Source of the DNA: Candidatus Eremiobacterota bacterium
Lineage (GTDB): Bacteria > Vulcanimicrobiota > Vulcanimicrobiia > Vulcanimicrobiales > Vulcanimicrobiaceae
DNA length: 64,000 bases
Assembly: GCA_019240525.1 (NCBI GenBank)
Contig: JAFAYE010000001.1
Coordinates: 2,391,300-2,455,299 of the forward strand
Direction of reading: 5' to 3'
Below the pieces are notes generated by a model, which saw only the letters and a program-made list of their open reading frames with translations, did not search any database and was not told the DNA's origin. The number at the start of each line of letters is the position of its first letter. Within the stretch, counting starts at the first letter, position 1. The position numbers were made by a program, and so were the translations under genes. Of the stretch, positions 1 to 64,000 are shown in pieces.

Positions 1-1311
1 ACCCGCATACGGGCCGCTTTCGGAGAATCCGATCGGGGCTGCGTTGTGATTGTAGCCACGATCGCCCAGGAATCCGGCTTCAAGGAAGAGCGGAAATCCG
101 GGGAACGAGTACGAGAATCCAATGTCGTACTTGAAGATATCGTACCCAACGTTGTACGTGCACGACCCGCCGGTGGGATTACCACATGCCAGCGGATTGC
201 TGTTGTAGTTGCCGTTGACGCCGAAGTAGTAAAGCGCGCTTCCATAAAACGAGAACGCGCGATCTAGATCCGGCAGTTTTTCGAGGCCGACACCGGCGCC
301 CGTTTCTTTCGGATATCCGTAGTTGTTTCCGCGCCACATGTATCCACCAACGAGGTAGATGCGTGGCTTGAGGATACGAATGCCCAGACGAGCGTCGAAG
401 TCATAGTCTCGACCGATGAAGGCCGGAACCGAGGTCTGACCGAGTCCGCCGATGGTGGTGACATAGCAGTCGGCACCGCCGCAGTTATGCGGCCAGTTCC
501 ACTGACGGTAGTCGACCTCAACCATGAAAGGCAGGGCCATGATCGGAATCTCGATGGCTCCGTGGAGCCGGTAGGAGAAGCCTCCATTGTTGTTATTGCT
601 GGTGTTGCCGGGGTCAAACTCGTTGTAGACCTTCGGCGAGATGATGTAATCGCCGGCAGCGTAAAAGTCGTAGTACGGCGCGGCCGACGGCATTGGCGTC
701 GCTGTCGGCGGCGGTGGTGGCGGCGGCGGCGGCGGTGGAGCCGGCGTTGGCGGCGGGGTCGGCGGAATATAGCGAACCACGACGATACGACGGTCCGGAA
801 CCCATTGGACGTAAGCGCCCATGCCTTCCGAAATCACGCGAACCGGTACGAGAACGGTGCCTTGGTAGATAATCGGCGGAACGTCCAAGGGACGTGTCTC
901 GCCATTGATGACAACCTCCGGCTTTCCGACGGTCACTTTGACCTCGGCGCCGGCTTTGCTGACCGTCACGGTCTTGCTGCCTGCGTCAAACGACACAGTT
1001 GCGCCCATTTGCTCGAACATCGAGCGAAGCGGGATCAGTAAGGTTCCGCCGCGCACGAGCGCAGCGAGAACGCGAGCCTGCTTCAGTATATCGGGCTTCG
1101 CATAGACGTGGTGGTCATTGAAGAGAATCGGATACTGACCCGACGGCGGGGACCCGAAGTTCGCCGGCGGAGCAGCCATCGCACCCTGGTCTTGAGCGAT
1201 CGCGTTGGTTCCAATGTTGCCATGCGACGCTCCAGGCTGGGCTGCGACCGCGTTGAGTCCAAGACCGGCTACCATTAGCGCGGCCAGGACCCCAGTGCTC
1301 AGTCGCTTCAA
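1..1311 (-). CDS. Secreted copper-amine-oxidase-N-like domain protein with C-terminal beta-barrel-like region (3' end outside window)
   Basis: Open frame from a TTG start to the window edge (437 codons, incomplete). A perfect AGGAGG lies 5 nt before the TTG at 1309-1311. It begins with a signal peptide (KR, hydrophobic stretch, then AVAA). A module like the copper amine oxidase N-terminal / stalk domain follows at about residues 60-175: 'ILFNDHHVYA', 'LIPLRSMFEQMGA', 'VLVPVRVISEGMGA'. A proline-rich linker (about 175-205) leads to a Tyr/Gly/Asn-rich region of alternating polar and aromatic residues that looks like outer-membrane beta strands. In known proteins the N module is a non-catalytic, surface or cell-wall-associated fold. 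I infer an outer-membrane protein anchored or displayed through the linker; substrate unknown. The thioesterase gene lies upstream on the same strand after 131 nt in which I see no clear signal. Confidence 0.75.
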   Translation of the reverse strand, partial: MKRLSTGVLAALMVAGLGLNAVAAQPGASHGNIGTNAIAQDQGAMAAPPANFGSPPSGQYPILFNDHHVYAKPDILKQARVLAALVRGGTLLIPLRSMFEQMGATVSFDAGSKTVTVSKAGAEVKVTVGKPEVVINGETRPLDVPPIIYQGTVLVPVRVISEGMGAYVQWVPDRRIVVVRYIPPTPPPTPAPPPPPPPPPPPTATPMPSAAPYYDFYAAGDYIISPKVYNEFDPGNTSNNNNGGFSYRLHGAIEIPIMALPFMVEVDYRQWNWPHNCGGADCYVTTIGGLGQTSVPAFIGRDYDFDARLGIRILKPRIYLVGGYMWRGNNYGYPKETGAGVGLEKLPDLDRAFSFYGSALYYFGVNGNYNSNPLACGNPTGGSCTYNVGYDIFKYDIGFSYSFPGFPLFLEAGFLGDRGYNHNAAPIGFSESGPYAG

Positions 1312-1442
1312 TGTGTCCTCCTAGCTGTTAATTGAGCTTAGGCCCAACCGCCCGGACCCTGCGGGTGCCGGTCGCGAGTGCCTTTGGCGTCCTTTTCGGG
1401 GACGGACGATTGCCTCCCCTGCAGTGAGAGGAGACTTTGCGC

Positions 1443-1889
1443 TTAGGCGAGCTTCTCGCGCAGCTTTGCCAGAAACTTGGCCTTGTCGATGATGTAGCGC
1501 TCGTGGCTGCCTTCGGCGACGGCTTCCTGTTCGTCGAAGACGTGGACGGCAAAGCTCACCCGCGGACCATCGAGCATGACCACTTCTACTTCAGTACGTA
1601 CGATGAATCCGACCGGCACCGGTTTCTTGTGCTCGAGATCGACGTGAGTACCCAGCGTAATCTGACCGGGCCTCAAAATCGGCTCGACGCAATGGATCGC
1701 CGCGCTTTCGACGAGTTGAACGAGCATGGACGTAGAGAGGACGTCGACGCCCTTGTTGCCCGCCTTCTCGGCGGTCATCCACTCCTCGACGCGGCTCTGC
1801 AGGCTGTACGAGCGGCCGATGTCGAGTTTCGCGCTCATTGCCTCCGGGAGATACGCCCCGCAGCCGATTTCCTCATGCCGAGGTTCCAA
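1443..1889 (-). CDS. Hotdog-fold thioesterase, FlK-like
   Basis: Small hotdog-fold protein of about 130-148 aa resembling the fluoroacetyl-CoA thioesterase (FlK)-type family: 'MLVQLVESAA' helix, 'GTHVDLEHKKPVPVG' strand-turn, and 'FAVHVFDEQEAVAEGSHERYIID' near the C terminus. These proteins hydrolyse small acyl-CoA thioesters in the cytoplasm; the substrate here is unknown. Two starts are possible: TTG at 1889 with AAGGA 7 nt upstream (used here), or ATG at 1838 with GGAGG only 2 nt upstream, which would give a 131-aa protein closer to the family's usual N terminus. Divergent from the RND adaptor gene. Confidence 0.75.
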   Translation of the reverse strand: MEPRHEEIGCGAYLPEAMSAKLDIGRSYSLQSRVEEWMTAEKAGNKGVDVLSTSMLVQLVESAAIHCVEPILRPGQITLGTHVDLEHKKPVPVGFIVRTEVEVVMLDGPRVSFAVHVFDEQEAVAEGSHERYIIDKAKFLAKLREKLA

Positions 1890-1898
1890 TAGTAGGTC

Positions 1899-1911
1899 CT
1901 TTGAATCAAAG
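1899..1911. promoter_or_regulatory. 13-bp palindrome in a divergent intergenic region
   Basis: CTTTGA-A-TCAAAG, a perfect 6-bp inverted repeat around one central base, lies in the 71-nt gap between the divergent thioesterase and RND adaptor genes and touches the AAGGA ribosome site of the former. Position and symmetry suit an operator for a dimeric regulator, but no second copy or regulator gene was identified nearby, so this is inference. Confidence 0.3.
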
Positions 1912-1960
1912 ACCGTTGGCCGCCGTATATGAGCCGTGAAGGCCCGCTTGTAGGAGAGAG

Positions 1961-3241
1961 ATGCTCAGGAAGACAGAACCCTCCGTTTCTTTAAAGGCAA
2001 CGTTATTGACGCTTGGCCTAACGGCGGCATTTGCCGCGTTGCCGGGCTGCGCGAAGAAGCCGCCGACCGTGACGCCCCCCCTCGCCGTCGATGCCGCGCC
2101 GGCTAGCCGCCAAAACATTGCGACGTATTTGACGCTTGACGGACAGATTGCCCCGCTCGAGCAGTCGACGTTGGCATTCCAGCAGAGCGGTACGATCCTT
2201 CGAATCAACGTGAACATCGGCGACATGGTCCATCGCGGCGAGCTGCTCGCGACGATCGATCCGCGCACGATCGAGGCGCAACTCGAGCAAGCCCAAGCGC
2301 AGGCCGCACAGTACTCGGCTGCGGCGCAGGGGTCGGTGGTCGGATATCCGGTGCAGGTGCAGACGAACCAGGCCGCGGTTCAATCGGCAAAAGCAAATCT
2401 CGAGAACGCGAAACTCGTCTACAATCAGAACGAGCAGCTCTACAAGCAGGGTTACGTTTCGGAGACCACGCTGCAGCAGTCGCAGGCGAACTATGTGTCG
2501 GCGCAGCAAACGTATAACAACTCCGTCGTCGGCCTTCGCAATAACGTCGTTAGTTATCAGAACGTGAAGGCGCAACAGGCGCAAGCGACGGCCGCACAGG
2601 CGCAAGCCCAACTGCTGGCAACCCAGTTGTCGCAAACCTACCTGTATTCGCCCTACGACGCCGTCGTAGCCAATCGTCTGGTCGATCCGGGCGCATACGC
2701 CTCGCCGTCACAGCCGGTTTTGCAAGTCGCGCGCGTCGACCGAGTCTGGATCAACGTGAACGTGCCCGACGAAGATTTGTCATACGTGCATCCAGGCATC
2801 TCGGTTGCTTATCAGTCGACATCGTTGCCGGATCGCAAGTTCAGCGGTCCCGTGCAGACCGTCAACCTCGTTCCCACCTCCGGCACGCTTTCGTACCTGG
2901 CGCGGCTCGAAGTGCAGAACCCCGGGTACGTCTTGCGAGGGGGTATGCTCGTGACCGTCACGGTGACGAAAGCGCGGGCCGCCGACGCGATCGTCGTTCC
3001 GCGCAGTGCGGTCGCGCAAACCGCGAACGGCAATATCGTTTACATCGTTAGCAACAACAAGGCCGAGGCAGTTCCGGTGCGAGTGGGCGTACAGACCGAC
3101 ACGCTTTCGCAGGTCATCAGCCCTCGCATTTCCCCGGGTACTATGGTGGTGACCACGCGTCCGGACGCACTCAAAGACGGAAGCGACGTTGCCGTCAGTA
3201 ACGGCAATGCGCCGGCGGCGTCGTCCGCCTCGGTACACTGA
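1961..3241 (+). CDS. RND efflux periplasmic adaptor subunit (HlyD/MexA family), lipoprotein
   Basis: 426-aa membrane fusion protein. The ATG is preceded by AGGAGAG. The N terminus is a lipoprotein signal ending in the lipobox LPGC (Cys about residue 30). A barrel-sandwich/biotinyl-lipoyl-like half motif follows ('GTILRINVNIGDMVHRGELLATID'). A long Gln/Ala-rich coiled coil spans about residues 105-225. The second lipoyl half and beta-barrel domains come next ('TYLYSPYDAVVANRLVDPGAYASPSQPVLQVA'), then the membrane-proximal domain ('GGMLVTVTV', 'VVPRSAVAQ'). It links an inner-membrane RND pump to a TolC channel. The TolC gene starts 1 nt after its stop, so the two are clearly co-transcribed. No RND pump gene is in the window, so the pump must be elsewhere or shared. 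Confidence 0.92.
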   Translation: MLRKTEPSVSLKATLLTLGLTAAFAALPGCAKKPPTVTPPLAVDAAPASRQNIATYLTLDGQIAPLEQSTLAFQQSGTILRINVNIGDMVHRGELLATIDPRTIEAQLEQAQAQAAQYSAAAQGSVVGYPVQVQTNQAAVQSAKANLENAKLVYNQNEQLYKQGYVSETTLQQSQANYVSAQQTYNNSVVGLRNNVVSYQNVKAQQAQATAAQAQAQLLATQLSQTYLYSPYDAVVANRLVDPGAYASPSQPVLQVARVDRVWINVNVPDEDLSYVHPGISVAYQSTSLPDRKFSGPVQTVNLVPTSGTLSYLARLEVQNPGYVLRGGMLVTVTVTKARAADAIVVPRSAVAQTANGNIVYIVSNNKAEAVPVRVGVQTDTLSQVISPRISPGTMVVTTRPDALKDGSDVAVSNGNAPAASSASVH

Positions 3242-3242
3242 G

Positions 3243-4856
3243 ATGATTCCAGGACGACTTCGCGCGCGAGCGTTCGCCGCAGCGCTGACCCTCGGATTGC
3301 TCGTGAGCGGTGCAGCGGTGGCCCAAAACCTGCCCTCACCGCCGCCGGATCAAGGCTCGATCCCGGGCGTTCCAGGGATCAAGATGCCGTCACCACTGCC
3401 GCAACCGACGATCAGCGGAACGCCGATCCCGTATCCCGCGTACGGCACCCCCGCGCCCGACGTGGCGCAGCTCCAACCGAAAAAGGGCGTGCCGGAGTCG
3501 ATCTCGCTCGCGGACGCGATTCGGATCGCCGTCGCGCTCTCGCCGGTCTTCGCGCTGCAAAATGCCCAATGGGCGGCGATCCACTCGCGGTACACGTCGT
3601 CGTTGCAGGCGCTCTACCCCAGCCTGAGCGGAAATGCGACCATGGGCAAATCGTACAGCAATGGGAACGCGACGCAGTCGTTTAGCACGAGCGGTCCAAT
3701 CACTTCGCCGACGCCCCTCACCCCGCTCGTATCGGCGACGACGGGAGTCGGAAAATATAGTCAGAGCACGATAGCGACCGAATCTGCGAATATCACGGTC
3801 ACGCAGCTCATCTACGACGGCGGCCGAACCATCGCGAACATTCGTTCCGCCCGCGAAGCCGACATCGCCGGCCGAGCCACGCTCCTTCGCAACCTACAAA
3901 CGCTTGCCTACAATGTGGCCACGACGTACTTTTCCGTGTTGGAGGATAACGCGACCGTTGCCGCCGACGCGCAACTCGTTCGTGAGTTCGAAGTCAACGA
4001 AGCTTCAGTCGCGGCGCAAATTCGCAACGGCGCTGCAGCGCGCTCCGACATCGCAGCGGCGCAATATCAGACCGCCCAGGCGCGCGGAAATTTGGTCACG
4101 GCGCAGGGGACGGCGATCGGCGGGCAGGCGACATTTGCCACCACGCTTGGACTCGACGCCGACGCACAAGTCGTTCCGCAACAAGTCACCGCGCAGCTCA
4201 ATGCGCCGAATCCGACATACGGCGTTTCACTGAAGCGCGCCTTGCTCTTGCGTCCGGATTACATATCGGCCGCCTACAACGTCGCGTCGGCACAGGAGGC
4301 GTTGCGGTACGCAAAACTCGCTCGATTTCCGATCTTGTCGGCCGCCGCGAGCGATGGCGTGAGCCGCACGTTCATCGATTGTTACTCGAGCACGATAACG
4401 ACCGGCGGGGGGAAAGTCGTTCCCGTTTCGGAATGCCCTGGACCCACTGGTTGGTCGAACGATAAAACGCTCGGTCTCAATCTGACCATCCCAATCTACG
4501 ACCAGGGCCAAACAAACTATAATATCGCCGTCGCGGCGTCGCAGCTCGATCAAGCTCTGGCGACGCTGAATTCAACCAAGCTGTCGGTTCAATCCGACGT
4601 TCGCTCCGCCTTGGCGACCCTCGTATCGGCGCGAGCATCGCTGGTGCAAGCGCGGTCCGAGCTAACGGCCGCCCAAGTTTCATTGAGCGCCACGCAGGCC
4701 CAATATAAAGTGGGCGCGACGACCGTGCTCAACGTCGTGACTGCCGAAGCAAATCTTACAACGGCGCAGTCCGCCTACATCTCGGCGCTGTACGGCGTGC
4801 AGACGGCCGAGCAGAACTACCTCTACGCGACGGGCATCAGCGACGTTCAAATCTAG
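3243..4856 (+). CDS. TolC-family outer membrane efflux protein
   Basis: 537-aa outer-membrane factor. The ATG at 3243 lies 1 nt after the adaptor's TGA and gives a clean signal peptide (RLRARAF, hydrophobic core, GAAVAQ). A Pro-rich segment follows (about residues 20-75) and then two OEP repeats rich in Ala/Gln helices, for example 'LADAIRIAVALSPVFALQNA', 'ITVTQLIYDGGRTIANIRSA' and 'LGLNLTIPIYDQGQTNYNIAVAASQLDQA'. The 'IYDGG...' and 'IYDQGQ...' strands are the usual paired positions of the TolC fold. It forms the trimeric channel through the outer membrane used by the upstream adaptor. A longer in-frame start at 3189 would lie inside the adaptor gene and spoil the signal peptide. Confidence 0.93.
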   Translation: MIPGRLRARAFAAALTLGLLVSGAAVAQNLPSPPPDQGSIPGVPGIKMPSPLPQPTISGTPIPYPAYGTPAPDVAQLQPKKGVPESISLADAIRIAVALSPVFALQNAQWAAIHSRYTSSLQALYPSLSGNATMGKSYSNGNATQSFSTSGPITSPTPLTPLVSATTGVGKYSQSTIATESANITVTQLIYDGGRTIANIRSAREADIAGRATLLRNLQTLAYNVATTYFSVLEDNATVAADAQLVREFEVNEASVAAQIRNGAAARSDIAAAQYQTAQARGNLVTAQGTAIGGQATFATTLGLDADAQVVPQQVTAQLNAPNPTYGVSLKRALLLRPDYISAAYNVASAQEALRYAKLARFPILSAAASDGVSRTFIDCYSSTITTGGGKVVPVSECPGPTGWSNDKTLGLNLTIPIYDQGQTNYNIAVAASQLDQALATLNSTKLSVQSDVRSALATLVSARASLVQARSELTAAQVSLSATQAQYKVGATTVLNVVTAEANLTTAQSAYISALYGVQTAEQNYLYATGISDVQI

Positions 4857-4868
4857 AATCTCGTTCGC

Positions 4869-6032
4869 ATGATTCGCCAGGCCTCACCAACGCCGGCGAC
4901 AATTTCGGACCCTGTCAACGCGGCGATCCTCGCCGTTTCCGAGGATCGCCTCGCCGGTTTTCAAGCCGATCCATTCGGCGAAATCGCGCAGCGGAGCGGC
5001 GTGCCGGCGCAAACGGTGATCGAGCGGGTTGTCGCGATGCTGCAGGCCGGCACGATTCGGCGCGTACGCCAAACGCTGCTTTCGACGAGCCTAGCGAGCG
5101 GCGCGCTCTGTGCGTGGGAGATCCCGACATCGAAGCTCGACGAGGCGTTCGACTTTATGTTTCGCGAGGATCCCTTTTCGGGTCACGTCGTAATCCGCAC
5201 CACCGACGTGGTCGGGGCAGGCAGTAGCTATCGTCTGTGGACAACGCTCAAAGTTCCGCAGGGTTTCTCGCTGCGCAAGCACGCGGATTGGTTGCGCGAC
5301 CGAGTTGGCGCGCAACGCTTCAGGCTGATGCCGGCCAAGATGCTCTTTACGCTCGGTGTCGGCCACGTGCGCCGCCGCGGCCTCGCCCCGGGCTCGCGGA
5401 CGGCTACCCCGGGAGAACCGTTACGGACGTCGATCGTCACGCTCTCTGCGCTAGAGTGGCGCGTGCTCGTCGCTCTCAAGCGAGAGTTCGCGCCGAGCGA
5501 GATAGCGCGCGACCTGTGGCGCGCTCGCGCGGGCGAGGCCGGCGTCGATTTCGATACGTTCGTCGCCGTGGCGCAGGGCCTGAATGCGAAGGGAGTCATT
5601 GGCCGGTTTTCGACGTTTCTGGAGCACGTTAAACCCGTAGCCGGTAACGAACCGGCGACGCGATACAACGCCCTCTTTCACTGGGCCGTTGCGCCCGGGC
5701 GCGAGATCGATGCGGGCCGCGAAGTCGCGCGCCACTACGTTGTCACCCACGCGTACTGGCGCGAGGGCGGTCCGGAGTTTCACGACGTCAACGTAATGGC
5801 GGTCGCGCACGGCATGGAGAAAACAATGGTGCTGGCGCATAAAGCCGCGATCGACGCGCACCTGCGCGAAGCAGGGATTGATTTCACCTATACAAACGTC
5901 TTTTGGGGAGGACGCAGCGAGATCAAGCCTTCAGAGATCGCCCCTGCGGCATATCGCGATTTCTGTGCGGCGCAGGGCATCGATCCCGATACGATGCAGT
6001 CCGAAGAAGACGAGGAAGGAGCGTCGGCGTGA
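4869..6032 (+). CDS. Lrp/AsnC-type protein resembling fused siroheme decarboxylase AhbA/AhbB (NirDL-like)
   Basis: 387-aa protein with two tandem Lrp/AsnC-like halves. Each has a winged helix (about 15-75: 'DPFGEIAQRSGVPAQTVIERVVAML...GTIRRVRQTLL'; about 190-250: 'LSALEWRVLVALKREF...GVIGRFSTFL') followed by an alpha/beta ligand domain. The pattern 'IxR...R.NALFHWAV....V.HAY.R....F..NV..M.H' near residues 250-310 resembles the siroheme decarboxylases AhbA/B and NirD/L/G/H, which remove two acetate carboxyls from siroheme in alternative haem or haem d1 synthesis. In my recollection of the family the segment reads HCY; here it is HAY. No other haem or nir gene is nearby. The SBP gene overlaps its end (GTGA). 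It could instead be an ordinary regulator, so function is moderate confidence. Confidence 0.55.
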   Translation: MIRQASPTPATISDPVNAAILAVSEDRLAGFQADPFGEIAQRSGVPAQTVIERVVAMLQAGTIRRVRQTLLSTSLASGALCAWEIPTSKLDEAFDFMFREDPFSGHVVIRTTDVVGAGSSYRLWTTLKVPQGFSLRKHADWLRDRVGAQRFRLMPAKMLFTLGVGHVRRRGLAPGSRTATPGEPLRTSIVTLSALEWRVLVALKREFAPSEIARDLWRARAGEAGVDFDTFVAVAQGLNAKGVIGRFSTFLEHVKPVAGNEPATRYNALFHWAVAPGREIDAGREVARHYVVTHAYWREGGPEFHDVNVMAVAHGMEKTMVLAHKAAIDAHLREAGIDFTYTNVFWGGRSEIKPSEIAPAAYRDFCAAQGIDPDTMQSEEDEEGASA

Positions 6033-7705
6033 GACTACGAGTTTTGTGGGTCGCGGCTACGGTGGCTGCCATCCTCGGCGGCGCGGCCTGCACCAAGGTC
6101 TCAACCGAGAATGGTGGGCCCGGCGGCGGCGCACGTCATCCGTGGACGATTCCGGGCGTCTTTCGCTTCTCCGAGTTCTCGGATCCAAAGAACCTTAACG
6201 TCCTGCTCAATTCAGCGTCACCGACGCTCGACATTTCGATGTTCGTCTTTTCGTGGACGATTCGCTACGACGACAAAGCTCGTCCGTTTCCCGATGCGGT
6301 CCGGGAAGTTCCGACCGTCGCCAACGGCGACGTGAGCAAAGACGGCCTGACCCTAAAATACAAGTTGCGGCCGAACATCAAATGGCAAGACGGCGTAGCA
6401 CTGACCTGCAACGATCTCAAGTTTACCTGGCAAGTCGTGATGAATCCGCATAACAATGTGATCACGACCGACGGCTACAAAGACATCGGCAGCATTGACT
6501 GCCGCGATCCACACGTGGCCGTGGTGCACATGAAGAAACTCTACGCTCCATTTTTGCAGCAGCTTTGGAGCGAGAACGGCAACGCGCCGATACTGCCCGA
6601 GCACTTGCTGGCAAAGTACAACGATGCCAAAGGTTCGTTCAATACGGCGCCTTATAACTCTCTGCCAGTCGGCAGCGGTCCGTTCAAAATCGTGGCCTGG
6701 GATCGCGGCTCTGACGTTCGGATGGTGGCAAATCCGTACTTCTATCTCGGCCGGCCGAAGCTGAAGGAAGTGATCTATAAGATCCTTCCCGACGAAAATA
6801 CGGCGGTGACGCAGCTGCGCACGCACGAGCTTGACATGCTTGCACTTGGATCGGGTCTAAAGTGGCCCGAGTACGCTGCGCTGGCGGCCGCCCCCCGAAA
6901 CGGCCTCACAGCGGTTCGCGTCGACGCGTTCTCGTGGGCGCACGTCGACTTCAACCTGCGCCATCCGATCATCGGTGATGTTATGGTTCGGCGCGCGCTG
7001 GCGTATGCCACGAACAAAGAGGAGTTCATTCAAAAAATTGCACACGGCTCGGCGATTGCCGCCGACACGGATCAGCAGCCTCACTACTCCTGGGCGTACA
7101 CCAACGACATCGTGCACTATCCCTACGACCCGGCGAAGGCGAGGGCGCTGCTAGAGTCTGACGGCTGGAAGATAGGTCCCGACGGAGTTCGCGTGAAGGG
7201 TGGGCAGCGTCTGGAGTTCACCATGAGCACGCAAACGGAGTCGAATGTCGGCAAGGCCAACGAGCCGCTCTTACAACGCCAATGGCGCGACGTCGGCGTG
7301 CAAGCCGACATCAAGAACTATCCAACTGATGAGTTTTTCGACAACTCGACCGCCGGCATATTGCAGGGCGGCCACTACGACGTAGCGCTCTTCGCCTGGA
7401 TCGGAGCCGCCGACCCGGATGACAGCGCGATCTATTCGGGCGACAATCTCGCGCCGCACGGGCAGAACGCGATGTTCTGGAACAACCGCATCGCAACCGA
7501 TGCCGTGAACGACGCGCTCAAGACTATCGATCAAGCGCGACGTAAGCGCGACTACGTCATCGAGCAGCAGCAGCTTGCCCTCGACGTACCGACGCTCATT
7601 CTGTATTTCAATCGTTTCCCGTTCGTCTACAACACCGATCTCAAGGGGTTCACACCATCGCCGGTGATCTCGTCGTTCTGGGACCCGTGGAACTATTCCA
7701 TCTGA
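6029..7705 (+). CDS. Oligopeptide/nickel-type ABC transporter substrate-binding lipoprotein (SBP_bac_5)
   Basis: 558-aa extracytoplasmic solute-binding protein of family 5. GTG start overlaps the preceding TGA (GTGA), with AAGGAG about 7 nt upstream. Basic-hydrophobic leader with a weak lipobox (GAAC, Cys about residue 21), then a Gly-rich tether. Typical family-5 elements: 'VSKDGLTLKYKLRPNIKWQDG', 'YNSLPVGSGPFKIVAWDRGSDV', 'IIGDVMVRRALAYATNKEEFIQKI', and the C-terminal 'LALDVPTLILYFNRFPFVYN'. It should capture a peptide or similar solute outside the inner membrane. No permease or ATPase genes are adjacent; the next gene is a paralog. Confidence 0.88.
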   Translation: MRLRVLWVAATVAAILGGAACTKVSTENGGPGGGARHPWTIPGVFRFSEFSDPKNLNVLLNSASPTLDISMFVFSWTIRYDDKARPFPDAVREVPTVANGDVSKDGLTLKYKLRPNIKWQDGVALTCNDLKFTWQVVMNPHNNVITTDGYKDIGSIDCRDPHVAVVHMKKLYAPFLQQLWSENGNAPILPEHLLAKYNDAKGSFNTAPYNSLPVGSGPFKIVAWDRGSDVRMVANPYFYLGRPKLKEVIYKILPDENTAVTQLRTHELDMLALGSGLKWPEYAALAAAPRNGLTAVRVDAFSWAHVDFNLRHPIIGDVMVRRALAYATNKEEFIQKIAHGSAIAADTDQQPHYSWAYTNDIVHYPYDPAKARALLESDGWKIGPDGVRVKGGQRLEFTMSTQTESNVGKANEPLLQRQWRDVGVQADIKNYPTDEFFDNSTAGILQGGHYDVALFAWIGAADPDDSAIYSGDNLAPHGQNAMFWNNRIATDAVNDALKTIDQARRKRDYVIEQQQLALDVPTLILYFNRFPFVYNTDLKGFTPSPVISSFWDPWNYSI

Positions 7706-7719
7706 GGAGCTTCGCCGAT

Positions 7720-9363
7720 ATGAAGATACGCTTTCTGCACGTAGCCGTTTGCTGTGCTGCTCTCGCGACCATTACTTCCTGCACGAAGACGGGTGGAGCT
7801 GGCGGCGTCGGCGGTCGCGTCAACTCATGGACGCAGCCACACGTGCTACGGTTCGCGGACGCGGGCGATGTCAATACTCTCAATCCGCATCTAGGCCAAT
7901 TTGCCGACGTCGGCTATCTTTCGTCGATGACGATGGCGTACCTCATCAAATGGGACGAAGAGAATCGCCCTTACCCGGAGCTCGCGACGGAAATTCCGAC
8001 GCAGAGCAACGGCGGCGTCAGCAAAGACGGTCTGGCGATCACGTTTCACCTGCGCCGCGGCGTACGCTGGTCCGACGGAGCGCCTTTCGATGCCGACGAC
8101 GTCGTCTTCTCGACTAACGTCGTAAACAATCCGGCCAATAATGAAGTGGGCCGATTGGGCTGGGATCACATTACGAAAATCGACGAGCCGGACAAATATA
8201 CGGTCGTCTACCATTTACGGACTCCCTACTCGCCGTTCGTGGAGACATTCTTTTCATCGGCTGGCGCCAATCCATGTATTCTACCAAAGCACCTGCTGGC
8301 CCAGTATCCCAATATCAACCACGTCGCCTACAATTCGCTTCCGGTCGGAATCGGGCCGTTTAAATACTTGCGCTGGGACCGGGCGCAGGACGTCGTGCTG
8401 GTCCCTAACCCGTTGTATTTTCGCGGCACGCCGAAGCTCAAAGAAGTGATTTTTAAGATCATACCCGATCGCAATACGGTGCTCTCTCAGATTCAGTCAC
8501 ACGAGCTCGACATGTGGCATATCGTCCCAGGCTCCTATCTTTCGCGAGTGCAAGCAGTCCCCGGCATAGCCGTCCTTCGTCAACCTAGCTATTTTTACAA
8601 TCATCTCGACTTCAACGTCCAACGCCCAGCGCTGCGCGATCCCATCGTCAGGCAGGCGATTCGGCTAGCTCTCGATCGCCGCACGATTCGCGACAAGATC
8701 GGGCGCGGCGTCGGTATTTTGCAGGAGGTCACAACGCCGAAAAATGCACCCTACGCCGTGACCTCGGTCCCGCTCGTGCCGTTCGATATCGCGCGCGCGA
8801 ATGCGCTTCTCGACAAAGGCGGTTGGAGGCGCGGAGCCGACGGCGTGCGCGTCAAAAATGGCGTAAGGCTTTCGCTCGACTACGCCACCACCGCGGGATT
8901 ACCCGACGTCGACGAGCAAATCGAGTTAGAGCGCTCGTGGTGGAAGCAGATCGGCGTGGACATTACGGTACGTCACTATCCGACCGCACTGATGTTCGCA
9001 CCGCTCCAACAAGGCGGTATCGTCTATTCCAATAAGTGGGATATAATCGCGTTCGCGTGGCTCAATGACGCAATCGGCGACGCTTCGGCGTACCTTTCGT
9101 GTAAGGCGTTTCCGCCGAACGGTCAAAACAATACGCACTGGTGTAATCCTCGCGCGCAAGCCGCGATGGACTCGCTCTTCGCCCATTACGAGCAACCACA
9201 GCGAAACAGCGACGTGCTAACGTTGGAGCAAGAACTCGTTAAAGACGTTCCGATGGTTGTCACCACCTTACGCGAAGACATTTTTGCGTACAACCGCGAC
9301 CTCAAGAACTTTCACCCCAATGCGATCACGCCGTTCGACAATATGATGAATGTCGATATATAG
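7720..9363 (+). CDS. Second oligopeptide-type ABC substrate-binding lipoprotein (SBP_bac_5)
   Basis: 547-aa paralog of the gene before it, 14 nt downstream. ATG at 7720 follows GAGGAG. Lipoprotein leader ending TITSC (Cys about 21) and a Gly-rich tether. Shared blocks: 'SKDGLAITFHLRRGVRWSDGAPF', 'VAYNSLPVGIGPFKYLRWDRAQDV', 'PIVRQAIRLALDRRTIRDKIG'. The pair probably arose by tandem duplication and differs in the pocket region. It converges with the GT87-like gene, with a 38-nt overlap of the 3' ends. The transporter core must be encoded elsewhere. Confidence 0.88.
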   Translation: MKIRFLHVAVCCAALATITSCTKTGGAGGVGGRVNSWTQPHVLRFADAGDVNTLNPHLGQFADVGYLSSMTMAYLIKWDEENRPYPELATEIPTQSNGGVSKDGLAITFHLRRGVRWSDGAPFDADDVVFSTNVVNNPANNEVGRLGWDHITKIDEPDKYTVVYHLRTPYSPFVETFFSSAGANPCILPKHLLAQYPNINHVAYNSLPVGIGPFKYLRWDRAQDVVLVPNPLYFRGTPKLKEVIFKIIPDRNTVLSQIQSHELDMWHIVPGSYLSRVQAVPGIAVLRQPSYFYNHLDFNVQRPALRDPIVRQAIRLALDRRTIRDKIGRGVGILQEVTTPKNAPYAVTSVPLVPFDIARANALLDKGGWRRGADGVRVKNGVRLSLDYATTAGLPDVDEQIELERSWWKQIGVDITVRHYPTALMFAPLQQGGIVYSNKWDIIAFAWLNDAIGDASAYLSCKAFPPNGQNNTHWCNPRAQAAMDSLFAHYEQPQRNSDVLTLEQELVKDVPMVVTTLREDIFAYNRDLKNFHPNAITPFDNMMNVDI

Positions 9364-10723
9364 CGTAGGCAAGAAGGGCGCAGCCTAGCAGCGAGAGCGA
9401 CCGCAGCGCGCTCCAGGCAGGGACGATCGAAAACAGTCCGCTTGCGCGCTGTTCCTCGAACCAGACCGCGGAAATCGTCGCGGTAGGCGGCACGTGGAGA
9501 TTGCCCAAGGCGTCAGGCCAGACCGGCACGGGATAATGAACGGCGAAGGTCGCCGCGCCGGCGAACAAGGCTCCGACCAGCATCATAATGCGGATTGTGC
9601 GCCGACGCTCGATCCGATCGCCGAGTGCGAGGAAGGCGGCGCACGCGGCAACCGCCAGCAGCGCGCATTGCGCAATGCCCGTCGGACGTTGCGCCAGGCC
9701 GAGCCAATCGATGCCGACCAGCAGCGTTCCAGCAAGCGCGATGGCGCGCGGCGTTCCGTTGGTTCGCAACGCGCACCATAGCGTCGCCGCGAATGCAACG
9801 ATGAAGTCGTGCTCGTGAAAGAATCCCGCCACGAATGGTGTCAATGCCGAGCACGCGCCAAAACGCGCGAATGAATCGCGAACCCGGGCGATAAGCGCGA
9901 TGGCGGCCGCGATCGCGAGACCGGCGACGATCAGTGAGATCGCGCGACTCGCATCGGGCGGCGCGCCTAAGGCAGAGGCGAGCGATGCCGGGTCGAATTG
10001 AATGGCGGTGAATTGCTCGGCGAGGCGGTGCGCGGAGACGGCTCGAGCGTAGCTAAGCGGCCACGCCCAACCGGCCGCGAGGGCGCCGAGCATGTAGGTC
10101 GTGAAAGCGCCAACTGCAATCGCAAGAGTTGCGCGATTGCGGCCGAGTTGCGAGAAGAGACCGAGCGAGGCATTGGGCTGAGCGAAGGCCACGCATGCCG
10201 CACACGCGGCGGCGACCCACCATCGATCTGCGAGCGCGCTGACGAAGGTAGCGCCAAGAAAGGCGACGAGGGCAAGTTGTCCCAAGGCGAGGTCGCTCGA
10301 AAGCGGAGCGAATGCGATCGCAAGCAGCACTGCCGCCAAAAAGGAGCTGGCGTTTGGTGGCGCGCCGCTCGCGTACATCACCGTGCCCACGAGCGCGAGC
10401 GATGCAACGCCGAGGATGCACAACCATAACCGCACGGCCGCTTCGTAGGGAAGGCGCGCCGCCAGACTCCAGCCCAAGAGCGTGTGCGGCGGACCGATGA
10501 ACGGGAGGACCTCGTCGCGGCGTGAATCGACGCCGCCGATGCTGCGCTCGGCCTTCCAAATCGATCGCCCGAACGCATCCGCGCGATCGTTGAACGTGCG
10601 GCCGGCAGCCCAGTACGCTTCGAAATCCCGAGCCGGCGGTCCGGGCGTCGCCGCCGGGCGCAGCGCGATGACGGCTATCGAAATGGCAACGAACGCCGTC
10701 GCAAGGAGGACGATCCGCGTCAC
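9326..10723 (-). CDS. Polytopic membrane protein, GT87/DUF2029-like glycosyltransferase
   Basis: About 465 aa with ten or more hydrophobic segments. The N-terminal pattern after TM1, 'ARDFEAYWAAGRTF', resembles the acidic first-loop motif of GT87/DUF2029 (polyprenyl-phosphate-sugar-dependent, C-type) glycosyltransferases; that acidic residue is the presumed catalytic base. 'GQLALVAFLGATF' and 'AFAQPNASLGLF' also suit the family. The GTG start overlaps the stop of the M50 protease gene (GTGA), so the two are translationally coupled. A longer upstream frame exists but would run through the whole protease gene. The acceptor is unknown; a cell-envelope glycan is likely. Confidence 0.65.
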   Translation of the reverse strand: MTRIVLLATAFVAISIAVIALRPAATPGPPARDFEAYWAAGRTFNDRADAFGRSIWKAERSIGGVDSRRDEVLPFIGPPHTLLGWSLAARLPYEAAVRLWLCILGVASLALVGTVMYASGAPPNASSFLAAVLLAIAFAPLSSDLALGQLALVAFLGATFVSALADRWWVAAACAACVAFAQPNASLGLFSQLGRNRATLAIAVGAFTTYMLGALAAGWAWPLSYARAVSAHRLAEQFTAIQFDPASLASALGAPPDASRAISLIVAGLAIAAAIALIARVRDSFARFGACSALTPFVAGFFHEHDFIVAFAATLWCALRTNGTPRAIALAGTLLVGIDWLGLAQRPTGIAQCALLAVAACAAFLALGDRIERRRTIRIMMLVGALFAGAATFAVHYPVPVWPDALGNLHVPPTATISAVWFEEQRASGLFSIVPAWSALRSLSLLGCALLAYAIYRHSSYCRTA

Positions 10724-11541
10724 CACGCGGTCATGCCCGACGAACCGGGCGTGGCGATTGCGTGCGACTGCGCCATGACGAAGAAGAGCCCCAAGAGCGT
10801 GGCGAGATACCAGACGCTGACGCGGAGTCTCGCGCCAAAAGTCATGTTCTGCGCGCGTGGATCGACCCGGCCTCGCCAAATTGCAATCAACGCAGGAAGG
10901 CCGAGCAAAGCGATGATGACGATGAAAAGAATCGAAATGTGGATGAGGAACGCCAGTGCGACGAAGAGTGCCAAGCCGGCGAAACAGAGCGGGGGCCAGA
11001 GCGCACCGATGATTCGGCCGCCGTCGAACGGGGGCATCGGAATCATGTTGAAGAGGTTGAGGAACGCCGAAAGATCGGCGCACGCAAACCAGAAGCGGTC
11101 GTTGGTCGTGTCGCCAATCGCATAACAAACGCCTGCGAGGCCAAGACCGACGAGCGGCCCGGCAAGCGCGATGTAGGCGTCTTGTTCGAGATCGGCCGGC
11201 GCCGCGCCGGCAGTAAAGGCCCCGAGCAACGGCACGAAGGCCGGCAGTCTTACCGGCAAACCGTAGGCGCGGAAGGCAAAGTAGTGCCCAAGTTCGTGCG
11301 CGAGCAAAACTAACATGACGACGACCGCCAACTTCCAGCCGAAGATGACGACGTAGACCCACAGCGACAGCAAGAACGTCCAGCTGATCGCGAAGAGTTT
11401 CGCTGCTACCAAAAACAGAAATTTGAATTTCAGCAGAAAAGCCGCAATCGTTGCGAGCAGCGCGCCGATGCCGGTGCGGCGACGTTGCGCGGGTTTGGGA
11501 TCTGGCGCTTCCGGGCCGGGCGATGGCGGCAGGTATTGCAC
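10720..11541 (-). CDS. Site-2 protease family (M50) integral membrane metalloprotease
   Basis: 273 aa. A cytosolic Pro-rich N terminus (1-25) is followed by TM helices carrying the zinc site 'AHELGH' (His82, Glu83, His86) and the third ligand in 'NMIPMPPFDGGR' (Asp173). This is the canonical HExxH...NxxPxxPxDGG pair of S2P-type intramembrane proteases. No PDZ domain is visible, so it is a short S2P rather than RseP. The GTG start is preceded by AGAGGG. Its start region overlaps the divergent NDH-2 start by about 19 nt. Substrate unknown; such enzymes release membrane-bound regulators or clear signal-peptide remnants. Confidence 0.88.
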   Translation of the reverse strand: MQYLPPSPGPEAPDPKPAQRRRTGIGALLATIAAFLLKFKFLFLVAAKLFAISWTFLLSLWVYVVIFGWKLAVVVMLVLLAHELGHYFAFRAYGLPVRLPAFVPLLGAFTAGAAPADLEQDAYIALAGPLVGLGLAGVCYAIGDTTNDRFWFACADLSAFLNLFNMIPMPPFDGGRIIGALWPPLCFAGLALFVALAFLIHISILFIVIIALLGLPALIAIWRGRVDPRAQNMTFGARLRVSVWYLATLLGLFFVMAQSHAIATPGSSGMTAW

Positions 11542-12869
11542 GCAACCCTCTTCAACCGCATCGCGTGCCGGTCATCGTGATCGTCGGAGGAGGCTTTGCG
11601 GGGATCGCCGTGGCCCGCCGCCTGGAACGACGGCTGCGGCCGAAAGAGGCCGAAATCGTGCTACTGGCGCGCGAGAATTACACGCTGTTCACGCCGATGC
11701 TTCCCGAGGTGACGTCGGGTGAGCTCGAAGTCCGCCACGTCGTGACGCCGATCCGTGCCCAGGTGCGCCGCGTTCGTTTCGTTCTTGCCGACGTCGAGGC
11801 AATCGAGGTTTCCAATCACTCGGTACGATATCGGCACGTTTTGACCGATGAACGCGTGGTTCAGCCCTACGATCATCTGGTGCTGGCGCTCGGCTCGTCG
11901 ACCTCGGATTTCGGATTGCCCGGGGTAGCGCAACACACGTGGGCGCTCAAGACGCTCGGTGACGCAGACCTTCTGCGCAATCGCCTCGTTTGGTTGCTGG
12001 AACTTGCCGACACCATTGCCGACGACGCGCGGCGCGAGCGACTGCTGACTATAGCCGTCGTCGGCGGAGGCTTTACCGGCGTCGAGACCGCCGGCGAGAT
12101 CGTCGAGCTCTTCGAAAGCGCGCTGCGATTCTACGCGCGTCTGCGCGACCGGCGCGTGCGCGTCGTGCTCATTGAAGCAGGGCCGACGTTACTAGCCGGT
12201 TTACCGGCGAAGATGGGAGAGTACTCTCGCCGCGTGCTCGAACGTCGCGGCGTCGAGGTGCTCAATGGCGACGGCGTCGCGTCGGCCGACGGCGATGGCT
12301 TAACCTTGGCCAGCGGCCGTCGCATCGCGAGCGAGACGATCATCTGGAGCGCCGGCGTGAAGGCATCCGCGACGATCGCTCGAGAAAGCCTGCTGCCGAA
12401 GACCGCGCGCGGCGCGATCGAGACCCGAGAAGACATGAGCGTGGCTGGTTTCCGCGGAGTCTGGGCGATTGGCGATTGCGCCTCGATTCCAGACGGTGAG
12501 GGCAATCGATATCCGATGACCGCGCAGCACGCCATTCGCGAAGGTCCACATCTTGCCGATAACATTGTTGCCACCTTACGCGCCGCCCCGACAACGCCGT
12601 TCCGGTACCGTACGCTCGGTATGATGGCGGCCTTGGGCGGCCGCAAGGCCGTGGCGCAGCTTCCAGGAAACCGCGTCATCACCGGATTTCTGGCGTGGTT
12701 TTTTTGGCGAAGCTATTACCTGCTGCGGCTTCCGGGGCTCGATCGCAAACTGCGCGTCGCCTTCGACTGGACGCTCGAACTGCTCTTCCCACGCGATACC
12801 GCCGAGCTGCGTTTTGCCAAGCGGCAAGGCGACCCGTCGAGTTCCCAAGAGATGACACCGCGTCCGTAG
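11523..12869 (+). CDS. ndh: Type II NADH:quinone oxidoreductase (NDH-2), FAD-dependent
   Basis: 448 aa with two Rossmann dinucleotide motifs: FAD site 'VIVIVGGGFAGIAVARRL' (about 17-34) and NAD(P)H site 'IAVVGGGFTGVETAGE' (about 180). The second FAD-contacting block is 'GVWAIGDCASIP' followed by 'YPMTAQHAIREGPHLADNI', characteristic of NDH-2. The C-terminal 'WFFWRSYYLLRLPG' is an amphipathic membrane-binding helix. It transfers electrons from NADH to quinone without proton pumping. The ATG at 11523 overlaps the 5' end of the divergent M50 gene; a GTG at 11565 is an alternative that still precedes the FAD motif. An isopropylmalate-synthase-like gene follows after 11 nt. Confidence 0.88.
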   Translation: MAAGIARNPLQPHRVPVIVIVGGGFAGIAVARRLERRLRPKEAEIVLLARENYTLFTPMLPEVTSGELEVRHVVTPIRAQVRRVRFVLADVEAIEVSNHSVRYRHVLTDERVVQPYDHLVLALGSSTSDFGLPGVAQHTWALKTLGDADLLRNRLVWLLELADTIADDARRERLLTIAVVGGGFTGVETAGEIVELFESALRFYARLRDRRVRVVLIEAGPTLLAGLPAKMGEYSRRVLERRGVEVLNGDGVASADGDGLTLASGRRIASETIIWSAGVKASATIARESLLPKTARGAIETREDMSVAGFRGVWAIGDCASIPDGEGNRYPMTAQHAIREGPHLADNIVATLRAAPTTPFRYRTLGMMAALGGRKAVAQLPGNRVITGFLAWFFWRSYYLLRLPGLDRKLRVAFDWTLELLFPRDTAELRFAKRQGDPSSSQEMTPRP

Positions 12870-12880
12870 AACGCCCACGG

Positions 12881-14272
12881 ATGCTCCGCGAACCGATCGA
12901 ACGCCTCATTCGCGATCCGAAAGAGTTCACGAGCGGCGTCGGTTTTCCCGATCCCGCGGAAATTCGTATTTACGACGAGACACTACGCGACGGCGAACAG
13001 ATGCCGGGCGTCTGCTACACGCCGGCCCAAAAGGTCGAAATCGCCAGGGCGCTCGCCGACGTGGGGGTGCACATCATGAGCGTCGGTTTCCCGGCGGCAT
13101 CGGCGGGCGATCGGCGTACGCTGCAACTCGTCATGGAAGCCAAGCGTCGCGGCGAGCTTGGGAACGCCGAGATCGTGGTGATGTGCCGGAGCAATCGCAA
13201 CGACATCGACGTCACCGCAAAGACCCTGCGAGACGTTGGAGTCGATCCGCGTGACGTGACGTTCTTCATTTTTACGAGCGGAAGCGACTTGCACCTCAAG
13301 TACAAGATCGGCAAAACCCTGCTGCGATACGAAGGTCGCGACGAGCGGGAGTGGCTCGATCTGCCGCTATCGTTCTATCGTCAGGCGAACATCCGGCTGC
13401 AGTGCAGCGCCATCGCGCACGCGCGCGAACTTGGCATCGAGCGAATTGAGTTCGGCGCCGAAGACGGTAGCCGCGGCGACGTTGACTACTTTATCGAGTA
13501 TTTCAAAGCCGGCCTCGAGGCCGGCGGCACGCGTCCGGCGTGGCCGGATACCGTCGGCACGCTAACGCCGGAAGCCACGCGTTGGTATTGCTCTCGCATC
13601 ATCGCGGGATTGCCTGCGGGCCTGCCGATCGTCGCGCATCTGCACAACGACTACGGGCTCGGTACGGTCAACGCGATTACCGCCGTCTCGAGCGGCTTCA
13701 AAGTCGTTTCGGTGACCGCGAACGGCTACGGCGAGCGCGCCGGCAACGTGAAGCTGCACGAGTTCGTGGTGGCACTGCGCGTGCTCTACGGAATCGAGCT
13801 GCCGGGCTTCAAGTACGACAAGATGCGCGCGCTCGCGCGCTTTATGGAACGCATGAGCGGAATTCCGTTGCAGCAGCACGAGCCCATCGTCGGATCCAAA
13901 GTTTTCGCCCACGAGTCGGGGATTCACACGCAGGCAATGCTCGTCGATCACCGGATGTACGAAGCCGTGCCTGCCGAGCTCATTGGAGCGCAAACGACGT
14001 GGGTCTTCGGCAAACACACCGGCGCGGCACTCGTCGAAGACACGCTGCGGCGTCAGCGCGATCGTCTGGCGCGCGCCGGCGTCGAGCCGACGAGCGAGCT
14101 GGCGCACCGTGTGACCGACGAAGTCAAGCGCCTGCGCGAAGAGCGCGCCGCCTCGAGCAAAAGCGAAGAGACGATCGAGCTTTACGAAGCCGCGATGCGG
14201 CGTTTGTCGCTCGACGAAGAGGACGTCGTCGAGATCGCAATCGCGCTGGGAACGCCGGCCAAAGCGTCGTAA
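12881..14272 (+). CDS. 2-isopropylmalate/homocitrate synthase-type DRE-TIM metallolyase
   Basis: 463 aa. TIM-barrel signature 'RIYDETLRDGEQMPGV' (metal-binding Asp, catalytic Arg) near residue 30, 'AHLHNDYGLG' (HxH metal ligands), and 'ANGYGERAGNVKLHEF' (GNxxxE). The subdomain 'GSKVFAHESGIHTQAML...TWVFGKHTGA' is typical of LeuA/NifV/CimA-like enzymes that condense acetyl-CoA with a 2-oxo acid. After the barrel there are only about 130 residues ending in an acidic helical tail, so the full LeuA allosteric dimer domain appears absent. It could make isopropylmalate, homocitrate or a related product; the sequence alone does not decide. Confidence 0.8.
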   Translation: MLREPIERLIRDPKEFTSGVGFPDPAEIRIYDETLRDGEQMPGVCYTPAQKVEIARALADVGVHIMSVGFPAASAGDRRTLQLVMEAKRRGELGNAEIVVMCRSNRNDIDVTAKTLRDVGVDPRDVTFFIFTSGSDLHLKYKIGKTLLRYEGRDEREWLDLPLSFYRQANIRLQCSAIAHARELGIERIEFGAEDGSRGDVDYFIEYFKAGLEAGGTRPAWPDTVGTLTPEATRWYCSRIIAGLPAGLPIVAHLHNDYGLGTVNAITAVSSGFKVVSVTANGYGERAGNVKLHEFVVALRVLYGIELPGFKYDKMRALARFMERMSGIPLQQHEPIVGSKVFAHESGIHTQAMLVDHRMYEAVPAELIGAQTTWVFGKHTGAALVEDTLRRQRDRLARAGVEPTSELAHRVTDEVKRLREERAASSKSEETIELYEAAMRRLSLDEEDVVEIAIALGTPAKAS

Positions 14273-14288
14273 ATCGACCCGCGACGGG

Positions 14289-15116
14289 TCACCGCGCCAT
14301 CGATCCCAGTCGCCAGGTCGCGACGAAGGCTTTAAAGGCGACCGGATACGAGTCGTGCACGAAGCGAACGTTGCGCGATCCAATGCGTTCGAATCCGGGG
14401 ATCGTCGCCACCAGATCGGCTTGACCGGCGGTGACCAGCCCAACGTCGAGCGTGATCGGCGGATCGAATCGAAAGAGCCTCGCGCCGCTCGCAGCCCGAA
14501 CGGCGGCCTGCGCTGCGCGCCGGATCTCTCGCTGCGCTGCCTGCGGCACCATTGAGGCAGCCGCAGAGTTCCCGATCGAATCCTTGACGATGACGCCGTG
14601 CACCCACGGCATCTGCTCCTGGACGCCGTGTACGGTCGTGCGATCGCCGGTTACGAGCAAGAGCGGCACGCCGTAGTAGCCCAAGAGGCCGGCGTTGATC
14701 GTTGCCTCACTGCAGCGTACGCCGTTGATATGCGCGTCGTAGATTACCGATGGGGTGTACGTGTGGCAAAGCACCGCATCGAGGTCGCCTGCGGCACCGT
14801 GATATCCTATGAAAAAAGCGCCATCGAAGCCGCCGTCGGCATCCTGCACCATCGAAAACGGTTTTCGATTGCCGAAGATGACTCGTACGTCGGAGGGTAA
14901 CTCGTCGAGGAGTAGATTACGCATCGGTCCGTGCGAATCGTTAACGAGCATCTGCGCGGCGCCGGCCGCGCGCGCGCCTTCGATCGCGCTCGTTACTTCT
15001 TGTGTATAGTAACGGCGAAAGATCGCATACTCAGGATGCGGTTTGCGGGCGTCGACTTGCTCCGGCGCGCAGACCCCGGCCACCCCTTCCATGTCGCTCG
15101 ATATATAAAGTTTCAT
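14289..15116 (-). CDS. M55-family D-aminopeptidase (DppA-like)
   Basis: 275 aa. Begins 'MKLYISSDMEGVAGV', the zinc-binding SxDxEG signature of M55/DppA metallopeptidases. Further landmarks are 'VNDSHGPMRNLL' (Asp/His ligand region), 'FIGYHGAAGD' and 'NGVRCSEATINAGLLGYYGVP...LVTGDRTT'. DppA of Bacillus subtilis hydrolyses D-Ala-D-Ala-type peptides, so a role in recycling D-amino-acid peptides from peptidoglycan is likely. It lies 24 nt after a paralog on the same strand. Converges on the IPMS-type gene with a 16-nt gap. Confidence 0.9.
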   Translation of the reverse strand: MKLYISSDMEGVAGVCAPEQVDARKPHPEYAIFRRYYTQEVTSAIEGARAAGAAQMLVNDSHGPMRNLLLDELPSDVRVIFGNRKPFSMVQDADGGFDGAFFIGYHGAAGDLDAVLCHTYTPSVIYDAHINGVRCSEATINAGLLGYYGVPLLLVTGDRTTVHGVQEQMPWVHGVIVKDSIGNSAAASMVPQAAQREIRRAAQAAVRAASGARLFRFDPPITLDVGLVTAGQADLVATIPGFERIGSRNVRFVHDSYPVAFKAFVATWRLGSMAR

Positions 15117-15140
15117 GTCATCTCGAGCGCAGTCGAACGC

Positions 15141-15974
15141 TTAGGCGATGGAATCGGCGGCGGCGGCAATGCGCGTCGCGGCGATGAATGCTTGCAGCAC
15201 GGTGGGATAGTGAGTCGAAGTAAATCGCAGCGCGCGGCCGCCCAGCCGCGTAAAGCCCGGAATGAGCTCGATGAAGTCGGCGTGCTCGACGGTGCCGGTC
15301 TCGATCGTAAGTTCGAACGGCGGATCGAAACCAAACGGCCGCGCCGTCTCAATCCGCGTCATCGCCTCGCGCGCACCCGCACGAATCGCCTCGCGTGCGG
15401 CCTCCGGCGTCAGCGAGTTCACGGCGGAGAACCCAACGGCGTCTTTCACCGTAACGCCCACGACCCACGGCATCGCTCGCATCGTTTCTTCTACGATCGT
15501 GCGATCGCCGGTGATCAGAACGACCGGAACGCCCTGGCTACCGGCGAGCGCTGCGTTGAGCAATGCCTCACTGCACGCGATCCCGTTGACGCAGACGGAA
15601 TAGATCGAATCGCTATAGGTGTGAGACAAGGTCGCGCAATCGCCGGCCTTGCCATGGTAGCCCGTGAAGAAGACGGCGTCGATCGACGCGTCCAATCCTT
15701 GCGTCATGCTCCACGGCTTGGGCGCTCCGGAAACGACTCGCAGCTCATCGCCGTCCGGTAGTTCATCGAACAACAGATTGCGCATCGACCAGTGTGAGTC
15801 GTTGACAACGAAGCGCGTGGCGCCGGCCTCCGTGGCGCCCGCCATTGCGGCACGGACCTCAAGCGTCATGAAACGCCGAAAGACCGGATATTCATGCACG
15901 TCGCTCGGGTCGCATTGTTTCCAGGAGCAGATACCGGCAGTACCTTCCATATCGCACGAAATGTAAACGTTCAT
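15141..15974 (-). CDS. Second M55-family D-aminopeptidase
   Basis: 277 aa, paralog of the adjacent gene. It has 'MNVYISCDMEGTAGI', 'VNDSHWSMRNLLFDELPDG', 'FFTGYHGKAGD' and 'GIACSEALLNAALAGSQGVPVVLITGDRT', so all zinc-site motifs are present in both copies. The start lies 2 nt after the TPR gene's stop, giving a TPR-M55-M55 operon. Two intact copies suggest different dipeptide preferences or a hetero-oligomer; this is inference from conservation only. Confidence 0.9.
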   Translation of the reverse strand: MNVYISCDMEGTAGICSWKQCDPSDVHEYPVFRRFMTLEVRAAMAGATEAGATRFVVNDSHWSMRNLLFDELPDGDELRVVSGAPKPWSMTQGLDASIDAVFFTGYHGKAGDCATLSHTYSDSIYSVCVNGIACSEALLNAALAGSQGVPVVLITGDRTIVEETMRAMPWVVGVTVKDAVGFSAVNSLTPEAAREAIRAGAREAMTRIETARPFGFDPPFELTIETGTVEHADFIELIPGFTRLGGRALRFTSTHYPTVLQAFIAATRIAAAADSIA

Positions 15975-15976
15975 CG

Positions 15977-16399
15977 CTACTGTTGTCGCAACGCTTCGCG
16001 AGCCTGAGAGAGGCCGGTCTGTGCGGCGACGTTGCGCGGATTGACTTGCAAGGCGCGGCGATAGAGAGGGATCGCCTCCTCGAAGTGATTTGCCGCGAGG
16101 TACATGTCGGCAAGCTGGGTGAGCGCGACGTCGTCGTTGGGATGAGCGGCAATGCGGGCGCGCAAGGTCTGCAACTGCGCGACGACGGGTGCCGGCGGAC
16201 CGCCTTCAACGGAGTCTTGCGAACCTTGCTGCGGACCAGCGGCTGGCGAGGCGCCAAGCGTTGCAGCTCTGCCGAAAACCGAGCCGGTCACCCCGAAGCC
16301 GACGGCAACCAAATAGGCCATCGTGCCGAGAAAAAGCGCGGAGAGAAGCGCGAAGATCGGCACGTACACTCGCGGGGGAAGACCTCCGTTATCGGGCAC
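15977..16399 (-). CDS. Membrane-anchored TPR protein
   Basis: About 140 aa. One N-terminal TM segment ('PIFALLSALFLGTMAYLVAVGFGV'), a Gly/Pro/Ser linker, then about two tetratricopeptide repeats ('ALTQLADMYLAANHFEEAIPLYRRALQVNPRNVAAQTGLSQA'). The layout recalls the CcmH/CycH C-terminal TPR module, but no cytochrome maturation genes are adjacent. Start is uncertain: GTG at 16399 lies 1 nt from the divergent SprT ATG, while GTG at 16369 lies 12 nt after GGAGGT. First gene of the M55 operon. Confidence 0.7.
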   Translation of the reverse strand: MPDNGGLPPRVYVPIFALLSALFLGTMAYLVAVGFGVTGSVFGRAATLGASPAAGPQQGSQDSVEGGPPAPVVAQLQTLRARIAAHPNDDVALTQLADMYLAANHFEEAIPLYRRALQVNPRNVAAQTGLSQAREALRQQ

Positions 16400-16400
16400 G

Positions 16401-17003
16401 ATGGTTCGGTTGGACGGCCATCGAAGCAAATCTTGCGTGCCCAACGATGCGTTGCCGAGTGAGGCCGATCTGCAGCTTCTCTTCGCTCGCTTCAACTACG
16501 AGTTCTTCAATGGCGAAGTTCCCGGCTGCCGGATCCGCTACAACGAGCGCTTCTCCAACTCGGCCGGCCGCACGACCTACGGACGGCATCCGATGGACAT
16601 CGAGCTTTCGCCCAAACACTTTCGCCGCGCGCCCCAGGCACTAGCCGAAACGCTGTTGCACGAAATGATCCACGCGTGGTGCTACGCTAAGTTTGGCGAC
16701 ATGGGACACGGGCCGCGTTTCAAGCGCAAACTTCGCGAATGCGGCTTAACCTCGATTTATCACGAGCTCGGTAACGCCGCGCCGCTCAAAGAATCGAGCA
16801 AGCGATTTATTCTGCGGTGCGAGCGCTGCAGCTTCGAAGTCCTCCGTCGAACGCTTCCGCGCCGACCTTCGAGCTGCCCGCGCTGCAACAAACGTCGCTT
16901 TGACGAACGCTATCCGTTGGTCATTCACGAAATCGTCGAGATTCGCCGCATCGGATCGAGCCTCGACGGTGCGCGAGCTGCGCGGAAAGGCTTGCCGACA
17001 TGA
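16401..17003 (+). CDS. SprT-like zinc metalloprotease
   Basis: 200 aa. SprT domain with '[35 protein letters not shown]' and the zinc motif HEMIH (87-91) followed by 'GHGPRFK' (third His). A C-terminal zinc ribbon has CxxC pairs at Cys140/Cys143 and Cys159/Cys162. Related eukaryotic Spartan/SPRTN proteins degrade DNA-protein crosslinks; the bacterial role is poorly defined. The ATG lacks a clear ribosome site; GTG at 16437 is an alternative and keeps the domain whole. fumC follows after 16 nt. Confidence 0.8.
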
Positions 17004-17019
17004 CGAAGGTACGTCGATC

Positions 17020-18441
17020 ATGATGACCACGAGCCAAGCGCAAGAGCCTCGAATTGAAACCGACTCAATGGGGGCGATCCAGGTACCCGGCGACAAGTAC
17101 TATGGAGCGCAAACGGCGCGATCGCTCGTTCACTTCGACATCGGCGATGGAGCGTGGCCGCGCGACGTGATGCCGCAGAAAGTTCTGCAAGCCATGGGCA
17201 TTCTCAAGAAGGCTGCTGCAATTGTCAATCACGATTTGGAAAGACTCGACGCTGAGAAGATGCGCCTGATCGTAGCCGCCGCCGACGACGTGATCGAGGG
17301 GCGCCTCGACGAGCATTTCCCGTTGCGCGTCTGGCAGACGGGTTCGGGCACGCAGACGAACATGAACGTGAACGAAGTGATCTCGAATCGAGCAATCGAG
17401 CTCGCGGGCGGCGAACTTGGGTCGAAGAAACCCGTGCATCCGAACGATCACGTCAATATGTCGCAGTCTTCAAACGACACGTTTCCGACCGCGATGCACG
17501 TTGCCGGCGCCCGCTCGCTAGTAGAGATGCTTCCCGCCGTCGAGGCCCTGCGCGACGCGTTGAACGCCAAGGCACGCGGCTGGGCGCACGTGGTGAAGGT
17601 TGGACGGACACATCTGCAAGACGCGACGCCGATCACGCTCGAGCAAGAGTTCTCAGGGTACGTTACGCAACTCGATCGCGCGATCAAAGCCTGCAGAGAG
17701 GGGCTCGATTCGCTCTACGATCTCGCTATCGGCGGGACGGCGGTCGGGACGGGTCTCAACGCTCATCCGGAGTTCGGCGAACGCACGGCGCGCAAAATCG
17801 GCGAGCTGACGGGCCTGCCGTTTCGTTCGCATCCCAACAAATTTGCTGCGCTTGCCTCACACGACGACTTCGTTTTTGCCTCGGGCGCGCTCAAAATGCT
17901 TGCGGCCGCCCTCATGAAGATCGCTAACGACATACGGTGGCTGGCTTCGGGGCCGCGGGCGGGGATTGGCGAGCTCGTTCTGCCGGAAAACGAGCCGGGC
18001 AGCTCGATCATGCCCGGCAAAGTGAACCCGACGCAGTCGGAAGCGATGACGATGGTGTGCGTGCAGGTCTATGGCAATGACCTCGCAATCAGCTTCGGTG
18101 CGTCGCAGGGAAACTTCGAATTAAACGTCTTCAATCCGGTTATCATTTACAACTTTTTGCACTCGACGCGGCTGCTGCGAGACGCGTGCACGATGTTCCG
18201 CGAGCATGCAGTCGAGGGACTCCGAGCAAACGAGGAGCAGATCAAAAAGTATCTCGACGAGTCGCTTATGGTCGTCACCGCGTTGTCGCCGCAGATCGGG
18301 TACGACAAAGCCGCCGAGATCGCGAAGAAGGCGCACCACGAGAAGACGACGCTGAAGAAGGCGGCGCTCGCTCTGGGCCACGTCAACGAGGAAGAGTACG
18401 ATCGAATCGTCGTGCCCGCAAAGATGACCTCGCCGGGCTGA
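17020..18441 (+). CDS. fumC: Fumarate hydratase class II
   Basis: 473 aa, usual length for class II. It converts fumarate to L-malate in the TCA cycle without an iron-sulfur cluster. Seen: '[24 protein letters not shown]' at the N terminus, '[18 protein letters not shown]', '[21 protein letters not shown]', '[13 protein letters not shown]', and the superfamily signature '[15 protein letters not shown]'. The GxQT...TNMN...SSND pattern separates FumC from aspartase and argininosuccinate lyase. ATG at 17020 (immediately followed by another ATG) is preceded by GAAGGT at 9 nt. Confidence 0.96.
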
Positions 18442-18488
18442 GGACGAATCCCGGCCGGGACGTCCCGCCTGGCTTGATGGAGTTTTCA

Positions 18489-19712
18489 ATGCACATATCT
18501 GTGTCGAGTTTTCGTACTATTCTCCGCGTCGCGGTTGTGGCGACGCTGGCCGCGCTGACGGCCGCCTGTTCGAACCGCGCCGCTCCAACCGCGTTTGTGC
18601 CGTCCGGCCAAGCGAACGAACGGCAAAGCGCTGAAGCGATACGAAATGCTTACGGTGCCAAATCGGCGGACGTCGAGTACGCGTACGTAGCGAACGCGGG
18701 TTCTAGCAATATTTCGGCCTATTCGATCGATACGAGCAGCGGCGCGCTCAAACCGGTCGCTGGTTCGCCCTTCACCGCCGGCTCGGGAGCGATCGCCGTG
18801 GCCGTTGATTCTTCTGGAAAATTTGCTTACGTCGCCGACAATAGTTCTACCACCGTCAGCGGCTATGCCATCGACGCCGACACCGGGGCCCTGAGCGTCG
18901 TGAAGGGGTCGCCATTTACTGCAGGATCGGCTCCCGTTGCGGTGGCCGCCGACCCGAAAGCGAACTACGTCTACGTTGCGAACTATGGAGCGGGGAATGT
19001 TTCTGCGTTCTCGATCGATGCAACGAGCGGTTCGCTCAAGCCTGTGAAGGGCTCGCCGTTTGCGAGCGGCACCGATCCGATCGCCGTCGCCGTCGACCCG
19101 GCCGGTAAATTCCTTTATGTCGCCGATTATGGGTCGGGCAATGTCTCTGCATATACAATCGATTCGGCCACCGGAGGCTTGAGCGCCGTGAGCGGCTCTC
19201 CGTTTGCTGCAGGAAGTCTTCCGACCGGGGTGCAGATCGATCCCAACGGAAAGTTTGCGTACGTTTCCAATGGCGGCTCGAATAACGTCTCGGCTTTCAA
19301 AATCAGTGCGGCGACCGGCGTGCTGACACCGCTCGCGGGCTCGCCGTTCGCGTCGGGCCAGGGGCCCGGGGGCTTCTTTTTCACGCCGTCCGGTAAGTTT
19401 GCATACACGCCGAACTTTTCGGCCGGCAACGTTACGGCATATTCAGTTAACGCGACCAGCGGCGCGTTGACGCAGGTCGCGGGCTCGCCCTTTAGCGCGG
19501 GCTCGGCGGCGACGGGATTTGCCGTCGACTCTATCGGCAAATTTGGCTACGCAATGAACTACGGAGCGGCAAACGTTTCGGCGTATAAGATCAATTCGAG
19601 CACCGGTGCGCTGAGCTCGATAAAGGGATCGCCGTTTGGCACCGGCAGCGGACCCGCGTGGATGGCAATTTGTAAACGCGTCAAGAGTGTTTGCAAGCCG
19701 CCGCCCTTGTAA
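18489..19712 (+). CDS. Seven-bladed YVTN/lactonase-like beta-propeller lipoprotein
   Basis: 407 aa. ATG at 18489 has GGAG 6 nt upstream. Signal with a lipobox-like TAAC (Cys about 26). From about residue 60 there are seven near-identical 48-residue repeats, each with the pattern 'YVANxGxxNVSAYxIDxxTGxLxxVxGSPFxAG...AVDPxGKF'. This matches the 7-bladed YVTN/YncE and 6-phosphogluconolactonase-like propeller superfamily. High repeat identity suggests recent expansion or gene conversion and a binding rather than catalytic role. It should sit in the periplasm or on the cell surface. Ends 2 nt before the convergent TSUP stop. Confidence 0.85.
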   Translation: MHISVSSFRTILRVAVVATLAALTAACSNRAAPTAFVPSGQANERQSAEAIRNAYGAKSADVEYAYVANAGSSNISAYSIDTSSGALKPVAGSPFTAGSGAIAVAVDSSGKFAYVADNSSTTVSGYAIDADTGALSVVKGSPFTAGSAPVAVAADPKANYVYVANYGAGNVSAFSIDATSGSLKPVKGSPFASGTDPIAVAVDPAGKFLYVADYGSGNVSAYTIDSATGGLSAVSGSPFAAGSLPTGVQIDPNGKFAYVSNGGSNNVSAFKISAATGVLTPLAGSPFASGQGPGGFFFTPSGKFAYTPNFSAGNVTAYSVNATSGALTQVAGSPFSAGSAATGFAVDSIGKFGYAMNYGAANVSAYKINSSTGALSSIKGSPFGTGSGPAWMAICKRVKSVCKPPPL

Positions 19713-19714
19713 AC

Positions 19715-20485
19715 TTACAATTCTCTCCAAACCAGCGTGATCGCGGCGACGACCAGCGCGACCGCAACGATGATCAATAGTTGGGGCGAGCGCAGACGCA
19801 GCGAGAGGCGCGCGCCGATCGGTCCTCCGAGCAATCCGCCGGCAACGAGCGGCACGACGTCTTTCCCGACGACGTCATGTTGCAGCACGTGCACGATCAG
19901 CCCCGGCGGCGATGTCAGCAGGATCGCGAAATGCGACGTTGCGCTGATCGCGTGAGCCGGCAGCTCGGAAAAATAGAGGAAGGCGGGGACGATCACGATT
20001 CCCCCGCCGAGACCGAAGAGACTCAAGAAAATTCCGACTACGAAGCCGAGCGCCAAGGCCCCGCGGTAGGACATGCCTTTGATCTCGTGCACTCGGTGTG
20101 ATTCCAAGCGGTTCGCCATCCGTCGCTCGGCGTTCCAGGCCATATCGACCGCCACAGCGACAAGCAGTACCGCGAGGAGTGCGTCGAAGATCCGTGCGGA
20201 GATATGGACCGATAGCATCGCGCCGAGGATGCTGCTTGGCAGCCCGCCCAACGCGATAAGCAATCCGATCTTCAAGTGCACGCGCCTATGCAGAAAATAA
20301 GTGAACGCACCGCTGGCGCTGTTGGCGACGATGAGTACGAGCGACGTTCCGGCCGCGTCCGCCGGTGAGAAGCCTAGGAACAGCCGAAGAAGAGGAACGA
20401 GAACGAAGCCGCCACCCAGGCCAACCATCGAGCCGAAGACGCTTGCGATAAAGGCGGCGCCAAAGAGCTCCAAGGCGAAGCGCAC
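19715..20485 (-). CDS. TSUP-family transporter (TauE/SafE)
   Basis: 256 aa with about eight TM helices in two halves, each with a Gly-rich TSUP motif: 'FGSMVGLGGGFVLVPLL' near residue 20 and 'SLFGLGGGIVIVPAFLY' near 160. TSUP proteins move small sulfur- or carbon-containing anions such as sulfite or sulfoacetate; the substrate here cannot be told. Starts at GTG, 15 nt after efp, and is the last gene of the der-plsY-efp-TSUP strand run. Confidence 0.85.
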   Translation of the reverse strand: MRFALELFGAAFIASVFGSMVGLGGGFVLVPLLRLFLGFSPADAAGTSLVLIVANSASGAFTYFLHRRVHLKIGLLIALGGLPSSILGAMLSVHISARIFDALLAVLLVAVAVDMAWNAERRMANRLESHRVHEIKGMSYRGALALGFVVGIFLSLFGLGGGIVIVPAFLYFSELPAHAISATSHFAILLTSPPGLIVHVLQHDVVGKDVVPLVAGGLLGGPIGARLSLRLRSPQLLIIVAVALVVAAITLVWREL

Positions 20486-20500
20486 TGCGGCGCTTCCGGC

Positions 20501-21061
20501 TTAGCCGGCCCGCCCGATGTAGCGTCGATCCCGCGTATCGATGCGAACGACGTCGCCGGCTTCAACGAAGAGCGGCACAGCCACGATCGCCCCGGTCTCG
20601 AGCTTCGCCGGCTTGGTGACGTTGGTGGCCGTGTCTCCTCGGAATCCAGGGTCCGTTTCGGTGACGACCAGTTCGACGTGAGCGGGCAGATCGACGCCAA
20701 TCGCCGCGCCATCGTAAAATTGCATGTCGACGCTCATGCCATCCTTTAAGAAATCGGCCGGATCGCCGATGACGTCGCGTTGCAAGGTGACGTTCTCGAA
20801 TGTTTGCTGGTCCATGAAGTGGTAGCCGTCCGAGTCGTTATAGAGCATCTGCATCTGGCGGTTATCCACAGTCGCGCGCTCGAGCTTTTCGCCGGCCCGA
20901 AACGTTCGCTCCAAAGTCGTGCCGGTCTTGACGTTCTTCATGCGGGTGCGAACGAAGGCGGACCCTTTTCCCGGTTTGACGTGCAGAAACTCGATCACGG
21001 TCCAAAGTTGACCGTCCACCACGATGGTTACGCCGTTGCGAAGGTCGTTTGAGGAAATCAT
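20501..21061 (-). CDS. efp: Elongation factor P
   Basis: 186 aa, normal size. Three barrel domains: KOW-like N domain with 'HVKPGKGSAFVRTRMKNVKTG', in which Lys32 of KPGKGSA is the site modified in lysyl-EF-P organisms; the central OB domain; and the C-terminal OB domain 'AIGVDLPAHVELVVTETDPGFRGDTATNVTKPAKLETGA'. It rescues ribosomes stalled at polyproline, relevant here because several proteins in the window have long proline-rich linkers. Modification genes epmA/B are not in the window. Confidence 0.97.
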   Translation of the reverse strand: MISSNDLRNGVTIVVDGQLWTVIEFLHVKPGKGSAFVRTRMKNVKTGTTLERTFRAGEKLERATVDNRQMQMLYNDSDGYHFMDQQTFENVTLQRDVIGDPADFLKDGMSVDMQFYDGAAIGVDLPAHVELVVTETDPGFRGDTATNVTKPAKLETGAIVAVPLFVEAGDVVRIDTRDRRYIGRAG

Positions 21062-21084
21062 GCGTCAGCCACAGTACGCGCTCC

Positions 21085-21774
21085 CTAGCTGCGCGTCCTT
21101 GAAACACGAATGGGATTCTCGCTGCTTCGACGCAGACGATCGATGTTTTCGCGATGCGTAAAGAGTATCAAGAATGCCGCGAAGACGGCATACGCGGTCT
21201 CGGGCAGCGATCGGGTGAAGAGCCAAAGCGCGATCGGCGCGAGGACGCTGGCCGCCATCGAGCCGACCGAAGAATAGCGTGTCAGCGCGGCGCCGACGAG
21301 CCAGCCGCCGACCGCCACCAATCCAACGGGCCAGCTCAGCGCGAAGAGCGCGCCGAACGACGTCGCAACACCCTTACCCCCTCGAAACTTGAGCCACGGG
21401 GAGAAGCAGTGGCCCACGATTGCGCCGGTCGCTGCGATCGCCGCCATAATTTGCTCCCCGGGCGGAAAATTGTCAAAGTCCAAACGGCCGCGAAAGAAAA
21501 GAAGCGCAAAAAGTGCCGGCACGAATCCTTTGAGTGCGTCGAGCAACAACACCGCAATCGCTCCCGCGGCGCCCAGCGTCCGCAGCGCATTCATCGCTCC
21601 AATGTTGCCCGAACCGCGCGAGCGAATGTCGGTACGATAGAACGATCGGCCGATGAGATAGCCAAAGGGAATCGAGCCGATGAGGAAGCTTCCGATGAAT
21701 ACGGCGATCGGAATCGCCATCAGCAACGCGAGCAAACCCCGGGCCGTCGAGTCGGATAGACCGATATCGCTCAC
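21085..21774 (-). CDS. plsY: Glycerol-3-phosphate acyltransferase PlsY
   Basis: 229 aa, five to seven TM helices. It uses acyl-phosphate to acylate glycerol-3-phosphate at the membrane, the first step of phospholipid synthesis. Motifs: 'GSFLIGSIPFGYLIGR', 'DIRSRGSGNIGAMNALRTLG' (usually GSGNIGATN; here Met replaces Thr), and 'KFRGGKGVATSFG'. GTG start overlaps the der stop (GTGA). Family length is about 200 aa; the extra residues are a short N-terminal extension. Confidence 0.93.
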   Translation of the reverse strand: MSDIGLSDSTARGLLALLMAIPIAVFIGSFLIGSIPFGYLIGRSFYRTDIRSRGSGNIGAMNALRTLGAAGAIAVLLLDALKGFVPALFALLFFRGRLDFDNFPPGEQIMAAIAATGAIVGHCFSPWLKFRGGKGVATSFGALFALSWPVGLVAVGGWLVGAALTRYSSVGSMAASVLAPIALWLFTRSLPETAYAVFAAFLILFTHRENIDRLRRSSENPIRVSRTRS

Positions 21775-23126
21775 GGCGACGCCTCGTTCGAAGGGCGGCG
21801 CGCCCGAAACTGGAGCGTTAACGGAACGCCCGCAAACTCGAAATGTTGACGGATGGTGTTTTCCAAAAATCGCTTGTAGTGATTTTGGACCAGATCCGGG
21901 TCATTGCAGTGAAACACGAAAACGGGCGGATGGGTCGCCGGTTGCGAGACGTAATAAATCCGCAGGAGCCGCCCCCCAGCCGCCGGAGGCGGGTGCGCGA
22001 GCATCGCCGCGCGCACGACCGTATTGAGTTGCGGAGTGGGTATTCGGCGATCGAGATTTTGCGCGACGGAGGCCACGACCGGCATCAGACTTCCGAGACG
22101 CCGGTGCGTTTTCGCGGAAAGGAACGTGATCGGAGCGAAGGCTGCGAACGGAATCGAGTCGTGGACTGCGCCGGCGAGATCGCCTTGACTTACGTCTTCG
22201 GTCTGTTCGCGGACGAGATCCCACTTGTTTCCGACGACGATGAGGCCCTTTCGCTCCTCGATCGCAATGCCGGCGAGCCGGCGGTCTTGCGTCATAATGC
22301 CGACGGTCGAGTCAAAGACGAGCAACGCAATGTCGCAGCGCGCAACCGCGGAGAGCGAACGCAGCGCGGCGTAATACTCGATTGCACCATGGGCCTGAGG
22401 CCTCCGGCGAAATCCCGCCGTGTCGACGAGCCGAAAGGGCCTATCTCGCCATTCAAAGACGGCGTCGATCGCATCGCGGGTCGTGCCGGGCGTCTGCGAA
22501 ACGAGTGCGCGTTCTTCCCCGAGCAATGCGTTGACGAGTGAACTCTTACCAACGTTCGGCCGGCCGATGACCGCTAACGCCAGCTCGCCGTCATGCGCTA
22601 TTTCGAGGGTGGGCGGCAAGAGCTCCACGATGCGGTCGAGCAGATCGCCGGTGCCTTCGCCGTGAATTGCCGAAGCGGCGATTGGTTCGCCGAAACCGAG
22701 CGTAGCGAACTCCGGTGTTGCCGCGGATGCCGCGTCGGGCGCTTCGGCTTTATTGGCGACGAGAACGATTGGCCGTCGCTTGCGCCGCAGAATCGCGGCG
22801 ACGTCGTCGTCAAGGGGATGAAGTCCCGTTTGTGCGTCGACCACCATGACGATAACGTCAGCTTCGTCGGCGGCGGCTTCTGCTTGCCGGCGGGTAGCCG
22901 CGGCAAGCTCGACGCCGTGCGCCATATCCGCATCGGGGTCGATCCCGGCGGTGTCGACCAGGCTGAACGTTCGCGCGCGCCATTCACAGAGCGCGTACAG
23001 CCGATCGCGAGTGACGCCGGGCGTATCTTCGACAATGGCCAAGCGGCGGCCGATAAGCCGGTTGAAAAGCGCGCTCTTCCCGACGTTAGGCCGCCCCACA
23101 ATCGCGACCGTCGCCGGGTGGAGCAT
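21771..23126 (-). CDS. der: Ribosome biogenesis GTPase Der (EngA)
   Basis: 451 aa with two tandem GTPase domains and a KH-like C-terminal domain. Domain 1: 'IVGRPNVGKSALFN' and 'LVDTAGID'; its G4 motif reads NKAE rather than NKxD. Domain 2: 'VIGRPNVGKSSLVN', 'LVDTAGFRRR' and 'VGNKWDL'. Der assists 50S subunit assembly. The NKAE variant may weaken guanine specificity of domain 1. ATG at 23126 is chosen because it begins just before the first G domain; a longer frame lies over the divergent miaB start. Confidence 0.95.
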   Translation of the reverse strand: MLHPATVAIVGRPNVGKSALFNRLIGRRLAIVEDTPGVTRDRLYALCEWRARTFSLVDTAGIDPDADMAHGVELAAATRRQAEAAADEADVIVMVVDAQTGLHPLDDDVAAILRRKRRPIVLVANKAEAPDAASAATPEFATLGFGEPIAASAIHGEGTGDLLDRIVELLPPTLEIAHDGELALAVIGRPNVGKSSLVNALLGEERALVSQTPGTTRDAIDAVFEWRDRPFRLVDTAGFRRRPQAHGAIEYYAALRSLSAVARCDIALLVFDSTVGIMTQDRRLAGIAIEERKGLIVVGNKWDLVREQTEDVSQGDLAGAVHDSIPFAAFAPITFLSAKTHRRLGSLMPVVASVAQNLDRRIPTPQLNTVVRAAMLAHPPPAAGGRLLRIYYVSQPATHPPVFVFHCNDPDLVQNHYKRFLENTIRQHFEFAGVPLTLQFRARRPSNEASP

Positions 23127-23158
23127 TCCGCTGGCTTCTCGAACTGCCTCCGTCAAGC

Positions 23159-24568
23159 ATGCCCAGCCTTTACATCGAGACCTTCGGCTGCCAAATGAAC
23201 CAAGCCGATTCCCAGTACATCGCCGAACGTGCCGCGTCGGCCGGCTACGACGTTGCCTCGGCGCCCGAAGATGCAAACGTCGTAGTGCTGAACACCTGTA
23301 CGGTTCGCGATAACGCCGAACAGCGGGCCTACGGGCGAATGAATCACTTCAAGGCGCTCAAGGCATCGGATCCAAGCCTGAGATTGGTCGTCACGGGATG
23401 CTTGGCCGAACAGGATCGCGACCGTATGCGGCGTCGCGCGCCGCACGTTGACGCGGTTTTCGGTACGCGCGAACTCGTCGCGCTCGGCGATCAGCTTGCC
23501 CGCTGGGCACCGCTCGTTTCCGAGCCGGCTCTCCCCCCAGTTGCTCCCGAAGATGCGAACGACAGCATCCTTCGTTTCGCGATGGGCGGAACAGCGGATG
23601 GAATCGCCGACGCATTCACGCCGCTGCGGGCTTTCGTGACCGTTCAGCGAGGCTGTTCGTACTACTGTACGTTTTGCATCGTGCCGCACGTGCGGGGCCG
23701 CTTCGATCACCGTCCACAAGGTGCAATCGTCGCCGATGTTGCCGAGCGATTAGCACGCGGCGCTCGCGAAATAATGCTCGTCGGTCAGACGGTCAACGCT
23801 TGGCGCGATCCCTCCACCCTAAAAGACTTCGGGGATCTCTGCCGCGCCGTCGGAGCACTCCCCGGGCTGGAGCGACTGACGTTCATTTCTCCGCATCCGA
23901 AGGATTTTACCGAAAAAATCCTCGACGATCTCGCCGAGGTTTCGCAGCTCAACGCGCGCATTCACTTGCCGCTTCAATCGGGAAGCGACGTCGTCTTGCG
24001 CCGAATGAATCGTAAATACACCCTCGCGCAGTTTCAACGGGTCGTCGACGGGATTACGACGCGGATGCCCCACGCCGCAATTACGACCGATCTCATCGTG
24101 GGCTTTCCCGGCGAGAGCGAATCCGATTTCGCCGCGACCCTTGAATACGTGCGAACCGGAGTCTTTGCGAACGCCTTTACGTTCATGTACTCTACCCGGC
24201 GCGGCACGCCGGCCTCGAACTGGGAGCAGATTCCCGGCGAGGTGGTCCGCGAGCGCTTTGCGCGCCTGCTCGACGCTCAAAACGAGGTGACCCGCGCGTA
24301 TCACGACCGCAAAGTCGGCTTGGTGGTTCGCGCCCTCATCGCGGGCGAGTCGAAGAAAGATCGCACTCGCGTTACCGCTAAGGCGACCGACAACGTCACG
24401 ATCGTCGCACCCAAACCGCAGGATTACCCAGGCGTACATCGCCCGTGGCTGGACATTGCGGTCGAGCGCGCGCACGTCTGGGGATGTACCGGGAACGTGG
24501 TCGGGCGCGCGGCGCGGTACGCCGACGAAGGAGAACCCGCAGCGCGGCCGGTCATCAGTTTCATCTGA
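23159..24568 (+). CDS. miaB: tRNA-2-methylthio-N6-dimethylallyladenosine synthase MiaB
   Basis: 469 aa methylthiotransferase. N-terminal UPF0004 domain with cluster cysteines in 'ETFGCQMNQAD', 'NTCTVRDNA' and 'VTGCLAEQ'. Radical SAM CxxxCxxC at Cys166/170/173, then 'LPLQSGSDVVLRRMNRKYT' and 'TDLIVGFPGESESDF'. C-terminal TRAM domain. It methylthiolates i6A37 in tRNA; its partner miaA lies about 8 kb downstream in the same window. Starts 32 nt from the divergent der start. Confidence 0.96.
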   Translation: MPSLYIETFGCQMNQADSQYIAERAASAGYDVASAPEDANVVVLNTCTVRDNAEQRAYGRMNHFKALKASDPSLRLVVTGCLAEQDRDRMRRRAPHVDAVFGTRELVALGDQLARWAPLVSEPALPPVAPEDANDSILRFAMGGTADGIADAFTPLRAFVTVQRGCSYYCTFCIVPHVRGRFDHRPQGAIVADVAERLARGAREIMLVGQTVNAWRDPSTLKDFGDLCRAVGALPGLERLTFISPHPKDFTEKILDDLAEVSQLNARIHLPLQSGSDVVLRRMNRKYTLAQFQRVVDGITTRMPHAAITTDLIVGFPGESESDFAATLEYVRTGVFANAFTFMYSTRRGTPASNWEQIPGEVVRERFARLLDAQNEVTRAYHDRKVGLVVRALIAGESKKDRTRVTAKATDNVTIVAPKPQDYPGVHRPWLDIAVERAHVWGCTGNVVGRAARYADEGEPAARPVISFI

Positions 24569-24578
24569 GGAACCCACC

Positions 24579-27053
24579 GTGGTAAGCAAATTCTCACCCA
24601 TGCTCGAGCAGTATTTCGGGATGAAGGCAAGACATCCCGAAGCAGTTCTACTTTCGCGAGTCGGCGATTTTTACGAGGCTTATGGCCAGGACGCCGAGAC
24701 AATCGCCCGTGCCTTGCAAATCGCATTGACGAGCAAAGAGGCGGGCGGGGGCCGACGCGTCGCAATGGCCGGCGTGCCGCACCACGCCCTTTCGAGCTAT
24801 TTGGCGAAGCTCGTGCAGCAGCGGTTCATCGTCGCGCTCGCCGAGCAGATGGAGGTTCCGCAGCCCAACAGGCTCGTGCGCCGCGACGTCGTTCGGGTGA
24901 TAACGCCCGGCACGCTCATCGAGGAACAGTTCCTCGACGGAAAACAGAACAACTATCTCGCGGCGGTCGCGGCGTACAATGGAACGCTCGCCCTGGCCTA
25001 CGTCGACGTGTCGACGAGTTTTGCCGGGGCGACCGCAATCAGCGGCGATGAAGCGTACGATGAGCTTTTAGCCGAGTTGGCGCGTATTGGCCCGACCGAG
25101 ATCGTTGCCGACGTGCCGGCCGACTTTCGCGCGACTATGGCGATGGCCGTGGAGGCAATGGGCGCGCGCCTCGCGACCCCCACGCTAGAGTTGGTAGAAG
25201 CGCGCGAGCGTGCGACTTTCGACGGCTTCTCCCTCGACGAATCGCTTGCCATCCACCGCGCGCTCGAATCGCTGGCCGCGTTTGTCGCGCGCACCGGTGT
25301 GAACGGCGGCGAACGCAAGACGATTGTGCCGTTGTTTTATCGCCGGCGCGAGTTCTTGGCGCTCGATCCTGCAACGCGCAAGCACCTCGAGCTGACTCGC
25401 GCGCACGGCCAGAATCCTCGCGCGACATTGCTCGCGACGCTCGACGCTTGTGCGACGCCGATGGGCTCTCGAATGCTGGCGCGATGGATCTTGGCGCCGC
25501 TCGTCGACCTCGAAGGCATCCGCGCTCGGCAAGACGGCGTCGCGTCATTACTTGCGGTCCACGCACGGCGAGATGCGATTCGCGAGATTCTCAAAGGTGC
25601 GTTCGACATCGAAAGAATCGCGCAGAAGGTGCGGTTTCGCCGGGCGATGCCGCGCGATCTCGCGTCGCTAGGTCGGACGTTGGAGATTCTTTATCCACTG
25701 CGGCATGCCGCCTCGGAATCGCTTGGGCATCTCCTAGCGCGAATCGCCGATTTTTCCGGCATTCTCGACGATCTGCGACTCACGCTCGCGCAGGAGCCGC
25801 CGGCGGCGCTCGGCGACGGCGGCGCCATTCGACCGGAGGCCAGCACCGAGCTCGCAGAATGCGTCGCGCTACGGAGCGATGCACGCTCGAGAATCTCCGA
25901 GCTCGAAGCGCGCGAGCGCGAACGCACCGGCATCAAAGCACTCAGGGTCAAATATGCGAGTCCTTTCGGTTACGCGATCGAAGTGAGCCGAAGCTACTCG
26001 GGAGAGCTGCCTGCGGAATACGTGCGCAAGCAGACTTTGGCGAGCGGCGAGCGCTACGTTACGCCGGAGCTCAAGGAGCTCGAACTCGCGATTACTACGG
26101 CACAGTCTCGCCAGCTACACCTGGAGCAGCAACTTTTCGAGGCCCTACTCGAGCGAATAGCGGCGCGCGCGGACGACCTTCTCGAAGCGGCTCGCGCCAT
26201 CGCCGAAATCGACGTTCTTGCCGCACTCGCGCAATGCGCTGCCGAACGCGGCTACGTGCGGCCGACGTTCGTGCATGACAGCACGATCGCTATCTCGGAG
26301 GGGCGTCACCCCGTGATGGAGGCGATCTTGCATGCAAAGTTCGTACCGAACGATCTCGACGCCCAGATTGCCGAACGGCGCTTTATCCTCTTAACGGGAC
26401 CGAATATGGGCGGCAAATCGACGTACCTGCGCCAAACCGGTCTCCTGACCATCATGGCGCAGATTGGTTCGTTCGTTCCCGCGAGGAAGATGGTACTCGG
26501 AATCGTGGATCGGATTTTCACGCGTATCGGCGCCGGCGACGATCTTGCCTCCGGACAGTCGACGTTCTACATGGAGATGGCCGAGGCGGCCACCATCTTG
26601 CGGCGGAGCACGCACCGGTCGCTCTTGCTCATCGACGAAGTCGGCCGCGGCACCGGTACGGTCGATGGCTTAGCGATCGCTCAGGCCATTTGTGAATTCT
26701 TGCTCGGCTTGGAAGAACAATCGCCCCTGGTGCTGTTTGCAACGCATTTCCACGAGCTCTGCGCGCTCAGCGACCACTGGAGCAGCGTCGCAAACTACCA
26801 TATCACCGCGGTGGAGAATATCGCGCGGGGCGGCGCTCCCGTCTTCTCGCATCGCGTTCAGCCGGGTAGCTCATCGCGCTCGTTCGGCATCGAGGTCGGA
26901 CGTATGGCCGGATTGCCGCCTGCCGTCGTCGAGCGAGCCCAAGAGATCGCCGATGCGCTCGGTTCGCAAGCCGACGTCGAGACGCGCGTCCCGTTGCGAA
27001 AAAAGATGCCAAAACGCGTTGCGCCCGAGCGCCAACTTCCGCTGTTATCCTGA
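24579..27053 (+). CDS. mutS: DNA mismatch repair protein MutS
   Basis: 824 aa. GTG start 10 nt after miaB, with GAGG 8 nt upstream. The mismatch-reading Phe-X-Glu is in 'RVGDFYEAYG' near the N terminus; the connector, lever and clamp regions follow. The ATPase has Walker A 'GPNMGGKST' (607-615), Walker B 'LLLIDEVGRGTGTVDG' and 'ATHFHELCAL'. A signature 'SGQSTFYMEM' is seen (commonly S-T-F-M-x-E-M). It recognises mismatches and recruits MutL, encoded 3.7 kb downstream. The C-terminal tetramer region is short. Confidence 0.97.
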   Translation: MVSKFSPMLEQYFGMKARHPEAVLLSRVGDFYEAYGQDAETIARALQIALTSKEAGGGRRVAMAGVPHHALSSYLAKLVQQRFIVALAEQMEVPQPNRLVRRDVVRVITPGTLIEEQFLDGKQNNYLAAVAAYNGTLALAYVDVSTSFAGATAISGDEAYDELLAELARIGPTEIVADVPADFRATMAMAVEAMGARLATPTLELVEARERATFDGFSLDESLAIHRALESLAAFVARTGVNGGERKTIVPLFYRRREFLALDPATRKHLELTRAHGQNPRATLLATLDACATPMGSRMLARWILAPLVDLEGIRARQDGVASLLAVHARRDAIREILKGAFDIERIAQKVRFRRAMPRDLASLGRTLEILYPLRHAASESLGHLLARIADFSGILDDLRLTLAQEPPAALGDGGAIRPEASTELAECVALRSDARSRISELEARERERTGIKALRVKYASPFGYAIEVSRSYSGELPAEYVRKQTLASGERYVTPELKELELAITTAQSRQLHLEQQLFEALLERIAARADDLLEAARAIAEIDVLAALAQCAAERGYVRPTFVHDSTIAISEGRHPVMEAILHAKFVPNDLDAQIAERRFILLTGPNMGGKSTYLRQTGLLTIMAQIGSFVPARKMVLGIVDRIFTRIGAGDDLASGQSTFYMEMAEAATILRRSTHRSLLLIDEVGRGTGTVDGLAIAQAICEFLLGLEEQSPLVLFATHFHELCALSDHWSSVANYHITAVENIARGGAPVFSHRVQPGSSSRSFGIEVGRMAGLPPAVVERAQEIADALGSQADVETRVPLRKKMPKRVAPERQLPLLS

Positions 27054-27097
27054 GAGCGCGCTGAAAGGGCAGTCGTGGCCGGCAACGGAAGAGCCGC

Positions 27098-27703
27098 TTG
27101 TTGACGAGTTTGCGATTCAAATCGGTCTTTTGCCTCGCCGTCGCCGTTATCGCGGCGGCGATTGCCGACCCAATCGTCGAGTTTGCATCGAACGCCGGTT
27201 GGTTTGGCGCCGGGAGCTTCACCGATCACTCGAATCTCGATATCATTCCCGCGTTGCTTGCCGGCGTCGGTCTGTTGGCGATCTACATGGTACGAAAAGC
27301 CGCAGCCATCGTATCGAATCGTATACGACCATCGGATATTGTCCCGCTGCTGCCGCCGATCTTTGTCTTGCAAATCGTCGCGCTCTATGTCATGGAGTCG
27401 GTCGAACAGCTCGTCGTTTGGCGGCACACGCTCGGTCCAATGGTATGGGTCGGCGGCCCGTTGTTCATCAGTCTTGCCGTTCATGCGGCGATTTGTTTGC
27501 TTCTCACCTTCGCAGTCGTCCGATCGAAGCGCCGGCTCGCCGAGGGCACCCTGCGCGCCATCCAACTGATCAGCGCCTTCATTCGCGTTCGTTGCTCGAG
27601 CGGTTCGGCGCGAACGATCCCTCGCCATCAGCACGTCCGCTTCAAAGAGCTCTCCGCCATTCGTTACGCGGTCGGAGAACGCGCGCCCCCTTTGCCAGTC
27701 TAA
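27098..27703 (+). CDS. Hypothetical four-helix membrane protein
   Basis: About 200 aa, family not recognised. Starts at one of two adjacent TTG codons (27098 or 27101) with GGAAGAG 4 or 7 nt upstream. Four probable TM helices: about 8-25, 48-66, 83-101 and 117-141. The last 60 residues are soluble and Arg-rich. A 'MESVEQLVVW' stretch follows the third helix. Located between mutS and the LCP gene on the same strand. No signal peptide cleavage site or catalytic motif is seen. Confidence 0.55.
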   Translation: MLTSLRFKSVFCLAVAVIAAAIADPIVEFASNAGWFGAGSFTDHSNLDIIPALLAGVGLLAIYMVRKAAAIVSNRIRPSDIVPLLPPIFVLQIVALYVMESVEQLVVWRHTLGPMVWVGGPLFISLAVHAAICLLLTFAVVRSKRRLAEGTLRAIQLISAFIRVRCSSGSARTIPRHQHVRFKELSAIRYAVGERAPPLPV

Positions 27704-27765
27704 CGTAGCAGGCTGTACGTCGCTGCGGCGCGATGGAAGCGCGCGCAGCTGCAAAGGGGTTTCAT

Positions 27766-28887
27766 ATGATGTCCAGGCGCTGGATACGCATTTGTACGAT
27801 TCTACTCGTTGCCGCAATTTCCGTGACCGTCGGGTTTTTGATCGTGCGCGGTCCGCTCCAGCAGCAGATCGTCGCTCAAACCGTGGAACGTAATTTCGGG
27901 CAACTCAAACTCAACGTCTTAATTCTTGGTTACCAAGCCGACGAATTAACAACCGATACGGTTATACTCGCCCATCTCGATGTCGGGCGTCGCACGGCAA
28001 CCTTGGTTTCTATCCCGCGCGACACGTGGGTTTCGGTTCCGCAAGAGGGTCCGGCGAAGATCAACTCGGCCTACGCATTCGGCGGAGCCCATGCGACGGC
28101 GCGGGTTGTAAGCAAACTTTTCGGAGGCGTGCCGGTCGATGCGATCGTGGCACTCCAACCTGAGGGTGCGGCGGCGATCGTCGATGCAATGGGCGGCCTG
28201 GACGTGAACGTGGATGAAACGATGGACTATGACGATAATAACGGCGCTCTTCACATTCATCTCACCAAGGGCCCGCAGCATCTCAGCGGCATCCAAGTTG
28301 CCGAATACGTGCGATTTCGTCACGATGCGGCGTCGGACTTCGGGCGCGTCCGCCGGCAACAGCAGGTGCTCAAGCTCATGATGGATCAGATCAGCGAGCC
28401 GCAGAACTGGGCGAAACTGCCGCGGATCATGCAGCTTGCCCGAAAAGAAATGCACGTCACGGTGAGCGACGGCCAGTTACTCTCGCTCTTGACGATGTAC
28501 CGCAACGTGCCCGACGAGAACATTCGTTCGTTCACTCTTCCGAGCAAGCCCGGTTGGGTTGGGGACGCGTCGGTCGTCTTCGCCGATCCGCGCTGGGCAA
28601 AGCTGATCGGTGCCGTCCTTTTCGGTCGCGGCGACCCTCCGCAGGACGAGGTGCTCGTCGCCAATGCGACCGGAAACCCCAAGTTCGACGGCACAATTAT
28701 TGGCGCGCTGCGCGGCGCGGGGTGGAACGTACCGACCTTCGTCGATTCAAAGCTCAAGCGCAACAGTCTGGTGATCGGCACGTCTCCGGCGGCGGCGTCG
28801 CTGGCGAAAACTTTCGCGACGGCAATACGCCCGGGAACCAAGACCGCGCTGGTGCTCGGCGCCGATCTAGCGCCGGATACCGAATGA
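27766..28887 (+). CDS. LytR-CpsA-Psr (LCP) family protein
   Basis: 373 aa. ATG at 27766 has AAGGGG 6 nt upstream. N-terminal TM anchor ('IRICTILLVAAISVTVGFLIV'), then an LCP domain with 'NVLILGYQADELTTDTVILAHLD' and 'ATLVSIPRDTWV' (conserved Arg/Asp), 'KINSAYAFGG', and 'VAEYVRFRHDAASDFGRVRRQQQVL', the conserved basic motif that binds polyprenyl pyrophosphate. A LytR_C-like domain ends the protein. LCP enzymes attach polymers to peptidoglycan or to other cell-wall acceptors. Its presence with outer-membrane genes is noted in findings. Confidence 0.9.
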   Translation: MMSRRWIRICTILLVAAISVTVGFLIVRGPLQQQIVAQTVERNFGQLKLNVLILGYQADELTTDTVILAHLDVGRRTATLVSIPRDTWVSVPQEGPAKINSAYAFGGAHATARVVSKLFGGVPVDAIVALQPEGAAAIVDAMGGLDVNVDETMDYDDNNGALHIHLTKGPQHLSGIQVAEYVRFRHDAASDFGRVRRQQQVLKLMMDQISEPQNWAKLPRIMQLARKEMHVTVSDGQLLSLLTMYRNVPDENIRSFTLPSKPGWVGDASVVFADPRWAKLIGAVLFGRGDPPQDEVLVANATGNPKFDGTIIGALRGAGWNVPTFVDSKLKRNSLVIGTSPAAASLAKTFATAIRPGTKTALVLGADLAPDTE

Positions 28888-28903
28888 CCGCTGAGTTCAG
28901 CGG
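28888..28903. terminator. Hairpin between convergent genes
   Basis: CCGCTG-AGTT-CAGCGG, a 6-bp GC-rich stem (7 bp with the adjacent A-T pair) with a 4-nt loop, fills the 19-nt gap between the LCP stop and the Nramp-related stop. The position suits a shared terminator, but only short U-rich tracts follow on either strand. Confidence 0.4.
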
Positions 28904-28906
28904 CTC

Positions 28907-30217
28907 TTAGCTGCCGAGTGACGGGAAAATGATCTGCGCCGTCGAGACGACCGTAAGCGCGCCGACGATGACGACCGTCGCCCAGGCGATGGTGTTGAAC
29001 GTGCGGCTATTGGTCCATGCGCCCATCAGCCGCTTGTTATTGATCAGGAGGAGCATCAGCACGAGGACGATTGGTAGCAACATGCCGTTGAGCACCTGCG
29101 AGTAGAAAATGATCGCGAGCAGGGGGGCCCCCGGCACGATCACCGCGCCCGCTCCGACGAAGATCAGCGCAAGATAGAACGAGTAGAAGATCGGTGCCTC
29201 GCGAAAGCGGTGATCGATTCCGCGTTCGAATCCAAAGGCTTCGCAGACGTAATAGGCGGTGGAGAGCGGTAGAATTGAAGCCGTAAAGACGGCCGCGTTG
29301 AGCAGGCCCAACGCGAAAAGTAAGGCGGCGAACTTTCCGGCAATGGGCACGAGGGCAACGGCTACGTCACCGACGCTATTGACCGCAATCGGATGAGCGG
29401 CGTGAACGTTATGGACGAAGATCGTGGCGGCACACGCCACGATGATGAAATAGGCAATAACGTCGGTCCATATTCCTCCCGTTACGACGTCGAGACGCGA
29501 AAACCGGTATTCCTCTTCGCGAATGCCTTTGTCGACGATCGCCGCCTGGATGTAGAATTGCATCCAGGGTGAAATCGTCGTTCCAATCACGGCGATGATC
29601 ATGATCACGTACGCTTTTGAGGCCTGCCAGTGAGGGATGATGCTTTGGCGAAGTACGTCCTTCCAGTCGGGGTGCACGAGAAATGCACTAACGACGTACG
29701 CAATGTAGACGAAACAAAAGACGAAGAAGATTCGTTCGACGACTTTAGCCGTCCCACGGGTAACAGTGAAGAAGACGAAGCACGCAGCCGCCACAACCAT
29801 TGCAATCTTGAACGCCTCGGGATTCGCCACGTGGAGGTATCCACCGAAAATCGGCGCCGACGCGGCGACGCCGGCGAATTCGGTGGCCGTATTCCCGACG
29901 TCGCCGAGAACGAAGAGCAGCAAACACCAAAACGTGATCTTAACGCCGAAATTCTCACGGATAAGGTCCGCTAGGCCCTTGCCCGTGACCGCGCCCATGC
30001 GCGCGCACATCTCTTGAACGACGATTAACGCTATGGTGATCGGAATCAGCAGCCAGAGCAGGGTGTAACCGAACTGCGCTCCTGCCTGGGAATAGGTTAA
30101 GATCCCGCCCACATCGTTGTCGGCGTTGGCCGTGATGATGCCCGGCCCCACGATGGAAAGAAACATGATGACCGAGCGCAACGCGTTTGGACGCGCGATG
30201 CGTGGCGACGAGGTCAT
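28907..30217 (-). CDS. Nramp-related divalent cation transporter, probably Mg2+ (NRMT-like)
   Basis: 436 aa, about eleven TM helices. Nramp-fold signatures are seen, but TM1 reads 'GPGIITANADNDVGGILTYSQAGAQFG' in place of the DPGN of Mn/Fe Nramps, and TM6 reads 'IGTTISPWMQFY' with no MPH. Nramp-related transporters lacking these motifs have been shown to carry Mg2+, and some are under M-box control in Clostridium. Here an M-box riboswitch with terminator lies upstream on the same strand, so Mg2+ uptake under Mg2+ limitation is the best reading. ATG at 30217 has AGGA 3 nt upstream and lies 5 nt after the stop of a 47-codon ORF. A TTG 9 codons earlier is possible. Confidence 0.88.
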   Translation of the reverse strand: MTSSPRIARPNALRSVIMFLSIVGPGIITANADNDVGGILTYSQAGAQFGYTLLWLLIPITIALIVVQEMCARMGAVTGKGLADLIRENFGVKITFWCLLLFVLGDVGNTATEFAGVAASAPIFGGYLHVANPEAFKIAMVVAAACFVFFTVTRGTAKVVERIFFVFCFVYIAYVVSAFLVHPDWKDVLRQSIIPHWQASKAYVIMIIAVIGTTISPWMQFYIQAAIVDKGIREEEYRFSRLDVVTGGIWTDVIAYFIIVACAATIFVHNVHAAHPIAVNSVGDVAVALVPIAGKFAALLFALGLLNAAVFTASILPLSTAYYVCEAFGFERGIDHRFREAPIFYSFYLALIFVGAGAVIVPGAPLLAIIFYSQVLNGMLLPIVLVLMLLLINNKRLMGAWTNSRTFNTIAWATVVIVGALTVVSTAQIIFPSLGS

Positions 30218-30222
30218 AGTTC

Positions 30223-30366
30223 CTAGCTGACCAGAGCTCGCCAAAAGCTAAAGCTTGGCGTTCGGTCGCCTTGGTTTGCGCGAAGCGTATCGTCGTGGAG
30301 CGGCGCACCGGCCGGACGGAATACGCGGCCCCAGAGATCGAGCAGAAATTCAAGGACTCTTTTCAT
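30223..30366 (-). CDS. 47-aa microprotein in the M-box operon
   Basis: ATG at 30366 is preceded by AAAAAGGAGG with a 9-nt spacer, one of the strongest ribosome sites in the window. The product starts MKRVLEFLLDLWGRVFRP, a possible amphipathic helix with basic residues, followed by a polar segment and the C terminus FWRALVS. The TAG stop overlaps the AGGA site of the transporter, leaving 5 nt to its ATG, so the two genes look translationally coupled. It lies after the riboswitch terminator and should be made only when Mg2+ is low. No family is recognised. It might be a regulator or subunit of the transporter, or a leader whose translation opens the transporter start. Confidence 0.65.
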   Translation of the reverse strand: MKRVLEFLLDLWGRVFRPAGAPLHDDTLRANQGDRTPSFSFWRALVS

Positions 30367-30470
30367 GGCACGTTACCTCCTTTTTAACTAACGGTTTGCC
30401 GCGCCGAACGAACGGGCGCAGCATCTACTACCTGGTCCGTCGTCCATGGCTGGACATCACCCCCTTTCCA

Positions 30471-30509
30471 AAATAAAAAAACTGTCGCTCTCCTCGCCAG
30501 TCGACAGTT
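30471..30509 (-). terminator. Riboswitch-controlled intrinsic terminator
   Basis: On the minus strand AACTGTCG (30509-30502) pairs perfectly with CGACAGTT (30487-30480) across a 14-nt loop, followed directly by a run of T (TTTTTATTTT to 30471). It lies 30 nt after the M-box aptamer and before the microprotein. It is the expected expression platform: Mg2+-bound aptamer permits the hairpin and stops transcription. Confidence 0.9.
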
Positions 30510-30539
30510 CGAGAAACTACGCGCGGCAGCCGCGCTATC

Positions 30540-30717
30540 TCCCTCAGAGTCGAGCTTTAGCACTGCACGACGTAGTACCCTGACATCCCGGACCGGGGCG
30601 AGGGACCAGCCGCATTAGATTCCGCCTTGATTCGGCGGGATCTGGTCACCCGTTGGGGTCTCTCGACCTTTCCGGGCAGCGGCATCTCTTCGTGCAGACG
30701 CCTCACCTAACGAGGAA
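30540..30717 (-). ncRNA. M-box (ykoK leader) Mg2+ riboswitch
   Basis: On the minus strand the conserved M-box blocks occur in order: CGTTAGGTGAGGC (about 30711), CCGCTGCCC (about 30680), GTCGAGAGAC then CCAACGGGT (about 30665-30650), TAATGCGGCTGG (about 30610), and GCAGTGCTAAAGCTC near the 3' end (about 30570-30555). Closing stem P1 forms between 30712-30717 and 30540-30545. These are the core residues of the B. subtilis mgtE M-box. The RNA folds around several Mg2+ ions and turns off downstream transport genes when Mg2+ is plentiful. A consensus promoter lies just upstream and an intrinsic terminator just downstream. Confidence 0.95.
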
Positions 30718-30726
30718 TCCTTCACC

Positions 30727-30754
30727 AGAATACTCCCGACCGAGGCTTTGTCAA
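30727..30754 (-). promoter_or_regulatory. Sigma-70-type promoter for the M-box operon
   Basis: Minus strand: perfect -35 TTGACA (30754-30749), 16-nt spacer, -10 TATTCT (30732-30727). The predicted start near 30720 falls a few nucleotides before stem P1 of the riboswitch, which fits well. It lies in the 5' leader of the divergent mutL gene. Confidence 0.8.
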
Positions 30755-30784
30755 CCCCGAGCCGAGAACCCACGTGTCGTGTCA

Positions 30785-32407
30785 ATGATCCGCGAGCTGG
30801 ATGCGGTGACGATCGGTCAGATTGCCGCCGGTGAGATCATCGATCGTCCGGCTTCCGTCGTCAAAGAGCTCGTCGAGAATGCGGTGGACGCTGGAGCCAC
30901 TCGCGTCACGGTCAATATCGAGCGCGGGGGCCTGGATTTGATTGAAGTCGTCGACGATGGTATCGGTATCGAGCCCCTCGAGTTGCCGGTTGCCTTGCGC
31001 CGCCACACGACGAGTAAGTTGCGAGCCGCCGAGGATTTAGAGTCGGTAACGACGCTTGGATTTCGCGGCGAAGGTTTGGCGTCGATCGCGGCGGTTGCGC
31101 GAACCGAGGTGCTCTCCCGCACGGCCTCGACCGCAGTTGGCATGCGAGTTCGTGCGCACGCGGAGGATATCGAAGCGGGCGAGCCGATGCCGTCGCCGAT
31201 CGGGACCTCGGTGCGCGTCTACGCGCTTTTCGATAAGGTACCGGTGCGTCGCGAGTATCTACGCTCGCCCAGCAGCGAGTTCAACCGCATATCGTCGTGG
31301 CTCTCGAGTTTTGCCTTGGCGTACTCCGACCGAACTTTCACTCTCCGACACGATGGAAAAGACGTGTGGGTTATGCCGGCGAGCGCCGACGAGCACGAGC
31401 GTCTAACGATGGTCTTCGGACGCGACGCGGCGCACGCGTTGCTGCCGCTCGACGGTGAGGCGGGGCGAACGCTCGGGGGCCGGCTGCGCGGCTTCATCAG
31501 CGCGCCGGGGCACGACCGGCCCGACCGCCGAATGCAACTGCTCTTTATCAACGGCCGGCTTGTGCGCAATGCAATGGTGGCGACGGCGTGGACCAGCGGT
31601 TACGCTACGTTTGCCATGGCCGGACGCCATCCGTACGGTGCGATTATCCTGGATCTTCCGCCGGAGCAGGTCGATCCCAACGTCCATCCGACCAAGAGCG
31701 ACGTTCGCCTGAGGCATGGCGCGCAGGTCTTCGATGCGGTACGCCGCACCATCGGTGCGACGCTCTCACAGGATGCAAAATCTAGGTTTCGCGATCATGC
31801 CGTAGCATTCTCGATGGGCAATCTGTCGTTTTCGCCCTCGGAAGTTGCGATGCGCCTGCGGGTTCTGATGCAGCTCGATCGTACGTACATCCTCGCAGGG
31901 GACGGCGAGGCGCTGGTTTTGGTCGATCAACACGCCGCTCACGAGCGCGTCGCCTATGAGTCGATCCTGAGGTCGGCGGCCCAGCAAAAGTCGACCGAGC
32001 CGCTGCTCGTCCCGCGCGTTGTCGAACTCGACGCTGCAGGTAGTGCAGTCCTCGACCCGATGATTGAAACGCTGCGCGAAGGCGGCCTGGAGATCGAGCC
32101 CTTCGGTGAGCGAACGTATCGCCTCGTCGCGACGCCGATGGGCTACGGCGCCCGGCGCTTCGATCTGGAGGCGTTCGTCGACGATCTGAGCGAGGATCCC
32201 AAACGAGTCGGCTCGCGCGAACGAGTTTGGGCATCGCTTGCATGTCATTCGGTTACGGTCGCCGGCGAAGTCCTCGCGCTCGAGGAGATGACGACCTTGG
32301 TCGAGCGCCTGCAGGGTTGCGAAAACCCGATGCATTGTCCGCACGGGCGGCCAACGATGGTGCGTCTGGGCCCAAACGAAATCGCTCGCATGTTCAAGCG
32401 TGTCTAG
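30785..32407 (+). CDS. mutL: DNA mismatch repair endonuclease MutL
   Basis: 540 aa. GHKL ATPase: 'IGQIAAGEIIDRPASVVKELVENAVDAGA' (N-box Glu/Asn), 'DDGIGI' and 'TLGFRGEGLASIAAV'. The transducer domain includes 'FINGRLV'. The C-terminal domain carries the metal endonuclease motif DQHA(x)2E(x)4E beginning at Asp381, plus 'CPHGRPT'. It is therefore the nicking type of MutL found in bacteria without MutH. ATG at 30785 is chosen because a longer frame runs back across the M-box element. Overlaps miaA by 8 nt. Confidence 0.96.
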   Translation: MIRELDAVTIGQIAAGEIIDRPASVVKELVENAVDAGATRVTVNIERGGLDLIEVVDDGIGIEPLELPVALRRHTTSKLRAAEDLESVTTLGFRGEGLASIAAVARTEVLSRTASTAVGMRVRAHAEDIEAGEPMPSPIGTSVRVYALFDKVPVRREYLRSPSSEFNRISSWLSSFALAYSDRTFTLRHDGKDVWVMPASADEHERLTMVFGRDAAHALLPLDGEAGRTLGGRLRGFISAPGHDRPDRRMQLLFINGRLVRNAMVATAWTSGYATFAMAGRHPYGAIILDLPPEQVDPNVHPTKSDVRLRHGAQVFDAVRRTIGATLSQDAKSRFRDHAVAFSMGNLSFSPSEVAMRLRVLMQLDRTYILAGDGEALVLVDQHAAHERVAYESILRSAAQQKSTEPLLVPRVVELDAAGSAVLDPMIETLREGGLEIEPFGERTYRLVATPMGYGARRFDLEAFVDDLSEDPKRVGSRERVWASLACHSVTVAGEVLALEEMTTLVERLQGCENPMHCPHGRPTMVRLGPNEIARMFKRV

Positions 32408-33314
32408 CGATTCGAACGTATTAATACTGGCCGGTGCGACGGCGAGTGGCAAGACCGAGCTCGCGATCGAGCTAGCGCGCGAGTTTAACGCCGAAATCGT
32501 CGGCGCGGATTCTCGTCAGGTCTATGCGGGAATGCCGATCGGGACGGCGGCTCCATCGCCACAACAGCTTGCCGAAGTTCCGCACCACCTTATTGGCTTC
32601 GTCGATCCATTCGAGCGCTATTCGGCGGCACGATATGCGAGCGATGCCATTCGCGCGTTGCGTGAAATTCGCGCGAGAGGAAAACGCGCAATCGTTACCG
32701 GCGGCACGGGCTTTTACATTCGCGCCCTAACGGGTGCCGTGAGGCTGGCGCCGCAGTACGACGAAGCGCTTCGCGAACGCCTCATTCGGGAAGCGCGGCT
32801 TCACGACTCGGCATTTCTTTACCGCTGGCTGCAATACCACGACGCGGTTCGTGCGCGCGCAATCGACGAGCACGACACGTATCGTGTGTTGCGGGCGCTC
32901 GAAATCGCATTCGGCGCACGGGCGGCTCGGACGCCGGATACGCCGGTCCATACGCTGGCAAGCGAAGGCTTTCGCTGGGTGCTGATCTTTATCGACGAAC
33001 CGTGGAGCACGATCGACGCTCGAATAGCGCGCCGAACTTCCCAGATGCTTGCCGGCGGGTTGATCGAAGAAGCCGAAACCGTCGGAGATGCTGCGGTCGC
33101 CGCAACCGCCGTGGGCTATCCGCAGGCCTGTGCTTACCTGCGCGGATGGAGCACGGCCGACGAGCTGCGCGCGTCGCTCGAACGCGCGACTCGGCGCTAT
33201 GCGCGCCGGCAGCGAGCATGGTTTCGAAGCGAACCTTCAACGCTGTGGCTCGATCGTGAATCGGTAAGAGCAATAGTACGGGAAAAACTGCACTGGTGTT
33301 CGAAACGCGATTGA
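32400..33314 (+). CDS. miaA: tRNA dimethylallyltransferase MiaA
   Basis: 304 aa. P-loop 'LAGATASGKTELAIELA' at the N terminus, 'IVGADSRQVYAGMPIGTAAP', 'HHLIGFVDPFERYSAARY' and 'IVTGGTGFYIRALTG'. It transfers the dimethylallyl group to A37 of tRNAs reading UNN codons, making the substrate for MiaB encoded in this window. GTG start overlaps mutL by 8 nt, and its TGA overlaps the dapF ATG, so mutL-miaA-dapF is one operon. Confidence 0.96.
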   Translation: MSSDSNVLILAGATASGKTELAIELAREFNAEIVGADSRQVYAGMPIGTAAPSPQQLAEVPHHLIGFVDPFERYSAARYASDAIRALREIRARGKRAIVTGGTGFYIRALTGAVRLAPQYDEALRERLIREARLHDSAFLYRWLQYHDAVRARAIDEHDTYRVLRALEIAFGARAARTPDTPVHTLASEGFRWVLIFIDEPWSTIDARIARRTSQMLAGGLIEEAETVGDAAVAATAVGYPQACAYLRGWSTADELRASLERATRRYARRQRAWFRSEPSTLWLDRESVRAIVREKLHWCSKRD

Positions 33315-34102
33315 TGCACGTCACGAAGATGCACGGAGCCCGCAACGACTTTCTCGTTATCGATGGGCGAGCGCATCGCTTGACGGACGCTGCATCGTTT
33401 GCGCGATGGGGGTGCGATCGACGCGCAGGCGTCGGAGCCGATGGGGTGATCGTGCTCGAGTCATCGAGCGTCGCCGACGTGCGCATGCGCATCATCAATG
33501 CGGACGGTTCCGAGGCGGAAATGTGCGGCAACGGCATTCGATGCGCGGCGCGCTGGCTTGATGAAGCCGGCGAAGGCGATCGCGTTGCATTCGAGACGTA
33601 TGCCGGCGTCGTTCGCACGCAGGTCGCCGCCCGCGAACCGGAATATTTGATCCGCGTCGCGATGGGCACTCCCGTCATCGGAACGCTGTCGCTTTCGATG
33701 ATTCCCGAGGCCTCGTTCGTCGAGGTCGGAAACCCCCACGTCGTTATTTTTCGTTCGGAGATCGAACGCTTCGACTTGGAGACGCTTGCCGAGGCGCTGC
33801 AACACGAGCCGCGTTTTCGTGGCGGAACGAACGTGCACGTGGCGACCCGGTGCGGCGAACGAGCGCTCGAGGTTCGGCACTGGGAGCGCGGCGTCGGATT
33901 GACGGCGGCATGCGGAACCGGCGCGGTCGCATGCGCGGCCGCCGCAATCGCACAAGAAATCGTTGCCTCGCCGGTCGAAGTTTTCGTTCCCGGCGGTCGT
34001 CTCATCGTTGAATGGCCCGGTAGTGGGAATGCCGACCTCATCGGCCCCGCCGTACGCGTCTTCGAAACGGAGGTCATCGCTCGTGTTGACGCGCGCGCAT
34101 GA
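33314..34102 (+). CDS. dapF: Diaminopimelate epimerase
   Basis: 262 aa. Converts LL- to meso-diaminopimelate for lysine and peptidoglycan. The two catalytic cysteines are Cys71 in 'EMCGNGIRC' and Cys200 in 'TAACGTGAVA'. The N terminus 'VTKMHGARNDFLVIDG' is typical (KMxGxxNDF). ATG at 33314 overlaps the miaA stop (TGATG); a GTG at 33296 would add six residues. The next gene starts inside its last 20 nt. Confidence 0.95.
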   Translation: MHVTKMHGARNDFLVIDGRAHRLTDAASFARWGCDRRAGVGADGVIVLESSSVADVRMRIINADGSEAEMCGNGIRCAARWLDEAGEGDRVAFETYAGVVRTQVAAREPEYLIRVAMGTPVIGTLSLSMIPEASFVEVGNPHVVIFRSEIERFDLETLAEALQHEPRFRGGTNVHVATRCGERALEVRHWERGVGLTAACGTGAVACAAAAIAQEIVASPVEVFVPGGRLIVEWPGSGNADLIGPAVRVFETEVIARVDARA

Positions 34103-35315
34103 GGAACGAGCGATTGCTCTCGCTTCGTGCGACGATGACGGCAGAATCTCGTACGATCCCGTCGCCGTTCCCTTTGCCGACGGCGGCATCGTCCGCGAGG
34201 CGCTGCACGACGAGTTGATCGCGGCTCCGGCCGGAACGCTCCAAATGATGCTCCCGAAGCGTTCTCCGTTGACCGCGATCGGTCCGATCGCTCAAAGGAA
34301 TACGCTCGCGGTGGCGCTGCCTGCGGGATACACGCGCTTGTTGCTTCCGGCCTATGCTGCGCGGCGCAATGCGCCGCCGCTGCCGCTCTTCGGCTATACG
34401 TTCGCGTGCGCTATCGGCGACTGCCTGTACGTTGCCGCGATGCGGACCGACGAGAGTGAAGATTGGCAGCCCCGTTCGTTTCGGGCCGGCGAGCTAGAGA
34501 GTATCATCGAGCGAAGAGTAGCCCGGGAGCCGCAGAATCGCGTCCTGCGGCAGGTCGCGCTCTGCTCGCAAGCCTACGGCTGTTTCACGGCACAGAACGT
34601 TTTCTTGGCGCGTGGAGAAGCGGCGTTACCGGTTTCGCCAAAATGCAACGCACGCTGCATCGGCTGTATCTCGGAGCAAGAGCGTGACGCCGACTTGCCG
34701 TCACCGCAAGTACGAATCGCCGATGAAGCCACGGCCGGCGAGCTGGCGGCGGTTGCAATCGCGCATTTGGAACGGGTGAGCGACGGAATCGTCTCCTTCG
34801 GTCAAGGTTGCGAGGGAGAGCCGCTGCTTCGATCGATCACGATCGCACGGGCGATTGAAAAAATTCGCAGCAGACTTCAGAACGGCACGATTAACCTTAA
34901 CAGCAATGGCAGCCAGCCCGCCGCGCTCGAGCGATGCATCGAAGCGGGCCTGCAGGCCGTGCGTGTGAGCCTTAACTCGTTTCGACGGTCCGTCTACGCG
35001 GCGTATTACCGGCCGGCCGGCTACGATCTCGATGATGTTTTCGGCTCGATTCAACTCGCGCTGCGCCGCGGCTTGCGCGTCAGCTTGAATCTACTGACGC
35101 ATCCGGGGGTCACCGACGACGCGGAGGAAATGGCCGCCATGGAGCGATTTTTGCGCGACTCGCCGGTTTCAATGGTCCAGACGCGAACGCTGAACATCGA
35201 TCCCGCGCTCTACTTCGGCTCCGTCGGGCGGCCCCGCGCACCCATAGGTATGCGCCGCGCGCTCGAGCGCATCCGAGAGTTCGCGCAAGTAGGAAACTTC
35301 ACGCACACGCATTAG
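34083..35315 (+). CDS. Radical SAM protein of unknown specificity
   Basis: 410 aa. GTG start with GGAGG exactly 9 nt upstream, inside the end of dapF. The N-terminal 180 residues are unassigned. The SAM-cluster motif is CxxxCxxC at Cys188/192/195 ('CNARCIGC'). A half-barrel follows: 'DGIVSFGQGCEGEPLLR' (GxGExxL-like), 'INLNSNGSQPAALERCIEAGLQAVRVSLNSF', 'GLRVSLNLLTHPGVTD'. It would generate a 5'-deoxyadenosyl radical. No C-terminal SPASM cysteines are seen. The large novel N domain may bind the substrate. Co-transcribed with mutL-miaA-dapF, which does not reveal its role. Confidence 0.8.
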   Translation: MLTRAHEERAIALASCDDDGRISYDPVAVPFADGGIVREALHDELIAAPAGTLQMMLPKRSPLTAIGPIAQRNTLAVALPAGYTRLLLPAYAARRNAPPLPLFGYTFACAIGDCLYVAAMRTDESEDWQPRSFRAGELESIIERRVAREPQNRVLRQVALCSQAYGCFTAQNVFLARGEAALPVSPKCNARCIGCISEQERDADLPSPQVRIADEATAGELAAVAIAHLERVSDGIVSFGQGCEGEPLLRSITIARAIEKIRSRLQNGTINLNSNGSQPAALERCIEAGLQAVRVSLNSFRRSVYAAYYRPAGYDLDDVFGSIQLALRRGLRVSLNLLTHPGVTDDAEEMAAMERFLRDSPVSMVQTRTLNIDPALYFGSVGRPRAPIGMRRALERIREFAQVGNFTHTH

Positions 35316-35319
35316 AACG

Positions 35320-36564
35320 CTAGACTCCCAGCGGATATGCTTCCTCGCCGTGAAGGTGAACGTCGAGGCCCCGCTCTTCGGCGACCTCATCGACCTTAAC
35401 TCGCGTGACGAGATTGATCAGCCAGAGCATCGCATAGGTGAAGATGAAGGCCCAAGCACTGCAGACCAGCGCGGCAGTGAACTGCTTGCCCAAAAACGCC
35501 GGATCACCCCGAAGCAATCCGTCCGCGCCGCTCGGATTCCACAATGTCGATGCGAAGACACCGAGCAGCACGATGCCGAGAAACCCGCCGACGCCGTGTA
35601 CTCCCCAGACGTCCAGAGCATCGTCCCATCCGAGCATATTCTTGAGGGCGACGGCGTAATAGCAGACGACGCCTGCCGCGATGCCGACGATGACGGCGGT
35701 CGTGGGCGAAACGTATCCCGCACAAGGCGTGATGGTGGCAAGCCCCGCAACCGCACCGGTAAGTAAACCGATGAATTTCGGCTGCCGTCCGCGGGCCCAT
35801 TCGACCAGAAGCCATGTGATCGCCGCAAACGAAGCGGCAATATCCGTATTGAGAAAAGCGGACGCCGTTACCGCGTCCACGCGAAGCTCGGACCCTGCGT
35901 TGAATCCATACCAACCAAACCACAGCAGACCGGTCCCGAGCGCAATGAGTGGTACGTTGTGAGGTTTGTTTTCGACCAGCCGGCGCCGGCCGACGTAGAG
36001 CACCGATGCAAGTGCCGCGAAACCCGCCGATGCGTGGACGACGATGCCGCCGGCGAAATCGAGGCAACCCCATTTCGCCAAAATACCGTCCGGACTCCAC
36101 AACATGTGGACGAAGGGAAAGTATACGAAGATGAGCCACCCGGTCAAGAACCAGAAATAAGCTTTGAAGGTGACGCGGTTTGCGAATGCGCCCGTGATCA
36201 GCGCCGGCGTAATAATCGCAAACATCATCTGATAGGCGATGTGGACGACGAGCGGAATCCCGGCATCGTTTCCCGTGAACATCGTATGGAGCGTTACGCC
36301 GCGTAAGAATGCGTACGTCGCGGGATTGCCGATGATGCCGTGCCAATCGGGGCCGAAGCTTTCCGAATAGCCGAAGGCGAACCACAGAACCGTCGTCCAC
36401 CCAAGCGACATGAAGCTCTGCATCATAATCGTCAGCACGTTCTTGCGCTGTACCAAACCGCCGTAAAAGAAGGCTAGTCCGGGCGTCATGAGCATGACCA
36501 GGCTCGCGCAAAGCAGCATAAAGCCCGTATTGCCGATGTTGACGGGCATCGTCGCAGTATTCAT
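35320..36564 (-). CDS. amt: Ammonium transporter Amt
   Basis: 414 aa, eleven TM helices, family-typical size. Seen: 'CASLVMLMTPGLAFFYGGLVQRKNVL' at TM1, 'DFAGGIVVHASAGFAALA' with the first pore His, 'GTGLLWFGWYGFNAGSELRVD', and 'WGVHGVGGFLGIVLLGVF' with the second pore His. The short cytoplasmic tail ends 'GEEAYPLGV'. It conducts ammonium across the inner membrane. No glnK/PII gene is adjacent. A barrel-like protein gene precedes it on the same strand after 52 nt. Confidence 0.95.
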   Translation of the reverse strand: MNTATMPVNIGNTGFMLLCASLVMLMTPGLAFFYGGLVQRKNVLTIMMQSFMSLGWTTVLWFAFGYSESFGPDWHGIIGNPATYAFLRGVTLHTMFTGNDAGIPLVVHIAYQMMFAIITPALITGAFANRVTFKAYFWFLTGWLIFVYFPFVHMLWSPDGILAKWGCLDFAGGIVVHASAGFAALASVLYVGRRRLVENKPHNVPLIALGTGLLWFGWYGFNAGSELRVDAVTASAFLNTDIAASFAAITWLLVEWARGRQPKFIGLLTGAVAGLATITPCAGYVSPTTAVIVGIAAGVVCYYAVALKNMLGWDDALDVWGVHGVGGFLGIVLLGVFASTLWNPSGADGLLRGDPAFLGKQFTAALVCSAWAFIFTYAMLWLINLVTRVKVDEVAEERGLDVHLHGEEAYPLGV

Positions 36565-36616
36565 ACCGAGCGCGTTAGGCGGAGGCTATATTTTTCCCGC
36601 CAACGTGGAGCGCAGC

Positions 36617-37489
36617 TTAGTTCATAAAGGAGAGCCCGGCTCCGATATAGTGCTGCTTTTGGCCGTTGACAAGCGTCGGCGAGAACCCATACTCGGTGTC
36701 GAACTCAAGGTGAGAGCCGAAGACGCGCTGGTAGACGAAATCGATGAGGCTCTTCGACCCCAAGTTCGGACCGGCGGCCGAGTAGTAGGCGTATTCGGCC
36801 GAAATTTGCGAGGGGCCGCCCGGGAGGGCGGCGCTCAGCTCGACGCTCGGAATGAAAGCAAAATACGATTGCGCGAGGCCTGTCGCATTCGGTCCGCTCA
36901 GCGCGTTGAAACTCAACGTTCCGGCCAGACTGAACTCCGGACTGATCGTATAGCCCCCATCGAGATCGCCCGTAAATTCAGCGTTGCCCGCAGTGAAGGC
37001 TTTGCTGCCCGTTGGATAGGTAATCGCTGCATACAGGCCCCAATCCGCCGCCGAGCTATAACCGAGCTCGTACTTCGCGGCCAAACTGACGTCGCCCCAA
37101 CCGGTGACGGCCGGCGTTCCGACCGAGGACGTTTCGTGGCTTGGTAGTCCGAACTCGACATCGAAATGCGGATCCGCGGTGCCTACCCGTACCAACGCCT
37201 GGGGGTAGACGGCGCTGCTTCCGCCGCCAACTCCGCTCGTCGTTGTGTTCGTATAGCCGGTTTCCACGTCGAAATGTCCGGGTCGTACCGTACAGACGCC
37301 GGTTGAGACGGTCGGACGATTCACGATCGAGAGTATCGAACCGCATGGATCGCTGGGCGCGGTGGGTGAGGGCGATGGGCTTGGCACGGGCGACGACGGC
37401 GAAAGAGCCGCACCCGCGAGCGCGCGACTGGGGAGACTTGCGAGGCCGCATATCAGAGCGGCGACCGCAACGATCGCGGTACGTACCAT
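36617..37489 (-). CDS. Probable outer-membrane beta-barrel protein
   Basis: 290 aa. Signal peptide ('AIVAVAALICGLASLPSRALAG'), a Pro/Ser linker (30-45), a CGS...C segment (Cys49/Cys66, possible disulfide), then about ten short amphipathic strands rich in Gly, Tyr and Ser, ending in '...HYIGAGLSFMN'. The strands 'GHFDVETGYTNTT', 'DVEFGLPSHET' and 'DVSLAAKYELGY' resemble the MetA-pathway/transporter-type barrels. Precedes amt and is divergent from the kdp operon. Function unknown. Confidence 0.65.
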   Translation of the reverse strand: MVRTAIVAVAALICGLASLPSRALAGAALSPSSPVPSPSPSPTAPSDPCGSILSIVNRPTVSTGVCTVRPGHFDVETGYTNTTTSGVGGGSSAVYPQALVRVGTADPHFDVEFGLPSHETSSVGTPAVTGWGDVSLAAKYELGYSSAADWGLYAAITYPTGSKAFTAGNAEFTGDLDGGYTISPEFSLAGTLSFNALSGPNATGLAQSYFAFIPSVELSAALPGGPSQISAEYAYYSAAGPNLGSKSLIDFVYQRVFGSHLEFDTEYGFSPTLVNGQKQHYIGAGLSFMN

Positions 37490-37537
37490 AACTCCATAAC
37501 TATAGAATGAAGTGTCGCGAACGAGCAGCCGTCTCTT

Positions 37538-37571
37538 GGATGATCCGAACGGCTATCCGTCCGGATCATCC
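37538..37571. promoter_or_regulatory. 34-nt dyad/hairpin upstream of the kdp operon
   Basis: GGATGATCCG (37538-37547) and CGGATCATCC (37562-37571) are perfect 10-bp inverted arms. An inner ACGG/CCGT stem closes on loop CTAT, with one A/C mismatch between the stems. No T-run follows on either strand, so it is not a typical terminator. It lies 46 nt before the first kdp-operon start, in the only intergenic gap there, so it may be an operator or RNA element for kdp. Confidence 0.55.
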
Positions 37572-37616
37572 GTTTGGCGGATAGCGCGTTCCTCGCGCGT
37601 TCGCTATGCTCGATGC

Positions 37617-37703
37617 GTGCTAGTAGAAGTCGGCGTCATCCTGCTGACAATCGTGGGCTTTATCCTCCTCAACCTCTATGTCGTAGGTTGCGAGAAAGTA
37701 TAA
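37617..37703 (+). CDS. 28-aa single-TM microprotein heading the kdp operon
   Basis: GTG start, 29 codons including stop. Almost the whole product is one hydrophobic helix beginning MLVEVGVILLTIVGF, with the C-terminal motif YVVGCEKV. It lies 2 nt before kdpF on the same strand. A short TM peptide with an aromatic-x-x-G-C-acidic/basic tail in front of kdpF looks like a distinct Kdp-associated peptide. The ribosome site is weak, so I rely on position and composition. The family is not confirmed. Confidence 0.5.
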   Translation: MLVEVGVILLTIVGFILLNLYVVGCEKV

Positions 37704-37705
37704 TC

Positions 37706-37795
37706 GTGGGCTTTGACGACGCCGTAGGGCTCCTGCTCACGGTCCTTGGGTTGAGCTACCTGGTCTTCGCCATGTTGCGCCCGGAAAGGTTCTGA
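37706..37795 (+). CDS. kdpF: K+-transporting ATPase small subunit KdpF
   Basis: 29 aa from GTG, single TM helix 'AVGLLLTVLGLSYLVFAML' ending in RPERF, the C-terminal signature of KdpF. It stabilises the KdpFABC complex. The TGA overlaps the kdpA ATG (TGATG). Confidence 0.9.
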   Translation: MGFDDAVGLLLTVLGLSYLVFAMLRPERF

Positions 37796-39495
37796 TGAGC
37801 GCCGTCGGCTGGGTGCAGGCTATCGTCTTTTTTGCGATCGTGGTGGCGTTGACCAAACCGCTCGGCGCGTACATGGCGCGCGTTTTCGAGGGTCAGCGTA
37901 CCTGGCTGAGCCCCGCTTTGGTGCCAGTCGAGAGGCTGGCGTACCGGTTATGCGGGGTGCGCGAAAACGAAGAGATGACGTGGTACGCGTATGCGCTGTC
38001 GATGCTGGCGTTTTCGTTGGTAAGCCTAGCCTATCTCTACGTTCTGTTGCGGACGCAAAAGTGGTTGCCTTTCAATCCGGCCCACGTGGATAACATGGCG
38101 CCTGATTTGGCCTGGAACACCGCCGTCAGTTTCACGACGAATACGAACTGGCAGTTCTATTCCGGTGAGACGGCGATGAGTTATCTCGCCCAAATGGCCG
38201 GCCTTGCATGGCACAATTTCGTTTCGGCCGCCGTGGGCATCGCGATCGCCGTTGCCGTCGTGCGCGGTTTGGTGCGAACCAGCGTGAAGACGTTGGGTAA
38301 CTTCTGGGTCGATCTCACGCGTTGCTCGCTCTATATCCTGCTGCCAATTTCGATCGTGGTCGCAATCGTTCTCGTGTCGCAGGGTATGCCGCAAAACTTT
38401 CATGGTTATGCGAGCGTGAAGTCGATCGAGGGCTTCGCCCAGACGATAACGCAAGGTCCGATTGCCTCGCAAGAGGTGATCAAAGAACTCGGCACCAATG
38501 GCGGCGGTTTCGTCAACGCGAACTCGGCCTCGCCGAGTGAGAATCCCACTCCGCTGAGCAATTTCATCGAGATGTTGCTCATCTTTGCGCTCGGTGCCGG
38601 GCTTACGTCGATGTACGGCACAATGGTCAAAGACGCACGCCAGGGCTGGGCGATCTTCAGCGCAATGGCGATACTGTTTTTCGCGGGTTTTACCGTCGCC
38701 TATTGGGCGGAGGCAGCGGGGAACCCGATCGTTCATCATTTAGGCGTCGCTGGAGCAAACATGGAAGGCAAGGAGTGCCGCTTCGGCATCCCGGCCTCGG
38801 CGCTCTTTGCGACCGTGACCACCGACACGTCGTGTGGCGCGGTCAACTCCGTGCACGACTCGTTCACGGCGCTCGGCGGTTTGATTCCGCTCGTCAACAT
38901 GCAGCTCGGTGAAGTCGTCTTCGGCGGCGTCGGCAGCGGGCTCTACGGCATGATCGTCTTCGTGGTGTTGACGGTCTTCATCGCCGGATTGATGGTTGGA
39001 CGGACTCCCGAGCTCATGGGCAAGAAGGTGGAACGCCGAGAGGTGCAGTTCGCGATTCTGGCGGCCTTGGTCACGCCGGTGCTTTCGTTGGTGCCGACGT
39101 CGGTTGCGGCGATGCTTCCAGCGGGATTGGCAACGCTCAATAATGCCGGTCCGCATGGCTTTTCGGAGATCCTCTACGCCTTCACTTCTACCAACGCCAA
39201 CAATGGGTCCGCCTTTGCGGGCTTGGGCGCGAACTTATTCTATAATCTCCTGACGGGCGTCAATATGATGTTCGGACGCTTTGCCGTCGCCATTCCCGCG
39301 CTCGCGCTGGCGGGCGCCCTGGCAGGCAAAACCGCGGTGCCCGAGAGTGCCGGGACGTTTTCAACCCGCTCCCCCATCTTCGTTGCGCTGCTGATCGGCG
39401 TGATCGTGATCGTCGGCGCGCTGACGTTTCTCCCCGCCGATTCGCTTGGACCGATCGTGGAGCATCTGCTCATGCTGCGAGGGCAAACCTATTAG
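37795..39495 (+). CDS. kdpA: Potassium-transporting ATPase subunit KdpA
   Basis: 566 aa channel-like subunit, about ten TM helices. The four selectivity-filter repeats are visible: 'SFTTNTNWQ', 'GTNGGGFVNANSA', 'DTSCGAVNS' and 'NANNGSAFAG'. N terminus 'TKPLGAYMARVFEGQRTWLSPALVPVER' is typical. It selects K+ and passes it to KdpB. Start overlaps kdpF. Confidence 0.97.
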   Translation: MSAVGWVQAIVFFAIVVALTKPLGAYMARVFEGQRTWLSPALVPVERLAYRLCGVRENEEMTWYAYALSMLAFSLVSLAYLYVLLRTQKWLPFNPAHVDNMAPDLAWNTAVSFTTNTNWQFYSGETAMSYLAQMAGLAWHNFVSAAVGIAIAVAVVRGLVRTSVKTLGNFWVDLTRCSLYILLPISIVVAIVLVSQGMPQNFHGYASVKSIEGFAQTITQGPIASQEVIKELGTNGGGFVNANSASPSENPTPLSNFIEMLLIFALGAGLTSMYGTMVKDARQGWAIFSAMAILFFAGFTVAYWAEAAGNPIVHHLGVAGANMEGKECRFGIPASALFATVTTDTSCGAVNSVHDSFTALGGLIPLVNMQLGEVVFGGVGSGLYGMIVFVVLTVFIAGLMVGRTPELMGKKVERREVQFAILAALVTPVLSLVPTSVAAMLPAGLATLNNAGPHGFSEILYAFTSTNANNGSAFAGLGANLFYNLLTGVNMMFGRFAVAIPALALAGALAGKTAVPESAGTFSTRSPIFVALLIGVIVIVGALTFLPADSLGPIVEHLLMLRGQTY

Positions 39496-39516
39496 CACGT
39501 CATCGCGGGTTTCTCG

Positions 39517-41574
39517 ATGTTAACTCGAAGGCGGCTCGAGCGGCGTCCGAAAGCGCGTTCGCTCTTCGATCGCGCCATCGTCACGCGTGCCTTCCGGGAC
39601 TCTTTGCGGAAGCTGGATCCGCGGTGGCAGGCTCGCAATCCGGTGATGTTCGTCGTTGAAGTCGGAGCGGCCGCGACGACGGTCTTTTTTCTTCGCGACT
39701 TGCTGCACCGCCAGGCGTCGCCGGGATTCGATTTTGCGATCGCCGCATGGCTCTGGTTTACGGTACTCTTTGCCAACTTCGCCGAAGCCGTCGCCGAGGG
39801 GCGAGGAAAGGCGCAAGCCGATAATCTGCGACGGACGAAGTCCGATACGTACGCTCGATTGTTGCGCGACTACGGCAGCGAGGAGCGAATCAGCTCCACC
39901 GCGCTGCGCAAAGGCGATCGTTACGTCGTGGAAAGCGGCGAAGTCATTCCGGCCGACGGCGAGGTGCTCGAAGGGGCGGCCACCGTCGACGAGTCGGCCA
40001 TTACCGGCGAATCGGCGCCCGTCATTCGCGAATCGGGCGGTGATCGCAGCGCGGTCACCGGCGGTACGCGCGTTCTCTCCGATCGGATCGTCGTTCGCGT
40101 CACGGCAAACCCCGGTGAAAGCTTTCTCGATCGAATGATCCGTCTCGTGGAAGGTGCGCAGCGGCAGAAGACGCCCAACGAAATCGCGCTTTCGATCCTG
40201 CTCTCCGGGCTGACGATCATCTTTTTGATCGCGGTGGCGACGTTGGCACCGTTTTCCATCTATGCGGGATCGCATCAAAGCGTCACCGTTTTGATCGCGC
40301 TGTTGGTCTGTCTGATTCCGACCACAATCGGCGGTTTGCTTTCGGCGATCGGCATCGCCGGGATGGATCGCGTCATGCAGCGCAACGTTTTGGCGATGAG
40401 CGGTCGCGCGGTCGAAGCAGCGGGAGACGTGGACACGCTCTTACTCGACAAGACCGGAACGATCACGCTGGGCAACCGCCAAGCCGTCGAAATCATCACC
40501 GCCGCGGGGATTGATGCAAGAGACGCCGCGCGAATCGCCTATCTCTCATCGCTTGCCGACGAGACTCCGGAGGGCCGTTCGATCGTTGCGCTGGCGCAAC
40601 AGGTAGGCGCGCGCGACGGCGATGCGCCCCAGGGATCGGTCTCCGTTCCGTTCAGCGCGTACACCCGAATGAGCGGACTCGATCTCGCCGATGGAAGCAG
40701 GATTCGCAAAGGTGCGCCCGACTCGGTGCTGACCTGGGTGCGAGATGCCGGCGGCACGCCGACGGCGGAACTCGCGCCCATCATCGAGCGCATCGCGCGC
40801 AGCGGCGGAACGCCGCTCTTGCTTGCCCGCAACACTCTCGTTGTCGGCGTCATCTACCTCAAGGACATTCTCAAGCCGAACATGACCGAGCGTTTCGGCC
40901 GGCTGCGCGCGATGGGAATCCGCACCGTCATGATCACCGGCGACAATCCTCTGACGGCGGCTACGATCGCGAAGGAAGCCGGCGTTGACGATTTTCTGGC
41001 GGAAGCAACGCCTGAAACGAAAATGGAGCTGATCAAGCGCGAGCAGAACTCCGGTCGGCTCGTCGCGATGACCGGCGACGGGACGAACGACGCTCCGGCC
41101 CTGGCGCAATCGGATGTCGGCGTTGCGATGAACTCCGGAACGCAAGCCGCCAAAGAAGCGGCGAACATGGTCGACCTCGACTCCGATCCGACAAAACTGA
41201 TTGAGATTGTGGAGATCGGCAAGCAGCTGCTGATGACGCGCGGCGCGCTGACGACGTTCTCGATTGCCAACGACGTGGCCAAGTATTTCGCGATCTTGCC
41301 GGCCATGTTCGCGATCGCCTATCCGGCAATGAACGTACTCAACATCATGCGATTGAGCACGCCGCAGAGCGCGATACTCTCGGCCGTAATCTTCAACGCG
41401 TTGATTATCGTCGCGTTGATCCCGCTGGCGCTTCGAGGCATTCGCTACGAGCCCAAGGGCGCGAACCGCGTGCTCTTCGAGAACGTCATGCTCTACGGCG
41501 TGGGAGGGATCATCGTGCCGTTCATCGGCATCAAACTCATCGACCTGATCTTGACCGCGTTTCATCTGACATGA
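39517..41574 (+). CDS. kdpB: Potassium-transporting P-type ATPase subunit KdpB
   Basis: 685 aa. Phosphorylation site DKTGT with Asp311; actuator loop 'TGESAPV'; '[10 protein letters not shown]'; '[34 protein letters not shown]'; and TM5-region '[14 protein letters not shown]' with the charged D/K pair of KdpB. It hydrolyses ATP to power K+ uptake through KdpA. 21 nt after kdpA; end overlaps kdpC (ATGA). Confidence 0.97.
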
Positions 41575-42146
41575 TCCGCCACCTCGGTACCTCGCTTCGC
41601 TTCACGGTACTTTCGGTCGTGTTATTGGGACTGATCTACCCTCTGGTGATGACAGGCATCGCGCAAGCCCTCTTCCCATGGCAAGCGAACGGGTCGATGG
41701 TGACGATCAACGGCAAACTCGTCGGCTCGGCAATCATCGGGCAACGATGGACAAACCCGCGTTACTTTCACGGGCGGCCCTCGGCGGCTGGAAAAGGCTA
41801 CGACCCGACGTCAACCGGCGGCACAAACTACGGCCCCACTTCGAAGAAATTAATCGATGCGACCAGAGCGACGATCGCCGCGCTGGAGAAGGAAAATCCT
41901 AACGCCGGCGGACCGCCGCCGATGGATTTGATCACTTCCAGCGGAAGTGGAATCGATCCCGACATCACGCCGGAGGCCGCCTACTGGGAAGCCGCCCGGG
42001 TCGCGAAAGCGCGGCATATGAGCACCGAAGAAGTGGACGCACTCGTGGCGCGGCACCTCAGAGGTCGAACCTTCGGGTTTCTAGGCGAGCCTCGCGTCAA
42101 CGTGCTTGAGCTCAATCTCGCGCTGGACGGGTTGAAGCCGCAATAA
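41571..42146 (+). CDS. kdpC: Potassium-transporting ATPase subunit KdpC
   Basis: 191 aa. One N-terminal TM helix ('[32 protein letters not shown]'), then a periplasmic domain with '[41 protein letters not shown]' and '[31 protein letters not shown]', all conserved KdpC landmarks. It assists K+ binding by the complex. Its stop is 4 nt from the convergent KdpD-module gene. Confidence 0.96.
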
Positions 42147-42150
42147 CGGG

Positions 42151-44277
42151 CTACTCGTCGCTGGATTCCGCCGATCCGGTGGCGGGCGGCGCGAGGATCA
42201 GGAGCTCGCGAGCGCCGGCATCGAGTAGACGGCGCGGAAAAGAGGGTCGTTCGAGCAAACGCGGCGCGCGCCGCGCCCCGGCGACGGCGATCGTGGTCTC
42301 GGCTCGCGAACGGGCGATCTCGAGCAAGCGCTTAGGTACGTCGTCGGCCACCTCGTCGATCCATTCCACGTTCGTCTTTCGCGCCTCAGCCCGCAGGCGT
42401 TCGACCGTCGTCGCGTCGACCCGGGAGCGCGACGACACCACGTGCGCGATCGCGAATTCGATCGCAAGTCGTGCCGCGATTCTCCCCGCACGCGGAATCA
42501 TTGTGAAATCGACTTCGCGCGAGCCAATTGCCAGAAGAATCCGCTCGAAGGGCGACGCGATTCGTTCCCGGTGGCGTGCGCGCAGCGCCTCGCGCAGAGC
42601 GAGCTCGCGCAACGCGAACAAGTTCTCGATACGGAAGAAGTTTGCGAGTGCCGCTTCGACGCGCTCGGGCGGATAGATCTTTCCCTCACGCAGACGCTGG
42701 CGCAGCGCTTGCGGACTTATATCGATGAGGGTGACTTCGTCTGCCAGCGAGAGAATTCCATCCGGAAGCGTTTCGCGCACGATGGTACTGGTTAGCCTAA
42801 GGATCGTGTCGCTCAACGCCTCGAGATGTTGCACGTTCAACGTCGTGATCACATCGATTCCAGCGCGAAGGACGGCCAACACGTCGTAAAAGCGTTTCGG
42901 AGCGACCGATCCGGGCGCGTTGCTGTGGGCCAGCTCGTCGATCAAGGCCACGCGCGGGCGACGCGCGATCAAAGCGTCGCGATCGAATTCGCGGTAGGTG
43001 ATGCCGCTCGATTGAACGATCTTCGGAGGAACTACTTCGAGGCCGTCGAGCAAGGCGGCAGTTTCCTTTCGGCCGTGCGTTTCCACGAAACCCCCGACGA
43101 CGTCGACACCCTCGGCTTTCAATTGATGTGCCCGATCGAGCATCGCGTACGTTTTTCCAGCGCCCGCTGCCGCGCCAAGATAAACGGTGAGCTTGCCGTA
43201 GCCCACGCGCAGGCGATCGCCGGCGGTTTGCGAGTAGGGTGAGCGCGCCGGATTTTTGCCGAGATACGTCTGTTCGGAGGCCACGACGAAGAGATCGTAC
43301 GGGAGCGGTTTGTTTGCGAGCTTCAAGGCGGCCCGTCCACTTGGAAGCGCCGCGAGCGACGCGCGGAGCGGATCGTCCAAAAGGCTTGCGGGATCGAAGG
43401 TATCGTGGAGCATCTCGATTCCGAGCTCGCGGGTCGTGCGCTCGAGCGCCGTGCAGTCGACGCCGCGCACGGGGACAACCTCGAGGCCTAAGTCGAGTGC
43501 CTGTGCGATCGCGCTGGTTCGCTTGAGCAGCGGTAGTGGATCGAGGTGCGGGAAGACGAACGCGGCCGCCATCGAGGTGCGTCCCGACTTGATCGCGGGC
43601 AGCGTCAGATTGTCGACGGTGCGCAGCAGCAGTTCGCGCAGCATGGAGAGCGTCTGTTCTTTAAAGATACCATTGAGCGCGCGCTCGATATCCTGTTCGT
43701 TGACGATCTTTCCGGCGCGGACGCGATGCTGCAGTAACCGGGGGGAGACGTCGAGCGCCACGACTTCGTCGGCCGCTTGTAAGAAGGAAAGGGGAACGAT
43801 TTCGCGGACGGGATAACCGATTAGCGCTTCGGCCGTCGGCGCAATCGTTTCAAGGTGCTGAATGTTGAAGGCGCCGATCACGCCGATACCCGCATTCTTC
43901 AGCGCAAGGGCGTCTTGCCAGCGCTTGGCGTGCGGCGCCTCGCCGAGATTATCGTGCGCAAGTTCGTCGAGCAGAACGACGTCCGGTTTTTGGCGTACGG
44001 TTTCGTCGTAGTCGAACTCTTCGAAGACGCGATCGGCAAGATGCACTTGACGCGGCGGAATCCGCGGCAAGCCTGCCGCGATGCGTTCGAGGTCGGGGCG
44101 GCCCTTTGTTTCGATCCATCCAATGACGACGCGCTTGCCGTCCACCGCCAGCCGACGTGCGTCCTCGAGAAGCCGGCGGGTCTTGCCGGAGCCCGGCGCG
44201 CTTGCGACGTAGACGACGAGCCGCGCGCGGCCTCCGATTTCGCGTAAGAGCTCTTCGGCTTTCGCCGCACGATCCAT
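42151..44277 (-). CDS. Duplicated KdpD sensor module protein (KdpD-Usp twice, no kinase)
   Basis: 708 aa from ATG at 44277 (AAGG 7 nt upstream; an earlier ATG at 44331 lacks one and runs over the divergent kinase's leader). Two KdpD N-terminal domains in tandem. Copy 1 has Walker A APGSGKT (27-33) and 'LLDELAHDN' (about 103-110). Copy 2 has AAAGAGKT (369-376) and 'LIDELAHSN' (447-453). Each also has the 'NIQHLE/NVQHLE' motif. Each is followed by a Usp-like alpha/beta stretch (about 235-335 and 575-700), degenerate after copy 1. TM helices, GAF and kinase domains of KdpD are absent. The KdpD domain senses K+/nucleotide or c-di-AMP state. Likely partner: the kinase encoded divergently next door. 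Confidence 0.85.
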   Translation of the reverse strand: MDRAAKAEELLREIGGRARLVVYVASAPGSGKTRRLLEDARRLAVDGKRVVIGWIETKGRPDLERIAAGLPRIPPRQVHLADRVFEEFDYDETVRQKPDVVLLDELAHDNLGEAPHAKRWQDALALKNAGIGVIGAFNIQHLETIAPTAEALIGYPVREIVPLSFLQAADEVVALDVSPRLLQHRVRAGKIVNEQDIERALNGIFKEQTLSMLRELLLRTVDNLTLPAIKSGRTSMAAAFVFPHLDPLPLLKRTSAIAQALDLGLEVVPVRGVDCTALERTTRELGIEMLHDTFDPASLLDDPLRASLAALPSGRAALKLANKPLPYDLFVVASEQTYLGKNPARSPYSQTAGDRLRVGYGKLTVYLGAAAGAGKTYAMLDRAHQLKAEGVDVVGGFVETHGRKETAALLDGLEVVPPKIVQSSGITYREFDRDALIARRPRVALIDELAHSNAPGSVAPKRFYDVLAVLRAGIDVITTLNVQHLEALSDTILRLTSTIVRETLPDGILSLADEVTLIDISPQALRQRLREGKIYPPERVEAALANFFRIENLFALRELALREALRARHRERIASPFERILLAIGSREVDFTMIPRAGRIAARLAIEFAIAHVVSSRSRVDATTVERLRAEARKTNVEWIDEVADDVPKRLLEIARSRAETTIAVAGARRAPRLLERPSFPRRLLDAGARELLILAPPATGSAESSDE

Positions 44278-44336
44278 AGCACTGCCTTCGCGCAGTTGCA
44301 AGGCGCCTCCGCCGATTGCACGGAAAGCCATCGATA

Positions 44337-45890
44337 GTGGCCCTACTCTGTTACGCCTTACTCGTCGCCGCGTGGGTTCTCGATCTCGTTACGCCGCAGC
44401 TCTTTATCGCGGCCATCTTGTTCAATGGGCCGATCGCGCTGAGCAGTCTCGCGCTCAAGAGGCGGCTGACGACGAATTTAATTGTCGTGGCGGAGATTGC
44501 GAACGCTGTCGCAGGGTACGTTAACGGCGTACAAGCCGGCCATCGTTGGGACGGTGTTGCAGTCGCCGACCGGCTGCTGTTAGCGGCATCGTTCGTACTC
44601 GTTGGATATCTCAGCGTCAAGACGCAAGAATATGCGCGCGAGGCGGGCGTGTCGACAGGCCGAATGCGGCAGGTCGAAATCGAGAAGGCGCTTCGCGAAG
44701 CGACGAGCCGCGTGCGGGGAACCCTCAACGTCGACCTCGTCCGCCGCGCCATCACCCGCGAATCCGTCGCGCTGGTCGGCGCATCGATGGCGACCTTGGT
44801 CGTCCGTGAAGCGCCGTTCGGCGTACCGCTTCTGCTAACGTATCGGGAGGGTCAGCCCGACGTTGCCATGGAGCGACGCGCACTTTCCACAGAAATGGCA
44901 TCGCTCGTCACGCGAGCGGCCGAGGCCGGTGACGTCTTTCGCGTGAACTCGGGCGATCTTCTCGGCCGAGCGACGCTCGAAGCGCTTGGCGCCCGTGAAG
45001 CGATCGTAACCGCGATTGCCACCGCGGAGCAGCACGGTCACGTTTTGATCGAAGCGGTGAGCGGCGAAAAATCGTTCGTCTCCGACGCAACGGTGACCCT
45101 CCGCGCGTTTGCGCAGCAGGCTGCCATGGCGCTCGAGCAAGCCCGGCTGTTCACGCAGTTGGGAGAGCGAAACGATGAGATCGCCCGCCAGAAGGACGAA
45201 TTCGCCGAACGCGGTGACGTCATCCGTGACATCGTCTACGCCCTGGCTCACGATCTTCGTACTCCGCTGGCTGCTGCACACGTGACGATGAATCAAGCCG
45301 TGCGCGGCGCGTACGGCGAGCTTCCGCAAAGCTATCGCGACATCTTGAGCACCGCGATTGTCGCTAACGACGACCAGCGGCGAATCGTCGAAACGTTACT
45401 GCTCGTCGCGCGCTATGAGGCGGGAGAAGCCTCGATGTTGCGGGAGGGCGTTGATTGTAAAGAGCTCATCGCGCGAATCGTCGCCGAGCTGAGTCCCGTT
45501 GCCGAAATGAAGGGTATCGTGTTGCGCGAGGAACTGCCCTCGCAGCCGTTGCCGGCCGAGGGCGATCCCCACGAGCTTCGGCGCGCCATCGCAAACCTTC
45601 TGGCGAACGCGATCGATGCGACGCCGCGTGGCGGCCACGTCGTCGCGCGAGGCTCGCAGTCGGCCGAGGCGATAACGATCGGTATCGAGGACGACGGTTA
45701 TGGGATTCCCGAAGCGCGCCGTGCGGGGCTCTTTCAACGTTTTGGCGGCGGCCAACCTGGCTCGGGAACGGGGCTGGGCCTTTACATTGTTCGGCGGATT
45801 GCAGAAAAGCATGGCGGTACGGTCGCATACGAGCCGCAAACACCTCGCGGGAGTTCCTTTACGATGACATTGCCGAAATCGACGGGATAG
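44337..45890 (+). CDS. Sensor histidine kinase, KdpD C-half-like (TM-GAF-HisKA-HATPase)
   Basis: 517 aa. GTG at 44337 has GGAAAG 9 nt upstream. About four N-terminal TM helices (about 1-95) and a coiled linker. A GAF domain (about 120-275: 'TRESVALVGASMATLVVREA...FVSDATVTLRAFAQQAAMALEQARLF'). H-box 'ALAHDLRTPLAAAH' with His305. HATPase N box 'NLLANAIDATPRG', G1 'DDGYGIPE', G2 'GSGTGLGLYIV'. This is the same order as the C-terminal half of E. coli KdpD, whose N-terminal module is encoded by the divergent gene 59 nt away. The response regulator follows after 2 nt. Confidence 0.85.
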   Translation: MALLCYALLVAAWVLDLVTPQLFIAAILFNGPIALSSLALKRRLTTNLIVVAEIANAVAGYVNGVQAGHRWDGVAVADRLLLAASFVLVGYLSVKTQEYAREAGVSTGRMRQVEIEKALREATSRVRGTLNVDLVRRAITRESVALVGASMATLVVREAPFGVPLLLTYREGQPDVAMERRALSTEMASLVTRAAEAGDVFRVNSGDLLGRATLEALGAREAIVTAIATAEQHGHVLIEAVSGEKSFVSDATVTLRAFAQQAAMALEQARLFTQLGERNDEIARQKDEFAERGDVIRDIVYALAHDLRTPLAAAHVTMNQAVRGAYGELPQSYRDILSTAIVANDDQRRIVETLLLVARYEAGEASMLREGVDCKELIARIVAELSPVAEMKGIVLREELPSQPLPAEGDPHELRRAIANLLANAIDATPRGGHVVARGSQSAEAITIGIEDDGYGIPEARRAGLFQRFGGGQPGSGTGLGLYIVRRIAEKHGGTVAYEPQTPRGSSFTMTLPKSTG

Positions 45891-45892
45891 CG

Positions 45893-46534
45893 TTGGAGAG
45901 CACCGGTCGCGTTCGCGTTGTGATTGTGGAAGACCACGCTTTGACCCGCGCCGGCATCCGCACGGCACTGCAACCGGTTTTTTCGGTGATCGGCGAGGCG
46001 TCGGATGGCGCGATTGGATGGGAGATGATTGCGCGCGAACGACCGGACGTGGCCGTCATCGACATCGGCCTTCCCGCCGTCGACGGCGTTACGTTGACAA
46101 AACGCGTGCGCGCTGAGCTGCCATCGACGCGCGTGGTCATCGTGACGATGATTGACCTCGAAGAGCAAGTGCTCGCGTCGCTCGCCGCCGGAGCGGACGC
46201 CTACTGCCTCAAGAGCTCCGAACCCGAGCGCATCGTCGACGCGGTCCGTATCGCGGCTGAGGGCGGCGCGTACTTCGATCCGCGGATCGCGCACGTCGTC
46301 TTGGCGCACTTTTCATCAACGAAAGCCGAAAACAGCCACTTCTCTCCGCTGACGGCGCGTGAAACGGAAATATTGCGATTGGTCGCCGACGGGCGAGCAA
46401 ATGCCGAGATTGCCGAGCGGCTGCACATCGGCCTTGGCACCGTCAAGGGACACATTCGCGACATTCTCGAGAAGCTGTCGGCGGCCGATCGAACGCAAGC
46501 GGCCGTCGTAGCCTTGCGCAAGGGATACATCTAG
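45893..46534 (+). CDS. NarL/FixJ-family response regulator
   Basis: 213 aa. Receiver domain with acidic pair 'VEDH' (Glu13/Asp14), phospho-acceptor Asp57 in 'VAVIDIGLP', and conserved Lys in 'YCLKSS'. C-terminal LuxR-type HTH: 'LTARETEILRLVADGRANAEIAERLHIGLGTVKGHIRDILEKL'. TTG start 2 nt after the kinase. The usual partner of KdpD is KdpE, an OmpR-type winged-helix regulator; none is visible here, so this NarL-type protein may be the output of the kdp-linked kinase. That link is inference from position. Confidence 0.88.
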   Translation: MESTGRVRVVIVEDHALTRAGIRTALQPVFSVIGEASDGAIGWEMIARERPDVAVIDIGLPAVDGVTLTKRVRAELPSTRVVIVTMIDLEEQVLASLAAGADAYCLKSSEPERIVDAVRIAAEGGAYFDPRIAHVVLAHFSSTKAENSHFSPLTARETEILRLVADGRANAEIAERLHIGLGTVKGHIRDILEKLSAADRTQAAVVALRKGYI

Positions 46535-46540
46535 TGCGGC

Positions 46541-47221
46541 CTATGCGGCAATGATGGCGCGGATGCGTTCGGCCGCGCCGTTCTTGACGATGACGATCAT
46601 CGCGTCGCCGGCACGCACCGTCGTGTCGCCGGTTGGGATTTCCAAATCGCGCTCCGCGCGATCGACGGCGACGACGACGGAGTTGTGGGGGAAGTCTATC
46701 TCGGCTAGGCGCTTGCCGTCGACCGGCGACCGCTCCGGAATCGCCACCTTCACCAGCTGCATATCGCCCTTGCCGAACAGATGCATCGTTTCCAGCATCG
46801 AGCGGTACTTGGATGCGTTCACGTGTTCGTTGAGCACGTCGAGGATGAGCTCCGTCGACGAAATCACGATGACCGGATCTTCCGTATCGAGTGAGTTGAA
46901 GATCAGCTTGTTCGCCGGATTGTTAACCCGCGCTATGCAGCGCGCCTTCGACTTCCTCTTCGCGAGCAAGACGACCACGAGGTTATCTTCGTCATCGCCC
47001 GTATCCGCGACGACGACGTCGGAGCGGCTGACGCCGGCAGCCTCCAGCACGAAGGGGTCGCAGCCGTCGCCAACGACCGTCACTTGACGATCGATCAAGC
47101 GTTCGAGCATCTTGGCCTTGCGGTCGTCTTTCTCGATGACCACGACTTCATGACCCTGATTGAGGAGCGCGCGAGTGAGATACGTGCCCACTTTGCCGCC
47201 GCCGACGATGAGAATAAACAT
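46541..47221 (-). CDS. TrkA-family potassium uptake regulator (RCK protein) 2
   Basis: 226 aa. Rossmann nucleotide site 'FILIVGGGKVGTYLTRALLNQGHEVVVIE' with acidic residues ending strand 2, 'VVGDGCDPFVLEAAGV', 'ADTGDDEDNLVVVLLAK', then a TrkA_C domain ('MQLVKVAIPERSPVDGKRLAEIDFP'). One Rossmann plus one TrkA_C is the KtrA/CeoB layout. It gates Trk/Ktr channels in response to nucleotides. 2 nt after a paralog; converges with the response regulator. No TrkH/KtrB gene is in the window. Confidence 0.88.
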   Translation of the reverse strand: MFILIVGGGKVGTYLTRALLNQGHEVVVIEKDDRKAKMLERLIDRQVTVVGDGCDPFVLEAAGVSRSDVVVADTGDDEDNLVVVLLAKRKSKARCIARVNNPANKLIFNSLDTEDPVIVISSTELILDVLNEHVNASKYRSMLETMHLFGKGDMQLVKVAIPERSPVDGKRLAEIDFPHNSVVVAVDRAERDLEIPTGDTTVRAGDAMIVIVKNGAAERIRAIIAA

Positions 47222-47223
47222 GA

Positions 47224-47898
47224 TTACGCGGGTACCTTCGACAGGGGCGTGACGTGCGGAAAGCGCTCGGCGAAATCACTGATGGCGTTCGGAGCCACCA
47301 CTGCGCTGATCTCATCGCCTTCTTCCAGGATCAAGTCGCTCGATGCGACCATCACTTGCTCAACCCCGCGACGAACGGCCGCGATCCGGATGCGTCCGGA
47401 TTCCTCGATCTCGCTCACGCGCTTGCCGGCATGCGCGGGTCCGACGAGCGCGCAGAGCGATGTAAGTTTGCCAAGGTCGAAATTCAACGAATCCCACGGC
47501 GCTTCGATCAATACGTCGCGGATGAGTTTGGCGCCCACGGTCGTCGGACAAACGGTCTGTACGCCGAGCTCGCGATACATTTGTCCGCGGGGAGGATCGT
47601 AAATACGGGCGACGATGCGTTTGATCTTAAACATGCGCTGCGCGATCAGCGCTGCCATGATGTTGCGATTGTCGCCATTGGTGACGGCGACAAAGCCGTC
47701 GGCGCTGGCCGCGCCCGCGCGCTTGAGCACGTCGTAGTCGATGCCCGTGCCCACAACTTCATGGCCTTTGAACTTCGGACCGAGACGCTTAAAGGCGCCG
47801 GCATTTTCGTCGACGACGATAACTTCGTGCCCGTCGGAGTCGAGGAGCTTCGCGAGTGCGGATCCGACGCGTCCGCAGCCGACGATGACGTATCTCAT
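47224..47898 (-). CDS. TrkA-family potassium uptake regulator (RCK protein) 1
   Basis: 224 aa. 'MRYVIVGCGRVGSALAKLLDSDGHEVIVVDENAGAF', 'GHEVVGTGIDYDVLKRAGA', 'AVTNGDNRNIMAALIAQ', 'ARIYDPPRGQMYRELGV', then a TrkA_C-like end ('HAGKRVSEIEESGRIRIAAVRRG'). Paralog of the following gene and surely co-transcribed. Paired RCK subunits of this kind (CeoB/CeoC) can form mixed rings. Head-to-head with the tRNA-Pro gene across 111 nt in which I see no clear element. Confidence 0.88.
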   Translation of the reverse strand: MRYVIVGCGRVGSALAKLLDSDGHEVIVVDENAGAFKRLGPKFKGHEVVGTGIDYDVLKRAGAASADGFVAVTNGDNRNIMAALIAQRMFKIKRIVARIYDPPRGQMYRELGVQTVCPTTVGAKLIRDVLIEAPWDSLNFDLGKLTSLCALVGPAHAGKRVSEIEESGRIRIAAVRRGVEQVMVASSDLILEEGDEISAVVAPNAISDFAERFPHVTPLSKVPA

Positions 47899-48009
47899 GT
47901 ATCAATGAACGACGTTCAGAAGACTCTCAGTTTTACCCTCGTTTCGCAAGGCCCCTGCACCCTGGGCACAAGGAGGCGGCTGTGGATGCGTGAAAGCTAC
48001 CGGCTTCTT

Positions 48010-48083
<74 letters not shown>

Positions 48084-48106
48084 TTTTCCTCTCCTAGGAA
48101 AAGCGT

Positions 48107-48511
48107 TTGTTCTCGAAATTTAATACAGCCGCGCGCCGCGTTTTGCGCATAGCAGAGCAAGAGTGCCGGAATCATAGCCATTACTACGTCGGTGCGGAGC
48201 ACTTGCTCGTTGCCCTTCTTGAGGAACGCGATCAGACGATGCTGCGTTCACTCGATGCCGAGGGGGTTGACGTGCCGGAAGTGCACGCAGAGGTCCGGCG
48301 AGCGCTTGGCACGGGCGACGAGCGGGTTTGGGAGGGCATTCTCATCACGCCGCGGCTGCGCCGAATCGTGGCCCTTGCCGAAGCGCGCGCGGTCAACCGG
48401 GAGATTGGTCCATTCGACCTCTTTGAAGCGCTGAAAAATGAAGGAGGAAGCTCGGCGGCAGAAATTTTGCGACGCGCCGCCTCGCGAAACACCGCTTCGA
48501 CCGTCGAGTAA
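48107..48511 (+). CDS. Stand-alone Clp N-terminal domain protein
   Basis: 134 aa, TTG start with AGGA 7 nt upstream. Two Clp-N repeats: 'FNTAARRVLRIAEQECRNHSHYYVGAEHLLVALLEE' and 'ITPRLRRIVALAEARAVNREIGPFDLFEALKNEG'. No AAA+ domain follows. In ClpC this domain docks substrates and adaptors, so the free domain could be an adaptor or decoy for a ClpC encoded elsewhere. DedA gene starts 8 nt later. Confidence 0.8.
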   Translation: MFSKFNTAARRVLRIAEQECRNHSHYYVGAEHLLVALLEERDQTMLRSLDAEGVDVPEVHAEVRRALGTGDERVWEGILITPRLRRIVALAEARAVNREIGPFDLFEALKNEGGSSAAEILRRAASRNTASTVE

Positions 48512-48519
48512 CGAGCTTC

Positions 48520-49137
48520 GTGGAGCACCTCCAACAGGCGGTGATCGGCCTCATCGATCATTATGGCTACGTCGGGCTCTTTATTGCGCTGACGTTGGGA
48601 AATTTCGGCGTACCGATCGGCAGCGAGATCGTTCTTCCAGTTTCGGGAGCCTTGACCGCCGCGGGCCATCTCAGGAGTTTGTGGCTGACCGTTGTGGTGG
48701 CGCTGGCCGGCGAGCTCGCCGGCGGCTCGGTTGGATATGCGCTTGGGCGTTACGGGGGCGTTCCGATGATCGAGCGGTACGGGAAGTACATCCACTTTAC
48801 GCACGCGCGCCTCATTGGCGTGCACCGCTTCTTCGAGCGATGGGGAAACTTTGCGATCTTCGTGTGCCGCTTCGTGCCCTTCGTGCGGGGCATCGTCGCA
48901 ATTCCCGCAGGGATAGCGGAAATGAATCTTGGGGCGTTCTATCTTTGGACGTTTCTCGGCTCGCTCGTCTTTTGCACGTTCCTGATCTTGCTGGGCAATG
49001 CGTTTGGATCGCACCTATCGACCTTGCTGCCGTTGCTCCATCGCGGCGGTTACTTCGTGCTTGCCGTCGCCGTCGCTGTTCTGATAGCGGGGGGTGTCGT
49101 CGTGCGTCTTCGCGCCCGCCAAACGGGAGCGAGGTGA
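48520..49137 (+). CDS. DedA-family membrane protein
   Basis: 205 aa, five to six TM segments. DedA/SNARE-associated features: 'YGYVGLFIALTLGNFGVPIGSEIVLPVSGAL', 'ALAGELAGGSVGYALGRYGG', and 'HRFFERWGNFAIFVCRFVPFVRGIVAIPAGIAEM', including the conserved arginines of 'RFVPFVRG'. Family members act in undecaprenyl-phosphate or lipid flipping. GTG start; stop overlaps uvrC (GTGA). Confidence 0.88.
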   Translation: MEHLQQAVIGLIDHYGYVGLFIALTLGNFGVPIGSEIVLPVSGALTAAGHLRSLWLTVVVALAGELAGGSVGYALGRYGGVPMIERYGKYIHFTHARLIGVHRFFERWGNFAIFVCRFVPFVRGIVAIPAGIAEMNLGAFYLWTFLGSLVFCTFLILLGNAFGSHLSTLLPLLHRGGYFVLAVAVAVLIAGGVVVRLRARQTGAR

Positions 49138-51107
49138 AACAGGTTCCCGCAGCGGCGCAGATTCCCGACGCGCCCGGCGTCTATCTGATGGCCGACGAAC
49201 GCGGCGAGATTCTCTACATCGGGAAAGCCATTTCGCTTCGCAGTCGCGTGCGTTCCTATTTTCAAGAAGGCGCCGTTCACCAAACTCGAATCGCCGCAAT
49301 GGTCGAAAAGGTCGCCGACGTTCGCACCATCGTCGTCACGAACGAAGTCGAAGCGCTCATCCTCGAAGCGAATTTGATCAAACGGCACCAGCCGCCATTC
49401 AACGTTCGGCTGCGCGACGACAAACGCTATCCCTATCTCAAAGTGACGAACGAGCCGTTTCCCCGAGTCGTCTTCACGCGTTTCGTGCGCAACGACGGTG
49501 CCCGCTATTTTGGTCCCTATACGAACGCGCACGGCCTGCGCGAGCTCATCGACCTCGTGCGGCTCGTCTTTCCTTTGCGCACGTGTCGCGAACCGATCGA
49601 CGGGCGGCGGCGACGACCGTGCCTTCAGTATCATATCAAGCGCTGCATGGCGCCATGCGTCGGCTTCCAGACCGAGGAAGAATACAATCGGACCATCGAC
49701 GAGGTCGTGCTTTTCCTCGAAGGCAAGCAGGAGTCGCTCCTGGCTCGCCTGCAGCGCGAGATGAGCGAGTCGGCCGAGCACTTCAACTTCGAAGCCGCGG
49801 CGCGCCTGCGGGACCGCATCGTCGCGGTGCGGCGCGTTACGGAAGCGCAAAAAGTCGTCTGGCGATCGCGGCTCGACATGGACCTCGTCGCGGTCGCTCG
49901 CGCGCGGGGTCAGGCGTGCATGCAAGTGTTTCTGGTGCGACGCGGCAAGCTGATCGGCCAAGAGCATTTTATTCTCGATGGCGTCTACGAACAATCCGAT
50001 GAAGTCCTAACCGGCGAATTCCTCAAGCAGTTTTACACCGCTCGGACCGCCGGGGCAGCCGCCGAACCGACGCTTTCGCCGATGCGCGTCGCGCGCGACA
50101 ATCAAGCTCCGGTCCCGGAAAAGCGCCGCAACGCGGCGTCGAGACCAGCTGCGGCGTCGGTGCCCAAGGAGTTGCTCGTTTCGGCATTGCCGGGCGAGCG
50201 AGAGACGATCGAGCAGTGGCTTTCGGGCGTCAAAGGGCAGCGCGTTCGCATCCTACAGCCGCAACGCGGCACGCGCGCCGAGTACATGCGACTGGTGCAG
50301 CAGAACGCCGAGCAGAACCTCAAAGCTTTTCTCGCCCATCAGGAAGTACAGGAAACCGCGCAGGCGCGTTCGCTCACCGACTTGGCCGACGCGCTTGAGT
50401 TGCCCGAGCTGCCGCATCGCATCGAATGCTACGACGTTTCGAACATTCAGGGCACGAATCCAACGGCCTCGATGGTGGTGTTCGTCGAAGGACGCGCGAA
50501 GAAGAGCGAATATCGAAAATTCAAGATTCAGTACGATCGTGGACCAAACGACTTTGCGATGATGCAGGAGACGCTCCGGCGTCGTCTTCGTTATCTGCGG
50601 CGTGAAACCGATCGCACCGAAACTCCGATCGAGCGCGAGCTGGCCAAGAAAGAGAAGTTCAACAAGAAACCGGACTTGCTGCTGATCGACGGTGGAAAAG
50701 GTCAGCTCAGCGCGGTCGTCGAGGTTCTCGAAGAACTGGATATGACGGGTCTTGCCGTTGCGGGCTTGGCCAAAGAGCACGAATGGCTGTACTTGCCGCA
50801 CCAGTCCGACCCTATCGTCTTGCCTTCGAACTCCCCGGCGCTGCATTTGATCCAGCGCATCCGCGACGAAGCACACCGGTTCGCGGTGACCTATCATCGG
50901 CAGCGTCGAGCCAAATCGATGACGCGCTCGGTTCTCGATGCGCTTGCCGGAGTCGGCCCCGTCCGCAAGAAGCGCTTACTGGCGGCATTCGGCTCGCCCG
51001 CGGCAATTCGTCGCGCCAAGGTCGATGAAATTGCCGCGATCAAAGGGATGACGCCTGCGTTGGCCGCAAAGATCAAGCAGGAACTGGAAGGAGGCTATCG
51101 ATCGTGA
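49134..51107 (+). CDS. uvrC: Excinuclease ABC subunit C
   Basis: 657 aa. GIY-YIG nuclease 'PGVYLMADERGEILYIGKAISLRSRVRSYF' for the 3' incision; a cysteine cluster region 'CREPIDGRRRRPCLQYHIKRCMAPC'; UVR motif near 'AEHFNFEAAARLRDRI'; the RNase-H-like endonuclease domain 'IECYDVSNIQGTNPTASMVVFVEGRAKKSEYRKFKI' and 'LLIDGGKGQLSAV' for the 5' incision; C-terminal HhH pair. A poorly conserved Ala/Pro-rich insertion lies near residues 305-345. GTG start with GGGAG 4 nt upstream overlaps dedA; its stop overlaps the next gene. Confidence 0.96.
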   Translation: MKQVPAAAQIPDAPGVYLMADERGEILYIGKAISLRSRVRSYFQEGAVHQTRIAAMVEKVADVRTIVVTNEVEALILEANLIKRHQPPFNVRLRDDKRYPYLKVTNEPFPRVVFTRFVRNDGARYFGPYTNAHGLRELIDLVRLVFPLRTCREPIDGRRRRPCLQYHIKRCMAPCVGFQTEEEYNRTIDEVVLFLEGKQESLLARLQREMSESAEHFNFEAAARLRDRIVAVRRVTEAQKVVWRSRLDMDLVAVARARGQACMQVFLVRRGKLIGQEHFILDGVYEQSDEVLTGEFLKQFYTARTAGAAAEPTLSPMRVARDNQAPVPEKRRNAASRPAAASVPKELLVSALPGERETIEQWLSGVKGQRVRILQPQRGTRAEYMRLVQQNAEQNLKAFLAHQEVQETAQARSLTDLADALELPELPHRIECYDVSNIQGTNPTASMVVFVEGRAKKSEYRKFKIQYDRGPNDFAMMQETLRRRLRYLRRETDRTETPIERELAKKEKFNKKPDLLLIDGGKGQLSAVVEVLEELDMTGLAVAGLAKEHEWLYLPHQSDPIVLPSNSPALHLIQRIRDEAHRFAVTYHRQRRAKSMTRSVLDALAGVGPVRKKRLLAAFGSPAAIRRAKVDEIAAIKGMTPALAAKIKQELEGGYRS

Positions 51108-51478
51108 ACTGGTTTCTCAGGTTTCTCATCAATGCCATCGTCCTCTACCTGATTGCGAAATACGTCCCGGGATTCTATCACAATCCGGGAATCTGGAATG
51201 CCGTCGGCGCCGCTATCGTCTTCGGTCTGGTTAACATGCTGATCGGACCGGTGCTGCGGTTGATCTCCCTGCCGCTCACGTGGGTCACCCACGGACTCTT
51301 TTCTTTCGTAATCAACTACATACTCTTCGCCATTACCATTCATTTCGTGCATTTTTACGACCCCGCCAGCGGCGTGAACCCATGGCTTGCCGATCTGTAT
51401 GGGACTATCATCATGACGATCGTGTCGACGCTCATGAATCAGGGAAGCGAAGCGGAAGCGCGCCGGTATACGTCGTAG
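51104..51478 (+). CDS. PF04020-type four-TM membrane protein (mycobacterial/phage-holin-like)
   Basis: 124 aa, four TM helices: 'FLINAIVLYLIAKYVPGFY', 'IWNAVGAAIVFGLVNMLIGPVLRLISLPLTW', 'VTHGLFSFVINYILFAITIHFV' and a C-terminal one. This matches the widespread family annotated as mycobacterial 4TM or phage holin-like. Function unknown and not evidence of a prophage. GTG start overlaps uvrC (GTGA). Confidence 0.82.
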   Translation: MNWFLRFLINAIVLYLIAKYVPGFYHNPGIWNAVGAAIVFGLVNMLIGPVLRLISLPLTWVTHGLFSFVINYILFAITIHFVHFYDPASGVNPWLADLYGTIIMTIVSTLMNQGSEAEARRYTS

Positions 51479-51520
51479 CCGGCAAGCCGTCGCCGAGCGA
51501 AACCAACGGTTGCTTCGGCG

Positions 51521-51529
51521 TGTTATAAT
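51521..51529 (+). promoter_or_regulatory. Extended -10 promoter for tmRNA
   Basis: TGT-TATAAT, a perfect -10 with the TGn extension, lies 20 nt before the mature tmRNA 5' end. No good -35 is seen at the usual distance, which extended -10 promoters tolerate. The precursor would be trimmed by RNase P. Confidence 0.65.
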
Positions 51530-51549
51530 CGGCGTACCTCAGTGAACAT

Positions 51550-51903
51550 GGGGCTGAAATAGGTTCGACAGGAACGTCGTAAGCGGCGTTAGCAGGCGGA
51601 GTTGCGAGCCCTCCTAAAACGATCGCAACGGCAATAACTGCCAATCACGAATACGCACTGGCTGCCTAATCTAGGCTAGTCACCGGACGCAGAGAGTCGG
51701 CCCGAACCACTCTGCCCTCCGGTCACAAACTCGGGCTGGCACGGTCGCCTGATTCGACGGCCGTGCGAGATCAAGAGTCTGCAGCGAACGGTAAGCCACG
51801 CTTCGAGGCGTCCGTTCGATCAAGAAAAATTCGAAGCTGAGCCTGGAGAACGCGCCGATTAGGCGTCCTGGACTCGGGGGGCAGTACCCCGACAGCTCCA
51901 CCA
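51550..51903 (+). ncRNA. ssrA: Transfer-messenger RNA (tmRNA)
   Basis: 354 nt, one-piece. The 5' end GGGGCTGAAATAGGTTCGACAG pairs with the 3' CAGCTCC and an encoded CCA ends at 51903. The T arm near the 3' end is CGGGGGGCAGTACCCC-like. The tag frame starts at GCA 51625 and reads ATAITANHEYALAA then TAA; the YALAA end is the usual protease degron. It frees stalled ribosomes with SmpB, whose gene is not in the window. Pseudoknot-like GC-rich stems fill 51680-51850. Confidence 0.96.
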
Positions 51904-51925
51904 ATCCTTGCTGCGTTGTCCGCGC

Positions 51926-53827
51926 TTAAAGCGCAACCTCGACGCCGAGCTTTACACACTGATTCGGGCGGATTTCCAAGTCGTCGGGCAGCGGCCGCGC
52001 ATTGCGCAGGAGCACCATAAAATAGTTGCGCTGCCACGCCGGCAGGGGGTTTTGACGATCTACTTCGATTCGCGGGTCGGCATACAAGAATGAGGTGTCG
52101 TCCGAATCGATCCGCAGCCCCTTGGCCTGGCAGGCGTCGGTGACGGTCTTCATCAGCGGGGACTCCATGTAGCCAAACCTCGCCTTTACTCGGTGGACGC
52201 GTGTGTTGATGCGGTCGACAGTGACGCGTTCGTCCCGCGTGACATACGGGTGCGCCGCACGAATGAACGTGAGGAGAATGATATTTTCCTCGGCGGCGCG
52301 CAAGCGAATCCAACCTCGTTTCGAGTCGGCGACGAAAGGCATACCGTCCGAGTCGCCCGTTAAGAAGACCATCGTTCCTTTCGCGGGCTCCTTCGCGGGC
52401 GGAGAGTCGCGCACGTATTGCTCGAGGGGAATTTGAAGATCCGATAAGCTCTTTGCAACGCAGCGTCGCCCTTCTAACCAGGTCCAAGCGGTCAGAGCGA
52501 ACGCCAAGCTAATCACGAGTGGAAGCCAAGCGCCTTCAACGATCTTTGGCAACCCCGAGAGAAAGAACGTACCGTCCACGATGGCGAAAGCCACGATCAG
52601 TGGGATCGTGATGGCGCGCTTCCATTTCAAGACGTCGACTGCGACGCGATAAAAGACGATCGACGTAGCGAGCATCGTGGCCGAAACGGCTAAGCCGTAC
52701 GCAGCAGCAAGGTGATCGCTCGAACGAAATGTCAGAACCAAGACGATGCACGCGATCCCCAATGCCGCATTGACTGTGGGCACGTAGACCTGGCCGCGAA
52801 GACGAAGCGACGTATGGCAAACGGTCATCCGGGGCCATAGATTGAGGTTGATGGCTTGTTCGGTGAGAGTGAACGCGCCGGAGATCAATGCCTGCGAGGC
52901 GATTACGGTGGCAAGCGTCGCGAGAAAGACCATCGGAAGTAAGAACGGTCCCGGTACCAAACCAAAAAAGGGAGAAGAGATTGCCAGACCGTTGGGATTA
53001 CCAATCAAGAAAGCGCCTTGTCCGGCATAGTTGAGAATTAGGGTCGGGAAGACCAGCCCGTACCACGCGATCACAATCGGCTTTCGTCCGAAATGTGACA
53101 TATCGGCATAGAGCGCTTCAACGCCGGTAACCGCAAGCACAACTCCGCCAAAGACCAAAAACCCGAAGATGCCGTGGTGGGAGACGAAGTACAACGCGTG
53201 CCGTGGGTCCAGCGCGGCGGCAATCGCAGGCGCGCGAATGATGGCGACGAGGCCCGCGGTTCCAATCGCGACGAACCATAGCGCCAGAACCGGCCCAAAA
53301 AGGCGCCCGATACGCTCGGTCCCACGCGATTGCAACAGAAAAAGACCGACCAGAATTGCTACTGAGATCGGCACCACGTACGGTTGCGCCGCCGATGTCG
53401 AGACGCCGATGCCCTCGACGGCAGAGACGACTGAAATCGCCGGTGTGATGATCCCATCGCCAAAGAGCATCCCCGCTCCAACGATCACCACGAACGTTAT
53501 CCAGTTTGGCCGAATCGGCATGCCGAACGCACGGGGCGGCGATGCAAGGGCAAGGAGCGCTAAGATACCACCTTCGCCCTCATGATCGACCCTCATCAGC
53601 GTGCCGATGTATTTGACGCATACCACGATCACGAGGGCCCAAATAATCAACGAAACGAGTCCTAAAATGTTGGGCAGCGTCGGCGGTACCTGTGCCGTGG
53701 TAAAGCAGGTTTTTAGGGTGTAGAGCGGGCTGGTGCCAAGATCGCCGAAGACGACACCCAGCGCGGCGAGCACGAGCGCGGAGCGAACACCTTGTCGGGG
53801 CGAGTCAGGGAGGGCAGGATCCGCCAT
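51926..53827 (-). CDS. kup: KUP-family potassium transporter
   Basis: 633 aa, twelve TM helices plus a soluble tail. 'ALGVVFGDLGTSPLYTLKTCF' is the KUP signature; also 'VDHEGEGGILALLALA', 'MLFGDGIITPAISVVSAVEG' and 'FGGVVLAVTGVEALYADMSHFGRKPI'. A C-terminal domain (about 480-633) is typical. It imports K+ with H+. The start overlaps the end of the STAND/BTAD regulator by 23 nt. Converges with tmRNA, 22 nt away. Confidence 0.95.
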   Translation of the reverse strand: MADPALPDSPRQGVRSALVLAALGVVFGDLGTSPLYTLKTCFTTAQVPPTLPNILGLVSLIIWALVIVVCVKYIGTLMRVDHEGEGGILALLALASPPRAFGMPIRPNWITFVVIVGAGMLFGDGIITPAISVVSAVEGIGVSTSAAQPYVVPISVAILVGLFLLQSRGTERIGRLFGPVLALWFVAIGTAGLVAIIRAPAIAAALDPRHALYFVSHHGIFGFLVFGGVVLAVTGVEALYADMSHFGRKPIVIAWYGLVFPTLILNYAGQGAFLIGNPNGLAISSPFFGLVPGPFLLPMVFLATLATVIASQALISGAFTLTEQAINLNLWPRMTVCHTSLRLRGQVYVPTVNAALGIACIVLVLTFRSSDHLAAAYGLAVSATMLATSIVFYRVAVDVLKWKRAITIPLIVAFAIVDGTFFLSGLPKIVEGAWLPLVISLAFALTAWTWLEGRRCVAKSLSDLQIPLEQYVRDSPPAKEPAKGTMVFLTGDSDGMPFVADSKRGWIRLRAAEENIILLTFIRAAHPYVTRDERVTVDRINTRVHRVKARFGYMESPLMKTVTDACQAKGLRIDSDDTSFLYADPRIEVDRQNPLPAWQRNYFMVLLRNARPLPDDLEIRPNQCVKLGVEVAL

Positions 53828-55253
53828 TGCGGGCGAGTTCGTCGATCCGATCCAAAACCACCTGGCGCCGCTTGCGGAGCGCAGTATTGATTTCGGCGGC
53901 CCACTGCTCGTGCGCGTCGGCGATCACTGCGTCGTTGTCGTACAGCGCCGCCGCGGAACGATAGTGCGCGTACGACGCGCGCAGGTCGCCGCGCCGGTAA
54001 TGCTCGTCTCCGTCGTTCGCGTGGGCTTCGAAGGCTTTCACATCGATGATGACGTTGTCAAGATTGATCGAGACGTGATCGCCTGCGCGAAAATAATAGT
54101 CCACTTCGCCCAAGCCCACGACGCGAGCGATGGCTTTGCGAATGTTCGAGCAAACCGTTCTCAAACTCTGGGAAGCGGCGTGCTTGTCGGCCTGCGGCCA
54201 GAAGATTTCCATCAGGCGGGCGCGCGACGCAATGCCGTCGTGCTGGAGCGCAACGTACTCAAAAACCTGCCGGTCGCGGCGGCGGCACCATTCGATCGGC
54301 CGTGTGCCGATCTCTGCGGTGAACCATCCGAAGAGCCGCACCCCCATGGGATGGATGGGACGGTGGCGAGGACTAGGACGTTCCGCATGGCGGTTGCGCG
54401 CGATCGCTCGGAGCGGCGCAAACCCGCGCGGACCGTGGATGACGAAAAGCCCGTGTTCTTCGAGCGTCCCAAGCAGGCCCGCGTCGATCGAATGTGCTCC
54501 GAGCATGAGCTTATTCACAAGCTCGATGTAACGCTCGCCGGCGAGCGCCGACGCGCCGGTTACAAATTCGTCGAACAGATGACCGTAGTGCGTGCGCCAA
54601 TTCTCAAACGCTCTTCCGACGTCGCACCGATCCTCGGCCGCTTTGCGCAGCGCGCCGCTCACCACGTACGGCCATCCGTCGCTGCATTCCAGCAGGTGGA
54701 CGGCATCGTTGTAAGTCAACGGCACGCCGCAAACCTCGGCAACCCGCCGAATTTCTCCGAGGTCGAATGCCAGGCGCTCGGCATCGCAGAGCACGGCAGT
54801 ACCGTCCGCGACGAAGCGTCGCACTTCAAATGCGGCGCGGGAACGGCTCGCGATCAATAGCGAGATGCCGTCGGGCAGGCCTTCGATGAGGTTGACGATC
54901 GTGGCGGCCGCGTCGTCGCTCGGAGCCTGCTGCCAGTCCAATGCAATTTCGAGCGGCGAATGCGCGCTAACGATGCGCAGCAGTTGATCGTCCGACTCGA
55001 TGGTGGTCTGCAGGTGCAGCGCACGAGCGATAACGGAACGAAGCGCACCGCTTGCGCCACCGTCGGGTAGCACGCAGTAGATTCCTTTTGCGGCCGATTG
55101 GCGCAAATAGCCGAGCAGCGCCACGGTTTTTCCGAAACCGGGCGGTGCGATCAAGAACCTCACTGGAACGCTTTTGAAGCGCTCTAGCCACTCTTCCAGC
55201 CCCTCACGCCGTATTACCGACGGTCCGAGCCGGCGCATATTTTCGCTCAGCAT
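53805..55253 (-). CDS. STAND-type ATPase with BTAD/SARP-like transcriptional activator domain
   Basis: 482 aa. P-loop 'APPGFGKT' (36-43) in a short NTPase domain, helical region to about 290, then a winged-helix part ('VRLFGWFTAEIGTRPIEWCRRRDRQVFEYVALQHDGIASRARLMEIFWP', 'SLRTVCSNIRKAI', 'YYFRAGDHVSINLDNVIIDVKAFE') and BTAD-like TPR helices at the end. Such proteins couple a signal and ATP binding to DNA binding. Its 3' end overlaps kup by 23 nt, so kup expression is linked to it. A good promoter lies just upstream. Confidence 0.78.
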   Translation of the reverse strand: MLSENMRRLGPSVIRREGLEEWLERFKSVPVRFLIAPPGFGKTVALLGYLRQSAAKGIYCVLPDGGASGALRSVIARALHLQTTIESDDQLLRIVSAHSPLEIALDWQQAPSDDAAATIVNLIEGLPDGISLLIASRSRAAFEVRRFVADGTAVLCDAERLAFDLGEIRRVAEVCGVPLTYNDAVHLLECSDGWPYVVSGALRKAAEDRCDVGRAFENWRTHYGHLFDEFVTGASALAGERYIELVNKLMLGAHSIDAGLLGTLEEHGLFVIHGPRGFAPLRAIARNRHAERPSPRHRPIHPMGVRLFGWFTAEIGTRPIEWCRRRDRQVFEYVALQHDGIASRARLMEIFWPQADKHAASQSLRTVCSNIRKAIARVVGLGEVDYYFRAGDHVSINLDNVIIDVKAFEAHANDGDEHYRRGDLRASYAHYRSAAALYDNDAVIADAHEQWAAEINTALRKRRQVVLDRIDELARNGGSCPP

Positions 55254-55301
55254 AATAATAGCAACGGTGCTCGGCGGCCAGGCTACCCGCGAACATTTGC
55301 T

Positions 55302-55330
55302 ATTCTAACTGCGAGGTCAGCATTTCTCAA
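55302..55330 (-). promoter_or_regulatory. Sigma-70-type promoter for the STAND/BTAD regulator and kup
   Basis: Minus strand: -35 TTGAGA (55330-55325), 17-nt spacer, -10 TAGAAT (55307-55302), about 50 nt before the ATG at 55253. The rest of the 134-nt gap (55254-55387) holds a short CGCCG/CGGCG hairpin near 55360 and nothing else recognised. Confidence 0.65.
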
Positions 55331-55387
55331 GCATTTTCAGAAGCACTTAATGTTTCGCCGATTCGGCGGTTTGCGCGATGCTGGACG

Positions 55388-56557
55388 CTAGTGCCAGTCA
55401 ATCCGCAACTGCGAGATGATTGCAGGCGTCAAATCAACGGCTCCGTGCTCTGCATCGGCGCGACTGAAATCCACGCGGCGCAAATGACGCTCGCGGGCCA
55501 GCGAGAACGCCACGCTTCGAATCTGCGCGACGATCTCACGATAGAGCGCCACGCGATCCGCTTGTAGCGTGTGAAGCTGCGAGGATGTATCGCGTTGCGA
55601 GTGGCTGTCGGCATCGGCAGCGTGGGCGAAGCGCAGGCTAAGATCGTTCGAGGCGGTCCGCATCGCACCCGAGATGCTCGAGTCCGGATTCACCGCGGAG
55701 CGGCCGGAGCGAAGAGCGACGAGTTGCGAAACCGACGGAAGAGATTCCGATGCCGCGCGTTCGTTGAAGATTCTTCGCAGCATACCGTAGTTGGCTTGCG
55801 CCTTCGCGCGTAGTTGCGCGTCTAGAACGTCCTCGTCCGCGCCGGCGTTGCGCTCGAGTTGGATTCTATAGGCGGCGAGTGCGCCGTTATCGGCCATGCG
55901 CGCCTGCGCGACCGTTCGCATCTCAATAGCGTACAGCTGGCGTAGTTGTGACTGCAAGCTCGCGCGCCGGGACGCCGTCGAGTGCAAATCGTCGATCTTC
56001 AGGCGTAGCAATAAGCGCCGCCCGGCGTCGCGGCGCTGCAAGTCGAACACGAGCGTCGCCTCCTTTTCGCGCAGCTGCTGGGCTCGGGCGGCATAGGCCC
56101 GCTCCATGCGTTCTAGCAGTGATGCGCGGTAGGCTCGCAAATTCGCGTTGGTTTCGGCGACGAGCTGGCTCGTGGAGACTGCCGCTCCCCGCGCGGGATC
56201 CTGCCGCTGACGAAGAAGCGAATCGAGCGCAGCGTTTTCTTGCGCTCGATCGCGCGAAACATCGCGGTTGCCGATTGCGTCGGCGCGCAATGCCCCGGTC
56301 GCCGCATCGCTCTGGATCGCGTGCGCGCCTGCCTGCGCGGAAAGGGCGGGACTTCGTAGCGCGAGAATTCGTTGCGTGCTGCGCAGCGCGACGATCTCGC
56401 GATCGTATTGCGACAGAATGGCGTGCAGCGGATGGATCGCGATAAGGCGCGGCAGATCGACGAATCCCACGCTCGCTGCGGCCGGTGCCGCGCAAAGAAG
56501 GAAGGTCGTTCCAAGGATCACGGCCGCAAAACGACGCGTCGACGCGCTCACCACCAT
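55388..56557 (-). CDS. OmpH/Skp-like periplasmic coiled-coil protein
   Basis: 389 aa. Signal peptide ('RRFAAVILGTTFLLCAAPAAAS'), then 'VGFVDLPRLIAIHPL', the typical mature N terminus of OmpH/Skp chaperones ('xGxVDxxxLxxxxP'). Long Ala/Arg/Gln-rich helices follow (about 40-260), over twice the length of classic Skp. Skp shields outer-membrane proteins in the periplasm. Its 5' end overlaps TamB by 10 nt, so both are expressed together and probably serve outer-membrane assembly. Confidence 0.7.
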   Translation of the reverse strand: MVVSASTRRFAAVILGTTFLLCAAPAAASVGFVDLPRLIAIHPLHAILSQYDREIVALRSTQRILALRSPALSAQAGAHAIQSDAATGALRADAIGNRDVSRDRAQENAALDSLLRQRQDPARGAAVSTSQLVAETNANLRAYRASLLERMERAYAARAQQLREKEATLVFDLQRRDAGRRLLLRLKIDDLHSTASRRASLQSQLRQLYAIEMRTVAQARMADNGALAAYRIQLERNAGADEDVLDAQLRAKAQANYGMLRRIFNERAASESLPSVSQLVALRSGRSAVNPDSSISGAMRTASNDLSLRFAHAADADSHSQRDTSSQLHTLQADRVALYREIVAQIRSVAFSLARERHLRRVDFSRADAEHGAVDLTPAIISQLRIDWH

Positions 56558-59500
56558 CGCCTCACGTAAGAGAACGACACGCCGCTCGAACCATTGATCG
56601 GGGTGAAAGACGTCGCCGGATTGACGTTGAGCACGTTGGCGGCGGCTGGTTGCGGTTGTTGCAGCGCGAAGAGCGTTGGCCCCGTCGAGCTGTAGGCGGT
56701 GAGACGTAAACCGGTCTCCGGGTTTGGATGCGCTTCGAGGCCGACGCTTTGCGTCTGCGGATAGCCGAAGGTTTGGCGGAAGATCGCCGTCACGTACTTG
56801 CCTAACGTTTTGCTCGCATTGACCCCGACACCGGTCTGCAGATCGCTCGTGATTTGAACCTCATTGAAGCCGAGAGCGCTGCCCACCGATGCGGAGATCG
56901 GCTCCAGAAGCGTACGCGTGAAAGCGGCGTTAAGTTGTCCCTTCGCGACATTCTGCACCGCCGAGGTCGCCGAAAGTCCACCTCCGCCCGTGGATTGCAC
57001 GCCCTGGACCGCGCCAAACTGTTGCGCTCCGACGAGCAACCCCAGGATCTGCTGCCGGCTATAGGGAGGATCCGACGCCAACGCGAGATTCATATTCGTC
57101 ACCGCCCCCGTCGCCTGCAGACGAATCGCCGTCGCGGGGTTCGGTACGAACGTCGTGGCGACTGCATCGACGTTGGGGATCAAGCCGTCTGCGGGATCAA
57201 AGCGCACATCGCCGCGTTCGATGTTGAACGCGCGATAGAAGGTCAATGATCCGCCGGTAGAGTGGAAGCCGCCGGCAAGCGTCGGCGCGCCGAGTGTTCC
57301 GCCGAGCCGCACCGCTCCCGTCGCTCCAATGTCGACGTTGGCGCTTTGCACGCGTACGTCCGGACCCGCCGTAAGCTGCAGGTTATCGAAGGCAACATCC
57401 AACGAACGCGCCTGGCTCGGACCGGCCTTATTGAGCGTGAGAAAAGCGCTGAGCGGAAGCCGCGCGTGCGACATCGCAAGATCGCCGCTCAACGAAGGCA
57501 GAGAGCCGGGCGCGCGCACCATCGCGACCGCGCCGCTGACCGTTCCTTGGAAATAGGCCGGCATATCCAGTCGCGCCTCGGTCGCACGAAGGTTGAAGCT
57601 CAAGGTTGCATCGGCGGGACGTAGATCGGGGATGCTCGCGACGCCGGAGGCCGTCAGGCGCCCCGAGCCGATGAGTGCGTGCGATTCCAAGATTGCGCGC
57701 GTTCCGGTGAAGGTAAGCGTCCCAGCGATGCCGGTGATCGGCGTGCGCTCCATCGGTCCGGCGAACGTGCCGTCGGACACCGTCAAGGCGCCGAGCAGCG
57801 TCGGCGAGGCGAACGTTCCCGCAAGATCGATACGGCCGTTCACCTGTCCGCGCAGGTTCGTTTGCTTGGGGAGAAGACCGGCGGCGTCGGAGAGATCCAC
57901 ACCATCGGCGACCAGCGAGCCCGAGATGGCGCCCCCGTTGCGCAAGGTGATGCCGCGTGCTCCGAACGTAATCGGCGCGCTCGCGGAGAGCAGCGCTTTG
58001 CCGCGATCGAGGTCGAACTCGACGTCACGAATGCCAATCGAGCTTCGATTCGCGTCGACCTCACCCGCGATTCGGGGCACCGTCAGATCGTTATAGCGCA
58101 CGTTATGGAGCTCGATGTCGTCGCGCAACCGCGGCGCGGCGCGTGTACCGGCGACGTGCAAGGTCGAAACCAAAGCGCCGCGAACTGCGAGTTGCGTACC
58201 GGCAGCGCGGTTCAAGAAATCGCCGATGTCAGCGCTGCTACTGGTCACTGTCAATGCTAGCGGATCGCCTGCCCGCAAACCGAACGTGCCGGACGCGACC
58301 GTCGTCATCGATGGAACGTCGAGCGCCGCAGACGTGAGCCTTCCATATCCATGCAGCGACGACGCGCTCACATCGAAACGTTCGATCGGCACCCGGCCGA
58401 CGGTTCCTCGGGTGACCGTCGCATGGGCCTGCAAGTTCAGATCCGGATAGCGGCCCGAGAACGTCGTATCGAGGTCGAGCCGCCCCGTGATCGGCGCGTT
58501 GTACCCCAGCATCGGCAGCCAGGTCGCAAGATCCACGTGGCGAGCGATCGCAACGAGATGGCCGCTCTGTGAGGCCGGCGCGATCGTGCCGTGCAGCGCC
58601 ACTTCTCCGCTAGGACTTCCGAAGCGCAGAGAGGTCGCCACCGAATTGCCTGCGGCTTTCCATCGAGCCGCCACACTCCCCAGATCGAGGCGGCGCCATT
58701 TCGCATTGACGAATGTTGCATCACCGCTGCTCGAAAGCACGCGGCCGCCAATCGTTTGTGCTTGCAACGCCAGCGAACCGGTCCCCGCAAACATGTCCCC
58801 CGCATCAAAAAAATCGTTGAAGTCGGCGAGATCGACACGGGGTGCACGGAGCGCCAGGCCCGCGGCGCCGGCGCGATTGACGGTTGCGTTCAGATCGATC
58901 GCCGACGACCCTACGACGACGCGTCCGTCGCTGACCGTGACTGCACTCGGGTCGCCGCGCACGCCTGCCGAGAAGTCGCGGACGTCCAAGCCATTGACCG
59001 AGCCTTCAGGGACGCGCACCTGCCCTGCAAACGCGGGCGTGTTCGCTGACCCAGCGACGCGAATGTCGGCGTCGACGCTGCCTTGGATGAGCGGCGCCTT
59101 CTGCGGTGCAACAGTCGCCACTAACGTACTTACGTCCGACGAATGCAGCTGAGCGGCGAGATCGTATCGCGGCGTAACCGCGTTGCCCGCCGAAAGACCG
59201 CGAATGGTTCCATCGACGCCGACGAAGAGCGGGCCGACCGCCGCGGCAGCATCGTGGATGTCGAGCGTGCCATTTCGATATGCCAATCCGGCGTTGCCGT
59301 TGACGTCGAAATTGCGATAACGCCCGTCCGCAATTACCACGGTGCCGTCGACGTCCGGCGAGTAGGTCGTTCCGCCGAGCATGGCGCCGAAACTCCCCTG
59401 CGATCCAAGATCGCCGACGATCGTGCCGCGCAATGCCCCGCCGTGGATCGCGAGTCCGGCGCGCGCGTGGGCCGCGCCCCACGCCCCCGCCAGCGATGCA

Positions 59501-61194
59501 GCGCCGACCCCCGCGATCGTGCCGGGCGCGCTACTCGTCCCGGCGAAGGTGGCATCGAGCGTTCCCCGGGCCGCGGCGAGCGGAAAGTCGCGCACGGCAA
59601 GGATACCGATGCTGCTAGCGCCCGGCGCACGATCTAAGACAACGCGCGCGTAGAGCGTGCCGTTGCCGCCGCGCGCGATCAGTGGGCCGACCGTTCCGTT
59701 GCCGCGTTCGTCGACGTTGAAAATTCCATCGAGCGACTCGTTGCCTCCGCCTCCCCAGAGCGCGCCGCGCAGCGCGATCGCTCGAGGATCTTTCGCCGTG
59801 GCGACCGCGACCGCGTCGAGCGAAGCTTGCGGTAAGAGCGCATCGAGATAGGGCGCGCCGCCCGGCGGGGAGCCCGCACGAACCATCAGCTCGATCGCGT
59901 TGGGTTCTTTGTCGAGTGCAATGCGGCCGCGAGCGTTGAAGTGCGCACTACCATATTCGCCGTGAAAAGCCACGACGTCGGCTTGGTGACCATCGAACGC
60001 CGCAAGGGCGGAAACATTCGTCAAGCTCGTTGCAGCGTAGGTGGTGCGCGGTGAGCGCAATGAAACCCACGTCAGCGGTGCCTTTGCGCTCCCCTCGATC
60101 AGCAAAGCAAATGCGATCGGGCCCGTCACGGGCAAACGTTGCGCGCAGGCAAGGATCGTTCGAAGTTGCCGCACGTCGCCGCTGCCTCGCACTGCGACGC
60201 GCAGTCGGGGATCGCGCAGGCCATAGACGCCACCCGCAATCGTGGCCGGTATTCCGCCGACGTTTGCTCGCAAACCTGATGTCAAGAGGCCGTCGTCGTA
60301 CAGGTCGGCGGGGCCGTTCACGCCGAGGACGGGCTTGGAGAGACCTGCAATCGCGATGCGGCCATCCGTAAACGTCGCCGTAGCCGCCAAATGCGGGCGA
60401 AGCGTACCCGACCCGCCAAATCCAAAATAGCGAGCGTCGAATCTCCGCAGCGTTCCCGCCTGCATGCGAAGAGACGGGGAATCCAGGAGGAAGTTCGCTG
60501 CGCCGGCGACTGGGAGCTGCGCTGCGGTCCAATGCTGATCGATGAAATTGCGCGTGAGGTCGATGGTGCCGTTGCCGTTGACCGGAAAGAGCGCATCGCG
60601 CCGCTCTCCGTAGCGAAAAGCCACGCGATAGTTGGAGCGATTTTCGCTCGAAATGTCCGCATCGGCCCGCAGATTGCGTACGTAGAGCTGCCGCGAAAAG
60701 GCGAGGCGGCTTTCATCGATTACGTCGATCGAGCCGTTCGTCAAACGCGCGTGCAGAACGAGCGGCGGCGCTCCCGGTTGCGTGGCGTTGGCATTGAAGT
60801 TTGAAATCGGAACGTTATACGTTCCGTCGGCGTGCCGAATGAGGGTCACGCGAAGTCTGTCGGCGTCGAGGCTTTGCACGCCGAATAAGCGCTTACCGCC
60901 CGGCAGCAGATCGCGCAAATCGTAGGAAACATCCAATCGTCCAATCTCGGCGATCGGTTCGTCTCGAAAAGACGTTACCCGCGCGTCGGTAAAGGCGGCG
61001 CGCGCGATTCCGATTTCGGCATGGCTGAATGACAACCGCACGTGCCCTAAGGCCTCGACACCGGCAACGATCGCGAGCCGCGCTAGGGCTTGCCGTTCAA
61101 AGAATCCAAGCAGCAAGAGGCAGAGCATTGCTCCGGCGCCCGCGGCCCACCAGCGTCGCCTCGCGCTTTGGCTCACAGAGAACGGTTTTCCCAA
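56548..61194 (-). CDS. tamB: TamB-like (DUF490/AsmA-like) envelope protein
   Basis: 1548 aa. One N-terminal TM helix ('WWAAGAGAMLCLLLLGFF'), then a very long stretch of short beta strands with repeated 'GxxxxDGxxxxxGxxxxxLxG' units, as in the lipid-conducting beta-taco of TamB/AsmA-like proteins. The C-terminal about 350 residues contain the TamB domain: 'GGFHSTGGSLTFYRAFNIERGDVRFDP', 'ATAIRLQATGAVTNMNLALASDPPYSRQQILGLLVG' and 'LGKYVTAIFRQTFGYPQTQSVGLEAHPNPETGLRLTAYSS'. It bridges inner and outer membranes for lipid transport or outer-membrane assembly. Start may be TTG 61194 or GTG 61176. TamA is not in the window. Confidence 0.88.
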   Translation of the reverse strand: MGKPFSVSQSARRRWWAAGAGAMLCLLLLGFFERQALARLAIVAGVEALGHVRLSFSHAEIGIARAAFTDARVTSFRDEPIAEIGRLDVSYDLRDLLPGGKRLFGVQSLDADRLRVTLIRHADGTYNVPISNFNANATQPGAPPLVLHARLTNGSIDVIDESRLAFSRQLYVRNLRADADISSENRSNYRVAFRYGERRDALFPVNGNGTIDLTRNFIDQHWTAAQLPVAGAANFLLDSPSLRMQAGTLRRFDARYFGFGGSGTLRPHLAATATFTDGRIAIAGLSKPVLGVNGPADLYDDGLLTSGLRANVGGIPATIAGGVYGLRDPRLRVAVRGSGDVRQLRTILACAQRLPVTGPIAFALLIEGSAKAPLTWVSLRSPRTTYAATSLTNVSALAAFDGHQADVVAFHGEYGSAHFNARGRIALDKEPNAIELMVRAGSPPGGAPYLDALLPQASLDAVAVATAKDPRAIALRGALWGGGGNESLDGIFNVDERGNGTVGPLIARGGNGTLYARVVLDRAPGASSIGILAVRDFPLAAARGTLDATFAGTSSAPGTIAGVGAASLAGAWGAAHARAGLAIHGGALRGTIVGDLGSQGSFGAMLGGTTYSPDVDGTVVIADGRYRNFDVNGNAGLAYRNGTLDIHDAAAAVGPLFVGVDGTIRGLSAGNAVTPRYDLAAQLHSSDVSTLVATVAPQKAPLIQGSVDADIRVAGSANTPAFAGQVRVPEGSVNGLDVRDFSAGVRGDPSAVTVSDGRVVVGSSAIDLNATVNRAGAAGLALRAPRVDLADFNDFFDAGDMFAGTGSLALQAQTIGGRVLSSSGDATFVNAKWRRLDLGSVAARWKAAGNSVATSLRFGSPSGEVALHGTIAPASQSGHLVAIARHVDLATWLPMLGYNAPITGRLDLDTTFSGRYPDLNLQAHATVTRGTVGRVPIERFDVSASSLHGYGRLTSAALDVPSMTTVASGTFGLRAGDPLALTVTSSSADIGDFLNRAAGTQLAVRGALVSTLHVAGTRAAPRLRDDIELHNVRYNDLTVPRIAGEVDANRSSIGIRDVEFDLDRGKALLSASAPITFGARGITLRNGGAISGSLVADGVDLSDAAGLLPKQTNLRGQVNGRIDLAGTFASPTLLGALTVSDGTFAGPMERTPITGIAGTLTFTGTRAILESHALIGSGRLTASGVASIPDLRPADATLSFNLRATEARLDMPAYFQGTVSGAVAMVRAPGSLPSLSGDLAMSHARLPLSAFLTLNKAGPSQARSLDVAFDNLQLTAGPDVRVQSANVDIGATGAVRLGGTLGAPTLAGGFHSTGGSLTFYRAFNIERGDVRFDPADGLIPNVDAVATTFVPNPATAIRLQATGAVTNMNLALASDPPYSRQQILGLLVGAQQFGAVQGVQSTGGGGLSATSAVQNVAKGQLNAAFTRTLLEPISASVGSALGFNEVQITSDLQTGVGVNASKTLGKYVTAIFRQTFGYPQTQSVGLEAHPNPETGLRLTAYSSTGPTLFALQQPQPAAANVLNVNPATSFTPINGSSGVSFSYVRRWW

Positions 61195-61245
61195 GCGGAG
61201 GCCCGCTTATCGCGGCGCCGGGTTTCCTGAAGGCTTCCTGAGCGT

Positions 61246-61968
61246 TTAGGCGGCCTCGATGGGCCGCCGTGGGTCTTTGATTCGCCATCCCATGATAAGC
61301 AGCCAAAGCATGAAGATCAGCTCGCCCAAAGCCGTGATGAATACGAGTCCGATATTTGCATTCGGATAGAGATAGGGTTGCAGGCCCTGAACCACCCAGC
61401 CGACCCCATCGAGGACGAGGAGCACGCCAATGACTCTTGGGATGTAACCCGATCGGTAGATCAACACGCCCAGCAAAATCAGGTGCACCGCAAAAATGAT
61501 AAGCGCGAACGCCCAGTCGTAGCGGAACGAGTGGAGCAGTAAATCGACTTGCGCACGCAGCGGCGCGGCTCCGAAAAGGCGGAGATACTCCGGGGTATTC
61601 AAGAGACGATAGACCGTGACCAGGTTTGTCAGGGCGACCAGTGCCACGGCTGCATATACGATTCGAAACCAGGCCGTCAAGAGCGAAAGTGCTCGATTCA
61701 CGGGTATCAGCAGGACGTAGAGCGCCCACGCGATGACGACGTCTTCGAGCAGTGTGACGAAATTGCAGAAGATGATCGCCACAAAGTCGCCGCCGTGTGT
61801 CGTGATGTTCTGCACCGTGCGCTCGATGTTGCCGGGAATGACGAGCTTTGGAAAGAGCGCGAACTCTGCATAGCTTACCGGGCTCAACAGGTAGCCCAAT
61901 CCGGCAATCACCGCGGCAAGGCGCAGTGTCAATCCCTCGCGATCGTTGGCCCGAAAACGCGGTTCCAC
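61246..61968 (-). CDS. DUF4386-like six-TM membrane protein
   Basis: 240 aa from GTG at 61968 (AAAGGGG upstream). About six TM helices: 'LRLAAVIAGLGYLLSPVSYAEF', 'FVAIIFCNFVTLLEDVVIAWALYVLLIPVNRALSLLTAWFRIVYAAVAL', 'FALIIFAVHLILLGVLIYRSGYIPRVIGVLLVLDGVGWVVQ' and the end 'ALGELIFMLWLLIMGWRI'. The 'WFRIVYAAV' and 'GYIPRVIGVLL' segments are typical of DUF4386. Function unknown. A longer frame runs over the divergent GNAT gene and is rejected. 51 nt before TamB on the same strand. Confidence 0.75.
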   Translation of the reverse strand: MEPRFRANDREGLTLRLAAVIAGLGYLLSPVSYAEFALFPKLVIPGNIERTVQNITTHGGDFVAIIFCNFVTLLEDVVIAWALYVLLIPVNRALSLLTAWFRIVYAAVALVALTNLVTVYRLLNTPEYLRLFGAAPLRAQVDLLLHSFRYDWAFALIIFAVHLILLGVLIYRSGYIPRVIGVLLVLDGVGWVVQGLQPYLYPNANIGLVFITALGELIFMLWLLIMGWRIKDPRRPIEAA

Positions 61969-62009
61969 CCTGCCCCTTTCTTCAGCGTTCGTGGTTCTCT
62001 TTTGCGTCG

Positions 62010-62018
62010 TGTTACAAT
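62010..62018 (+). promoter_or_regulatory. Extended -10 element directly before a GTG start
   Basis: TGT-TACAAT, the same layout as the tmRNA promoter. The GTG of the next gene is 9 nt after the -10, about where transcription should start, so the mRNA may be leaderless; no ribosome site is seen. Confidence 0.45.
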
Positions 62019-62026
62019 GGCGCACG

Positions 62027-63508
62027 GTGAGCCTTACGACCGAACTGAAAGTCCCGCCCGATGCGGCTTTTGTTTCTCTCGTGCAAAGCTTCGCGCACGA
62101 CGCGGCACAGCGAAGCGGGTTGAGCGAAAGCGAGCAAGACCGGCTTGCCGAGGCGGCCCGGCGAGGGTTTGCGGCGATCGTCGAAGAGGCAATGGCGCGA
62201 GCGCGCGAACCGCTTCGGATCGTGGCGACCTGCGCGCCCTCGAACTTGACCCTTGCATTCTTCGAGCGGGGACTTCCGATCGACGACGCGCTCGCACGGC
62301 GCGATCCGCGCTGGAACGAAATCGTCGAGTGTGTCGATACGGCAAATTGGAAACTGCACGGAACGTCCGGCAGCGAACTGCGATTGGTTGTCAATCGCCC
62401 GCACGGCGAGACGGCGAGTACTGAACCGGCGCAACGCGGAGAGACGGACGTGCCCCTCGCTCCCGCGCAGGAGTACACGATTCGGCGTTTCGCGCCGCGC
62501 GATGCGGAAGGCATTGCGCGGGCCTTCTATCTCACCTATGGCTACGCGTATGACTTCAGCGCCGTTTACGTTCCCGACAGGCTCATCGAGCTCAACCAAA
62601 GCGGCTGCTACGTTTCGATCGTCGCCGTCACGGCGAGCGGGGACGTCGTCGGCCACTACGCACTCGCGCGCGACGGGGATGCACCAATCGCCGATGCGTG
62701 CGCGGCGGTGGTTCTGCCCGAGCATCGCGGACGCGATTTGCTCAACCGACTGCGCGCGAAGGCCGAACTTGAGGCGATCGCTTTAGGCCTGGAGGCGTAC
62801 TATTCCGAACCCGTCACCGACCACGGGAGAACGCAGCACGCGAGCGAGAGTTTTGGAGCAAAGGCTTGCGGCATCACGTTGGGAGAAGCACCTCGGAGTT
62901 TCATCGCGAAGCATATGGAACTCTCGACGACGAGTCAACGTCAAAGCTGCATGCTCTACGTCAAACCGCTGCAGCCTCGCGAGCCGCGCGCGATCTACGT
63001 TCCGGAGCATCATCGAGCGATCGTCGAGCGCATCTACGAAGAGCTCGATGTGCCCGTCAAGTTCGGAAAAATGTTGCAGCGCGGCGGGCACGGCGCCTTT
63101 CACACCAGCCTCGCTCGCAGAGATGCCACCGCAACCGTGCAGATTGAAAGCGTCGGGGCGCAAACGCCCGAACTGGTCGGTCAAACCGTGGCCGATCTGC
63201 AGCTCGTCCGCCGGCTCGGTGCGATCTATGCGCTTTTGCCGCTGGAAGATCCGGGTATGCCAAGGCTTTGCGAGGTGCTGGAGTCCCGCGGGATGTTCTT
63301 TGCGGGTGTCGGCCCGTGGAGTCTGGGCGGTAAGGACGCACTGCGACTGCAAATGCCGCTGACACCGATCGATCTCGATGCGCTCGTCGTTGTCGGCGAG
63401 TTCGGGAAAACGATCCTCGAGTACGTCGGGCGCGAGCGTGCGCGTTGCAGTAACAACCGTACCAGAACGACGGCCGGAGGAGCGCAGTCGGGACTGGAGC
63501 AAGGATAG
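62027..63508 (+). CDS. Anti-sigma-like HATPase domain fused to GNAT acetyltransferase
   Basis: 493 aa. Residues about 1-120 resemble an RsbW-type HATPase: '[20 protein letters not shown]', '[13 protein letters not shown]' (N-box-like, the usual Asn missing), '[12 protein letters not shown]' (DxG-like). Residues about 145-270 are GNAT: '[28 protein letters not shown]', '[34 protein letters not shown]', with the acetyl-CoA loop HRGRDL in place of the usual Q/RxxGxG/A. A further 200-residue C-terminal region is unassigned. It may couple a stress or partner-switch signal to acetylation. The first domain looks degenerate. Divergent from the DUF4386-like gene across 58 nt. Confidence 0.65.
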
Positions 63509-63543
63509 TCGAGCGACACCATTCGCGGAAAGGAACGGCGGTC

Positions 63544-64000
63544 ATGGCCCTCTCCAGACGCGTTTCGGCGGAGTTTCTCGGCACTTTCTGGCTCGTGTTC
63601 GGCGGTTGCGGAAGTGCGGTACTCGCGGCCGCGTTTCCTCAGTTCGGCATCGGCTTCGCGGGCGTTGCGCTGGCTTTCGGACTCACGCTGCTGACGATGG
63701 CCTATACCATTGGCCCAATCTCGGGTGTCATATTAACCCAGCCGTAACGTTCGGTCTGTGGCTTGCGCGGCGTTTTCCAGCACGGGACGTTCTGCCGTAC
63801 GTGATCGCACAAGTGCTGGGCGCCGTTGCGGCGGCGGCAGTGCTCTATGCCGTCGCCAGCGGCAAGACGGGTTTCGTCGTAGGACAGTTTGCGAGCAACG
63901 GATTCGGAGCGCTCTCTCCGGGCGGCTATACAATGCTCTCAGCGTTGATCGTCGAAATTGTCTGCACGTTTGGCTTTGTGACGGTCATACTCGGCGCGAC
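63544..64000 (+). pseudogene. aqpZ: Aquaporin (AqpZ/MIP family), frameshifted and cut by window end
   Basis: ATG with AAGGA 9 nt upstream. '[54 protein letters not shown]' is the aquaporin N terminus. The frame then ends at a TAA near 63746, while the next frame continues exactly with [16 protein letters not shown], containing the first NPA water-pore motif, and on to the edge. Adding one G to the GGG at about 63723-63725 restores '[11 protein letters not shown]'. Either a homopolymer sequencing error, a recent pseudogene, or slippage. The second NPA is outside the window. Confidence 0.88.

Follow-up and report, generated by a model that had tools for sequence, protein, structure and literature searches.

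M-box-regulated nrmT genes are known from Clostridium acetobutylicum (Shin et al. 2014, PMC4072509). The locus described here shares with them an M-box in front of a gene for an Nramp-related Mg2+ transporter, a predicted control by transcription attenuation and a transporter clade that stands apart from MntH. It differs in that neither a microprotein nor a leader ORF has been described in C. acetobutylicum, and in that the usual partner there, a gene for an MgtE N-domain, is unlinked here (L224). On the protein side, the transporter resembles EleNRMT of Eggerthella lenta (PMC8806188; 7qia). Both proteins keep DxxG, a glutamate in helix 3 and a glutamine in helix 10, and both have lost the methionine and the two histidines of helix 6. 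However, EleNRMT harbors an alanine at the methionine position and an asparagine in place of the second helix-6 histidine, whereas a serine and an isoleucine occur here.

A likeness by layout exists to the M-box / rv1805A / pe20-ppe31...mgtC operon of M. tuberculosis (D'Halluin et al. 2026, PMC12810186), in which the M-box is followed by a poorly conserved uORF1, a conserved uORF2, an outer-membrane channel and MgtC. This arrangement is matched stepwise by congeners of the bacterium studied here. The mycobacterial operon is characterized by a translational platform together with Rho, a PE/PPE channel and a Mycobacterium-specific peptide (PMC12810186), whereas the Eremiobacterota loci harbor an intrinsic terminator with a co-varying antiterminator, a barrel of classical type and NRMT. 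In Salmonella and E. coli, short ORFs with a strong Shine-Dalgarno sequence (SD) and acidic or proline-containing starts control Mg2+ transporters (mgtL, mgtQ; PMC11552253, PMC8092293). The present locus resembles the Salmonella cases in a very short ORF with a strong SD and an acidic/Pro N terminus in front of a gene for a predicted Mg2+ transporter, but these cases lack an M-box, and no counterpart of the mgtQ hairpin switch was detected in the Eremiobacterota loci.

The core of the operon was thus already known, as NrmT has been described as M-box-controlled since 2014 (PMC4072509). Of interest are the two conserved, hitherto undescribed small ORFs and the pore partner of relatives, rather than the pairing of M-box and NRMT. 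M-box control of NRMT is now extended to a whole uncultured phylum; a search of one literature collection found no account of Eremiobacterota riboswitches. The M-box regulon moreover gains two peptide-coding elements that are conserved, and an outer-membrane barrel specific to this lineage. The role of small proteins beside M-boxes and a possible use of riboswitch-controlled pores for the passage of Mg2+ through the outer membrane become questions that can be approached outside a pathogen.

Organization of the operon

The window, a stretch of 64,000 nucleotides, belongs to the metagenome-assembled genome (97% complete) of an uncultured soil bacterium of Candidatus Eremiobacterota. On the minus strand, a promoter, an M-box, an intrinsic terminator, a leader ORF, a 47-aa microprotein and an NRMT-type transporter follow each other. 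With a probability of nearly 0.9, this locus is a Mg2+-repressed operon for Mg2+ uptake, in which an M-box attenuation switch is combined with an NRMT importer. The features in order of transcription are:

30727..30754, minus strand: sigma-70 type promoter TTGACA-N16-TATTCT
30536..30721, minus strand: M-box (ykoK) Mg2+ aptamer, RF00380 (E 1.3e-28)
30536..30554, minus strand: 3' strand of aptamer helix P1, which is the left antiterminator strand, CTCGACTCTGAGGGAGATA (from the fold and the co-varying duplex)
30501..30517, minus strand: right antiterminator strand GTTTCTCGAACTGTCGA, overlapping the 5' arm of the terminator (from the fold and co-variation)
30474..30510, minus strand: intrinsic terminator with a perfect 8-bp stem AACTGTCG/CGACAGTT, a 14-nt loop and T7
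30455..30469, minus strand: extended SD GGAAAGGGGGTGATG of the leader ORF, near-perfect and kept in relatives
30388..30447, minus strand: leader ORF (uORF1), 19 aa, MDDGPGSRCCARSFGAANR, with the conserved N terminus MDDGP/S (here MDDGP...); retained in 37-39 relatives
30376..30384, minus strand: SD AAAAGGAGG of the microprotein, AGGAGG-like in most relatives
30223..30366, minus strand: 47-aa microprotein MKRVLEFLLDLWGRVFRPAGAPLHDDTLRANQGDRTPSFSFWRALVS, core HDDxLRANQ...FSFWRALV (from homologues and pN/pS)
28907..30217, minus strand: NRMT-type (SLC11/Nramp-related) Mg2+ transporter, 436 aa (from the EleNRMT match, motifs, tree and PF01566)

An earlier note on this DNA had described a TTGACA-16-TATTCT promoter, a conserved M-box and a perfect 8-bp terminator stem with a T-run, followed by two coupled genes. 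The promoter was recovered with 10 of 12 matching bases and is found at the same position in relatives, the M-box scored far above threshold (128.9 bits in the RF00380 covariance search, gathering score 44), and the stem and the T7 following it were seen, with the co-varying antiterminator as their main support. Microprotein and transporter are coupled as described, with a gap of 5 nt, but the chain really consists of three ORFs, the leader ORF having been missed.

M-box, terminator and antiterminator

The promoter ends 5 nt before the M-box, and the predicted transcription start at about 30720 is the 5' edge of the M-box. In relatives carrying the same promoter, the -10 element is separated from the M-box start by 5-7 nt. 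Across 113 loci the mean best promoter score was 8.85, compared to 6.71 for shuffled upstream sequence. The match to the M-box covariance model covers its full length (positions 1-169), and a genome-wide search showed that the M-box at 30721..30536 is the only one in the genome. M-boxes are present in 96 of the 149 phylum genomes, and 116 M-box loci collected from the phylum formed the comparative set. Almost all of them stand before NRMT, MgtE_N followed by NRMT, a second Nramp type, outer-membrane pore genes or MgtC.

The terminator stem is formed by pairing of 30509..30502 with 30487..30480. Its hairpin has a folding energy of -12.5 kcal/mol, which is no better than that of shuffled sequences (z=-0.94), and with its 14-nt loop it was too long to be picked up by a pattern scan, whose other matches were at chance level. 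As the z-score was not significant, comparative pairing was used as evidence instead. In the predicted fold of the leader, CTCGACTCTGAGGGAGATA pairs with GTTTCTCGAACTGTCGA to form the antiterminator, with which both P1 and the terminator are mutually exclusive. Terminator-like hairpins were detected at 100 of the 116 M-box loci. At these 100 loci, the duplex between the P1 strand and the terminator arm had a mean energy of -12.77 kcal/mol, compared to -10.85 kcal/mol (sd 0.25) when the arms were swapped between loci, and none of 300 swaps reached the value of the true duplexes. Compensatory changes are visible by eye: CTCGAC is paired with GTCG in the family of the window, and CTCAACG with CGTTGAG in another. 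Given this co-variation of the antiterminator strands, the prediction of a transcription attenuator that Mg2+ turns OFF is well supported. The identity of the aptamer and the pairing of antiterminator and terminator are established computationally; Mg2+ as the presumed ligand is taken over from the characterised family.

According to the proposed mechanism, transcription would start at the edge of the M-box. At ample Mg2+ the aptamer would fold, P1 would keep hold of the antiterminator strand and the terminator would form, stopping transcription about 240 nt in. At low Mg2+ the freed P1 strand would pair with the 5' arm of the terminator, leading to read-through by RNA polymerase. The resulting mRNA would be translated as a chain, in which the 19-aa leader ORF is followed after 21 nt by the 47-aa microprotein and after a further 5 nt by NRMT, and NRMT would bring Mg2+ across the inner membrane.

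In the congener G003 the aptamer core is missing, although the promoter, the antiterminator half, the terminator, the leader ORF, the microprotein and NRMT are retained. At this locus (L146) the place of the M-box core, some 150-350 nt before the leader ORF, is taken by other sequence that contains the repeat-like CCTTCGACAAGCTCAGGATGAC, and the edges of P1 remain. The M-box of G016 (L070) has a similar repeat-like stretch in its variable arm. For the missing core of G003, both a natural loss of control and an error in the assembly are conceivable.

The leader ORF

The SD of the leader ORF, GAAAGGGGGTGATG, is complementary to almost all of the 3' tail that 16S rRNA usually has. Leader ORFs in relatives were searched as an SD followed by the first ATG or GTG, with no codon fixed. 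With the loci in which MgtE_N or NRMT is itself the first gene set aside, this rule found a separate small ORF led by an SD at 39 of 49 M-box loci. Among these 39 relatives, Asp2 occurs in 38, Asp or Gly at position 3 in 36, Gly4 in 28 and Pro or Ser at position 5 in 31; about 11 of them harbor Gly at position 3 (VDGS). Conservation is limited to the first five or so codons, and there is no constraint at the protein level from about codon 9 onward. Codons 3-5 show much synonymous change but codon 2 little, so part of the signal may reside at the RNA level. The stop codon of the leader ORF is located 21 nt before the microprotein start in the window and 11-21 nt before it in 18 of 20 loci. This regular spacing suggests coupling. 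The leader ORF presumably sets downstream translation, possibly in a Mg2+-dependent manner through its acidic N terminus.

Due to the precedent of mgtL and mgtQ, a second Mg2+ sensor acting by ribosome destabilization is a reasonable hypothesis for the leader ORF. The acidic and proline-containing N terminus would destabilize ribosomes at low Mg2+ and thereby gate translation or Rho termination of the read-through mRNA. In favor of this hypothesis are the conserved Asp2, Asp3/Gly3, Gly4 and Pro5/Ser5, the synonymous changes at codons 3-5, the missing constraint further on and the strong extended SD of the leader ORF. The 8-aa mgtQ of Salmonella requires Asp2, Glu5 and a strong SD (PMC8092293), and acidic and proline residues are of importance in mgtL (PMC11552253). 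However, one or two aspartates are fewer acidic residues than in the strong cases, the Gly3 of the VDGS relatives is a weak destabilizer, and the codon 2 signal is perhaps partly due to the RNA. Moreover, an mgtQ-like hairpin hiding the SD of the microprotein was not found in 20 loci (mean unpaired 0.53, compared to 0.55 with the ribosome placed). A sensor function of this kind is considered unlikely.

The microprotein

Homologues of the microprotein were found in 14 of 18 congeners, including 9 of the 10 better genomes, and the family is present in 24 of 117 genomes of the class. It has no match in Pfam or NCBIfam. Directly behind an M-box stand 23 of the 27 good copies. The four exceptions are the copy in G003 with its lost aptamer core, a copy before a barrel gene without an M-box in G060, an orphan in G028 and, in G061, a second copy that closely precedes an M-box. 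The gene after the microprotein varies, being NRMT, another Nramp type (MVGDNDAGA), a barrel or an OprB porin. The residues M1, H24, D26, L28, R29, A30 and W42 are invariant. The pN/pS ratio is 0.46 overall, 0.27 in the core from the histidine onward and 0.71 in the N-terminal helix, which indicates that the microprotein is a real protein under purifying selection and that its C-terminal half is the most important part. The coding potential of both small ORFs is a computational result. A structure model of the microprotein shows three short helices at low confidence (pLDDT 61). Its most likely role is that of a small protein that assists or regulates the carrier in the inner membrane or, in operons that have one, the pore in the outer membrane.

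Alternatively, the small ORFs could serve as a translational relay only, which keeps ribosomes on the mRNA past the terminator and passes them to the next gene, the peptides themselves being inert. The regular distance of 11-21 nt between leader stop and microprotein start and the short gaps after the microprotein would agree with such a relay. An inert peptide is, however, disfavored by the low pN/pS of the microprotein core and the invariant H, D, LRA and W; moreover, microprotein copies precede different genes and are in a few places not accompanied by an M-box. A mere relay is considered improbable. The likelihoods given for the sensor and the relay concern the roles of the small ORFs and do not compete with the claim on switch and transporter.

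The putative outer-membrane partner in relatives

In most congeners, a gene located between those of the microprotein and NRMT encodes a protein of 616-633 aa whose N terminus is signal-like, and in several of them NRMT is followed by an MgtC gene (MgtC by Pfam). The order in these congeners is leader ORF, microprotein, beta-barrel, NRMT and MgtC. The barrel family comprises 22 loci, was found only in Eremiobacterota-type records and also occurs behind M-boxes in other families of the class. A Pfam search with the barrel (616-680 aa) returned no family. A many-stranded beta-barrel was predicted (pTM 0.69), and a fold search retrieved porins with low TM-scores (0.2-0.4 on the query), so the protein is classified only as a probable beta-barrel, porin-like, with no finer class claimed. 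G009 and G060 have an OprB-family porin in the operon. No copy of the barrel gene was found anywhere in the genome of the window, so the window operon is a reduced form. In G014 (L063), a barrel gene with an internal deletion, of which a 156-aa ORF is left, is located at +373..+841 after the M-box. This is likely a gene-loss intermediate towards the short operon of the window.

In the most far-reaching view, two Mg2+ sensors might act in series on one mRNA, the M-box deciding on termination and the conserved MDDGP leader behind the terminator destabilizing ribosomes at low Mg2+ through its nascent chain. A dedicated microprotein would then adjust the Nramp-type importer and, in relatives, also a Mg2+ pore of the outer membrane that is under riboswitch control. 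This combination is speculative and quite doubtful. If true, the operon would be a unit for Mg2+ uptake across two membranes.

The transporter

The transporter matches the Pfam family Nramp (PF01566) with 302.6 bits. Its closest solved structure in phmmer searches was EleNRMT (7qia, E 4.6e-94), followed by MntH (2e-24). The metal site consists of DxxG in helix 1 (DVGG) and TxxS in helix 6, and SPW is found where MntH has MPH. NRMTs carry the signature DxxG-TxxA/T, whereas DxxN-A/CxxM is the signature for Mn2+/Fe2+ (PMC8806188). The threonine is kept and the methionine is lost in the present protein; the serine at the helix-6 site, compared to the Ala/Thr reported for NRMTs, is between alanine and threonine in kind. 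TxxS occurs in 65 of the 71 Eremiobacterota NRMTs and TxxA in the remaining 6. According to the alignment, the helix-3 Glu and the helix-10 Gln are retained, and both helix-6 histidines are replaced (W, I). The loss of both histidines would be consistent with a Mg2+ transport that is not coupled to protons.

A maximum-likelihood tree groups the transporter with the NRMTs. The MntH proteins of E. coli and of the genome itself are far removed from it, on a separate long branch. EleNRMT joins the clade of Eremiobacterota NRMTs at 95/70, which is below the 95/80 mark, and with this support and the long branches its exact place is soft. The family assignment is a computational finding; Mg2+ as the presumed substrate is adopted from the characterised members.

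A canonical MntH identity was rejected, as DPGN and MPH are absent, the NCBIfam MntH score is 135.6 bits compared to a cut-off of 430, and the tree separates the protein from MntH. The earlier note had viewed the protein as a non-canonical Nramp that transports Mg2+ rather than Mn2+/Fe2+. This view is supported, as far as sequence comparison can tell, by the grouping with EleNRMT, apart from DPGN/MPH MntH proteins including L002 of the same genome, and by the absence of any other Mg2+ importer family. A likely automatic annotation as mntH is corrected by this assignment.

That the M-box acts as stated but the transporter carries mainly Mn2+ or other transition metals, induction at low Mg2+ restoring the Mg/Mn balance, is very unlikely. 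In its favor, an NrmT relative from Acidobacterium capsulatum rescued a Mn2+ defect and hardly a Mg2+ defect (PMC4072509), EleNRMT also carries Mn2+ in vitro (PMC8806188) and the site harbors Ser instead of the Ala/Thr of characterised NRMTs. Against it, no M-box precedes the gene of A. capsulatum, the window transporter lacks the binding-site Met and has both proton-path His replaced, and the genome possesses a canonical MntH of its own and no other Mg2+ importer family.

Other metal transport genes of the genome

CorA, the MgtE membrane domain and MgtA were searched in the 97% complete genome and none was detected, although positive controls worked. Due to their absence, NRMT is likely the Mg2+ importer of the genome, and apparently its only one. 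As other known Mg2+ importer families are missing, the metal specificity can be read from the riboswitch. Mn2+ is probably covered by L002, a canonical MntH (DPGN, MPH) that adjoins a DtxR/MntR-like gene. Two more outgroup Nramp-like genes, L004 and L005, are present. L005 (G000:C1:1788257-1789774) shows TxxT and GY in helix 6 and has no M-box; its neighbor on the opposite strand is an MgtC gene.

L224 encodes MgtE_N-CBS without the membrane part; it is unlinked to the operon and has no M-box. In sister genera an MgtE_N gene is located between M-box and NRMT, an order also seen in the operons of PMC4072509, and MgtE_N is the first gene in 44 of the 116 loci. Another Nramp type under M-box control, about 550 aa long, was observed at L037, L138, L139, L143, L144, L179, L200 and other loci. 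It has a conserved N-terminal HxGDIxGAxGTI and MVGDNDAGA in helix 1, with DxxA/TxxA in the one row measured, and the tree places it apart from both NRMT and MntH.

Elsewhere in the window

A gene at 42151..44331 (minus strand) encodes a protein of 726 aa in which KdpD sensor domains stand twice in tandem (PF02702, two stretches) and a kinase part is absent. Opposite to it, at 44316..45890 (plus strand), lies a separate histidine-kinase-like gene, and kdpABC (37795..42146) adjoins. The genes at 42151..45890 may represent an unusual split and duplicated KdpD. At 36620..37489 (minus strand), a 290-aa secreted beta-rich protein without a Pfam match is encoded, which by eye resembles the protein behind a weak M-box match in a relative (G027, L054).
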